Positions 1-41,765 of a stretch of 41,765 bases of DNA are shown here, one piece after another (position 1 is the first letter of the stretch; every line of letters begins with the position of its first letter). Origin of the DNA: Bacteroidales bacterium (GTDB lineage: Bacteria; Bacteroidota; Bacteroidia; Bacteroidales; UBA7960); the NCBI GenBank assembly GCA_019429365.1, contig JAHYJD010000020.1, forward strand, positions 1 to 41,765, in the 5' to 3' direction. Made by a program: the position numbers and the translations under genes. The notes under the pieces were generated by a model that saw nothing but the letters and a program-made list of their open reading frames with translations, ran no database searches and was not told the DNA's origin.

Positions 1-51
1 CATCAAATGCGAATATTACAAAATGCTGAAGGAAGGAAGTTGTTGAAATAA
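1..51 (+). CDS. 3' end of an upstream KilA-N domain protein (partial)
   Basis: The first 17 codons read HQMRILQNAEGRKLLK and a TAA stop. This is identical to the last 16 residues of the complete KilA-N gene that ends at 2466. A second copy of that gene, or at least its 3' end, therefore lies to the left of the window. Only the tail is visible, so whether the upstream copy is intact cannot be judged. Confidence 0.75.
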   Translation, partial: HQMRILQNAEGRKLLK

Positions 52-620
52 TTGGACAGGTTGCAGTTCGGCCTTAAAAAGTGTATTTTTTTCAAGTATC
101 CAAACCCCGGAAATGATCAACTACACCTACACAGCCCAGAGGAAAAAAGAAATGAGAAGTGAGAGATGAGTAGTGAGCCAAATACAGGAAAACGGGATGC
201 CCCGGGCTGGTTTAGCACGCCCCACGGGCGCTTTGTGTATGTGAACGACGGCTGGCAGAACGAGTTTCATTTGCGTGATCATGCTTCGACTTCGCTCAGC
301 ACAGGCTTGGGAAACACCCGCGTGGTGCTTTTAGAAGAGGAGGGCGATGAATATAAAACCCTGCAGCAAAACCACTACTACCCCTTCGGCATGCTCATAC
401 CCAGCCTGAGCACCAGCAACACCATTGGCGCCCTGAAAGACAACCGATACCTGTATAATAGCAAGTTGGAGCGCAGCGGAAATCCCGACCCTTCGGGAGA
501 GTTTAATGATGACTTTGATTTAAACTGGTATGTTTATCCCGATTTTATCGGGAATTACGGGGTAAAGTTTTATGATACGCAGATTGCTAGGGGGCATAGT
601 GTGGACCCGCTGGCGGAAAT
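1..620 (+). repeat. Direct repeat unit, copy 1 (KilA-N tail + spacer + RHS tip)
   Basis: Position 1 aligns to 2416. Near-identity runs through the KilA-N stop, the roughly 110-bp spacer and the RHS tip, and ends at about 619, just after the codons for DPLAE. The copy carries a 24-bp insert (283-306) that is absent from copy 2. The left end of the repeat is outside the window. Confidence 0.85.
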
Positions 621-717
621 TCCCCTGATTTATAAACCCCTTCTTCAAGAACCAATAATTTCCAGCAGTACCGATTTTCCCCTTTCGGGTAGTGTTTCCA
701 CTTCCCGGAACCGTTGA
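166..717 (+). pseudogene. Truncated orphan RHS-core tip, copy 1
   Basis: The 183-codon reading frame carries the end of a Bacteroidetes RHS core. It has the DH...LGNTRVVL motif, the NHYYPFGM motif, RYLYN, and the YGVKFYDTQIARGHSVDPLAE segment that normally precedes the variable C-terminus. The match to copy 2 stops at about 619 and the rest (IPLIYKPLLQ onward) is read-through of unrelated DNA. The conserved Trp of the usual RWHSVDPLAE is Gly here. The DHLGNTR motif is split by an in-frame 24-bp insert at 283-306 encoding ASTSLSTG. No RHS repeats or secretion region precede it, so it is most likely a displaced, decaying tip. The frame opens at ATG 166, which overlaps the stop of a tiny upstream frame (113-169, starting MINYTYTAQ) that itself resembles one RHS repeat. 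Confidence 0.7.
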
Positions 718-759
718 AGCAGTTCTGAGTTTTTCAGGCCTTCTTTTGAAATTTCATAA
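645..759 (-). pseudogene. 3' remnant resembling an XRE-family regulator/antitoxin
   Basis: On the minus strand a frame reads WLAYEISKEGLKNSELLQRF, then REVETLPERGKSVLLEIIGS and stop (TGA at 645-647). The pattern of a leucine-rich helix followed by a VExLPExxKxVLLxII helix is typical of the C-terminal tail of small helix-turn-helix regulators found with type II toxins in Bacteroidetes. No HTH is present upstream because the frame is closed by TAA just before it. It abuts the break point of RHS copy 1 at about 620 and overlaps the end of the toxin gene. This is recognition by eye, so it is only suggestive. Confidence 0.35.
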
Positions 760-1082
760 GCCAGCCAGTTTTAGCAGGGTATCAAGTTCCTTATCTGAAA
801 TATTTTCTTTTTCCCCTTTATCATAAATGGAAAGCAGATAAACAGATCCGGGCACCACTTTAACACATGTAATAACCCTGCTACCACTGCTTTTCCCTTT
901 ACCTTTGGAAGCAATTGACATACGTATTTTATAGCAGTCCTTACCAAGGGGCTGTCCTTGAATGGGTTCCGAATTAAGTGATTTATTAAAGTTAAAAAAT
1001 CACCTTTTAATGATGGGTACTTTTTAGAGAGCTTTTTAAGTTGCCTGGCAAAAAAGTCGGTGGTATAAATATTAAAGTTCAT
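754..1082 (-). pseudogene. RelE/ParE-like toxin gene with a 1-nt frameshift
   Basis: The frame begins with ATG at 1082 and reads MNFNIYTTDFFARQLKKLSK through RNPFKDSPL, then leaves the family pattern. Moving to the neighbouring frame at the GGGG run (948-951) restores a typical RelE/ParE ending: GKDCYKIRMSIASKGKGKSS, then SRVITCVKVVPGSVYLLSIY, DKGEKENISDKEL and a stop at 754-756. The span is 329 nt, exactly one short of a 110-codon gene, so one base is missing. The repaired protein would be 109 residues, the usual size of these ribosome-dependent mRNA interferases or gyrase poisons. The unrepaired frame would give a 103-residue protein lacking the beta-sheet core. It overlaps the antitoxin gene by 11 nt. 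The loss could be a real inactivation or a homopolymer sequencing error. Confidence 0.7.
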
Positions 1083-1281
1083 TTGCTAACTGCTCTGCCG
1101 TCTTTAATTTTATTTCACCTGTTAAATGTTGCTCAACCTGCTCAAGAGAAATTATAGTCCCTTCGACAAATTCTTTATCTTTTTGAGAAAGCTTTTGTAC
1201 TTTTTTAAACCCAAGGTTATTTACCAACTCTAAAAAGAAGTTGATTTTATTGTCAGGGATGTCTATCACAATTCTTTGCAT
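1072..1281 (-). CDS. Small antitoxin of a type II toxin-antitoxin pair
   Basis: This 69-residue protein starts MQRIVIDIPDNKINFFLELV and ends KLKTAEQLANEL. It has a short beta-strand start (IVIDIPD) followed by helical, charged sequence, the layout of small antitoxins that fold through a strand and then wrap the toxin with a C-terminal helix. It lies directly upstream of the RelE/ParE-like toxin on the same strand. The toxin ATG sits inside its last codons, which suggests translational coupling. A longer open frame reaches 1437, but the ATG at 1281 fits the antitoxin pattern and lies downstream of a TAnnTTTG box. It presumably neutralises the toxin and represses the locus. The family assignment rests on context and size. 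Confidence 0.65.
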   Translation of the reverse strand: MQRIVIDIPDNKINFFLELVNNLGFKKVQKLSQKDKEFVEGTIISLEQVEQHLTGEIKLKTAEQLANEL

Positions 1282-1344
1282 AACTGATAATTTTTTGAAG
1301 CATATTTTAAAATTATGCCGAAAACAATTGCCAAAAAAGCTTAA

Positions 1345-1352
1345 CAAATTTA
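1345..1352 (-). promoter_or_regulatory. Candidate -7 box for the toxin-antitoxin locus
   Basis: Read on the minus strand the bases are TAAATTTG, a match to the Bacteroidetes TAnnTTTG box. It lies about 64 nt upstream of the antitoxin ATG. No clear TTTG -33 element was seen. Confidence 0.4.
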
Positions 1353-1381
1353 CAAAACTTTGCCTCAAGTTGCATATACCC

Positions 1382-1497
1382 GGCTGCTCAGACCTGCCTT
1401 GCGCAGCGCATGAAAAATTAAATTCCTTTCTCCCCATGCTTCCGTATGGGGCTATTCACGGCTGACCCCTGACGGGGTAAGGAGATGTTTGCGAAAA
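1382..1497 (+). repeat. Composite hairpin repeat, left copy
   Basis: In order it has a block of about 26 bp (GCTGCTCAGACCTGCCTTGC with GCAGCGC), a hairpin built on CCCCAT/ATGGGG, a second short palindrome CCCCTGACGGGGT, and then GTTTGCGAA. The same series in the same orientation occurs at about 4582-4712 with different hairpin arms. The rest of the 1282-1653 gap is AT-rich DNA with no gene seen; it must hold the promoter of the KilA-N gene. Confidence 0.6.
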
Positions 1498-1653
1498 TTG
1501 GTATTAAGTTCAGACGCGATAGATCCGTTTTCGAAAAATCCGGGATAATTTCATTAGAAAAAAGGCCATTGAACTATTTTTGAAAATTGTTTTAACTTGC
1601 AAATAATTTGAGAGAATTCGATTATCAATACAAAAAATGATATTTTTCTGAAA

Positions 1654-2466
1654 ATGGCAAAGATCATTGTAAAAGATACACCAATAACCATAATATCATT
1701 TGATCAAAGAGATTACATTTCTCTTACCGACATGGCCAATGCCAAGGAAAGTGCCAGCCGTGCAGCCGATATTATTAAAAATTGGCTAAGAAACCGATAT
1801 ACGCTTGAGTTTTTAGGTACTTGGGAACAAATCAACAACCCTTGGTTTAAAGTGGTCGAATTTGACCACTTTAAATCTCAGGCTGGATTGCCAAGTTTTG
1901 TGCTGAGTGTTTCTGAATGGATTGAAAAAACCAACGCTGTTGGAATAATTGTAAAAAAAGGAAAATATGGGGGTACATATGCTTATAAAGACATTGCCTT
2001 TGAGTTTGGGTCGGCCATAAGCGTTCCTTTCAAATTGTATTTGATAAATGAATTTCAACGGCTTAAAGAAGAAGAACAAAAACAACTTGGGTGGACGGCA
2101 AAAAGGGAGTTGGCAAAATTGAATTATCGCATTCACACCGATGCAATAAAACAAAACCTGATTCCGAAACAACTTTCAGAAGCACAAATTTCTATCATTT
2201 ACGCCAATGAAGCCGACGTGCTAAATGTTGCATTATTTGGTAAAACAGCCAAACAATGGCGTGAAGAGAACCCCGACTTGAAAGGCAATATTCGCGATTA
2301 TGCAACCATAAATGAGTTGATCTGCTTGTCGAATATGGAAAACCTTAATGCCTTATTCATTAACGAAGAGATTCCCCAGAAAGAGCGCTTGGTAAAACTG
2401 AACCAAATAGCCATCCATCAAATGCGAATATTACAAAATGCTGAAGGAAGGAAGTTGTTGAAATAA
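1654..2466 (+). CDS. KilA-N domain DNA-binding protein
   Basis: A 270-residue protein. Residues about 20-140 carry a KilA-N domain: ISLTDMANAK, IIKNWLRNRYTLEFLGTWE, NPWFKVVEFDHFK, LSVSEWIEKTNAVGI and the glycine-rich GKYGGTYAYKDIAFEFG. KilA-N domains bind DNA and are common in phages and mobile elements. The second half is predominantly helical and charged with no family I recognise (QLGWTAKRELAKLNYRIHTD, then LFGKTAKQWREENPDLKGNI). Similar proteins are common in Bacteroidota and often lie near mobile elements. The codons for FKVVEFDHFK form a 30-nt inverted repeat (1846-1875). The last 16 residues are duplicated at the left window edge. Its substrate and target are unknown. Confidence 0.85.
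   Translation: MAKIIVKDTPITIISFDQRDYISLTDMANAKESASRAADIIKNWLRNRYTLEFLGTWEQINNPWFKVVEFDHFKSQAGLPSFVLSVSEWIEKTNAVGIIVKKGKYGGTYAYKDIAFEFGSAISVPFKLYLINEFQRLKEEEQKQLGWTAKRELAKLNYRIHTDAIKQNLIPKQLSEAQISIIYANEADVLNVALFGKTAKQWREENPDLKGNIRDYATINELICLSNMENLNALFINEEIPQKERLVKLNQIAIHQMRILQNAEGRKLLK
1846..1875. repeat. 30-nt inverted repeat inside the KilA-N gene
   Basis: The arms TTTAAAGTGGTC (1846-1857) and GACCACTTTAAA (1864-1875) pair perfectly over 12 bp around a 6-nt loop GAATTT. The repeat lies wholly within coding sequence. It could be an operator for the DNA-binding protein it encodes, an RNA hairpin, or codon coincidence. Confidence 0.6.
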
Positions 2467-3010
2467 TTGGACAGGTTGCAGTTCGGCCTTAAAAAGTGTA
2501 TTTTTTTCAAGTATCCAAACCCCGGAAATGATCAACTACACCAACACAGCTTCAGTGGAAAAAGAAATGAGAAGTGAGTGATGAGTAATGAGCCAAATAC
2601 AGGGAAGCGGAATGCCCCGGGCTGGTTTAGCACCCCCCACGGGCGCTTTGTGTATATCGTTGACGGCTGGCAAAACGAGTTTCATTTACGTGATCATTTT
2701 GGATATAACCGCGTAGTGCTTTTAGAAGAGGAGGGCGATGAATATAAAACCCTGCAGCAAAACCACTACTACCCCTTCGGCATGCTCATACCCAGCCTTA
2801 GCACCACCAACACCCTGGGCGCTCTGAAAGACAACCGATACCTGTATAACGGCAAGTTGGAGCGCAGCGGAAATCCCGACCCTTCGGGAGAGTTTAATGA
2901 TGATTTTGAGCTGAACTGGTACGTTTATCCCGATTTTATCGGGAATTACGGGGTAAAGTTTTATGATGCGCAGATTGCCAGGTGGCATAGCGTGGACCCG
3001 TTGGCGGAAG
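2416..3010 (+). repeat. Direct repeat unit, copy 2
   Basis: This stretch matches 1-620 with few changes, apart from the 24-bp insert present only in copy 1. It covers the last codons of the KilA-N gene, the spacer, and the RHS tip up to the DPLAE codons. The distance between units is about 2.4 kb. Confidence 0.85.
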
Positions 3011-3639
3011 AAAGAATTTGGTTGTCTCCATATAATTACGTTCAAAATAATCCAATTATTAGAATTGACCCTGACGGAAAAATTCATTGGAGGGTTGTTG
3101 GCAAAGGGGCTTTAGGCTTCGCCGGTGGGGTAGGAAGTCTTGCTTTGGCTGCAACGTTAACTCCTACTGGAATTGTTACTCCTGCTGCAGGATATTTAGC
3201 CGTTCAAGGAATTGCAGGGGCATCTTTTGGGGTTACTACTATGGTTATTGGATTTGCCTCACCTTCCTCTGAAGAAACCAGAGATTTGGCAAATTCAACG
3301 CCTTCTTGCTTATTTGATTTAATGGGAATAATGTATCAACAATCTAACGATATTGAAAGTGAAATGCCAAGGACAGTTGCTCAGAGCATTTCATTAATGA
3401 CATCCTTTTCTTTATCAAAAGCACCAAATACAGCTTCAAATGGAGTCAGAATCGCCACAGATTTAATAACTGCTGTACAAGGAGTAAATATAGCTGTGGA
3501 GTCTAATAATGAGAAAGCAAATACCCATTCTGACCCCCAAAGAAATAATAATGCAAGTGGTTCTCCTCAAAATAATAATGACTCCGTAAGAGTAAGTTCA
3601 TTGCCAGATGAAAAATATATTGGTTCGATACCAAAATGA
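2581..3639 (+). CDS. Orphan RHS-core tip with unique C-terminal extension
   Basis: A protein of 352 residues from ATG 2581 (a GTG one codon earlier is possible). Residues 1 to about 160 are the end of an RHS core: NHYYPFGM, RYLYNGKLERSGNPDPSGEF, IARWHSVDPLAEERIWLSPY and NYVQNNPIIRIDPDGK. In RHS and other polymorphic toxins the variable toxin starts right after this last motif. Here it is followed by a Gly/Ala-rich hydrophobic stretch at about 170-220 (GKGALGFAGGVGSLALAATL and beyond) and then a polar, Asn/Ser-rich tail ending DEKYIGSIPK. I recognise no nuclease or deaminase signature. There is no signal peptide, no RHS repeat array and no secretion domain, so it looks like a displaced tip. 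ATG 2581 overlaps the stop of a tiny upstream frame (2528-2581, starting MINYTNTAS). The 3' end overlaps the next gene by ATGA. Confidence 0.75.
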   Translation: MSNEPNTGKRNAPGWFSTPHGRFVYIVDGWQNEFHLRDHFGYNRVVLLEEEGDEYKTLQQNHYYPFGMLIPSLSTTNTLGALKDNRYLYNGKLERSGNPDPSGEFNDDFELNWYVYPDFIGNYGVKFYDAQIARWHSVDPLAEERIWLSPYNYVQNNPIIRIDPDGKIHWRVVGKGALGFAGGVGSLALAATLTPTGIVTPAAGYLAVQGIAGASFGVTTMVIGFASPSSEETRDLANSTPSCLFDLMGIMYQQSNDIESEMPRTVAQSISLMTSFSLSKAPNTASNGVRIATDLITAVQGVNIAVESNNEKANTHSDPQRNNNASGSPQNNNDSVRVSSLPDEKYIGSIPK

Positions 3640-4205
3640 AAAATTATAAGTCGGAAATACAACCCGGATTTATCCGCATTTTATTTTCCTATTTAAAAAA
3701 ATATGGGGTTTGGATATTATTTTTATGGGTGGTCTTTTTTTTAATGCTGAGAAATCAAAATGTGTCGAATGTTTTATTGATTTTAATTATTCTGCCCTTG
3801 TTTATCGGCTATGGTCGTTCATATCCACAAAATAAAATTATCTATAAAGTGGAGATTGACTATTTGAATAAAAAAATTATTTTACATAGTTATGTACTTC
3901 TAAAGCATAGGTCAATCATTCCATTTGAACGACTTTATTTTGAATGTCTTAAAAAAGAAGTAAATGATATGAATGGAGAGGTGCTAATTGTTTTTGGAAA
4001 AAAACCTTGGCCGGTAGTAGGTAAAATTAATTCCTCTGAAATGTCAACTCGGTGGGAACAAGAACAAATTAAAGAATTGACCTTGGAGTTAAATAAAATA
4101 AAAAAATTACATCCTTTATGGAGACCCAAAACTCTATTCTCAAGAAAGGCTTTTTTTACAAATTATGCGCCTCTTATGAACCAGGAGAACAACAAAATTA
4201 ATTAA
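3636..4205 (+). CDS. Two-helix membrane protein, possible RHS partner/immunity protein
   Basis: A 189-residue protein whose ATG overlaps the RHS stop (ATGA), implying coupled translation. Two N-terminal membrane helices are visible: YGVWILFLWVVFFLML (about 24-39) and VSNVLLILIILPLFIGYG (about 44-61). A soluble part follows with alternating hydrophobic strands (YKVEIDYLNKKIILHSYVLL, then HRSIIPFERLYFECL) and a charged helix at about 145-160. This strand-rich layout recalls small membrane-anchored PH-like proteins, but no family is certain. Genes directly downstream of RHS tips often encode cognate immunity proteins, so that is the leading idea; it is inference from position. Its AT-rich composition matches that of the RHS tail and not the downstream core genes. 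Confidence 0.6.
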   Translation: MKNYKSEIQPGFIRILFSYLKKYGVWILFLWVVFFLMLRNQNVSNVLLILIILPLFIGYGRSYPQNKIIYKVEIDYLNKKIILHSYVLLKHRSIIPFERLYFECLKKEVNDMNGEVLIVFGKKPWPVVGKINSSEMSTRWEQEQIKELTLELNKIKKLHPLWRPKTLFSRKAFFTNYAPLMNQENNKIN

Positions 4206-4581
4206 TTTAAATTGAAACCCCCGCTGAGCAGAATTTGTAATTCCGCTCTGAACATAGCAGAATTTAGCTTCGCTGAACTCCCTCCGGTCGGTTGCATTTC
4301 TGCCCTGAATTTTGCAGAATTTTCAATTCAAAAACCAGAACAAATTGGGCTAACCCCTTGCTACCCTTTCGGCCTTGAAAAAAACCTGGTAACAAGGCAA
4401 GAGAGGGGAGCGTGAAAAAATTTGCAGTCCCGCTCTTGCGGGACCTTAAATTTTTTAGCGTAGCGAACGCTGACTTGTCAGGTTTTTTTCGAAGCCTTGA
4501 TTTTTGCTCCACTTTTTATCAAGAAAAAGTGGAAATAAAAGATTGTAATTCAACACCTATCCCTTGCGCTGCGACGGAGCC

Positions 4582-4712
4582 TCTGCTGTTCAGACCGGCC
4601 TTGCGCAGCGCCCGATTTGTGGTTGCTCCTTAACCCAGGGTTACGCTCGTTTCACTCGCTCACCCTGGGCTATAATAGTTTTACCCCTTCAGGGTAATAA
4701 CGTGTTTGCGAA
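4582..4712 (+). repeat. Composite hairpin repeat, right copy
   Basis: It begins with GCTGTTCAGACCGGCCTTGC and GCAGCGC, nearly the same block as at 1382. A large hairpin follows with arms ACCCAGGGT and ACCCTGGGC around TACGCTCGTTTCACTCGCTC, then the short palindrome ACCCCTTCAGGGT and GTTTGCGAA. The order and orientation match the left copy. Similar hairpins built on CCCAGGGT...ACCCTGGG are, as I recall, widespread between genes in Bacteroidota. Confidence 0.6.
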
Positions 4713-4955
4713 GAATTTGCTTTAATAATGTCGCCACTATGCGGCTTGCAAAGGTGGGTGTGCTTTAATTTTTCTACCATAATTTCACCGCTACGCGGCT
4801 TTTTCAAAAAGCTTTGGCCTTCAGACTTCCGTCTTTTTTGCTGCATACTGACTTCTGCCAATTGAATTTTACCTCCTGCCGCTACCTCCTTCGCCACTTT
4901 CCCAATGCCACATGCCCCATGCCCTTGGCATTTCTTCCGACTCATTTTTTTCAAT

Positions 4956-4963
4956 TATCTTTG
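4956..4963 (+). promoter_or_regulatory. -7 box for hydF
   Basis: TATCTTTG fits the Bacteroidetes TAnnTTTG consensus and lies 18 nt upstream of the hydF ATG at 4982. It supports the short start, not the longer frame that opens at 4814. Confidence 0.55.
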
Positions 4964-4981
4964 CACCTGATTAAAAAAGCT

Positions 4982-6211
4982 ATGGCAAAAGGCAGGGAAT
5001 CCAAACCGCATATCGGCATTTTTGGGCGGCGCAACAACGGCAAAAGCTCGTTTATCAATGCGCTGGCCGGGCAGGACATTGCCATTGTGTCGGATGTACC
5101 TGGAACTACCACCGACCCTGTGCGCAAGTCGATGGAGATTCCGGGCATTGGTCCGGCCATTTTGGTCGATACCGCCGGCATTGACGACACCGGCGAGTTG
5201 GGAGCCAAACGCGTTAGCCGATCGCTTTCCGTCTTGCGAACGGTAGATTTGGCCATTTTGGTCATTACGAATAATGCTTTTGAAGAATACGAGAAAAAGC
5301 TGGTAATGGCCTTCCGCGATCATAATGTGCCTTTTGTTGTGATACATAATAAGTCTGACCTGGTTCCCCTTAGCGGGAAGCTGAAGGAACGTCTGTCAAT
5401 GGAGTTCAGTGCAATGACACTGGAGTTCTGTGCCCTGCACCCGCAAAATGTAGAAGAGGTGATCGCCGCCCTTCGGCAAACCATACCCGAAACGGCCTAT
5501 AGCTCCAACAGCTTGCTGGGCGACCTGCTGAGCTATGGCGACCTGGTGCTGCTGATCACTCCCATTGATATTGAAGCCCCCGAAGGACGACTAATCCTGC
5601 CACAGGTGCAGGCCATTCGTGATATTCTCGATAATGACTGCACTGCCGTGGTGGTGAAGGAAAAAGAGGTGGATGCCCTGCTGAAGGTGCTGCAGCCCCG
5701 TCCCAAGCTGGTGGTGACCGACAGCCAGGTATTTCTCAAGGCCGATGCATCGGTGCCAAAAGACATCCCGCTTACCAGCTTCAGCATTATGCTGGCCCGT
5801 CATAAGGGCGACTTTGAAAACTATTTGAAGGGCACTCCAAAGATCGCCGAACTGAAAGATGGCGACCGGGTGCTTATCCTTGAGTCGTGCACCCATCATG
5901 TGTCGTGCGATGATATTGGCCGCATGAAGATTCCCCGTTGGATGAGCAACTACACCGGCAAAAAGCTTGAGTTCGATGTGGTAGCCGGGCTGGGCGACAC
6001 CCCGCGACCCATCACCGATTATTCCCTGGTGGTGCAATGCGGCGGCTGCGTCATTACCCGCAAGCAGGTTATTGGCAGGCTCAAAGCCGCCGTGGATGCC
6101 GGCGTACCCGTAACAAACTATGGCATGGCCATTGCCTGGATGCATGGCATTTACCAGCGCGCAGTCGCCCCTTTCACAAAAATGGAAAAAGCAGGGGAGA
6201 GTTATTTGTGA
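4982..6211 (+). CDS. hydF: [FeFe]-hydrogenase maturation GTPase HydF
   Basis: HydF is the scaffold on which the 2Fe subcluster of the H-cluster is assembled before transfer to apo-hydrogenase. The 409-residue protein has an Era-like GTPase domain: P-loop GRRNNGKSS (15-23), a PGTTTDP switch, DTAG, and NKSD. A dimerisation region follows. The C-terminal FeS domain has Cys303-x-His305 (CTH), then Gln352-Cys353-Gly-Gly-Cys356. The published family signature is CxHx(46-53)HCxxC; the spacing here is 46 but the His before CxxC is Gln. The end MAIAWMHGIYQRAV is also typical. ATG 4982 gives the normal N-terminus directly before the P-loop and lies behind a TAnnTTTG box; the longer open frame adds unrelated repeat-derived sequence. 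hydE follows after about 105 bp. Confidence 0.95.
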   Translation: MAKGRESKPHIGIFGRRNNGKSSFINALAGQDIAIVSDVPGTTTDPVRKSMEIPGIGPAILVDTAGIDDTGELGAKRVSRSLSVLRTVDLAILVITNNAFEEYEKKLVMAFRDHNVPFVVIHNKSDLVPLSGKLKERLSMEFSAMTLEFCALHPQNVEEVIAALRQTIPETAYSSNSLLGDLLSYGDLVLLITPIDIEAPEGRLILPQVQAIRDILDNDCTAVVVKEKEVDALLKVLQPRPKLVVTDSQVFLKADASVPKDIPLTSFSIMLARHKGDFENYLKGTPKIAELKDGDRVLILESCTHHVSCDDIGRMKIPRWMSNYTGKKLEFDVVAGLGDTPRPITDYSLVVQCGGCVITRKQVIGRLKAAVDAGVPVTNYGMAIAWMHGIYQRAVAPFTKMEKAGESYL

Positions 6212-6229
6212 AGCAGGACCCTCCCCCAG

Positions 6230-6253
6230 CCCCTCCCTACATGTAGGGAGGGG
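6230..6253. repeat. Perfect 24-nt palindrome between hydF and hydE
   Basis: The two halves, CCCCTCCCTACA and its exact reverse complement, meet at ATGT centre bases with no loop. It begins 18 nt after the hydF stop. It can form a hairpin but has no T-run after it, so it is not a typical terminator. It resembles a dispersed intergenic palindrome. Confidence 0.7.
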
Positions 6254-6316
6254 TGCTCTCGCCAGAGGCAAGACGGGGTGGGTCAATAATTTCAACATTT
6301 TTCTGAAACGACATTT

Positions 6317-7411
6317 ATGCAAAATACCATCCAACATATTCTCGAAAAGGAAACCTTCGAAAAGCCCGACCTGGTGGCCTTGTTATCGGCCAATGAGGAG
6401 GAGCGCAAATTTATTTTTGAAAAAGCTGCGGCTATAAAAGAAGAGTATGTGGGCAAGAAGGTGTATTACCGCGGACTGATTGAGTTTTCTAACCTTTGCG
6501 GGAAGAACTGCCTCTATTGCGGCATACGCGCAGGCAATAAAAACACCCACCGTTACGAAGTGGAGGAGCAGGAAGTGATCGATGCCGCCCGCTATGCCTG
6601 GGAGAACAAGTTTGGCAGCGTGGTAATACAGGCAGGTGAGCGTTCGGATAAGAAATTCGTGGACCGCATTGAACGCATGGTGCATGAGATTAAAACGCTT
6701 AGCAATGCCGAACTGGGCATAACCCTTTCGCTGGGCGAGCAAAGCGAGGAGACTTACCGCCGCTGGTTTGAGGCTGGGGCGCACCGCTACCTGCTTCGTA
6801 TTGAAGTGTCTAATCCTGATTTGTATCCCAAATACCATCCCCACAACAAAAAGCACGATTACCAGGCCCGCCTCGACTGTCTTCATTTGCTTAGAAAGGT
6901 AGGTTATCAGGTTGGCTCGGGCGTTATGATCGGGCTGCCCTTCCAAACCCTGGAAGACCTGGCCGACGACCTGCTCTTTTTACGCGAACACGACATCGAC
7001 ATGGTGGGCATGGGCCCCTACATCGAGCACGAAGACACCCCGCTTTTTAAGTATAAGGACCAGCTCCTGCCAAAAATGGACCGTTTTTACCTTTCGTTGA
7101 AAATGGTGGCCATACTGCGCATCATGATGAAAGACATAAACATTGCCGCCACCACTGCCATGCAGGCCATTGATCCGCTGGGGCGGGAAAAGGCCGTGAA
7201 GGTGGGCGCCAACATTATTATGCCCAACCTCACCCCAACCAAATACCGCGAAGATTATTTGCTTTACGAAGACAAGCCCTGCACCGACGAAGACGCCGAG
7301 GAGTGCAGCCGCTGCCTCGAAGCTCGCATTCATATGGCAGGCGGCGAAGTGGGCTACGGTGAGTGGGGCGATTCGAAACACTTCGAAAACCGAAAGAAAG
7401 AAGAAGATTAG
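6317..7411 (+). CDS. hydE: [FeFe]-hydrogenase maturase HydE (radical SAM)
   Basis: HydE is a radical SAM enzyme that acts on the cysteine-bound iron synthon made by HydG on the way to the 2Fe subcluster. The 364-residue protein has the radical SAM cluster C61-x3-C65-x2-C68 (in NLCGKNCLYCGIR), the GSVVIQAGE and ITLSLGE strands, the YLLRIE segment and the GVMIGLP motif of the barrel. It also has a second cluster motif near the C-terminus, C322-x7-C330-x2-C333, as in Thermotoga HydE. This separates it from BioB and PylB. It lies 105 bp after hydF on the same strand. No hydG is visible on either side in this window. Confidence 0.95.
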   Translation: MQNTIQHILEKETFEKPDLVALLSANEEERKFIFEKAAAIKEEYVGKKVYYRGLIEFSNLCGKNCLYCGIRAGNKNTHRYEVEEQEVIDAARYAWENKFGSVVIQAGERSDKKFVDRIERMVHEIKTLSNAELGITLSLGEQSEETYRRWFEAGAHRYLLRIEVSNPDLYPKYHPHNKKHDYQARLDCLHLLRKVGYQVGSGVMIGLPFQTLEDLADDLLFLREHDIDMVGMGPYIEHEDTPLFKYKDQLLPKMDRFYLSLKMVAILRIMMKDINIAATTAMQAIDPLGREKAVKVGANIIMPNLTPTKYREDYLLYEDKPCTDEDAEECSRCLEARIHMAGGEVGYGEWGDSKHFENRKKEED

Positions 7412-7577
7412 CAGATGAGAAGATGAGATTCATTTATGATTTATGAATGATGATTTATGATTAAACGGTCAACGTAACCGGCAGGCAGGTTTGAACCTTG
7501 ACTGCAGTCAGGCAGGCTTAAACCTTATACTTTTTACCTTAAACTTTAAACATTGAACCTGAAACTTTGAACCATTT
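7412..7577. repeat. Intergenic repeats between hydE and the flavodiiron gene
   Basis: This short spacer holds two direct copies of a GGCAGGCAGG/CAGGCAGGC unit followed by TTnAACCTT (from 7480 and from 7509), plus a degenerate run of AACCTT/AAACTTT words (about 7518-7572). Near 7429-7460 there are several copies of TTTATGA. No gene or clear terminator was seen. Confidence 0.45.
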
Positions 7578-8810
7578 ATGAAAGACCCCAAAAGACCCGA
7601 TGTGGAAGTGCTGGATATTACCAGCGACGTGAAGTGGATCGGTATTCTCGATTATGATATCGTAACATTTGATGTGGTGATGGAGACCGAATTTGGTACC
7701 ACCTATAATTCGTATTTTATCAATGCCGAAAAGAAAGCTATTGTTGAAACTTCGAAAGAGAAGTTTTGGGATGTTTATCTTGAAAAAATCAAAAAGGTAA
7801 CCGATCCTGCTGAGATTGAATACATTATTCTGAATCATACCGAACCCGATCACAGCGGAAACCTGGCCAATATGCTGGCCATTGCACCCAATGCGACGGT
7901 GGTGGCCAGTAGGTTGGCAATCAGTTACTTGCAAGACTTTCTTGGAAAAGATTTTAAGCACATCATTGCCAAGGATGGAGAAACCCTCGACCTGGGCAAC
8001 AAGACCCTGAGGTTCATTTCTGCCCCCAACCTGCACTGGCCCGACAGCATGTACACTTACCTCGAAGAGGATAAGCTGCTGTTTACTTGCGACTCCTTTG
8101 GCTGCCATTATGCAAATCATAAAATGTACGACGACCAGGTGGGCGACTTTGCCGATGCCTTCAAATATTACTTTGATGTGATATTGAAGCCCTTCAGCAA
8201 ATTCCTGCTCAAGGCCATTGAAAAGATCCGTCCGCTCGAAATTAATGCCGTGCTTACCGGACATGGCCCCCTGCTTATGAAAGACTGGAAAAAGTGGGTT
8301 GATATTTCGGAACAGTATGCAAAAGAGGCTATCCAGACCCCGCAAAAGGATTATGTTTTCATTCCTTATGTGTCGGCTTACCACAATACCGGCAAGCTGG
8401 CCGAGTCTATTGCTGAGGGCATTCGCAGTACCGGCGATTTCACCGTAGAGGTGGCCGATATAGAAAACATGCCCCTCGGCGATGTGGACGAGCGGGTGGC
8501 CCGCAGCAGCGGCATCGTGGTGGGTTGCCCAACCATTAACCAGAATATTTTACTGCCCATTTACAAGCTGTTTGCAGTGATCAGCCCCATTAGGGACAAA
8601 GGCAAGGTGGCTGGTTCATTTGGCTCCTATGGTTGGAGTGGTGAAGCCGGAAAGCTTATCAACGGTAACCTTGCAAACCTCAAGATGGATGTGCAGGGCG
8701 AAGGAGTATTTGTGAAGTTTACCCCCCACGAGGATGAATTTAAGCTCGGATTCGAGTATGGTAAACTCATTGGGGAGAAGATACTTGCTGCCAATTTAAA
8801 AAGCAATTAA
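7578..8810 (+). CDS. Flavodiiron protein (FprA-type O2/NO reductase)
   Basis: Flavodiiron proteins reduce O2 to water, or NO to N2O, with electrons from rubredoxin or similar donors, protecting anaerobes. The 410-residue protein has the two usual domains. The metallo-beta-lactamase-like domain (1 to about 250) has all diiron ligands: H87, E89, D91, H92 (NHTEPDH), H153 (NLHWPD), D172 (TCDSFG) and H229 (TGHGP). The flavodoxin domain (about 255-405) has the FMN loops [21 protein letters not shown] and [12 protein letters not shown]. There is no C-terminal rubredoxin extension, so this is a class A enzyme. Its position after hydF-hydE fits a role in shielding oxygen-sensitive hydrogenase chemistry; that link is inferred. 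Confidence 0.93.
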
Positions 8811-8813
8811 ATT

Positions 8814-9644
8814 TTGAACTTTACAAAGGGCATTTTTCTCCTGTTTCTGGTTCTGATCCTGGCCTCGTGCAGCAGTCAGCGGAAATTAGCCACCGAATTC
8901 ATTACCGGGGAGGCCGATCTTCATGTGCTGTTATTGCCTCCGCCAGGGGTGCTGAAAAAATATTACCCCATGCACCCCGACAGCCTGCCGCCCGGCCTGG
9001 TTGAGCCCTTTAACCTCGAAGAAAGCAAATTCATTAAAGATGCCGAAGACTCCTTGCTGATAAATTTCTTCATGTCTTCGTTGCGCGAAAACCTCGAAGC
9101 ATTTGATGTGAGGGTGTATGGCCCGGCCGATATTGAAAACTTTCTCCGACTCGACAGTTCAGCCTATGTGTTTTCGGTTGCCCAGCTCGAGGTGCTCGAG
9201 TATCCCAGCGAGCAGGTAAGATATGCCGTTCTCGATACTACCGTGTACGAGGTGGCCTTTGCCAAGGTTAACCTGAATCACAGCCAGTGGTTCGAGTTTA
9301 CAGAGTTAAACCATCCCGAAAGGCCCATGCAGGTGTTTTATAGTATGCAAGTCACCAGCGATGTGTTTGATGGCCGTTTCAGGCAGAATATCCTTTCTGG
9401 TGAAATGTTTTATGAGTTTGAGCCCTATCGCCTCAGGTTCGACGACCTTTACCAACTCAGCATTTTTGCCGGCCAGAAAAACGCGCAGTTTATTTTCGAC
9501 TTCCTCCTGAACAAATATATTGACGACAGGAGTAAAAAACCACGCAAAGCTGTTGATTACTTGCAGTACGACCGCGAGCGGCACAGCATTCGCCGGGCCT
9601 ACAACGACCGCTTTATAAGGATTCCTTTACAAAACTCAAATTAA
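8814..9644 (+). CDS. Lipoprotein of unknown function
   Basis: A 276-residue protein starting at TTG 8814, only 3 nt after the flavodiiron stop; no ATG fits the signal peptide better. The N-terminus FLLFLVLILASCSSQ is a lipoprotein signal with the cysteine as residue 19. The mature part is mixed alpha/beta with many aromatic and acidic residues (HVLLLPPPGVLKKYYPMHPD, then DRSKKPRKAVDYLQYDRERH near the end). I recognise no catalytic motif or named family. Co-transcription with the flavodiiron gene is likely from the spacing, but a functional link is not shown. Confidence 0.8.
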   Translation: MNFTKGIFLLFLVLILASCSSQRKLATEFITGEADLHVLLLPPPGVLKKYYPMHPDSLPPGLVEPFNLEESKFIKDAEDSLLINFFMSSLRENLEAFDVRVYGPADIENFLRLDSSAYVFSVAQLEVLEYPSEQVRYAVLDTTVYEVAFAKVNLNHSQWFEFTELNHPERPMQVFYSMQVTSDVFDGRFRQNILSGEMFYEFEPYRLRFDDLYQLSIFAGQKNAQFIFDFLLNKYIDDRSKKPRKAVDYLQYDRERHSIRRAYNDRFIRIPLQNSN

Positions 9645-9708
9645 CTCTTTGCGCGCCCGTTGCAACTTCCTTAATAAAGTCTCGTGTATCATACTTTCCG
9701 ACTTTTGA

Positions 9709-9747
9709 CCTGCCTGCCGGTTTACCCGCCTTTGGTGGGCAGGCAGG
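9709..9747. repeat. Hairpin of inverted CCTGCCTGCC / GGCAGGCAGG repeats
   Basis: Two perfect 10-bp arms lie at 9709-9718 and 9738-9747 with a loop of 19 nt, between the convergent lipoprotein and tsaD genes. The same decamer occurs at 7480-7489. It may act as a bidirectional structural stop but has no T-run. Confidence 0.55.
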
Positions 9748-9784
9748 CTTTCGATATTCGACATTAGACTTTTAATGGCGCTAA

Positions 9785-10807
9785 TTATCTCTTCTGATTG
9801 TAGCGGGTGTAAGGCGTAACCTCCTGTCCCGCAAACTGTTCCTGCTGGTACTTGAAGTAGCCTGTAATGGCAATCATGGCGGCGTTGTCGGTGCAATATT
9901 CAAACTTTGGTATGTACACCAGCCAGTCGTGGCTTTCTTCCATGCTTAGCAAGGCATTGCGCAGGCCTGAATTGGCCGACACCCCTCCGGCAATGGCCAC
10001 CTGCTTAATACCAGTTTCTTTCACCGCCTTTTTTACCTTGCGCATTAAAATATCAACAATGGTATGCTGAATGGAGGCGCACAGGTCCGTTTTGTTTTTC
10101 TCAATAAATTCGGGGTCTTTTTCCAGCTCATCACGCAGGAAGTAGAGGATGGAGGTCTTTAATCCGCTGAAGCTGAAGTCGAGGTTTGGAATATTGGGGT
10201 GTGGAAACGAATAAGCCTTTGGGTTGCCTTCGCGCGCAAATTTGTCAATAAGTGGTCCGCCGGGGTAGGGTAGTCCCATGATTTTTGCAGCCTTGTCGAA
10301 GGCTTCGCCTGCAGCATCGTCAATGGTCTGTCCAATCACTTCCATGTCGAAATAATCGCGCACCAGCATAATCTGGGTATGTCCGCCCGAAACCGTCAGG
10401 CATAAAAACGGGAAAGTGGGATGCTTCTTATGCTGCTCGTCTTCAATAAAAAGGGCCAGTATGTGCGCGTGCATATGGTTCACTTCAATCAAGGGAATGT
10501 CGAGTGCAAGCGAAAAAGCCTTGGCGAAACTAGCCCCAACCAGCAGCGAGCCCAATAGGCCAGGCCCATTGGTAAAGGCTACGGCATTCAGTTGTTTTTT
10601 ATTTATATTTGCAGTACGCAAGGCCTTATCAATCACAGGAATGATGTTCTGCTGGTGAGCCCTCGAGGCAAGTTCCGGCACAACTCCCCCAAAATCTTTA
10701 TGAACGGTTTGATTGGCAATGAAGTTGGCAAGAATTTTGCGATCTTTGATCACCGCTGCGGAGGTGTCATCACACGAAGATTCTATCCCGAGTATGTAGA
10801 TGCTCAT
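9785..10807 (-). CDS. tsaD: tRNA N6-adenosine threonylcarbamoyltransferase TsaD
   Basis: TsaD transfers the threonylcarbamoyl group onto A37 of ANN-decoding tRNAs, in complex with TsaB and TsaE. The 340-residue protein starts MSIYILGIESSCDDTSAAVI, the classic Kae1/TsaD N-terminus. It has the metal-binding H111-M-H-A-H115 motif, SGGHTQ, GEAFDKAAKIMGLPYPGGP and the ASKH-fold loop IAGGVSAN with CTDNAAMIA. ATG 10807 was chosen because an upstream extension to 10858 does not match the family and would include the promoter box. It is transcribed divergently from tamB. Confidence 0.96.
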   Translation of the reverse strand: MSIYILGIESSCDDTSAAVIKDRKILANFIANQTVHKDFGGVVPELASRAHQQNIIPVIDKALRTANINKKQLNAVAFTNGPGLLGSLLVGASFAKAFSLALDIPLIEVNHMHAHILALFIEDEQHKKHPTFPFLCLTVSGGHTQIMLVRDYFDMEVIGQTIDDAAGEAFDKAAKIMGLPYPGGPLIDKFAREGNPKAYSFPHPNIPNLDFSFSGLKTSILYFLRDELEKDPEFIEKNKTDLCASIQHTIVDILMRKVKKAVKETGIKQVAIAGGVSANSGLRNALLSMEESHDWLVYIPKFEYCTDNAAMIAITGYFKYQQEQFAGQEVTPYTRYNQKR

Positions 10808-10846
10808 AAAATTTTCTGACGAAGGTTTCTGAAAAATTAAGGGGTA

Positions 10847-10854
10847 CAAAGGTA
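10847..10854 (-). promoter_or_regulatory. -7 box for tsaD
   Basis: On the minus strand this reads TACCTTTG, a TAnnTTTG match, 39 nt upstream of the tsaD ATG. It lies within the open frame that extends upstream of tamB, so the two divergent genes share a very short control region. Confidence 0.5.
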
Positions 10855-10883
10855 TCAAAAAAAGAAGAAAAATAGGGCTGATT

Positions 10884-13800
10884 GTGCTGGCAGTGATTGT
10901 TTTGCTGCCTGTGCTCGGCTATGGGGTGCTGCGCAGTACGCGCGTGCAGACCTGGCTGGGACAGCGCATCGCCGCCCACCTTTCGCGGCAGCTCGAAACC
11001 CGGGTAGAGGTGGGAGGAGTGGATGTAACCTTCTTCCTGAATTTTGTCCTCGAAGACGTGCTTATCGAAGACCAGCGGCAAGAGCAGATGGTCTTTGCCA
11101 AGCGCATGGTGCTCGATGTAGATAAGATTTCCCTGCGAAAACGTTTTCTTTCCATCACCAAGCTCTCGCTCGATCAAACTTTTCTGGGCCTTTCCCGCTA
11201 TAGCGGACAAGACGATTTCAATTTCAGGTTTTTGATCGACTACTTCTCCGGCGACGATCCCGACCCGGAAAAAAAGCGCTGGAGTGTGGTGTGCCGTTCG
11301 CTCGAATTCAGCAATTCAGCATTCACTTTAAGAGATATCGACAGGCTTCCCCAGGAATATGCATTTGACCCGGGCCACTTTGCCATTGCCGATTTTGCAT
11401 TGGTAATGAACGACATATTGTTGCTTAAAGACACCTTCTCATTTGAACTCGACCGGCTGACTTTTAAGGAAGCTAAAGGCTTTGAAATGCAATACCTTTC
11501 GGGCAGTTTCCTGATTAACCCTCAGCATGCCGATGTTAACAACTTGATTATAAGGACACCAGGCAGCGACCTGCAGCTGCAGGCCAGTTTTGATTATGAA
11601 GGCTATGAGGCTTTTGAACATTTTTTTGAAGAAGTTAACCTTGAGATTACCCTTGAGGAGTCGAGGATTAACCTGGCCGATGTGGGCTTTTTTCTTCGCC
11701 CGGCTTATGGCATTGAAGGTCCGGTAAGGCTCAGTGGTAACTTCCGGGGAACCCCGGCCAACCTTCGCGGAAGCGAGCTGTCATTTTTTTATGGGTTTAA
11801 TACCGCTTTGCGCGGAAACTTCCACCTCATGGGCCTGCCCGACCTGCAGGAAACCTTCTTTAACCTCTCGCTCGAGAATCTGCGCACTTCGGTAACCGAC
11901 CTCAGGAACTTCCGCTTGCCATTAAATAGTAAAAATAACTTTCTGCTGGTGCCCGATAACCTTTCGAATTTAGGCAGGATCTCCTTTAGCGGAAGGTTCA
12001 CCGGATTTATAAACGACTTGGTGGCATTCGGGCAATTGCAAACCGATATCGGGAGCATTTCATCAGACATACTGGTAAGGATAAACGAAAGGACAGGCCT
12101 GGCGACCTACAAGGGGCAGCTTGAAACCCGCGAATTCGACCTGGGTAAGTTTTTTGGAGCAGAAGACCGTTTGGGTATGGTTAGTTTAAATGCTCAGGTT
12201 GAAGGACAGGGTATCACCCTCGAGACCATTGACATGACCATCGCCGGCGAGGTAGAATCAATTGAGTTGATGAGCTACAACTATGAAAACCTCGACATAT
12301 CGGGCAATCTGAGTAACAAAAAATTCAACGGTTCACTGCTGGTGGACGACCCCAATGTTTTTCTCGACTTCCAGGGAGTTATCAACTTTGAGGAGGAAGT
12401 GCCTGTTTTTGATTTCAGCGCCCGTTTTGAGCAGGCAAACCTTACCCTGCTTAATGTCTTCCAGCGCGATACCATATATGAATCCGTCGTTTCGGGCCTG
12501 CTCAGCATCAATGCCCGGGCCTCAGGACCCGACGACCTGGTGGGGCTTATCGCCCTTGAAAATCTGCAGTATGAGGATTGGCCGCTTGATGGAACGGATT
12601 CGTTGTACTATCAAACAGGACGCATTCAGCTAGTTAACACCCTTGGCCCTGATAGCAGCAAGCAGCTGATGCTGCGCTCCGATTTTGCCGATGCCGACCT
12701 CACGGGCAACTTCCGCTTCGACAGACTCGGGCAATCGGTTCGAAGCCTTTTGGAAGTGTATATTCCGGCCTTTTATGCCCATCTCGAACCCAACGGCACT
12801 ACTGAAAATTATTTGCGTAACACGGCTTTTGAAGTGCGCTTCAAGGAAAGCGGTATGCTTTCCGATTTGTTCTTTCCATTTATCAGGCTGGCTCCGGGCA
12901 GTATGCTCAAGGGCAGCTTTGGTGAGGAATACGGGCAACTTGAGCTGGATGGATGGTCGCAGCAACTGGTGCTGGCAGGCAACCGTTTTGTAGACTGGAG
13001 CCTGAAGGGTAATAAAGACCAGGAAGCCTATCAGCTTGGGATGGAGAGCCGCAGGGTGCTGATTTCCGACAGCATTTTTGTCGACAGGTTCAGCCTCAGC
13101 AGCGAACTTCGCCACGACAGCCTGCATTATCTGCTTGAGTGGCGCAATATCGACACCAGCAGGCAGAACTATGCCCACATCGAAGGCCTGGCAAGGTTTT
13201 ACGACAGGCGGTCTTCCGCCATCAGATTTCTGCCTTCTTATGCCATGGTAAATGATTCGCTCTGGCAGATAAATCCCGGCAACCAAATCAACATAGATTC
13301 GGCCCGGGTGGAAGTGAAGAGCCTGCTTATTACCAAAAATGAAGAGTATGTGTTGGTCGACGGAACCTTAAGCGCCTCGCCTGAAAACGAACTGCGTATT
13401 GAGTTCAATGATTTTGACATTGCAAATGTGTCGCATCTGCTAAGGCTGAGAAACCTCAACTTCGATGGCTTTATAAGCGGCCATCTTTACCTTGGGGCTT
13501 TGAAAAACTCACCACGCATTTCTTCTGATCTTTATGTGAAAGATTTTGCCTTTAACTTCGATCATTTGGGCGATCTGCACTTGCAAAGCCACTGGGACAG
13601 TCAGCGCAGGGCGTTCAGGATAGAGATGGATGTGATCTATTACGGCAATGTGGGCAGAAACACGCCCCTGGCAGCTCAGGGGTATTTTTACCCCGACCGC
13701 CGTAACGATAATTTTGACCTCGACATTATGGCCGAAAACCTGAAAATGTCCATTTGGAGCCGTTATCTCGAAAGTTTTGCCAGCAATTTTCGTGGAGCTG

Positions 13801-15350
13801 CCACAGGCAGGCTGCGGCTCGAAGGGCCGCTTAACAAACCCGAACTTTCGGGAAGGTTGCGACTTTCAAGGGCAGGTTTTCGTATCAACTTCCTTAATAC
13901 TTCATACACCTTTGCTGATGAGCTGGTGATTGAAAAGGACCATTTCCGTTTCGAGAATATTGTGCTCAACGACACCCTCGGCAATACCGGCCTTGCCAGC
14001 GGACGCATTGGTCATGAAACCTTTAAAAACTGGAGCCTCGATATCATGCTCAGGCCCGACAGGATGGCCTTGCTGAACACCACCGCAGGGCAGAACGATG
14101 TGATGTTTTACGGCCGCGCTTTTGGCAGCGGGCAGGCACGCATTCACGGCCCTGTTGAAAATATTGTAATGGACATTACCGGCCGCACCAGCAGAGGTAC
14201 CCAGATTTTTTTGCCGCTCGATTATACTGATGTGGTGACGGAAAGTAACTTTATCACTTTCGTTAAACGCGACACTGCCCTGGCAGTAGCCCCGGTTCAA
14301 ATACCGGAAACTTCAAATCTGACGCTAAATTTCGACCTGGAGGTGACACCCGATGCTGAAATGCAACTGATCTTCGATTCGCAGATCGGCGATATCATTC
14401 GTGGCAGAGGGGCCGGAAATATTAAAATGGAGATTCCGGCCTCCGGCAACTTTGCCATGTATGGCGATTATACCATCGAGGAGGGCGACTACCTTTTTAC
14501 CCTTCAAAATGTGATAAACAAGCGATTCAGGATAGAGCAGGGGGGAACCATCCGCTGGACAGGAGATCCGCTCGATGCCGACATCGACCTGCGCGCAGTA
14601 TATCGTTTGCGTACTGCACTCTATGACCTGGTGATGGATAGGGACACCTCCGATGTGTACCGGCGCAGGGTGCCTGTGGAAACAATACTGATACTCCGCG
14701 ATAAGCTGTTTAACCCCACCATTTCCTTCGATATTGCCATACCGGGGGGCGACGAGAGCACCCGTGATATGCTGGAGCGGCTCATCACCACTGAGCAAGA
14801 GATGAACCGTCAGGTGTTTTCCCTGCTTGTTCTTAACCGTTTCATGCCTACCAATCTCGATCAGTATAACACCGCACTTGGATATGGCGTGGGCAGCACT
14901 TCATCAGAGCTGCTTTCGAACCAGCTCAGCAACTGGCTTTCGCAAATCAGCAGCGATTTCGACATTGGGATTAACTACCGGCCCGGCGACGAGATCAGTA
15001 GCCAGGAGTTGGAGGTGGCCCTTAGCACACAACTTTTTAACGACCGGGTAATTATCGATGGCAACGTGGGCGTGGCCGGCCAGAATCCCGCAGCCGGAAG
15101 TCAGCGAACCAGCAGCATCATTGGCGACGTAAATGTGGAAGTGAAAATTACCCCCGAAGGGAAATTCAGGATCAAGGCCTTTAATAGGTCAAATACCTTC
15201 GATATTTTAAATACTACATCGCCATACACCCAGGGAATAGGTATATTTTATCGTAAGGAATTTGACAACCTCAGTGAGTTGTGGCGCAGAAACAGGCGCA
15301 TGGAAACTGAACCCGGGTTTGAAGAAGAACCGCCTTTGGAGAACCTATAA
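10884..15350 (+). CDS. tamB: Translocation and assembly module protein TamB
   Basis: TamB is a very long periplasm-spanning beta-taco protein anchored in the inner membrane, involved in outer-membrane assembly and, as an AsmA-like family member, probably phospholipid transport. The 1488-residue product has an N-terminal membrane anchor ([15 protein letters not shown]), a long body of repeated beta-strand pairs, and a C-terminal DUF490/TamB domain (about 1180-1480). That domain includes [30 protein letters not shown] and the end [20 protein letters not shown]. The only standard start is GTG 10884, which cuts into the anchor. The open frame continues upstream to 10833 and encodes KKRRKIGLI right before it, so initiation at the in-frame ATC 10854 or another rare codon is possible. 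Its last 6 nt overlap convergent ribBA. Confidence 0.9.
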
Positions 15351-16547
15351 AATGTGGCCCATTTTGGTCTTCTTCGTATCCATATAAAACTGCCGGAAGG
15401 GCGAGGCTGGAATAATCAGCGGAATGGTCTGTGTAATTTCAATGCCGTACCCTGTTAGTCCCGTTTTTTTACTTGGATTGTTGGTGATCAGCTTGATACG
15501 CCTTGCGCCAAGGTCGCGCAAAATCTGTGCTCCGATACCATAATCTCTTTCATCAGCCTTAAAGCCTAACTCTATATTGGCTTCCACGGTGTCACGTCCA
15601 TGTTCCTGCAGGTGATAAGCCTTAAGCTTATTGAGCAGGCCAATTCCCCTACCTTCCTGGTTCATGTAAAGGACAATGCCTTTGCCTTCCTTTTCCACCA
15701 TTTGCATGGACTGGTGCAACTGTCCGCCGCAATCGCATTTGCACGAACCAAAAATATCGCCGGTAACACATGACGAATGTACCCTGACAAGCACCTCTTC
15801 TTCGGGTGTCCAGCTGCCTTTGGTGAGGGCAAGGTGAAGCTTATCGTTGGTAGTTTGCCTAAAAGCGGTAAGTTTGAAGCTACCCCACTCGGTGGGAAGG
15901 TCAACAGATATCTCCCTTGCAATAAGACTTTCATTCTTAATGCGGTATGCGATCATGTCTTCAATGGAGATAATCTTGAGCTGAAAGCGTTTTGCGATTT
16001 CAAACAGTTCTGGCAGGCGGGCCATGCTGCCGTCTTCGTTCATAATTTCTACCAGCACGCCGGCAGGCTGCAGTCCGGCCATGCGTGCCAGGTCGATGGA
16101 GGCTTCGGTATGACCAGCGCGTTGCAATACGCCGCCTTCGCGAGCCCTAAGCGGGAAGATATGTCCGGGGCGGGCGAGCTCTTCGGGTCGGGCGGCAGGA
16201 TCGGCCAGGGCCTTCACCGTCTTGGCACGGTCGCTGGCCGAAATGCCTGTGGTGCAGCCATGGCCCCGTAAATCAACAGAAACGGTAAAGGGGGTCTCGT
16301 GAATAGAGGTGTTTTTTGGAACCATTAGCTCCAGATCAAGTTGCTCGCAACGCTGACGGGTAATCGGGGCGCAAATAAGACCGCGCCCGTGGGTAGCCAT
16401 AAAATTGATAATATCAGGCGTGATGGTCTCGGCAGCGGCAATAAAATCGCCTTCATTCTCGCGGTTCTCGTCGTCTACAACAATCACCACTTTGCCGGCC
16501 TTAAAGTCTTCAATGGCCTCCTCTATAGTATTAAGTTTCCTATACAT
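15345..16547 (-). CDS. ribBA: Bifunctional DHBP synthase / GTP cyclohydrolase II
   Basis: RibBA catalyses two entry steps of riboflavin synthesis: ribulose 5-phosphate to 3,4-dihydroxy-2-butanone 4-phosphate, and GTP to the 2,5-diaminopyrimidine. The 400-residue protein has the RibB domain at 1 to about 205 ([50 protein letters not shown]) and the RibA domain at about 208-400. The latter has the zinc-binding [26 protein letters not shown] and the end of the substrate pocket [14 protein letters not shown] 16547 gives the standard N-terminus. It is the last gene of the lptF/G-GT-GT-ribBA run (24 nt from the previous gene). No FMN riboswitch was recognised upstream. Confidence 0.96.
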
Positions 16548-16571
16548 TTTAAAATTATTTCCGGTTGTGTG

Positions 16572-17738
16572 CTAAGCGGTAATTATTTGTTCGAGCCTCC
16601 GGCATATGCTGCTCCATTGAAAATGTGCCTTAACAAAATCAAAACCACTGATTGCCAGATTGTTAGAATAACTAAGATCGTTAAGCAAAGATAGTATATG
16701 TTGGGCATAATCCGAAGGATTATTTCCGATAAGCAGTTCGGTTCCGGGCTTTGCCTTCAGGGCCTGGTTGGCCAGGGGCGAAGTAATAACCGGCATTTGC
16801 ATGGCCATGGCTTCCAGTACCTTGTTTTGCTGGCCGGTACCAATTTGCATTGGGGCAATAAACACCTTGGCACGTGCATACCATGGACGCATGTCGTCAA
16901 CCCATCCGGTTACCGTCACCTTGTCTGAAGCCAGTGCCCGAACCGCTGGAGCTGGATTGGCACCGGCAAGGATTACTTTTGCCTGGGGCAAGGTTTTCCA
17001 AACCAGGGGCATGATCTCATTCACCAGGTACTCGGCCCCATTAATGTTGGGAGGGTATCCCATATTTCCACTGAAAATCAGCTCATAGTCCTTTTCCATT
17101 GCCATAGGATGAAAAAACGCCGTGTCAACACCGTTGGGAATTACCTCAATGGAATGCCTTTCCGGATGCGGGATCAGATCGCGGTCAGGAAAGGAGATAA
17201 TGGTTTTTTTTGGGAAAGCCTCAAACACTTCGTGCTCGTAGCGAAAAACCCTTTTGTATTCGGTGGCAAGGACCGGCTTCAGGTACCATGGTGAGATCTC
17301 GAGCCGCCGCTTCAGTCCTTTTGAAAAAACATCCTGGTAGTCGATGGTTTTATCAATTTCAAGCTCCTTCAAAAACTCGGCGGTGCGTATCAACTGGCAA
17401 TAAATATGGTCTGGCTTCACCTTTTCAATAAATTCCAATACCTTTCTTTTGCCTTTATGGCTAAAGAAATATGCCACCTGAAAAGGTTTGCGGGCAAAAA
17501 TGTTTCTGATCAGCCTCAGGGCAATATTGGTTTTCCCGAAAGGGATAACCTGGAATTCCTTGACAAAAGGCTGGAGTTTGGCCCGGGCTTCGGGGTGAAT
17601 GGGCTGGTCGCTTAGGGCGCAGAGGTAAAGGTCGTGGTATTTGGCCAACTCACGAATCTGGTAAAAGGCACGCAGCTTGTCTCCCTTTTCGAGAGGGTAG
17701 GGCACCCGTGACAGTAAAATAAAGATTCGCTTTCTCAC
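16572..17738 (-). CDS. GT4-type glycosyltransferase
   Basis: A 388-residue GT-B glycosyltransferase starting at GTG 17738. The N-terminal Rossmann domain starts [20 protein letters not shown]. The C-terminal nucleotide-sugar domain has [54 protein letters not shown] and a [21 protein letters not shown] segment with the usual catalytic Glu. It resembles the exopolysaccharide-type transferases related to TIGR03087. The donor and acceptor cannot be read from the sequence. It lies between another GT4 gene and ribBA and has its own -7 box at 17802-17809. Confidence 0.88.
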
Positions 17739-17801
17739 CCTGAAACCTTATAGTTAATTTAAACACGCATTCCTGCAAAAACAAGGTTTTGCGATTGGCG
17801 G

Positions 17802-17809
17802 CAAAGGTA
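17802..17809 (-). promoter_or_regulatory. -7 box upstream of the GT4 gene
   Basis: The minus strand reads TACCTTTG, a TAnnTTTG match, in the 84-bp gap between the two glycosyltransferase genes and 64 nt before the GTG start. It would allow this gene and ribBA to be expressed apart from the upstream genes. Confidence 0.5.
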
Positions 17810-17822
17810 ATTATTAAAAAGT

Positions 17823-19025
17823 TTAATCGTTATAAAATCCCTGGTAAAACTTGATCAGACGTGGCATCACAGCCTCGGGGCTGTAATGTTTCTGAACAAA
17901 ATCGAGGGAGCCATTGCCTATGCTTGCTGCCATGGCGGGATCGTTTCGGCATTCAACAATAAGACGGGCCATGTCGGCTGGCTTATCGGCCAGCAATATT
18001 TGCCGTCCATCCTCACAGCCTATGCCCTCGGCACCAATGGTGGTGGAGATAATTGTTTTTGCGGCAGCCATGCCTTCGATGATTTTCACGCGCATGCCGC
18101 CACCCGAAAGCAGGGGCACTACCATAATCTGTTTGTCGGCCATAAAATCGACGGCGCTTGGCACTTCGCCGGCCACTACCACATTGTTGGAGGCATAACG
18201 AAAGTATTTGGGCGGCAACCTCTTGCCGGCAAGGAAAAACTTCATGTCAGGTGCCTGTTTTATCACCAATGGCCAGACTTTTTCAAGAAACCATTCGATG
18301 CCTTCCTGGTTTGGGCGCCAGTCCATGGATCCCAGGTGGAAGACGGTGCCTGTTTTTACCTCAGGGTTTCCTGCAGGCTGCACCAACCTTGGCATGGTTA
18401 CTGGCACAACAATGGCTGGATGCCCGAACCCGTTTTTTCGGAAAAAATCAAGGTCGATGGGAGAGATGGCTACCAGTCCATCAACCTGGTGTATCACCTC
18501 CATCTCGTATTTTTTCAGGCGTTTGGCCAACAATCGGAGGTACCATTTTTTTAAGGGATTGCTTGTGGCACCGGCCATCCGTTCCCAAATAAAGTGCTCA
18601 ATGTTGTGCGAGCGGTAGAGCAATTTGGCTGGACTGAATTTTCTAATCACAGCAATGTAGGGAGTAAGGTAAAGCCCTTCCATCTGAATTATGTCAAAAT
18701 CATCCTCGCGCAGCACGAGTTCAAGGCGTTGTTCCATTGCCTTGCTGTAAAACCGAGCCACATTATAGGATTTTTTGGAAAAGAGATTTAAGAAAGCTTG
18801 CCAGGGCTTAATCCGAGTGTCAATGGTCTGGGCCTCAAAGTCTGCTTTCTTTCGGTAGTTCTCAGGGATTTCGTCGGGGCAAACCTCACAACCTTTAAAG
18901 TTTAGGGCAATAACCTTCACCTTATGGCCTGCATTCCACAAGCCTTCGGTAATTTGATGCATGGCAATGGAGCCACCGTCGGCAGGCGGATAGGGTATTT
19001 TGTGGCAAAGCTGTAATACGCGCAT
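17823..19025 (-). CDS. GT4-type glycosyltransferase
   Basis: A 400-residue GT-B enzyme. The N-terminus MRVLQLCHKIPYPPADGGSI contains the acceptor-side Gly-rich loop. The C-terminal half has GTVFHLGSMDWRPNQEGIEW, VVAGEVPSAVDFMADKQIMV and PLLSGGGMRVKIIEGMAAAK with the catalytic EGMAAAK glutamate. It shares overall design with the downstream transferase but low identity, so it is not a recent duplicate. It starts 15 nt after the LptF/G permease stop, which suggests co-transcription and a role in cell-envelope or surface-polysaccharide glycosylation. Specificity is unknown. Confidence 0.88.
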   Translation of the reverse strand: MRVLQLCHKIPYPPADGGSIAMHQITEGLWNAGHKVKVIALNFKGCEVCPDEIPENYRKKADFEAQTIDTRIKPWQAFLNLFSKKSYNVARFYSKAMEQRLELVLREDDFDIIQMEGLYLTPYIAVIRKFSPAKLLYRSHNIEHFIWERMAGATSNPLKKWYLRLLAKRLKKYEMEVIHQVDGLVAISPIDLDFFRKNGFGHPAIVVPVTMPRLVQPAGNPEVKTGTVFHLGSMDWRPNQEGIEWFLEKVWPLVIKQAPDMKFFLAGKRLPPKYFRYASNNVVVAGEVPSAVDFMADKQIMVVPLLSGGGMRVKIIEGMAAAKTIISTTIGAEGIGCEDGRQILLADKPADMARLIVECRNDPAMAASIGNGSLDFVQKHYSPEAVMPRLIKFYQGFYND

Positions 19026-19040
19026 ATAGTATGGGTTAGC

Positions 19041-20480
19041 CTATGTTTCTTTGTTTTTTCGAAATACCCCTATAAACTTTTCGAATCGTTTGAGGTAGCT
19101 GTCAATATCAAACAAGGTAGAATCGGTAGAAGCCTTTATGGTAAGCACAATGCCCACGGGCAGCAGTACCAGCGGAGCTATCCACATGCCCTGGTGCGCA
19201 GCCAGCACCCCCTCGCGGGCAAACTTCTCGCCTGTAATGGAAAGTACGTGGAAGACCACAAAAAACAGAACCGAAATAACCACTGGCAGCCCGAACCCCC
19301 CTTTGCGTATTATGGCACCCAGCGGAGCTCCGATGAGGAAAAGCACTACGCAGGCAAAAGAAAGGGTGAACTTGCGGTGGAACTCGATCTGATAACGGGC
19401 CAGCTGGCGGCTCCACTGCCGCAGATTTTCATGAGAGAAATAGGCATGATCCTTATTGCTGCGTACCATCGACATGGCCCTGTCGATTTGCATTTGCACT
19501 GAACTGGGACTGCCCGATTTCATAAAGTCGACTGGCATTAATTGGTCTGCGGCAAGGGTGTCCAGTTTAATGGGGTCGGTTAGCGAATAATAGGCCATGC
19601 GAGTGTAATAGTCTTTTTTGTAGCTTTCCTTGCGCTGGTTTAACTCGCGAGATATGGAGTCTTCAAAAAAGATGAGCTGATCAAGGCTCAACATCTGAAA
19701 GTTGCTTTTGAACAGTTCTTCGTCGGTGCGGGTCAGGTCAAAGGCGCTCAGGTCGAAGCGCATTACCTGTTCTTCGAAGTGGGTGCGCTGAAAAGGTTTG
19801 GCAGGATCGCGCGGGTTTTGCTGCCGCACATCCTGATAGTTGGTGCCATTGTAAAGTGTAAAGATCATATTCCGCTTGTCGGGCGTCACAATCATGGTGC
19901 CCCATTCGGCAACCGTCATGTTCACATTGCCGCGGCGGTCGGTATGGTCGTAAATTTTTATGTCGCGCAGGGTTTGTCCATCGGCATCCTTATCTTCTAC
20001 CTTTATTACGTAGTCTTCAATGCCTTTATAATAAACCCCTTCCATAATGTTGAAAGCAGGTCGCTGCTGGCGCACATCGTAAAGCAGAGAGTACATTTTA
20101 AGGTTGGCAACCGGCAGTACATTGTTGCTGAAGTAAAAGGCAATGATGACCAGGAAGAAGGAAATCACTACCATGGGCCACATGATTTTTCTGAGGGAGA
20201 TACCGGCCGATTTGAAGCCAACCAGCTCGTAATGTTCGCCCATGCTGCCCATGGTCATGATGGACGAGAGCAGCACAGCCAGCGGCAGCGCCATGGGCAC
20301 AAACGTAGCCGAAGCATAAAACAGCAACTCCGCAATAATGTACCATTCCAGACCCTTACCTACCAGGTCGTCGATGTATTTCCAAAGAAACTGCATCAGG
20401 ATGATGAACAGGGCAATGAAGAAGGTGATGACAAAGGGCCCCAGGTAAGATTTTAAAACCAGCTTATGAAGTTTCTTCAT
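19041..20480 (-). CDS. LptF/LptG-family LPS export permease
   Basis: LptF and LptG form the inner-membrane part of the LptB2FG ABC transporter that extracts lipopolysaccharide and sends it along the Lpt bridge. The 479-residue protein starts MKKLHKLVLKSYLGPFVITF and has the YjgP/YjgQ layout. There are N-terminal membrane helices (FFIALFIILMQFLWKYIDDL; PMALPLAVLLSSIMTMG), a large periplasmic jellyroll region (about 120-370) and C-terminal helices (LSFACVVLFLIGAPLGAIIR; FGLPVVISVLFFVVFHVLSI). Which of LptF or LptG it is cannot be settled by eye. ATG 20480 was preferred over an upstream start because a TATATTTG box lies at 20533-20540. It heads the permease-GT-GT-ribBA run. Confidence 0.9.
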   Translation of the reverse strand: MKKLHKLVLKSYLGPFVITFFIALFIILMQFLWKYIDDLVGKGLEWYIIAELLFYASATFVPMALPLAVLLSSIMTMGSMGEHYELVGFKSAGISLRKIMWPMVVISFFLVIIAFYFSNNVLPVANLKMYSLLYDVRQQRPAFNIMEGVYYKGIEDYVIKVEDKDADGQTLRDIKIYDHTDRRGNVNMTVAEWGTMIVTPDKRNMIFTLYNGTNYQDVRQQNPRDPAKPFQRTHFEEQVMRFDLSAFDLTRTDEELFKSNFQMLSLDQLIFFEDSISRELNQRKESYKKDYYTRMAYYSLTDPIKLDTLAADQLMPVDFMKSGSPSSVQMQIDRAMSMVRSNKDHAYFSHENLRQWSRQLARYQIEFHRKFTLSFACVVLFLIGAPLGAIIRKGGFGLPVVISVLFFVVFHVLSITGEKFAREGVLAAHQGMWIAPLVLLPVGIVLTIKASTDSTLFDIDSYLKRFEKFIGVFRKNKET

Positions 20481-20532
20481 TAGAGAATTCTGTTCAGAAA
20501 ATTTTGCGCCCCCCAAAGGTGGCGAATTTCTG

Positions 20533-20540
20533 CAAATATA
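20533..20540 (-). promoter_or_regulatory. -7 box for the LptF/G operon
   Basis: The minus strand reads TATATTTG (TAnnTTTG), 53 nt upstream of the permease ATG. It falls inside the longer open frame, which supports the shorter start at 20480. Confidence 0.5.
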
Positions 20541-20624
20541 CAAAAACTGGAGGTGGCCTACTTTCTTAAATAAAGCTAAACCATTTTGAAAATTGCATTA
20601 CCAGATTAGAAATCAAACTTTATG

Positions 20625-20632
20625 TAATTTTG
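20625..20632 (+). promoter_or_regulatory. -7 box for the alpha/beta hydrolase lipoprotein
   Basis: TAATTTTG matches TAnnTTTG, 22 nt before the ATG at 20655. No good -33 TTTG was found at the usual distance. Confidence 0.5.
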
Positions 20633-20654
20633 AAGCGGACTATGTGTTAATGCT

Positions 20655-21758
20655 ATGACTTATAACAGAAATTGTTGCAAAAATACTTTTTTTTCGTTTG
20701 TTCTGCTTTCAATAACCATACTGCTTTTTGCAAGTTGCTCTGCCTATCGCTTTCGCGAACGCCCGGGCAAGGACATCCAGCAGTTTGAAATGGTGAAAAT
20801 TGGCGGTACTAAGCAAGCCATAAAAGTTCGTGGCGACAATAGTAATAACCCTGTTTTGGTTTACCTGCATGGTGGGCCGGGCTTCCCTTTGTTTCCTTTT
20901 GAGCCCCGGGGCGAGTCGATGCTAAGGCTCGAGCGGCAGTTTACCATGGTTTACTGGGAGCAGCGCGGCACTGGCAAATCTTTCACCAGGCGCATTCCCC
21001 GCAAGTCGATGAATATCGAACAGTTTATTGAAGACACCCGGCAGGTGGTGGAGTATGCACGCCAGACTACCGGAGCCGAGAAAGTGTTGCTGTGGGGGCA
21101 TTCGTGGGGCAGTAATATTGGCGCCCTGTTTGCAGCCCGCTATCCTGAATTGCTGCATGCCTATATTTCAACGGGTCAGAGTGTGAGCCCATTTGAAAAT
21201 GAACGGATGGCCTTTGAGTTTGTTAGGGAGAGAGCATTGAAAGAAGGCAACCGACGTGCCCTGCGGCAACTGGCCCGTATCGATACCACTGAAGCAGGGT
21301 ATTCGTTGCAAAACGCCCTTACAGTTAGGAGGTGGGTGTATCGCTATGGTGGAATTGTTAAGGAAGGCAACGACAGGCCCTATGTCGACCTCGCAGAAAT
21401 TGAACAAATACTCACGGCTCCCGAATATAGTATTTCCGACCGCATCAACCTGATCCTGTTTCCCTACTTCTCGGCCGAAGAGCTATGGGAAGACCTCAAA
21501 GCTATGGACCTAAAGGAAAAGGCCCCGCGCATCGATGTGCCGGTCTATTTCCTGGTGGGTAAGTACGATATAATCGTTTCGGCTCTTTTGGCCAAAGAAT
21601 ATTTTGAAATGCTGGAGGCTCCTGCCGGAAAGCACCTGATTTTGTTTGAACATTCGGCCCACCGCCCGTTTGACGAAGAGCGCGAAAAGTTTCTGGAGGT
21701 GATGAAAAAAGAAATTGTTAGGCAGGTTTTTAAAGAAAAGCCTGAAATGACAGAATAA
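20655..21758 (+). CDS. Lipoprotein alpha/beta hydrolase (proline iminopeptidase-like)
   Basis: A 367-residue lipoprotein. The signal ends in LLFASCSAY with cysteine as lipid site. The catalytic domain has the oxyanion motif HGGPG, the WEQRGTGKS loop and the nucleophile elbow GHSWGS typical of the S33 proline iminopeptidase group. A late Asp in VGKYDIIV and His in FEHSAHRPF complete the triad. A helical cap lies at about 175-270. Substrates may be peptides or esters in the periplasm; the name is by family resemblance. It is transcribed alone from its own -7 box and ends in a strong bidirectional terminator. Confidence 0.85.
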   Translation: MTYNRNCCKNTFFSFVLLSITILLFASCSAYRFRERPGKDIQQFEMVKIGGTKQAIKVRGDNSNNPVLVYLHGGPGFPLFPFEPRGESMLRLERQFTMVYWEQRGTGKSFTRRIPRKSMNIEQFIEDTRQVVEYARQTTGAEKVLLWGHSWGSNIGALFAARYPELLHAYISTGQSVSPFENERMAFEFVRERALKEGNRRALRQLARIDTTEAGYSLQNALTVRRWVYRYGGIVKEGNDRPYVDLAEIEQILTAPEYSISDRINLILFPYFSAEELWEDLKAMDLKEKAPRIDVPVYFLVGKYDIIVSALLAKEYFEMLEAPAGKHLILFEHSAHRPFDEEREKFLEVMKKEIVRQVFKEKPEMTE

Positions 21759-21790
21759 AAATAGCCGGGCAAAAAACCCGGCTATTTTTT
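21757..21790. terminator. Bidirectional rho-independent terminator
   Basis: Arms AAAATAGCCGGG (21757-21768) and CCCGGCTATTTT (21777-21788) pair over 12 bp around CAAAAAAA-type loop sequence, with T-runs reading out in both directions. It serves the convergent hydrolase gene and the receiver-like gene, whose stop codon touches it. Confidence 0.85.
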
Positions 21791-22098
21791 CAGGCGGAAG
21801 CCGCCAGTTTTATTTTTTCAATGATAGAATCTTGATGGTCTTTCAGGTCAACTTCAACTATCCTTGTGGTGGGAAAATCGGTTTTTATTTCAGCAGTGAG
21901 TTCGTGGGGGTATTTTTCGGTAAGTATGGGCCCCAGCAGCACAATGTCTCCGGGGTTATTTTCGAGCAGCTTGCTTAGGGTGACATAACCGGTGGCTTTT
22001 CCGGTTACCTTTATCTCAGGCCGGCCATTGAGCATGGCAGTAATGCCGTTCAGCATAATGTCGCTGCTTTCAGCAATGATGATTCTGATTTCCTTCAT
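21790..22098 (-). CDS. Stand-alone receiver-like protein lacking the phospho-acceptor Asp
   Basis: A 102-residue protein, MKEIRIIIAESSDIMLNGIT..., with the fold pattern of a response-regulator receiver but no output domain. When lined up with the neighbouring response regulator without gaps, Asp56 of that protein (MLLDISMP) falls on Gly56 here (VLLGPILT). The acidic pair DD (10-11) becomes ES, and the protein ends before the conserved Lys106. It cannot be phosphorylated in the usual way. It may be a pseudo-receiver that binds a partner, or a decaying fragment. It lies downstream of the NarL-type regulator on the same strand, but a terminator separates them. Confidence 0.7.
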   Translation of the reverse strand: MKEIRIIIAESSDIMLNGITAMLNGRPEIKVTGKATGYVTLSKLLENNPGDIVLLGPILTEKYPHELTAEIKTDFPTTRIVEVDLKDHQDSIIEKIKLAASA

Positions 22099-22174
22099 TT
22101 TAACATAGCGTTAGTGATGCTAAATTACATCAAAGGAGGGGCCTGCATTACCGTATTTTTACGCAATTTTTCTA

Positions 22175-22211
22175 AGAAAAACGCCCAATTCGTTTAATCC
22201 GGAATTGGGCG
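22175..22211 (-). terminator. Terminator after the NarL-type regulator
   Basis: Arms CGCCCAATTC (22182-22191) and GAATTGGGCG (22202-22211) form a perfect 10-bp stem with a 10-nt loop. On the minus strand the stem is followed by TTTTTC. It lies 27 nt after the regulator stop. Confidence 0.85.
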
Positions 22212-22237
22212 CTGTTTAGGAAGTCAAAGAGAAGGTT

Positions 22238-22885
22238 TCAGAGCTCTATGATCCTGTTTTTAATGGCAAACTTGATCAGCTCAACCGAGTTCTTCATATT
22301 CGTTTTTTGCAGAATATGGTTTTTGTGCGATTCTATGGTACGCACGCTCAAAAAGAGCTTGTCTGCAATTTCGCTGTTGTTGTAGCCCTCAGCAAAGAGC
22401 TGCAGCACTTCCAGCTCCCGGCGTGTGAGCTCGGGAAACGGGCTGGTGGTTTTTTTCTTTTTATTGGAATAGTTGCGAACGATTTCGTCGGAGATCTTGG
22501 TGTGGAAATAGTTTTTGCCGCCATTCAGGGCGGTGATAGCTTCCACAAGTTCTTCTGAGGCTACGTCTTTGGGCACATACCCATCTGCACCGGCATCGAT
22601 GGCATCGGAAATGTTGTCGTAATCGGCATGCATGGAAAGAATTAGCACTTTGATGCCAGGATATTTTTTCTTGATAATCTCGGTGGTTTCAATCCCCGAC
22701 ATGTCGGGCATACTGATGTCGAGCAGCATCACGTCAGGAATCTCTTTCTCGAGCAGTGCCAGTGCCTCCTTGCCACTGTGTCCCACACCTGTTATTTCAA
22801 TATCGGCCGCACTGTCAAGAAACAGCCCAATGCAGTCGGTTACCAATTTGTGGTCGTCGACTAAAGCAACTTTGATTTTTCCCAT
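22238..22885 (-). CDS. NarL/FixJ-type response regulator
   Basis: A 215-residue two-component regulator. The receiver (1 to about 120) has the acidic pair D10-D11, phospho-acceptor D56 (MLLDISMP), a Ser at the switch position (LILSMHA) and K106 (YVPKD). The C-terminal LuxR-type helix-turn-helix (about 150-215) has LTRRELEVLQLFAEGYNNSE and IADKLFLSVRTIESHKNHIL. ATG 22885 gives the standard N-terminus MGKIKVALVDDHKLV; the open frame upstream is not family-like. No sensor kinase is adjacent, so its signal is unknown. It ends in a strong terminator. Confidence 0.94.
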   Translation of the reverse strand: MGKIKVALVDDHKLVTDCIGLFLDSAADIEITGVGHSGKEALALLEKEIPDVMLLDISMPDMSGIETTEIIKKKYPGIKVLILSMHADYDNISDAIDAGADGYVPKDVASEELVEAITALNGGKNYFHTKISDEIVRNYSNKKKKTTSPFPELTRRELEVLQLFAEGYNNSEIADKLFLSVRTIESHKNHILQKTNMKNSVELIKFAIKNRIIEL

Positions 22886-23031
22886 GTTAGTTTTTCCCCG
22901 TGTTTTGGCATTAATAGGCCGTAAATTCAGCCGTGTTTCTTGCCAACACAAAATAACAACAAGTTTGTGAAAATTACAAAAAAATATTAAAAATGCGGTT
23001 AAAGAGTTAAAGTTCTTTGGTTTAAACACTT

Positions 23032-23796
23032 TTAAACCTCTTTTTTATTAAAAATGGTGGCCGCGGCCTGTGCTGTTGGCATCAGCAGCAAGTCATTGAT
23101 ATTGACGTGCTCCGGAAGGCTGGCAGCAAATGCCACTACCTCTGCCACATCTTTCCCCGAAAGGGGTTTGTAGCCTTTGTATACGTTGCTTGCCCGCTCC
23201 TGATCGCCATGGAAGCGCACTTGCGAAAATTCGGTTTCTACCGCTCCGGGGCTGATCTGTGTTACTTTTATACCATCTCCCACCAGGTCGATGCGCATGC
23301 CCTTTGTCAGGGCATCGACGGCAAACTTTGTGGCGCAATACACATTGCCCTTTGGGTAAACCTCGCGCCCGGCAATGGAGCCAATATTTATTATGTGTCC
23401 GCGGCCCCGCATTTTCATCCCGGGTGCCACGGCACGGGTAACGTAGAGCAGCCCTTTGATGTTGGTGTCGATCATCTGCTCCCAGTCGGCCAGGTTTCCT
23501 TCGTCTACTGTGTCGAGGCCACGAGCAAGGCCTGCATTGTTAACCAGGATGTCAATATCGCTCCAGTAATCTGACAGGCCGCCGATGGCCTGCTGCACGG
23601 CTTTGGCCTCCCGCACATCAAAGTGAAGGATCAGAACGGATACATCAAATTCCTTTTCCAGTTCATCTTTCAAGGCTTCGAGCCGGTCAAGGCGTCGGCC
23701 CGTAATAATCAGCTTGTGGCCCAGGGAAGCAAACTTGATGGCACAAGCTTTTCCTATGCCGCTGGTAGCGCCGGTAATCATGATATTTTTCGACAT
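23032..23796 (-). CDS. Short-chain dehydrogenase (YdfG-like SDR)
   Basis: A 254-residue classical SDR. The NADP-binding motif TGATSGIG lies at about 8-15, with an RR basic pair after the second strand (ITGRRLDRL) favouring NADP. Other motifs are NNAG, the catalytic Ser in NIGSIAG, Tyr-x3-Lys in VYCATKFAVDAL, and ISPGAVETEF. Its closest named relatives are the 3-hydroxy acid/serine dehydrogenases of the YdfG type, though the substrate is uncertain. The gene starts 18 nt after the membrane protein stop, so the two are probably co-transcribed. Confidence 0.9.
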   Translation of the reverse strand: MSKNIMITGATSGIGKACAIKFASLGHKLIITGRRLDRLEALKDELEKEFDVSVLILHFDVREAKAVQQAIGGLSDYWSDIDILVNNAGLARGLDTVDEGNLADWEQMIDTNIKGLLYVTRAVAPGMKMRGRGHIINIGSIAGREVYPKGNVYCATKFAVDALTKGMRIDLVGDGIKVTQISPGAVETEFSQVRFHGDQERASNVYKGYKPLSGKDVAEVVAFAASLPEHVNINDLLLMPTAQAAATIFNKKEV

Positions 23797-23814
23797 GGCA
23801 TTAAGTATTTTTGG

Positions 23815-25146
23815 TTAATCTTTCAGTAAATTTAGTGGCCTTTTTATCCTTTCGGAAAACAATGTGTTGACTCTTTTTTGCGGAAGCAGGTCCACGAACG
23901 CCATCCATAAAAATGGCAAGGCGGGTATTTTGAATCGCACCAGGGTGCCGTAAACCTGGGTGGTGATGCCAATAAATACAAACAATACCAGCGTAAACCA
24001 AATGCCCAGCCACACTATCCGGTCCATACTTTTGTTCTTCACACTCCAATAGGCCATCAGACCAATCATAACCAGGATCAGGAGATTCTCCATTGCGGCC
24101 ATCATAATTATCGGATTAAAGCTGTCGAGCAGATGCGGTCTGAAAAGCACATTGAAAAGAGCATGAGGAATGTAGGAAACAATGCTTGCCAGGCTCGGCT
24201 CCAGTAAAACTTCGTGTATCAGGCTGCCAGCACTCACAAATACAGAAAAACGCATATAAAAGTTCTGCCGTTTGGCCAGTATGGAGTAGGGGTCGAGTTG
24301 TGGAAAAAGCAATCCTGTGATGCTGACCAGCATAACGGCTCCGGCGATTACCATCAAAAAGACTAGTCCGGGCCTCAGCTTTGTTTTTCCCGAAAGGTAG
24401 AATGCCAGCAAACAGGGTAGGAGAAGCAGCAGCACATATACCTTAAGCAGCATAAACAAAGCTACAATGGTGGCTAAACCAAAGTATTGCCAGGGCTTGA
24501 GGCGCTGTCCGTAAATCAACCTGTCGGTGAAATAAACAAAAAAGCCCAGCAAGGGGAAAAGCAGGATTTCTTTTATCAGCCCCGAGCCCCAGAAAAGCAG
24601 CGAGGGGAAAAGGAATATTCCGTATTTAAGCCAGGCGATCTTGCTTTTATCGATGTGGTTAAGGGCGAATTTATAAATGGCCACAAACCCTGCCAGCGAG
24701 ATAAAATTGGCAATGACCGAGTTTACATGTATTTTGCCAAACGAAAGCAGGTTCAATATTGCATTGTAGCGGATCATGATGCGGTTGTCGTTGTAAACCG
24801 GATACAATTCCGGGTCCCACCAGTAGGGCATTTTGGCATAATACGACTGCAGGTGGGGGGCATCGGCTCCAATGCCGGTAAGCATGCGCAAAAAGTCGAG
24901 CGGGTCGCGCCAAAGCGCCCCAAACATTACCTTGCCTTCGTTGAAATACCGGTACACGTCGGCTGTGCGCGATTCGTAATAATAGGTGTAAATAAGTATG
25001 AAAATTGCCCCGGCCATCACTTTTAAAAGAAAAATGAAAAGGATGGTTTTGTAGGAAAGCCCGGGTACATTCCTGAAGAATGGCAGGTGCCTGAGGGCTG
25101 TTGCCAGCACGTAAATCCAGAGCAGAGAATATAGGGCTTCGATCAT
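23815..25146 (-). CDS. Polytopic membrane protein of unknown function
   Basis: A protein of 443 residues with about ten hydrophobic helices, for example TILFIFLLKVMAGAIFILIY, WQYFGLATIVALFMLLKVYV and LVFLMVIAGAVMLVSITGLL. A periplasmic-type segment rich in Tyr/Trp/Pro lies near 80-130 (YYAKMPYWWDPELYPVYND). The layout recalls GT-C glycosyltransferases or polysaccharide polymerases, but I see no diagnostic DD/DE motif after the first helix, so no function is assigned. ATG 25146 is used; the TTG at 25155 would place the start codon inside a TATCTTTG promoter box. Confidence 0.75.
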   Translation of the reverse strand: MIEALYSLLWIYVLATALRHLPFFRNVPGLSYKTILFIFLLKVMAGAIFILIYTYYYESRTADVYRYFNEGKVMFGALWRDPLDFLRMLTGIGADAPHLQSYYAKMPYWWDPELYPVYNDNRIMIRYNAILNLLSFGKIHVNSVIANFISLAGFVAIYKFALNHIDKSKIAWLKYGIFLFPSLLFWGSGLIKEILLFPLLGFFVYFTDRLIYGQRLKPWQYFGLATIVALFMLLKVYVLLLLLPCLLAFYLSGKTKLRPGLVFLMVIAGAVMLVSITGLLFPQLDPYSILAKRQNFYMRFSVFVSAGSLIHEVLLEPSLASIVSYIPHALFNVLFRPHLLDSFNPIIMMAAMENLLILVMIGLMAYWSVKNKSMDRIVWLGIWFTLVLFVFIGITTQVYGTLVRFKIPALPFLWMAFVDLLPQKRVNTLFSERIKRPLNLLKD

Positions 25147-25152
25147 GGCATC

Positions 25153-25160
25153 CAAAGATA
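25153..25160 (-). promoter_or_regulatory. -7 box right in front of the membrane protein gene
   Basis: The minus strand reads TATCTTTG (TAnnTTTG) and ends 7 nt before the ATG at 25146. If used, the transcript would have almost no leader. Confidence 0.4.
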
Positions 25161-25206
25161 ATTGTTAATTGGTAAAGAAATGTTTTCGTGGCTTGCCATA
25201 GTTGTT

Positions 25207-25214
25207 TAATTTTG
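25207..25214 (+). promoter_or_regulatory. -7 box for purL
   Basis: TAATTTTG matches TAnnTTTG and lies 25 nt before the purL ATG at 25240. Confidence 0.5.
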
Positions 25215-25239
25215 CCACAAAATTAAAACCCAGCCTTTC

Positions 25240-27477
25240 ATGGATCATACAAGCCACAGTTTTCCTGCCGGAATAGAAGCCGCCAAACAACTGGGCATTC
25301 TGCCCGAAGAGTACGACAAGATTTGCGAATTCCTTGGCCGAGAGCCCAATTTCACCGAGCTCAGCGTGTATTCGGTCATGTGGTCTGAGCATTGCTCTTA
25401 TAAGAATTCCATCAAGTGGTTAAAAACGCTTCCGCGGAAAGGGCCGCATCTTTTAGTGGAGGCAGGCGACGAAAATGCAGGGCTTGTCGATCTTGGCGAT
25501 GGTTTGGCCTGCGCCTTCAAAATAGAATCACATAATCACCCTTCGGCCCTGGAGCCCTACCAGGGTGCAGCAACCGGAGTGGGCGGCATTAACCGTGACA
25601 TTTTCACCATGGGCGCCCGGCCCGTTGCGCAGCTTAACTCTCTGCGATTCGGCAATCCAAAGTTGGAACGAACCAAATGGTTGCTTAAAGGCGTGGTAAA
25701 AGGTATTGGCGACTACGGCAATGCTTTTGGTGTGCCAGTGGTGGGTGGCGAAGTTTTCTTCGACGAATGCTACAATACCAATCCCCTGGTAAATGCCATG
25801 TCGGTGGGTATTGTAAAAACAGGAAACACGATTTCGGCCATTTCGGAAGGTGTCGGAAACCCGGTCTTTATCGTTGGATCAGCTACGGGGAAGGACGGTA
25901 TTCATGGTGCAACTTTTGCCTCAGAAGATATTACCGAAGCTTCGGCCGACAAGATTCCTGCCGTGCAGGTGGGCGACCCCTTCCAGGAAAAGCTGCTGCT
26001 CGAAGCCTCGCTCGAAGTGATTAAAACCGGTGCCGTGGTGGGCATGCAGGACATGGGCGCGGCAGGCATCACCTGCTCCACAAGCGAAATGTCCGCCAAA
26101 GGCAAGCATGGCATGATCATTCACCTCGACAAAGTGCCCATGCGCCAAAAAAACATGCATCCCTTCGAAATTCTGCTCAGCGAATCGCAGGAACGTATGC
26201 TGGTAGTGGTGCACAAAGGCAGGGAGCAGGAGGTAAAGGCTGTTTTCGATAAATGGGACCTGAACTGCGTGCAGATCGGCGAAGTGATTGAAGGCGATAT
26301 ACTGAAGTACTACATGCACGGAGAACTGGTGGCCGAAGTGCCGGCCGATTCGCTGGTGCTGGGCGGCGGGGCTCCTGTGTACGACCGCGAATACCGCGAG
26401 CCTGCATACTTTAAGGAGAAAGATAAATTTCATATCGATCAGATAAAAGAGCCCAACAACCTGAAAGAAATTGCGCATTTTTTGCTGAGCAACCACAACA
26501 TAGCCTCCAAAAAATGGGTCATCGACCAATACGATACCATGGTGGGCACCAAGAATATGAGCACCAACCGACCTGCCGATGCCGGCATTGTGAACCTTAA
26601 AGGCACCAACAAGGCATTGGCTCTTACAGTTGACTGCAACGCCCGCTATGTGCATGCCGACCCGGAGCAGGGCTGTGCCATTGCCGTGGCCGAAGCTGCC
26701 CGCAACATCGTTTGCAGCGGTGGGGTACCTTCAGCGATTACCAACTGCCTGAACTTTGGAAATCCTTATAACCCCGAGGTCTACTGGCAGTTCGTTGGCG
26801 CAATAAAAGGAATGAGCAAATCTTGCCTCAAGTTCGAAACCCCCGTAACAGGAGGTAATGTGAGCTTCTATAACCAGGTTACCAGGGATGGTCAAACCGA
26901 TCCTGTATTTCCAACACCAACCATTGGGATGATGGGTGTGGTTGAAGACAAGGAATATATTACCGGCCTTGGGTTTGAAAACAAGGGTGACCTTATTTAC
27001 CTTGTTGGGACTCCTCGCGACGACATTAACAGTTCCGAGTATCTTTACAGCTATCATAAAGTAAAACTCTCTCCGGCCCCTTATTTCGACCTGGAAGAAG
27101 AATACGAACTTCAGCAATCAATCAAGGGTCTTATTCGCAATGGCATTATTGAATCGGCCCATGATGTGGCTGATGGTGGCCTGTTCGTTACCTTATTTGA
27201 ATCTTCAAGAGTTAAGGGACTGGGATTCAGCATCGATACAGACCCCGATTACCGCAGGGATGCTTTCCTTTTCGGCGAAAGCCAAAGTAGGGTGGTAGTT
27301 ACGGTAAACCCGGAGAACGAAGGCGAATTTGCTGCTTTCATGTCACAGACAGGCACGGAATTTTCGCTGCTGGGCGAAGTAACAGGAAATGAAGCACTGG
27401 TTGATGGAGAATCATTCGGAACCATTCAGGAGCTGGATAAGCTGTTTGAAAGTGTGATTCCAGAAATGATGTCGTGA
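25240..27477 (+). CDS. purL: Phosphoribosylformylglycinamidine synthase subunit PurL
   Basis: PurL converts FGAR to FGAM in purine synthesis, using ATP and ammonia supplied by PurQ, with PurS as third subunit. The 745-residue length is that of the short, multi-subunit type without a fused glutaminase. Motifs include [13 protein letters not shown] near the N-terminus, KIESHNHPS, the [16 protein letters not shown] loop, [34 protein letters not shown], and in the second half [11 protein letters not shown] and AHDVADGGL. No purQ or purS is in view. The gene stands alone between its own -7 box and a strong terminator. Confidence 0.96.
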
Positions 27478-27524
27478 AGCCAGGAAAGTGAGAAGATAAG
27501 AATATAAGAGGTTGTGAAAGCTAA

Positions 27525-27562
27525 AAAAAAGGAACGGCTGAGATTTGCCGTTCCTTTTTTAT
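27525..27562. terminator. Bidirectional terminator between purL and the M13 peptidase
   Basis: Arms AAAAAAGGAACGGC (27525-27538) and GCCGTTCCTTTTTT (27547-27560) form a 14-bp stem with an 8-nt loop. T-runs flank it in both directions, suiting the convergent gene pair. Confidence 0.9.
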
Positions 27563-27580
27563 TATTTACAGGGGTGTTTT

Positions 27581-29626
27581 TTACCAAATTTCCGCGCGAT
27601 TTTCGGGGGCTATGAACCTGCCAGTCTCTGGCTGAATATCGAATGCCTGATAAAAGGCTTCGAGGTTGTACACAATTCCGTTAACCCTGGCTTCGCCCGG
27701 GGAGTGGGGTCCTTCGTTTATCTGGCGCATTACTTCCTTATCGCGAATGTTGTTGCGCCATACCTGTGCATACGAAATGAAGAAGCGCTGCCCGGGCGTA
27801 AACCCGTCGATGGGACCAGGGCGGCCGCTTTCATCCAGTTTGTTTTGAAATGCTTGGTAGGAAATGGTTACACCACCCAGGTCGGCAATGTTTTCGCCAA
27901 GGCTGAGTTTACCATTGATGGTCAGGCTGTCGAGCATCACAAAGTTGTTATACTGTTCCACCAGCACCTGGCTCAGCTCTACAAAGCGTTCGGCATCCTC
28001 GGCGGTCCACCAGTCGCGCAGGTTTCCATCGGCGGCATACTGCCTGCCCTGGTCATCAAAGCCGTGGGTCATCTCGTGGCCAATTACCACACCAATGGCG
28101 CCAAAGTTCACGGCGTCGTCGCCATCAAGATAGAAAAATGGGGGTTGCAAAATGCCAGCCGGGAATACGATCTCGTTCATGGTGGGGCTGTAATAGGCAT
28201 TTACGGTTTGCGGGCTCATAAACCACTCGTCGCGGTCAACGGGCTGCCCAACTTTTTCGAGGTTGCGGCGGGTGTTGAACAGGCTGCCGGCCATAGCGTT
28301 GAGCACGTAAGGCTGGTCAGTGATTTCAAGAGGGGTGTAGTCAATCCATTTATCAGGATATCCGATTTTCACGTTCATTCTGCCCAGCTTTTCGTGGGCC
28401 TGTTCCTTGGTCACCTCGCTCATCCACTCCAGCTGATCGATACGTTGTGCAAAAGCCTTGCGCAGATGATCTACCAGGTCAATCATGCGTTCCTTTGCCT
28501 GCGGTGGAAAGTGCACGGATACGTATTCCTGCCCAACGGCTTCGCCCATGGTGCGGCCAAGGGTACCAATTGCCCTGCGCCAGCGTTCTTGCTGGGCCGT
28601 TTGTCCTGACATTACACGACCATAAAACTCGAATGAAGCATTGTCGAAATCCGAAGAAAGATAAGAAGCCGACGAACGCAAAAGGTTCCATTTCAAATAG
28701 GTTTTCCATTCATCCAGGTCAAAGTCTTTGATGAGTTTTTCCGCTTCAGCAAAGAACAGGGGTTGCGACACATTGAGTTCCTCAATGGAAACTCCCAATC
28801 CGTCAAAATAGTTGAGCCAGTTGAAAGAAGGCACAATGCCCTGAAGTTCTTCAAGTGTCTTTTTGTTGTAAGTAGCGTAAGGGTTTCGACGTTCGATGCG
28901 ATCCATGGAAGCTTCGGCCAGCCGGGTTTCCATTGCCATAACGGTTTGGCGGGCTGCTGCGCTTTGGGCTTCCTCGTAGCCAGCCAGTGCAAAAATTGTT
29001 TCGATCAGATTTTCGTAGGCCGAGCGGATTTCCAAACTGCGGGCATCGTCTTTCAGGTAATAATCGCGGTCACTCATACCCAGTCCGCCCTGGCCCAGGT
29101 TGGCAATCATTATTTCAGTGTTCATGCGGTCTTGCGAAGCAGAGAGCCCGAAAACTGGCCGGCTGCCGCGCTGGTGAAAGAAGGCAAAAGCCTCTGCCAG
29201 CTCATCTTTCGAAGCCAAACTGTTGATCTGGTCAAGATAAGGTTGAAGGGGTTTAATGCCGTTTTCTTCCACAGACACAGAGTCCATTGCACTGTTGAAA
29301 AAATCGCGGATCTTCTGGCGGTTGCTGCCAATCGCAGCACTTTTGTCGGCGCTGATTTGGGTAATCAAATCCTGCAGCTGATGGTCATTGGCTTCGCGCA
29401 GCTGCTCAAACGAGCCGTATCGGCTGTATTCGTCGGGAATAGGGTTGGATTGCAGCCAGCCGCCATTGGCAAAGCGGAAAAAATCATCGCCCGGGTTGAC
29501 AGAAAGGTCCATGTTCGAAAGCTCAATAGGAGGGGTGCTTTCCTTAACCCGAGAACTGCATGCGGTAATACTCATAACGGCAAATAGAATCAGTAAAACT
29601 TTTGTTGATAAAATTAGATACTTCAT
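27581..29626 (-). CDS. M13-family zinc metallopeptidase lipoprotein (PepO-like)
   Basis: A 681-residue neprilysin-type peptidase. The N-terminus KVLLILFAVMSITACSSR is a lipoprotein signal with cysteine 23, so the enzyme is anchored in the envelope. The N-terminal M13 domain starts with NPGDDFFRFANGGWLQSNPI. The catalytic domain has NAYYSPTMNEIVFPAGILQP, the zinc motif HEMTH (about 517-521) and the third-ligand motif ENIADLGG (E578, D582). The usual CxxW end is replaced by NRAEIW. It presumably cleaves oligopeptides outside the inner membrane. The gene is single between terminators. Confidence 0.94.
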   Translation of the reverse strand: MKYLILSTKVLLILFAVMSITACSSRVKESTPPIELSNMDLSVNPGDDFFRFANGGWLQSNPIPDEYSRYGSFEQLREANDHQLQDLITQISADKSAAIGSNRQKIRDFFNSAMDSVSVEENGIKPLQPYLDQINSLASKDELAEAFAFFHQRGSRPVFGLSASQDRMNTEIMIANLGQGGLGMSDRDYYLKDDARSLEIRSAYENLIETIFALAGYEEAQSAAARQTVMAMETRLAEASMDRIERRNPYATYNKKTLEELQGIVPSFNWLNYFDGLGVSIEELNVSQPLFFAEAEKLIKDFDLDEWKTYLKWNLLRSSASYLSSDFDNASFEFYGRVMSGQTAQQERWRRAIGTLGRTMGEAVGQEYVSVHFPPQAKERMIDLVDHLRKAFAQRIDQLEWMSEVTKEQAHEKLGRMNVKIGYPDKWIDYTPLEITDQPYVLNAMAGSLFNTRRNLEKVGQPVDRDEWFMSPQTVNAYYSPTMNEIVFPAGILQPPFFYLDGDDAVNFGAIGVVIGHEMTHGFDDQGRQYAADGNLRDWWTAEDAERFVELSQVLVEQYNNFVMLDSLTINGKLSLGENIADLGGVTISYQAFQNKLDESGRPGPIDGFTPGQRFFISYAQVWRNNIRDKEVMRQINEGPHSPGEARVNGIVYNLEAFYQAFDIQPETGRFIAPENRAEIW

Positions 29627-29765
29627 GTTGTGTTGCTGGTTTTTGATTTTGAATAATTGACTTTCTTTTTGAAGGGTTCGTTTACAGATACTTGGAAGAA
29701 AATTGAAGCCTCGAAATTACAAAATCCCCGGGCATTTTTTAAAAAATTAAAGGAAACAAAAGAGA

Positions 29766-30713
29766 TCAGCGTGTGTGAAGGTGGTCTTCCATCCATTTGA
29801 GCAAATAAGCAAACACCTTCTCCTTATCGGTTTCATGCAGCATTTCATGCCGGCCGTGAAAGATCTTTACTTTAAGGTTTTGGAAGTGCTGCTTGTAAAA
29901 CTCACGATGAATTTTCATGGCGTCCTTGCCAAAGTTTCCAACAGGATCGTCCTGCCCGCCCATGATAAGTAACGGAAGTGTTTTCCGGTACTTCAGGTTG
30001 TGGTGGGCCTTTTTCATTTCGCTAATGCCTCTAAACAGGTTGTGGTAAAAGGCAATGGAGCAATCGAAACCACAGTAAGGATCAGCAACATATTGGTCAG
30101 CCTCCGCACGGTCCGATGAGATCCATTCGAAAAGAGTGGGTCTAGGCTTGAAATGTCTGTTAAAGTTTTGGTAGAAGAAGCGATTAAACCATCTGCTTTT
30201 TTTCTGAGCCCCCAAAAAGAGTTTTTGCAACCTGATAAAAGTATGTGAAAGCTTAAGAAGATTGTTGGGCGTTTCAGAGGAGCCTGACAATATCAGTCCC
30301 TGTATATAAACAGGATAAACAGCAATAAAATGGCGGGCTAAAATTGATCCCATGCTATGCCCCATTATAAATAGCGGGATATCGGACTGGTTTTTTCTAA
30401 CATAGGTGTACAGGGCTCTAGTATTTTCAAGCATGATTTCCCAGCCGCGATTGCACGAAAAATATCCAAGGCGGTCGATGCTTCCGGCTGTTTGCCCATG
30501 CCCGGGGTGATCATTGATAAAAACACCGTAACCATGCTCCGCAAGAAACTGCCCGATTTCGTGGTAACGCCCGTGGTGCTCGGCCATGCCGTGGATAATC
30601 TGTAAAATAGCTTTGGGTCTTTCGGTGGCTGGCATGTAGCTTTTAACGAAAAATCTTTCGTGCGAACTGCTGCTAAGAAAAAAAGTCTGCTCCTTGATTA
30701 TTTGTGCTTCCAT
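29766..30713 (-). CDS. Alpha/beta hydrolase, monoacylglycerol lipase-like
   Basis: A protein of about 315 residues from ATG 30713 (a longer frame reaches 30797 but adds sequence unlike the family). It has the Hydrolase_4 layout: IIHGMAEHHGRYHEIGQFLA, DHPGHGQT, the nucleophile elbow GHSMGS, acid Asp in MGGQDDPVG and His in FHGRHEMLHE. These are the motifs of bacterial monoacylglycerol lipases and lysophospholipases. There is no signal peptide, so it probably acts in the cytoplasm on lysolipids or monoglycerides. The substrate is an inference from family. Confidence 0.85.
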   Translation of the reverse strand: MEAQIIKEQTFFLSSSSHERFFVKSYMPATERPKAILQIIHGMAEHHGRYHEIGQFLAEHGYGVFINDHPGHGQTAGSIDRLGYFSCNRGWEIMLENTRALYTYVRKNQSDIPLFIMGHSMGSILARHFIAVYPVYIQGLILSGSSETPNNLLKLSHTFIRLQKLFLGAQKKSRWFNRFFYQNFNRHFKPRPTLFEWISSDRAEADQYVADPYCGFDCSIAFYHNLFRGISEMKKAHHNLKYRKTLPLLIMGGQDDPVGNFGKDAMKIHREFYKQHFQNLKVKIFHGRHEMLHETDKEKVFAYLLKWMEDHLHTR

Positions 30714-30919
30714 ATCGTGCTGGACTTTCACTGGTGGGGTTAAGGTTTTTGGGAATTGTTGTATTTTTGCGCCCCGGCAGGTCTTTAACTGATTCATCGT
30801 TTGCCGGAAATTTTCTTCAAAATTATCAAACTTATTGCATACTTCTTACAAACGATAAGAATATTGAAAAGTCTTGATAGTTAGTTTTTTTCTCCCCTTA
30901 CGGGGATAACCTAATTGAT

Positions 30920-31336
30920 TTGGAACACAACGAAAGGCCACATTTCGGAAAAAAGCTTAAGCCCTGGCAGAGGCGTTTATATATTGCCGGTGGTACTTTT
31001 TCGCTGGCTCTTGGCATGTTGGGCATTCCGCTGCCGCTGTTACCCACCACGCCTTTCCTTTTGCTTTCGGCCTGGCTGTATGCCCGCAGTTCAAAACGCT
31101 TCTACTTCTGGCTGATCAACCATCGCTACTTTGGCAAGACCATTCGCAACTACCGCGAAAAGGGAGGCGTGGCACTTAATATAAAGATATGGGCGATTGC
31201 ATTGCTTTGGATCACCATTACCCTGTCAGCAACCCTTGCTGTTGGCAATTGGTGGGTTAGGGTATTGTTGCTGGTAATAGCCATTGGGGTTACAATTCAT
31301 ATCAGCTCCCTGAAAACTATCAAGCCCAATCGTTAG
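30920..31336 (+). CDS. DUF454 (YbaN-like) inner-membrane protein
   Basis: A 138-residue protein starting at TTG 30920, as no ATG is available at the N-terminus. It has the YbaN/DUF454 signature: a first helix LALGMLGIPLPLLPTTPFLL followed by LLSAWLYARSSKRFYFWL and NHRYFGKTIRNYREKGGV. Two further helices follow (WAIALLWITITLSATLAV; VRVLLLVIAIGVTIHI). The function of the family is unknown. It sits alone, convergent with the SlyD-type gene. Confidence 0.85.
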   Translation: MEHNERPHFGKKLKPWQRRLYIAGGTFSLALGMLGIPLPLLPTTPFLLLSAWLYARSSKRFYFWLINHRYFGKTIRNYREKGGVALNIKIWAIALLWITITLSATLAVGNWWVRVLLLVIAIGVTIHISSLKTIKPNR

Positions 31337-31352
31337 TATTATTTAATACAAT

Positions 31353-31396
31353 AAAAGCCGCCATATCCTGTTGGATCTGGCGGCTTAAAATTTTTT
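31353..31396. terminator. Terminator between the DUF454 gene and the SlyD-type gene
   Basis: Arms AAGCCGCCA (31355-31363) and TGGCGGCTT (31378-31386) pair perfectly, with extra pairing inside (ATCC/GGAT). AAAA lies before the stem and TTTTTT (31391-31396) after it. Confidence 0.8.
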
Positions 31397-31435
31397 CCTT
31401 TCCAGAGAAATCTTTACTTTTTTCTCTCGGGAGTA

Positions 31436-31933
31436 TTAATGACCATCCTGTCCGGTATGCACATGACCATGTGATACTTCCTCGGCAGTGGCTTCGCGGG
31501 TTTCGAGCACTTCGCCTTTGAAATGAAGATCCATGCCTGCCAGCGGGTGGTTAAAGTCCATTTTAACTGTTTCTTCTCCAACTTCCACAACCTTACCATT
31601 CAATGGGTTGCCTTCCTGGTCGCGCATGGGCACCATGTTGCCAACTTCGAGCATATCGGAGGCCAGCTCTCCATCAATTACAAAAACACTCTTGGGCAGG
31701 TCTATCAGGGCTTCCTGGTTTACGGGGCCGTAGGCGTTTTCCGACAGGATAATAAATTCGAATGCATCCCCCTGGTTAAGCGAACCCACATTGTTTTCAA
31801 AATCAGGAATCAGGTTGCCAGTGCCAAATAAAAACTGGGCCGGGTTGGCTTTGTCGGCGGTTTCAATAATATCGCCCTGGGCATTGCCAGTGCGCAATTC
31901 GTAAGTTAAAGAAATGACTTTTGCTTGGGTCAT
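31436..31933 (-). CDS. SlyD-type FKBP peptidyl-prolyl isomerase
   Basis: SlyD proteins combine a prolyl isomerase FKBP domain with an inserted chaperone flap. The 165-residue protein has the FKBP start KVISLTYELRT, FLFGTGNLIPDFENNVGSL, the insert in flap (about 75-125) with VGNMVPMRDQEGNPLNGKV, and the hallmark NHPLAGMDLHFKGEV. The tail EEVSHGHVHTGQDGH has a few histidines, much shorter than the metal-binding tail of E. coli SlyD. A role in nickel delivery is thus possible but weak. Confidence 0.92.
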   Translation of the reverse strand: MTQAKVISLTYELRTGNAQGDIIETADKANPAQFLFGTGNLIPDFENNVGSLNQGDAFEFIILSENAYGPVNQEALIDLPKSVFVIDGELASDMLEVGNMVPMRDQEGNPLNGKVVEVGEETVKMDFNHPLAGMDLHFKGEVLETREATAEEVSHGHVHTGQDGH

Positions 31934-32136
31934 AATAAATTTGTTATGGTTAAAAAATCAACGGGATGACCACCCTGGCGGGCGATACATCCCGGTATCT
32001 GAATGTTTTGCGAAGATAATCAATTTGTTACACCCCGCAAATCAAATTATTGTTAATTTTGCAGGCCAATGCTTCAGCATATTGAAGGCATTGCTTTTCC
32101 AGCCCCAAAAAACATTCAATTTTTATTTGCATTTTA

Positions 32137-32169
32137 TTTGGGAATGTTTGAGAATATTTTGTAATTTTG
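32137..32169 (+). promoter_or_regulatory. Promoter for rpmG
   Basis: A -33 element TTTG (32137-32140) and a -7 box TAATTTTG (32162-32169) are separated by 21 nt, within the Bacteroidetes spacing. The start codon is 38 nt further. A second TAATTTTG is at 32054-32061. The rest of the 31934-32206 gap holds no gene. Confidence 0.6.
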
Positions 32170-32206
32170 CGCTCCTGAAAAATCAAAAAAATAGGAATAA
32201 CTCATC

Positions 32207-32395
32207 ATGGCAAAGAAAACCAAAGAAGCACGGGTGCAGGTAATCATGGAATGCACCGAGCATAAAGACAGCGGGTTGCCGGGTACTTCAAGGTACATCA
32301 CTACCAAAAACAAGAAGAATACCCCTGAGCGCCTTGAGCTCAAGAAATACAATCCCATTTTAAGGAAAATGACCGTTCACAGAGAAATTAAATAA
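32207..32395 (+). CDS. rpmG: 50S ribosomal protein L33
   Basis: A 62-residue basic protein of the large ribosomal subunit: [20 protein letters not shown], then [20 protein letters not shown] and [17 protein letters not shown]. The core ([26 protein letters not shown]) is typical. Only one cysteine is present, so it is the zinc-free type. It is followed after 10 nt by the DUF4295 gene. In many Bacteroidetes rpmB (L28) comes just before rpmG; here it does not. Confidence 0.97.
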
Positions 32396-32405
32396 GCTTT
32401 GAATT

Positions 32406-32561
32406 ATGGCAAAGAAAGTTGTTGCAACCCTTAAGACCGATTCCGGAAAAGGTTTCGCCAAGGTAATCAGGATGAACAAATCCGACAAATCTGGCGCTTA
32501 TTCCTTTAGCGAAGATATTATTGCTTCTGATAAGGTGAAAGAATACTTCAGCAAGAAGTAA
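32406..32561 (+). CDS. DUF4295 small protein
   Basis: A 51-residue basic protein starting MAKKVVATLKTDSGKGFAKV and ending KVKEYFSKK. It matches the DUF4295 family, a Bacteroidetes-specific small protein nearly always encoded between rpmG and ftsY, probably ribosome-associated. It is too short to stand out as an ORF but is clearly real: good spacing, Lys-rich, and followed directly by a strong terminator. Confidence 0.9.
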   Translation: MAKKVVATLKTDSGKGFAKVIRMNKSDKSGAYSFSEDIIASDKVKEYFSKK

Positions 32562-32586
32562 TTTCTGTTTCCAAAAATATTTCCGG

Positions 32587-32632
32587 TCAGATCTGCCCTT
32601 GATTTAGAAGGGCAGATCTGATTTTGTTTTTC
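32587..32632 (+). terminator. Strong terminator after rpmG-DUF4295
   Basis: Arms TCAGATCTGCCCTT (32587-32600) and AAGGGCAGATCTGA (32608-32621) form a perfect 14-bp stem with a 7-nt loop, followed by TTTTGTTTTT. Confidence 0.92.
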
Positions 32633-32644
32633 TATGCAGCTGAT

Positions 32645-32668
32645 CCGGGGTAGTCCCGGTTTTTTTTG
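32645..32668 (+). terminator. Second small hairpin with T-run
   Basis: CCGGG (32645-32649) and CCCGG (32655-32659) with loop GTAGT, then eight or more T. It may back up the stronger terminator just upstream. Confidence 0.6.
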
Positions 32669-32720
32669 GCTGTTGCTCTTGTGCTGCTGGCAAACCGCCG
32701 TGCCTTATCTTTTTATTCAT

Positions 32721-32728
32721 TAACTTTG
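32721..32728 (+). promoter_or_regulatory. -7 box for ftsY
   Basis: TAACTTTG matches TAnnTTTG and lies 22 nt before the ftsY ATG at 32751. Confidence 0.55.
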
Positions 32729-32750
32729 CGCGAATCAATCAGAAAAGGAT

Positions 32751-33701
32751 ATGGGTCTGTTCGATATTTTTTCTAAAAACAAAAAAGAAAACCTCGACCA
32801 AGGGTTGAGCAAAACGCGCGAATCCTTTTTTGGCAAGCTATCAAAGGCCGTTGCCGGAAAATCGACGGTGGATGCCGAGGTGCTCGACAATCTGGAAGAG
32901 ATCTTGATCAGCTCCGATGTGGGTGTAAATACCACTATTCGAATTATTGAACGCATTGAAGAAAGGGTGGCCCGCGACAAATACCTGGGCACTGATGAGT
33001 TAAACCGCATTCTTAAAGAAGAAGTGGTTGCCCTGCTGGCCCAAAACCCTGCCACCGATTTTGAAAATCTTTCAAGCGATAAACAACAGCGACCCTATAT
33101 TATCATGGTGGTTGGTGTAAATGGGGTGGGAAAAACCACCACCATTGGCAAGCTTGCGCATAAATTCAAAAATGCCGGACAAAAAGTGGTGTTGGGCGCG
33201 TGTGATACCTTCAGGGCAGCGGCAGTAGATCAGTTAACCATATGGTCAAAACGCGTGGATGTGCCTGTAGTTTCGCAGGGAATGGGCGCCGACCCGGCCA
33301 GCGTTGCATTCGAAACCCTTCAGTTTGCCGTGAAAAACAGCATGGACGTGGCCATTATCGATACCGCCGGACGGCTGCACAATAAGGTAAACTTGATGAA
33401 CGAACTTTCCAAAATTAAACGTGTAATGCAGAAGGTCATTCCTGAGGCGCCCCACGAAATTTTGCTGATTCTCGATGGCTCCACCGGACAGAATGCCTTT
33501 GAACAGGCCAAGCAGTTCACTGCAGCCACTGAAGTCAACGCCCTGGCCATAACAAAACTCGATGGTACTGCTAAGGGTGGAGTGGTAATAGGGGTGAGCG
33601 ATCAGTTTCAGGTACCTGTTAAATATATTGGCGTGGGCGAAAAAGTGGAAGACCTCCAGCTTTTTGACCGCGAAGCTTTCGTGGAATCTATCTTCCAGTA
33701 A
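32751..33701 (+). CDS. ftsY: Signal recognition particle receptor FtsY
   Basis: FtsY is the SRP-receptor GTPase that docks ribosome-nascent chain complexes at the membrane. The 316-residue protein has only a short N-terminal region (no long acidic A domain, as usual in Bacteroidetes), an NG domain with P-loop GVNGVGKTT (122-130), DTFRAAAVDQL, DTAGRLHNK, TKLDGTAKGG and the closing GVGEKVEDLQLFD. It starts a transcript continuing into rimO (14 nt gap) and probably the men genes. Confidence 0.97.
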   Translation: MGLFDIFSKNKKENLDQGLSKTRESFFGKLSKAVAGKSTVDAEVLDNLEEILISSDVGVNTTIRIIERIEERVARDKYLGTDELNRILKEEVVALLAQNPATDFENLSSDKQQRPYIIMVVGVNGVGKTTTIGKLAHKFKNAGQKVVLGACDTFRAAAVDQLTIWSKRVDVPVVSQGMGADPASVAFETLQFAVKNSMDVAIIDTAGRLHNKVNLMNELSKIKRVMQKVIPEAPHEILLILDGSTGQNAFEQAKQFTAATEVNALAITKLDGTAKGGVVIGVSDQFQVPVKYIGVGEKVEDLQLFDREAFVESIFQ

Positions 33702-33715
33702 TAACCTCCTCCCTT

Positions 33716-35002
33716 GTGAAAAAGAAGTCTTTGAATGTAATCACCCTGGGTTGCTCCAAGAACCTGGTAGACTCCGAACGCATACTGGGCCAACTCCCAG
33801 CCGGCAAATTCAAACTTTCGCACGACGCCAATGGCCCGGCCGATATTGTCATTATCAACACCTGTGGTTTCATAAAAGATGCCAAGGAAGAAAGCATCGA
33901 TACCATTCTGCAATATGTGGAGGCAAAAAAGCAAGGCCTGGTAGAGGAGGTGATTGTTACCGGTTGCCTTTCGCAGCGCTATAAGGAAGAGCTGCAGAAG
34001 GAAATTCCTGAGGCCGATGCTTGGTTTGGTGCGCGCGAACCCGATGATCTTTTCAATTACCTCTCGTTAAAATTTTCTCGCGAAAGCGGAGAAAGATATC
34101 TTACCACTCCTTCGCATTTTGCCTATTTGAAGATTGCCGAAGGCTGCGATCGTACCTGCTCTTTTTGCGCCATTCCCATGATCAGGGGCGCATTCCGCTC
34201 TCGCTCCATCGAAAACCTGGTGGAGGAAGCCAGAGAGCTGGCCGCCAAAGGTGTTAAAGAACTGCTGCTGGTGGCCCAGGACCTGAGTTACTATGGCTAC
34301 GACCTTCAAAGGAAACCCCTGTTGGCAAAACTGCTCGAAGAACTGTCGAAAGTTGAAGGTATTGAATGGATCAGGCTGCATTACGCCTATCCCAAAAATT
34401 TCCCGGAGAATGTGATTCCTGTTTTGGCCAATAATCAGAAGGTTTGCCGATATCTCGACATTCCGGTGCAGCATATCAACGATCGTATTCTTAAGGCAAT
34501 GCGGCGCGGGCACGATAAAAAAGATACCCTTCAATTGCTTGAGAAATTTCGCCGGCAGATTCCCGGGGTGGCCCTGCGCACCACTTTGCTGGTGGGTTTC
34601 CCTGGCGAAACACGCGAAGAATTTGAGGAACTTCTCGATTTTGTAAAACTGGCCCGCTTTGAGCGCCTGGGTGTGTTTACCTATTCGCCCGAAGAAGGCA
34701 CTTCAGCCTTTCCGCTGGGCGACCCTGTTCCTGAAAAGGAGAAACTAAAAAGAGCAGCTGAACTTATGGAGCTGCAGGCCGAAATTTCTGGCGCATTGAA
34801 TGAAGAAAAGATCGGAAAAACATTTAAGGTGCTGATCGACAGGGAAGAGGGCGAATATTTTATTGGCCGTACCGAGTTCGATTCGCCCGAAGTCGATAAT
34901 GAAGTGCTTGTTGAAAATGCCCCCGGCATTAAGCCCGGAGCGTTTGTAAATGTATTGATCACTTCTGCCACCGATTTTGAGCTGTTCGCAAAGGTGGTTT
35001 AG
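33716..35002 (+). CDS. rimO: Ribosomal protein S12 methylthiotransferase RimO
   Basis: RimO is a radical SAM enzyme that adds a methylthio group to the conserved Asp of ribosomal protein S12. The 428-residue protein starts at GTG 33716. The N-terminal UPF0004 domain has C13 (TLGCSKNLVDSE), C50 and C84 as ligands of the auxiliary cluster. The radical SAM motif is C144-x3-C148-x2-C151 (EGCDRTCSFCAIP). A C-terminal TRAM domain (about 365-428) follows. SKNLVDSE distinguishes RimO from MiaB. ftsY-rimO is a common order in Bacteroidetes. Confidence 0.96.
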   Translation: MKKKSLNVITLGCSKNLVDSERILGQLPAGKFKLSHDANGPADIVIINTCGFIKDAKEESIDTILQYVEAKKQGLVEEVIVTGCLSQRYKEELQKEIPEADAWFGAREPDDLFNYLSLKFSRESGERYLTTPSHFAYLKIAEGCDRTCSFCAIPMIRGAFRSRSIENLVEEARELAAKGVKELLLVAQDLSYYGYDLQRKPLLAKLLEELSKVEGIEWIRLHYAYPKNFPENVIPVLANNQKVCRYLDIPVQHINDRILKAMRRGHDKKDTLQLLEKFRRQIPGVALRTTLLVGFPGETREEFEELLDFVKLARFERLGVFTYSPEEGTSAFPLGDPVPEKEKLKRAAELMELQAEISGALNEEKIGKTFKVLIDREEGEYFIGRTEFDSPEVDNEVLVENAPGIKPGAFVNVLITSATDFELFAKVV

Positions 35003-35026
35003 TAGAAATCTGAAAAACATTTTTTT

Positions 35027-35452
35027 ATGCTCAAACCCAATGCTAACCTTGATGAAATAAATGCTCTGAACCGCAACACCCTGATGGGGCATCTGGGCAT
35101 GGAATACCTGGAGGTGCGCGAAGGTTATGTGTATGCGCGCATGCCGGTCGATCACCGCACCCTGCAGCCTGCCGGCATTTTGCACGGTGGCAGCAGCCTG
35201 GCACTGGCCGAAACCATTGGCGGACTGGGATCGGTGATCCTGGTAGACAATAGCCTGTTCGACGTGCGCGGCTCCCATATCAGCGCAAACCACCTCAGGG
35301 CAGGGAAAGGAGATTGGGTGTTTGGAAAAGCCACCCTGATCCATCGTGGAAAGAACACCCACCTGTGGAATATTGACATTTTTGATGAACAAGACCAACT
35401 GATCTCCAGTTGCCGGCTCACCAATTTTATTATTGCCAAAAGTAACGCCTAG
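35027..35452 (+). CDS. menI: Hotdog thioesterase, probable DHNA-CoA thioesterase
   Basis: A 141-residue PaaI-type hotdog protein. It has the motif QPAGILHGGSSLALAETIGG with the catalytic acidic residue in ALAET, and the strand segment RGSHISANHLRAGKGDWVFG. In the context of menF-D-B-A-C-E the likely role is hydrolysis of 1,4-dihydroxy-2-naphthoyl-CoA to DHNA, the step between MenB and MenA. Sequence alone gives only the acyl-CoA thioesterase class; the specific role is from context. It lies 24 nt after rimO and 12 nt before menF. Confidence 0.85.
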   Translation: MLKPNANLDEINALNRNTLMGHLGMEYLEVREGYVYARMPVDHRTLQPAGILHGGSSLALAETIGGLGSVILVDNSLFDVRGSHISANHLRAGKGDWVFGKATLIHRGKNTHLWNIDIFDEQDQLISSCRLTNFIIAKSNA

Positions 35453-35464
35453 AAAGGCTGTTTT

Positions 35465-36559
35465 ATGGAACTGTCCGCCTTTATTAACCAATTGCTGGCC
35501 AATGATCAGGCTTTTGTTTGTTATCGCCTGCCAGAGGCAGCAGAACCTGTTTGCCTGGCTGGAGGAGATTTTGAAGCCTTGGTTAATTTACTGGATGTTC
35601 AGAATGAAGAAGGCTTTGTGCTGGTACCTTTTCACGCTTCCGCAGAAATGCCCCCGCTTTTCTACCGTGGGGGACAATCATACCATGGCTGGCAAAATGA
35701 ATACCCTGATGTGATAAATAAAGAAACACCCAAAGGGATTAAATCCAAAAAAAATGAATTCCTAAGTGTTGGCTTTCAAGAATATGCCAGGCAGGCCAAC
35801 CATCTGGTTAAGAAAATGCGTTCCGGTAGCCTCCAAAAGGTAGTGCTTTCGAGGATCATTGCCGAACCATTGTCATCATCTTTTGAAGCGGGTCAATTTT
35901 TTGAAAATCTTTGCCAAAAGTATCCGGCGGCATTTATTTACCTGCTGAACGATGGCCGGGGGCAGTGCTGGGCGGGGGCAAGCCCTGAGATGCTTCTTGC
36001 AGCCGAAAAAGGTTCGGCCAGTACCATGTCGCTTGCAGGAACCCTGCCGGCAAAAAAAGGCGGAACCAGCGATTTTGAATGGCAGGATAAAGAAAAAGAA
36101 GAACAAAACCTTGTAACAAAATTTATTCGCGAGAAGCTGATTACCAGTGGAATATCAGATTTCATTGAAGCACCACTTGAAACCCGCCCAGCTGGACCGG
36201 TGGTGCATTTGTTAAAACAGTTTTCTTTTAAAATGCCTGGCTCACTTTCTGCGCTTGAACTGGCAAAAAACCTGCATCCTACTCCAGCGGTGTGCGGATT
36301 GCCCGCCGATCTGGCCCTGAAAGAAATACTATCGACAGAGGATCACCAAAGAGGATACTATGCCGGATTTCTTGGACCGGTATCGAACTCCCAAACAGCA
36401 CAATTGTTTGTGAATTTAAGGTGTATGCAGATTGTTGAGAAAAATGCAGTTATTTTTGTGGGAGGCGGATTACTGACCGAATCGGAAGTGGAACGCGAAT
36501 GGCAGGAAACCGAAACCAAGGCAGAAACCCTGCTTTCGGTGATCAGAAAACTTAACTGA
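35465..36559 (+). CDS. menF: Isochorismate synthase
   Basis: MenF converts chorismate to isochorismate, the first step to menaquinone. The 364-residue protein is a compact chorismate-binding enzyme. It has the catalytic Lys in LQKVVLSRI, AGASPEMLL, SLAGTLPAKKG, the HPTPAVCGLP signature, YYAGFLGP, LFVNLRCMQI and VGGGLLTESEVEREWQETE. The N-terminal part is short and poorly conserved, as usual. It could be confused with EntC-type siderophore enzymes, but menD follows after 7 nt, so menaquinone is the pathway. Confidence 0.94.
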   Translation: MELSAFINQLLANDQAFVCYRLPEAAEPVCLAGGDFEALVNLLDVQNEEGFVLVPFHASAEMPPLFYRGGQSYHGWQNEYPDVINKETPKGIKSKKNEFLSVGFQEYARQANHLVKKMRSGSLQKVVLSRIIAEPLSSSFEAGQFFENLCQKYPAAFIYLLNDGRGQCWAGASPEMLLAAEKGSASTMSLAGTLPAKKGGTSDFEWQDKEKEEQNLVTKFIREKLITSGISDFIEAPLETRPAGPVVHLLKQFSFKMPGSLSALELAKNLHPTPAVCGLPADLALKEILSTEDHQRGYYAGFLGPVSNSQTAQLFVNLRCMQIVEKNAVIFVGGGLLTESEVEREWQETETKAETLLSVIRKLN

Positions 36560-36566
36560 GAAAGTT

Positions 36567-38249
36567 ATGCTGCACGACAGAATGGGACTGGAATACCTTG
36601 CGGAACTGATGTTTCAGCGCAACATAAGGCATTTGGTCATTTCACCTGGCTCTCGTAATGCCCCCATTATTGATGCTTTTTGCAAGCGCCGTGGGTTTGA
36701 CTGCAAGGCCATTGTAGATGAGCGCAGTGCGGCCTTTTTCGCCCTGGGCATGGCCCAACAGCTGCAGCAACCTGTGGCCATTGCATGCACATCCGGCACT
36801 GCCGTGCTCAACTTCGCCCCGGCCATTGCAGAAGCTTATTACCAGCGCATTCCCTTGCTGGTGCTAACGGCCGATCGTCCCGTTGAGTTTATCGATCAGG
36901 GCGACGGACAAACCATAAGGCAGCAAAACGTTTTTGCAAACTATATTAAAAAATCCGTTCAATTACCGCAAAGCATTAAAACAGGCGACGACCTCTGGTA
37001 TGCCAATCGCCTGGTGTCGGAAGCCCTGAACGCAGCCGTTTATCCTGCAGCAGGCCCTGTGCACATTAACCTGCCGTTTTCAGAACCGCTTTACGGTGTA
37101 AGCATTCCCGAGACTCCCGCAGCCAAAGATTTCCACATTGAGGAAACTGTGCCTTCACTTTCCGCGAAAGCGATAAATTCTCTTGAAAAGGAATGGCAGG
37201 GTGCAAAGCGCAAACTTATGATTGCCGGTCAGTTGCAACCCAGCAGCTCACTGGAGAAACGACTTAAGGACCTGGCAGCCGATCCTTCGGTGGTCATACT
37301 AACCGAGGCCACATCCAACCTGAACGGCCCTGAATTTATTGCCTGGATTGACCGCTGCCTGGCCGCTTTACCCCAGGAGGACAGTGACTACAAGCCCGAT
37401 CTTTTGATTACTTTCGGTGGCGCTGTGGTGTCTAAACGCATAAAAGGCTGGCTTAGAAAGGCCTCTGTGAAGCATCACTGGCACATCGACCCTGTTGATT
37501 TAAACATGGATACTTACCAGCACCTTTCTCGAATCATCCCTATGGAGGCTGAAGCATTTTTTACCCAGTTCAGACCGGCTGTTGAAAATTTAAGTGCCTC
37601 ATTTACAACGAAATGGAGTGAATTGTCGGCCCGTGCGCGGCGCATTCATGCAGAATTCCTTTCTGAAAGTCCGTTTTGTGATTTAAAAATTTTTGAGAAG
37701 ATTGTCGAAAATGTCCCCGAAGGCTACCATATTCAATTAGCCAACAGCACCCCTGTGCGGTATGCCCAGCTTTTTGAATACCCGCATGCTTTCCGGTTCT
37801 ACTCCAACCGCGGGGTGAGTGGCATCGACGGAAGCTTATCGACGGCTGCTGGCGCTGCTTTAGCTTCAGGAAGAAACACGCTGATGATCACAGGTGATCT
37901 TGGCTTTTTCTATGACTCGAATGCCCTTTGGAACAAGTATTTGCCAAAAAACCTGAAGATCATTATGATCAACAATGGTGGTGGAGGTATTTTCAGGTAC
38001 ATCGATGGGCCCGACCAAACCGGGGCACTCGAAGAGTTTTTCGAAGCCAGTCACGATACTTCTGCCGAGCATATTGCAAGGGCGTTTGGGCTCAGTTTTT
38101 TCCTGGCTTCGGATATGGAAAGCCTGCAAAGTCAACTCAGCGTTTTTTTCCACGAAAGTGAAGCCCCAGCCATACTCGAAATAAAAAGCCCTGCCGCCCA
38201 AAGTGCCGCCACCCTGCGTGCCTACTTCCAGAACCTGGCAGGCAAGTAA
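36567..38249 (+). CDS. menD: SEPHCHC synthase MenD
   Basis: MenD is a thiamine diphosphate enzyme that joins 2-oxoglutarate and isochorismate to give SEPHCHC. The 560-residue protein has VISPGSRNAPI, the catalytic Glu in IVDERSAAFFALG, CTSGTAVLNFAPAIAEAYY, VLTADRPVE, GPVHINLPFSEPLY, and the ThDP site GDLGFFYDSNALWN...MINNGGGGIF. SNRGVSGIDG is also typical. No menH, which removes pyruvate from the product, is found nearby. Confidence 0.97.
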   Translation: MLHDRMGLEYLAELMFQRNIRHLVISPGSRNAPIIDAFCKRRGFDCKAIVDERSAAFFALGMAQQLQQPVAIACTSGTAVLNFAPAIAEAYYQRIPLLVLTADRPVEFIDQGDGQTIRQQNVFANYIKKSVQLPQSIKTGDDLWYANRLVSEALNAAVYPAAGPVHINLPFSEPLYGVSIPETPAAKDFHIEETVPSLSAKAINSLEKEWQGAKRKLMIAGQLQPSSSLEKRLKDLAADPSVVILTEATSNLNGPEFIAWIDRCLAALPQEDSDYKPDLLITFGGAVVSKRIKGWLRKASVKHHWHIDPVDLNMDTYQHLSRIIPMEAEAFFTQFRPAVENLSASFTTKWSELSARARRIHAEFLSESPFCDLKIFEKIVENVPEGYHIQLANSTPVRYAQLFEYPHAFRFYSNRGVSGIDGSLSTAAGAALASGRNTLMITGDLGFFYDSNALWNKYLPKNLKIIMINNGGGGIFRYIDGPDQTGALEEFFEASHDTSAEHIARAFGLSFFLASDMESLQSQLSVFFHESEAPAILEIKSPAAQSAATLRAYFQNLAGK

Positions 38250-38260
38250 CTGCTATCTCA

Positions 38261-38278
38261 GGAATTATTGATAATTCC
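38261..38278. repeat. Short inverted repeat between menD and menB
   Basis: GGAATTAT and ATAATTCC pair perfectly with a 2-nt centre, 11 nt after the menD stop. The downstream stretch is T-rich but broken, so it might be a weak terminator or an operator ahead of menB. Confidence 0.4.
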
Positions 38279-38335
38279 CGCATTTTCCCTTGTTTTATTT
38301 TTACTTTTGGAAAACAAAATGTGCTTCCCTGCATT

Positions 38336-38343
38336 TATCTTTG
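38336..38343 (+). promoter_or_regulatory. -7 box for menB
   Basis: TATCTTTG matches TAnnTTTG, 18 nt before the menB ATG at 38362. A TTTG lies at 38306-38309, slightly farther than usual for a -33 element. With the 112-bp gap it indicates a separate promoter for menB-A-C-E. Confidence 0.55.
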
Positions 38344-38361
38344 TAAAAAATCAGTGAAATA

Positions 38362-39186
38362 ATGGAATCAAAACGTAACTGGACCACACTCAAAACTTAC
38401 AAAGACATTCGTTTTGAGTTATTTGACCATATTGCCAAAATCACCATCAACCGGCCGGAAGTGCACAATGCTTTCAGGCCCACCACTACTTTTGAAATGG
38501 CCGATGCGCTCGACATTTGCCGGGAGCGGCCGGATATTTACACCATCATATTGACTGGCGAAGGCGACAAAGCCTTTTGCAGTGGGGGCGACCAACAGGT
38601 GAAGGGCGCCGGTGGCTATATCGATGAGGAGGGCATCCCGCGCCTGAATGTACTTGATGTGCAGCGCCGCATCCGTTCCATGCCCAAGCCCGTGGTGGCC
38701 ATGGTAAACGGCTGGGCCGTGGGTGGCGGACATGTGCTTCACGTGATATGCGATCTTACCGTGGCCTCTGAAAATGCCCGTTTCGGGCAGGTAGGTCCCA
38801 AGGTGGGCAGCTTCGATGCTGGCCTGGGCAGCAGCTACCTTGCCAGCATCGTTGGCCAGAAAAAAGCCCGGGAGATTTGGTTCCTGAACCAGTTTTATTC
38901 TGCCAAGGAAGCCCTTGAAATGGGCCTGGTAAATAAGGTAGTGCCCCTTGAGCAACTTGAGGACACCACCGTGGAATGGTGCCAGATAATGCACAAGCGA
39001 AGCCCAATGGCCCTGCGAATGATTAAGCTGGGGCTGAATGCAGAGCTTGATGGACAGGTTGGCCTGCAAGAGTTTGCCGGAAATGCCACCCTGCTTTATT
39101 ACCTCACCGAAGAAGCCCAGGAAGGTAAGCATGCATTTCTTGAAAAGAGAGATCCCGATTTTCACAAATATCCAAAATTTCCTTAA
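38362..39186 (+). CDS. menB: 1,4-dihydroxy-2-naphthoyl-CoA synthase
   Basis: MenB closes the second ring of the naphthoquinone from o-succinylbenzoyl-CoA. The 274-residue crotonase-fold protein has [30 protein letters not shown], the oxyanion strand [20 protein letters not shown] and [20 protein letters not shown]. The GSFDAG Asp and the C-terminal [20 protein letters not shown] are typical of MenB and separate it from general enoyl-CoA hydratases. It begins the second men transcription unit. Confidence 0.97.
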
Positions 39187-39195
39187 CAGCCTGTT

Positions 39196-40095
39196 ATGGC
39201 AAGTTTAAAATCCTGGATTAAAGCAGCGCGCCTGCGCACCCTTCCGCTGGCTCTTGCCAGTGTGGCAATGGGTGGTATGGTGGCTGCCACACACCCGCGC
39301 TTTAACCTAAAGGCAGTGGTTATGGCAGCCGTTACCACGCTGTTTTTGCAAATTCTTTCAAACCTGGCCAACGACTACGGCGATTCGCGATCGGGCATCG
39401 ACAACGAAAAAAGGGTAGGACCCAAGCGTACCGTGCAAACCGGAGAGATCACCGCCCAATCAATGAAAAAAGCGGTAATTCTTTTTTCGGCGCTGTCACT
39501 TATTAGTGGTTTGCTGCTGATTTTCTGGGCGGCCGACCTTTCATTTAAAACCTCCGCCATTTTTGTTTTACTGGGCCTGGCTGCTATTATTGCAGCCATA
39601 AAATACACTGTTGGAAAGAATCCTTATGGCTATATCGGGCTTGGCGACTTGTTCGTATTTCTGTTCTTTGGACTGCTGGGAGTTGGAGGCACCTGGTTTC
39701 TGGCCACCAAAAGCTGGGATCCGCTCATTCTGCTGCCGGCAACAGCTATGGGCCTGTTAAGTGCCGGGGTGCTGAACCTAAACAATATGCGCGATTTCGT
39801 CAACGATCGCCAGAATGGAAAAAACACCCTGGTAGTGAAGATCGGCCTTCGTGCGGCTTTTGTTTACCATTGTATCATCGTATTGCTTCCCTTTGTTTTG
39901 TTGGGCGCTTATGTTCTATTTTCGGGTGTCAATCCAAGGGTTCTTCTTTTTCTGATTTTTCTGCCCGTCTTTGTGGTCGACCTGGTAAAAATCAAGAACT
40001 CGTTTGGTGGCGCACTGCTCGATCCCTTTCTCCGGAAACTTGCTGTTAAAACCCTTTTAATGACCTTGTTTTTTGGCATTCTACTGAACCTTTAA
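39196..40095 (+). CDS. menA: 1,4-dihydroxy-2-naphthoate polyprenyltransferase
   Basis: MenA attaches the polyprenyl tail to DHNA, giving demethylmenaquinone, in the inner membrane. The 299-residue UbiA-family protein has many membrane helices. The first Asp-rich motif is NDYGDSRSGIDNEKRVGPKR and the second is NNMRDFVNDRQNGKNTLVVK. The N-terminus WIKAARLRTLPLALASVAMG is typical. The gene starts 9 nt after menB and ends 2 nt before menC. Confidence 0.96.
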   Translation: MASLKSWIKAARLRTLPLALASVAMGGMVAATHPRFNLKAVVMAAVTTLFLQILSNLANDYGDSRSGIDNEKRVGPKRTVQTGEITAQSMKKAVILFSALSLISGLLLIFWAADLSFKTSAIFVLLGLAAIIAAIKYTVGKNPYGYIGLGDLFVFLFFGLLGVGGTWFLATKSWDPLILLPATAMGLLSAGVLNLNNMRDFVNDRQNGKNTLVVKIGLRAAFVYHCIIVLLPFVLLGAYVLFSGVNPRVLLFLIFLPVFVVDLVKIKNSFGGALLDPFLRKLAVKTLLMTLFFGILLNL

Positions 40096-40097
40096 TT

Positions 40098-41156
40098 ATG
40101 CTGAGGGCCTCCTTCTTTCCTTATCAGCTCAGATTTAAGCGGCCTGCGGGCACTTCGAGGGGTGTACTGAAGACCAAGGAGTCCTGGTTTATTATCGTGC
40201 AGCAGGAGGCGGATATGAGCGTGCGGGGTATTGGAGAATGCAGCCTGATACCCGGCCTGAGCCCAGATGACCGCGACAGTTTTGATCCTGAGCTACAACG
40301 TCTCTGCGAAAACATTAACGACTACGAAAACTGGATTGAAACCCGTGGGGCTTTATATCCGGCCATTCGGTTTGGCCTGGAAACCGCCCTGGAAGATCTT
40401 TTCAGCGGAGGCCAGCGGGTATTCGAACAGAATCAGTTCACCTGTGGCAACAATGGTATTGCTATTAACGGACTGATATGGATGGGCGAACCGGATTTTA
40501 TGCAACAGCAGATTCGCGAAAAGTTGGATGCGGGCTTTGATTGCATAAAGGTAAAAATCGGGGCCATTGACTTTGAGCAGGAACTGGAACTGCTTGGCAT
40601 GATTCGACGCGAATACGGCCCCGACATCATTGAAATTCGCGTGGATGCCAATGGTGCTTTTTTGCCATCAAATGCCCTTGAAAAACTGAAACGACTGTCT
40701 TCCTTCAGCCTGCACTCCATTGAACAGCCTATTATGCCTGGACAAGCCGAAATCATGGCTGAACTTTGTGAAAAAAGCCCGGTTCCCATTGCTCTCGACG
40801 AAGAGCTGATCGGGGTAAATGACCCCGTAAGCCGCCGTAAACTTCTGAATGCCATTGCGCCTCCGTATGTCATTTTCAAGCCCAGTTTGCTTGGAGGGCT
40901 GAATGCCACGGCTGCATGGGCCATGCTGGCCGATACCCTGAACATTAAATGGTGGGTTACATCCGCCTTGGAATCGAACATCGGCCTGAATGCCATCGCA
41001 CAATGGACATACAAATACGCAGGAAGTGTTCACCAGGGACTTGGAACAGGACAACTTTACACTAACAATATCCCTTCTCCCTTGATCATTGAAAGGGGGC
41101 AGCTTTTTTATAAGCCTGTACTGGGTTGGGATTTAAATGCATTGCAAAATGACTGA
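40098..41156 (+). CDS. menC: o-Succinylbenzoate synthase
   Basis: MenC dehydrates SHCHC to o-succinylbenzoate. The 352-residue enolase-superfamily protein has the Lys-x-Lys pair in FDCIKVKIGA, the metal ligands Asp in VDANGAF, Glu in SIEQPIMPG and Asp in IALDEELIG, and the second Lys in IFKPSLLGG. The N-terminal capping region RFKRPAGTSRGVLKTKESWF fits MenC of Bacteroidetes and not a muconate cycloisomerase. Its stop overlaps the menE start. Confidence 0.95.
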   Translation: MLRASFFPYQLRFKRPAGTSRGVLKTKESWFIIVQQEADMSVRGIGECSLIPGLSPDDRDSFDPELQRLCENINDYENWIETRGALYPAIRFGLETALEDLFSGGQRVFEQNQFTCGNNGIAINGLIWMGEPDFMQQQIREKLDAGFDCIKVKIGAIDFEQELELLGMIRREYGPDIIEIRVDANGAFLPSNALEKLKRLSSFSLHSIEQPIMPGQAEIMAELCEKSPVPIALDEELIGVNDPVSRRKLLNAIAPPYVIFKPSLLGGLNATAAWAMLADTLNIKWWVTSALESNIGLNAIAQWTYKYAGSVHQGLGTGQLYTNNIPSPLIIERGQLFYKPVLGWDLNALQND

Positions 41157-41765
41157 ATCCATTCCTTCCATGCTTTCGCTGAATGGGGTGCGTTATGATG
41201 AAATCGCGCTCAGGGAATTGATTGCAAAGCCCGGAACCAAAAATGCCTTAAATGAAAAGCTTTTTGCTTTTTTGCAAGAATGGCTGAATAAAGATCCCCG
41301 CATAACCCTAAAAACCAGCGGAAGCACAGGTACTCCCAAGCTAATGCGTATTGAAAAGCTACGAATGCTTCGAAGCGCCCAAATGACAGGGCAGTTTTTT
41401 AGCCTGAAGCCAGGAATGAAAGCCCTGCTTTGCCTTTCTCCCGAGTTTATTGCAGGGAAAATGATGGTGGTCAGGGCCATGGAACTGGGGCTCGACCTTA
41501 TTACCACCAATCTGGAAGCCAATCCCTTAAATGGTCTTAACCAAACGGTTGACTTTGCGGCCATGGTGCCTTTGCAGGTGGCACATGCACTCAGACAACA
41601 ACCCGAAAAATTTGATTTGGTCAAAACCCTGATCATTGGCGGAGCAGCCCTCCCAATTGGCATTGAAGATGATCTTCAAAATGTGCCAACCGCCTGCTGG
41701 CATACTTATGCCATGACCGAAACCCTGAGCCATGTGGCGCTTAGGCCCGTAAATGGCCCAAACAG
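41149..41765 (+). CDS. menE: o-Succinylbenzoate-CoA ligase (partial, 3' end cut)
   Basis: MenE activates o-succinylbenzoate with ATP and CoA. From ATG 41149, overlapping the menC stop by 8 nt, about 205 codons are visible before the window ends. The AMP-binding P-loop TSGSTGTPK lies at residues 56-64 and the A5-type motif YAMTETLSHVALR near the right edge. The N-terminal part is much shorter than in E. coli MenE, as is usual for Bacteroidetes. No internal stop was found, so it is presumably complete beyond the window. Confidence 0.92.
   Translation, partial: MTESIPSMLSLNGVRYDEIALRELIAKPGTKNALNEKLFAFLQEWLNKDPRITLKTSGSTGTPKLMRIEKLRMLRSAQMTGQFFSLKPGMKALLCLSPEFIAGKMMVVRAMELGLDLITTNLEANPLNGLNQTVDFAAMVPLQVAHALRQQPEKFDLVKTLIIGGAALPIGIEDDLQNVPTACWHTYAMTETLSHVALRPVNGPN

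What the first reader, a model, noticed from the sequence alone, without database searches (positions are those of the whole stretch)
1..3010. Tandem units of KilA-N gene end plus orphan RHS tip
The window opens inside a direct repeat of 2416-3010. Each unit joins the 3' end of a KilA-N gene to an RHS-core tip through a conserved spacer of about 110 bp. Orphan RHS/CDI tip arrays are known, but repeated linkage of the tips to a KilA-N DNA-binding protein gene suggests a unit that moves or recombines as a whole. The KilA-N gene could be the mobilising or regulatory partner.
Basis: partly seen in the sequence, partly recalled or inferred. Interest (0 to 1): 0.62.

Follow-up and report, generated by a model that had tools for sequence, protein, structure and literature searches.

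The report
Defence genes shuffled among RHS tips
In a genus of uncultured Bacteroidales bacteria, leftover ends of RHS toxin genes form patchworks in the chromosome in which toxin-antitoxin genes and a suspected anti-phage gene (KilA-N) sit joined to the same RHS sequence, and the joined pieces are found at different places in different species, probably moved by recombination.

Summary
The repeat is real: 1-618 matches 2416-3009 at 90% identity, the first 127 bases identically. The window is a whole contig, so its left edge is an assembly break. The '110-bp spacer' is about 58 bp of KilA-N 3' flank plus a degenerate orphan-tip start. A sister species (G046) has the same KilA-N, spacer and tip start (89% DNA identity, gene 96.7%) at another locus, beside a UvrD/PcrA-type helicase. 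G046 lacks it at hydF and G000 lacks it at the helicase, while core genes there are 74-80% identical: the block moved as a piece. The pairing is not general: of 79 other close KilA-N loci, none has an adjacent recognisable tip. KilA-N is one of several passengers: Phd-Doc and RelE-type modules share tip junctions, and ParE/RelE toxins cluster near tips (13 of 72; 0.55 expected). KilA-N matches PADLOC's untested candidate PDC-S22; relatives lie beside restriction genes and near integrases in phages. Best reading: orphan tips act as homology arms that shuffle toxin-antitoxin and defence genes. That KilA-N mobilises or regulates tips is not supported.

The parts
1..51 (+). 3' end of a KilA-N gene (copy 1); the rest lies off the contig
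   Evidence: identical to 2416-2466; contig edge
52..165 (+). spacer 1: KilA-N 3' flank (to about 109) and remnant of the orphan-tip start
166..717 (+). RHS tip 1, truncated after the core (about 617); no recognisable toxin part; a 24-bp insertion at 283-306 relative to copy 2
   Evidence: the same truncated tip end is in G044:C25
771..1082 (-). RelE-type toxin gene, reading frame disrupted here; open in the sister species G044
   Evidence: the G044 copy matches PF06296
1075..1284 (-). putative antitoxin gene paired with it (no family match)
1380..1653 (.). intergenic stretch upstream of KilA-N with repeats shared with other array contigs
1654..2466 (+). KilA-N protein gene, 270 aa, PF04383 / PADLOC PDC-S22 / phrog_2657
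2467..2577 (+). spacer 2: about 58 bp KilA-N 3' flank (to about 2524) and a degenerate orphan-tip start
2578..3639 (+). orphan RHS tip 2: RHS core to about 3081, then a C-terminal domain without family match
3636..4205 (+). small hydrophobic protein directly downstream, candidate immunity protein
   Evidence: position and hydrophobic N-terminal part; no convincing family match
4206..4920 (.). zone of dispersed repeats, including one at 4218-4265, shared with other array contigs
4982..6211 (+). hydF, the conserved right-hand anchor of the locus
   Evidence: TIGR03918, 6.5e-152; synteny

Best explanation
Orphan RHS tips in this Bacteroidales genus form mosaic arrays at several chromosomal sites. 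Their shared sequences (core, degenerate start and dispersed repeats) act as homology arms, so that whatever gene has become joined to a tip is exchanged with it by homologous recombination between arrays, including after transfer from other species. The passengers are toxin/immunity tips, type II toxin-antitoxin modules and, here, a single-gene phage-defence candidate (KilA-N, PDC-S22). Shown: shared junctions, presence/absence at orthologous loci, excess similarity of the block over core genes, clustering of ParE/RelE toxins near tips. Inferred: homologous recombination as the mechanism, transfer between species as the source, and an anti-phage role for KilA-N as the reason it is kept.
For: (1) Window 1400-2648 matches G046:C136 2797-4024 at 89% (KilA-N gene 96.7%) at another locus, whereas the helicase gene is 80% and the hydF-hydE region 74-78% identical between the same two genomes. 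(2) At the hydF locus of G044, window 370-1434 and 4921-6212 align at 96% and 95%, but 1435-4920 (KilA-N, tip 2, downstream gene) is replaced by 890 bp holding a tip start joined to a ParE/RelE-type module. G046 has 2.1 kb there and no match to tip or KilA-N. At the helicase locus, G044 has the two flanking genes end to end and G000 has a ParE-type module, one repeat match and no tip or KilA-N. (3) The RelE-type module is joined to tips at the same base in G046:C136, G044:C25, G044:C40 and G000:C160, which I count as three loci (C40 and C160 align with each other), and below two different upstream tip alleles. Phd-Doc with its tip is shared by G046 and contig G041:C280 at 92% over 1120 bp (DOC family). 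(4) Copies 1 and 2 are identical through KilA-N end and flank and diverge from inside the tip start; similarity of G044 to the window starts inside a tip (window 370). (5) PF05016 toxins: 13 of 72 matches in 47 genomes lie within 3 kb of a tip, 0.55 expected under uniform placement. (6) Defence link of KilA-N: PDC-S22, 428.9 bits; beside restriction-modification genes in at least 5 of 44 loci (only those five were scanned one by one); between repressor and integrase in Streptococcus satellite phage Javan588 and next to the integrase of Staphylococcus phage EW.
Against: No recombination event was observed, only its products. Moving an array segment by any other route would also carry junctions along. 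KilA-N linkage rests on two species. The enrichment test assumes uniform placement, uses rounded genome sizes and counts several toxins of one contig separately (10 distinct contigs of 6 genomes); tips and toxin-antitoxin genes may both simply accumulate in variable regions. All genomes of the genus are fragmented bins; contig G041:C280 is 95% identical to G044 across genus labels and may be mis-binned. PDC-S22 is a candidate label, not a tested function; the phage database calls the family a transcriptional regulator.
Confidence: 0.62

Rival explanations
1. Chance neighbours in a variable region: toxin-antitoxin genes, KilA-N and RHS remnants all gather in the same non-essential hotspots, and the KilA-N/tip joint arose once and was carried along by ordinary transfer of chromosome segments; tips play no active part.
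For: Only two species show the KilA-N joint; KilA-N relatives elsewhere have other flanks; G045 has KilA-N genes and no tip match.
Against: Several unrelated passengers share tip junctions, and similarity between copies or genomes starts or stops inside tips; toxin density near tips is far above a uniform expectation.
Confidence: 0.25
2. One reading: KilA-N is a functional partner that mobilises the tips or controls their expression.
For: KilA-N is a DNA-binding domain; the joint is conserved in two species.
Against: No adjacent tip in 79 other close relatives or in 8 other loci of the family; the only Pfam match of the protein is the KilA-N domain, no recombinase; in G000 the tips on C109, C80, C50 and C160 are on contigs without a KilA-N match.
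Confidence: 0.06
3. The repeat is an assembly artefact or a mixture of strains in the bin.
For: The contig starts exactly 127 bases before the first mismatch; the genome is a 224-contig bin with 4.88% contamination.
Against: The KilA-N/tip joint is in a separate assembly of another species; tip 1 with the RelE module is in G044; in a k-mer assembly such a joint should be present in reads (recalled reasoning).
Confidence: 0.07

Closest known systems
Orphan Rhs toxin/immunity modules and their recombination with the main rhs gene (Salmonella; PMC3967940, passages seen)
   Same: Displaced RHS tips with a downstream small gene; a shared stretch of a few hundred bases (522 bp there) is proposed to allow rearrangement.
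   Different: Here no long RHS frame was found in the genome (longest frame with TIGR03696 453 aa), and unrelated toxin-antitoxin and KilA-N genes are joined to the tips.
Polymorphic toxin cassettes and polyimmunity loci (PMC3482391, passages seen)
   Same: Standalone tips with variable C-terminal domains, prone to lateral transfer.
   Different: KilA-N does not occur in the held part of that text; shared tip junctions with toxin-antitoxin modules were not in the passages seen.
PADLOC PDC-S22 (candidate single-gene phage defence)
   Same: The KilA-N protein matches the model over nearly its whole length.
   Different: A candidate model; I found no tested mechanism (one paper, passage seen, reports co-occurrence only). 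No held paper has both 'KilA-N' and 'Rhs'.
Rhs toxin/immunity pairs acting as type II toxin-antitoxin loci (Salmonella; PMC7043789, abstract seen)
   Same: Could explain why orphan tips persist without a delivery gene.
   Different: Not tested here.

Membership tests
KilA-N domain proteins (PF04383) | Score above the curated cut-off | tested here: met
   64.4 bits, cut-off 23.8; model residues 1-136 align with the Mbp1 DNA-binding domain, Z 7.5
PADLOC PDC-S22 | Match to the profile over its length | tested here: met
   428.9 bits, positions 6-271 of 281
PADLOC PDC-S22 | Protection against phage | not testable with these tools
   -
Orphan RHS tip (tip 2) | Rhs_assc_core above the cut-off | tested here: met
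   45.1 bits, cut-off 32.5
Orphan RHS tip (tip 1) | Rhs_assc_core above the cut-off | tested here: not met
   no family; truncated copy
Orphan RHS tip | Lacks the N-terminal RHS part; displaced from a full gene | tested here: met
   353-aa frame; none of the six TIGR03696 matches in G000 lies in a frame over 453 aa (bin 95.9% complete, the C50 frame is cut by the contig end)
Orphan RHS tip | C-terminal toxin with cognate immunity | tested here: inconclusive
   no family match for the C-terminal part or the downstream protein; the G046 tip matches Toxin-JAB1
DdrC (Deinococcus) fold | Both domains superpose | tested here: inconclusive
   Foldseek E 3.8e-3, prob 0.97; VIA Z 5.6-5.8, either 83 residues of the helical part at 4.5 A or 169-181 residues at 12-14 A; no sequence match

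The most novel reading that the evidence does not exclude
RHS tip arrays in Bacteroidales are an integron-like cassette platform without an integrase: the conserved tip core, tip start and dispersed repeats are general-purpose homology arms through which toxin-antitoxin and anti-phage genes are captured, stored and exchanged between loci and species. In this view orphan tips persist without a parental RHS gene because they serve this storage role.
Probability: 0.28. Interest if true: 0.7.

Novelty: new variant of a known kind. Interest (0 to 1): 0.5.

Why it matters
RHS loci are known rearrangement hotspots for toxin tips. If tips also carry toxin-antitoxin and defence genes between arrays, orphan tips would be a marker for finding new defence genes, and the question of why orphan tips accumulate without a delivery gene becomes testable by comparing strains at a few named loci.

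Tried and rejected
KilA-N as a mobile element with its own ends: the 300 bp upstream and 160 bp downstream of the window's KilA-N found no match beside KilA-N in the loci tested (88 loci held, of which the four with the gene on the minus strand were not tested, so 84). A hairpin-like sequence follows KilA-N in three loci (L086, L087, L089) but not in the window.

A left-hand continuation of the contig: searches of the own genome with window 607-1500, 1285-2560 and 2400-3060 found no contig that continues copy 1.

Check of the k = 127 reading on other contigs: exact shared words between the window and the stretches held of C109, C80, C160 and C50 reached the 55-base class at most (77 between C109 and C80), so the reading rests on the window's own two copies.

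Names for the C-terminal domain of tip 2 and the downstream protein: no convincing family.

DdrC-like function for KilA-N: the fold match is weak (the tool warns that Z under 8 may be a common arrangement), so kept only as a lead. No held paper has both DdrC and KilA-N.

Defence neighbourhood with control: 86 nearest neighbours of 44 KilA-N loci (44 of 79, picked by hand) matched 240 PADLOC families; 61 ORFs at least 3.5 kb away, from 36 of 37 of those loci tried, matched 22. Many models overlap on one protein, so I give no ratio. The far ORFs also include defence genes (PDC-S02, a type II restriction enzyme, MzaA). The clear part is the five loci with restriction genes on one side (L088, L104) or both (L112, L116, L145), which I picked because the genes abut.

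Limits of the tip search: the profile was built from 35 tips of this one family, so more distant RHS tips may be missed, and several of the 79 loci are cut short by contig ends.

Rows dropped: L085 and L090 were left out of the KilA-N alignment because the translation of the stated coordinates contained a stop; L099, L052 and L053, listed, were also left out of the final one, and L209-L211 were aligned apart. Alignment A2 holds 21 of the 79 other genome loci, picked by hand, plus five loci of the family, three viral contigs and the window. In the enrichment test eight tip matches were added to the TIGR03696 list; without them the result is 8 of 72 against 0.51 expected. One of the 72 toxin matches is under the family cut-off.

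Papers: searches. Passages seen: PMC12813430, PMC11514479, PMC3482391, PMC3967940. Abstract and section list: PMC7043789. Others: listings only.

Full report
What is there. The window is a complete 41,765-bp contig (C163) of a 224-contig bin, G000, 3.57 Mb, 95.9% complete, 4.88% contamination. From left to right the array reads: KilA-N tail (1-51), spacer, truncated tip 1 (166-717), a RelE-type module on the minus strand whose toxin frame is disrupted (771-1284), a repeat zone, KilA-N (1654-2466), spacer, tip 2 (2578-3639), a small hydrophobic protein (3636-4205), a second repeat zone, then hydF and hydE.

The repeat. Copy 1 (1-618) and copy 2 (2416-3009) share 555 of 619 aligned positions. 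The first 127 bases are identical and the first difference is at base 128. A contig that begins exactly 127 bases before a divergence is what a k = 127 assembly graph gives (recalled), so the repeat probably continues to the left. It also means that identity through the KilA-N tail and flank is at least 127 bases while the rest differs by about a tenth: the copies look like mosaics whose boundary lies at the tip start.

The spacer. In other orphan tips of the same genome (C80, C109) the frame runs on from the tip start (MINYTYTA..GAK..) into the core. In the window and in several relatives that stretch is a short degenerate version. The KilA-N 3' flank meets it just upstream of the tip start. 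So the conserved spacer looks less like a regulatory linker than like the scar where a KilA-N gene was joined to an orphan tip.

Is the pairing general? In the family (47 genomes) KilA-N relatives occur in 8 genomes (10 matches including the window). I fetched the nine others; only G046 has a tip near. In GTDB genomes 80 loci of at least 553 relatives were kept. One is the G046 contig; of the other 79, none has an adjacent tip and two have one about 4-5 kb away (L098, L090; several loci are cut by contig ends, and the profile came from tips of this family). Three viral-contig relatives have none. The pairing is therefore specific to this genus as far as seen, and not universal in it: G045 has two KilA-N genes and no tip match.

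Does the block move? Its positions say so. G046 carries it next to a UvrD/PcrA-type helicase; the corresponding place in G044 has no insertion, and in G000 a ParE-type module and one repeat match. At the hydF place G046 has 2.1 kb without tip or KilA-N; G044 has an array without KilA-N; the G045 contig with hydF shows neither in 10.2 kb. The block is more alike between G000 and G046 (gene 96.7%, whole 89%) than the core genes at these loci (74-80%), which points to recent transfer.

KilA-N is one passenger among several. A Phd-Doc module with its tip is shared by G046 and contig G041:C280 (92% over 1120 bp). A RelE-type module is joined to tips at the same base in four contigs from what I count as three loci. 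Over 47 genomes, 13 of 72 PF05016 matches lie within 3 kb of a tip, against 0.55 expected; restricted to the curated RHS model, 8 of 72 against 0.51. The window's own RelE-type toxin is of another family (PF06296 in G044) and is not in that count. The null assumes uniform placement, and short repeat-rich contigs may inflate the result.

What the KilA-N protein may do. It matches PDC-S22, a candidate defence model. Relatives are in 13 phage and 24 plasmid records at the limits used. In satellite phage Javan588 the gene lies between repressor and integrase; in phage EW it is next to the integrase, with two genes between it and the annotated repressor. In an Alistipes plasmid two genes lie between it and a putative abortive infection protein. 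In at least 5 of 44 genome loci it abuts restriction-modification genes. The AlphaFold model (pLDDT 80.1, pTM 0.53) has an N-terminal Mbp1-like DNA-binding fold (Z 7.5) and a helical C-terminal part; Foldseek ranks Deinococcus DdrC first (E 3.8e-3), a weak match. An anti-phage role is inferred, not shown; the phage library files the family under transcription regulation.

Mechanism. The simplest account is homologous recombination between tip cores, tip starts and dispersed repeats of different arrays, with occasional entry of DNA from other species. The tips carry along whatever was once inserted beside them. No long RHS frame was found in G000, so switching of a main RHS gene's tip is unlikely to be what keeps these arrays; toxin-immunity addiction (as described for Salmonella, PMC7043789, abstract) or the benefit of the passengers may do so. 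This paragraph is inference.

Verdict.

Noticed in passing
L086 about 6832-6895, L087 about 6834-6898, L089 about 6836-6900: A similar hairpin-like sequence follows the KilA-N stop in three Bacteroidota records; the pattern occurs once per locus in the flanks held.
   Followed up: partly
L088, L104, L112, L116, L145: KilA-N (PDC-S22) sits directly beside restriction-modification genes, in L112, L116 and L145 between type I subunit genes.
   Followed up: partly
L209 6806-7822; L210 4001-4834: KilA-N relatives lie beside the integrase of a Streptococcus satellite phage and of Staphylococcus phage EW, a place where superinfection genes are often found (recalled).
   Followed up: partly
window 1654-2466 (model m7c08161fb921): The predicted fold ranks Deinococcus DdrC first in the PDB, with no sequence similarity; weak but touching both domains.
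   Followed up: partly
window 771-1082: RelE-type toxin frame disrupted here but open in the sister species at the same locus (L174 2096-2425).
   Followed up: no
window 283-306: A 24-bp insertion in tip 1, relative to tip 2, that keeps the frame open.
   Followed up: no
G041:C280 (L168) 1-1364: 95% identical to G044:C25 across genus labels; perhaps mis-binned or recently transferred.
   Followed up: no
window 4206-4920 and 1380-1539: Dispersed repeats shared with several array contigs (C160, C50, C218, and contigs of G044, G046, G041); no transposase for them was looked for.
   Followed up: partly
G000:C218 80972-82977 (L205): Two more RHS core matches in the own genome (one weak), with a repeat at 84630-84790 like the one upstream of the window's KilA-N.
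   Followed up: no
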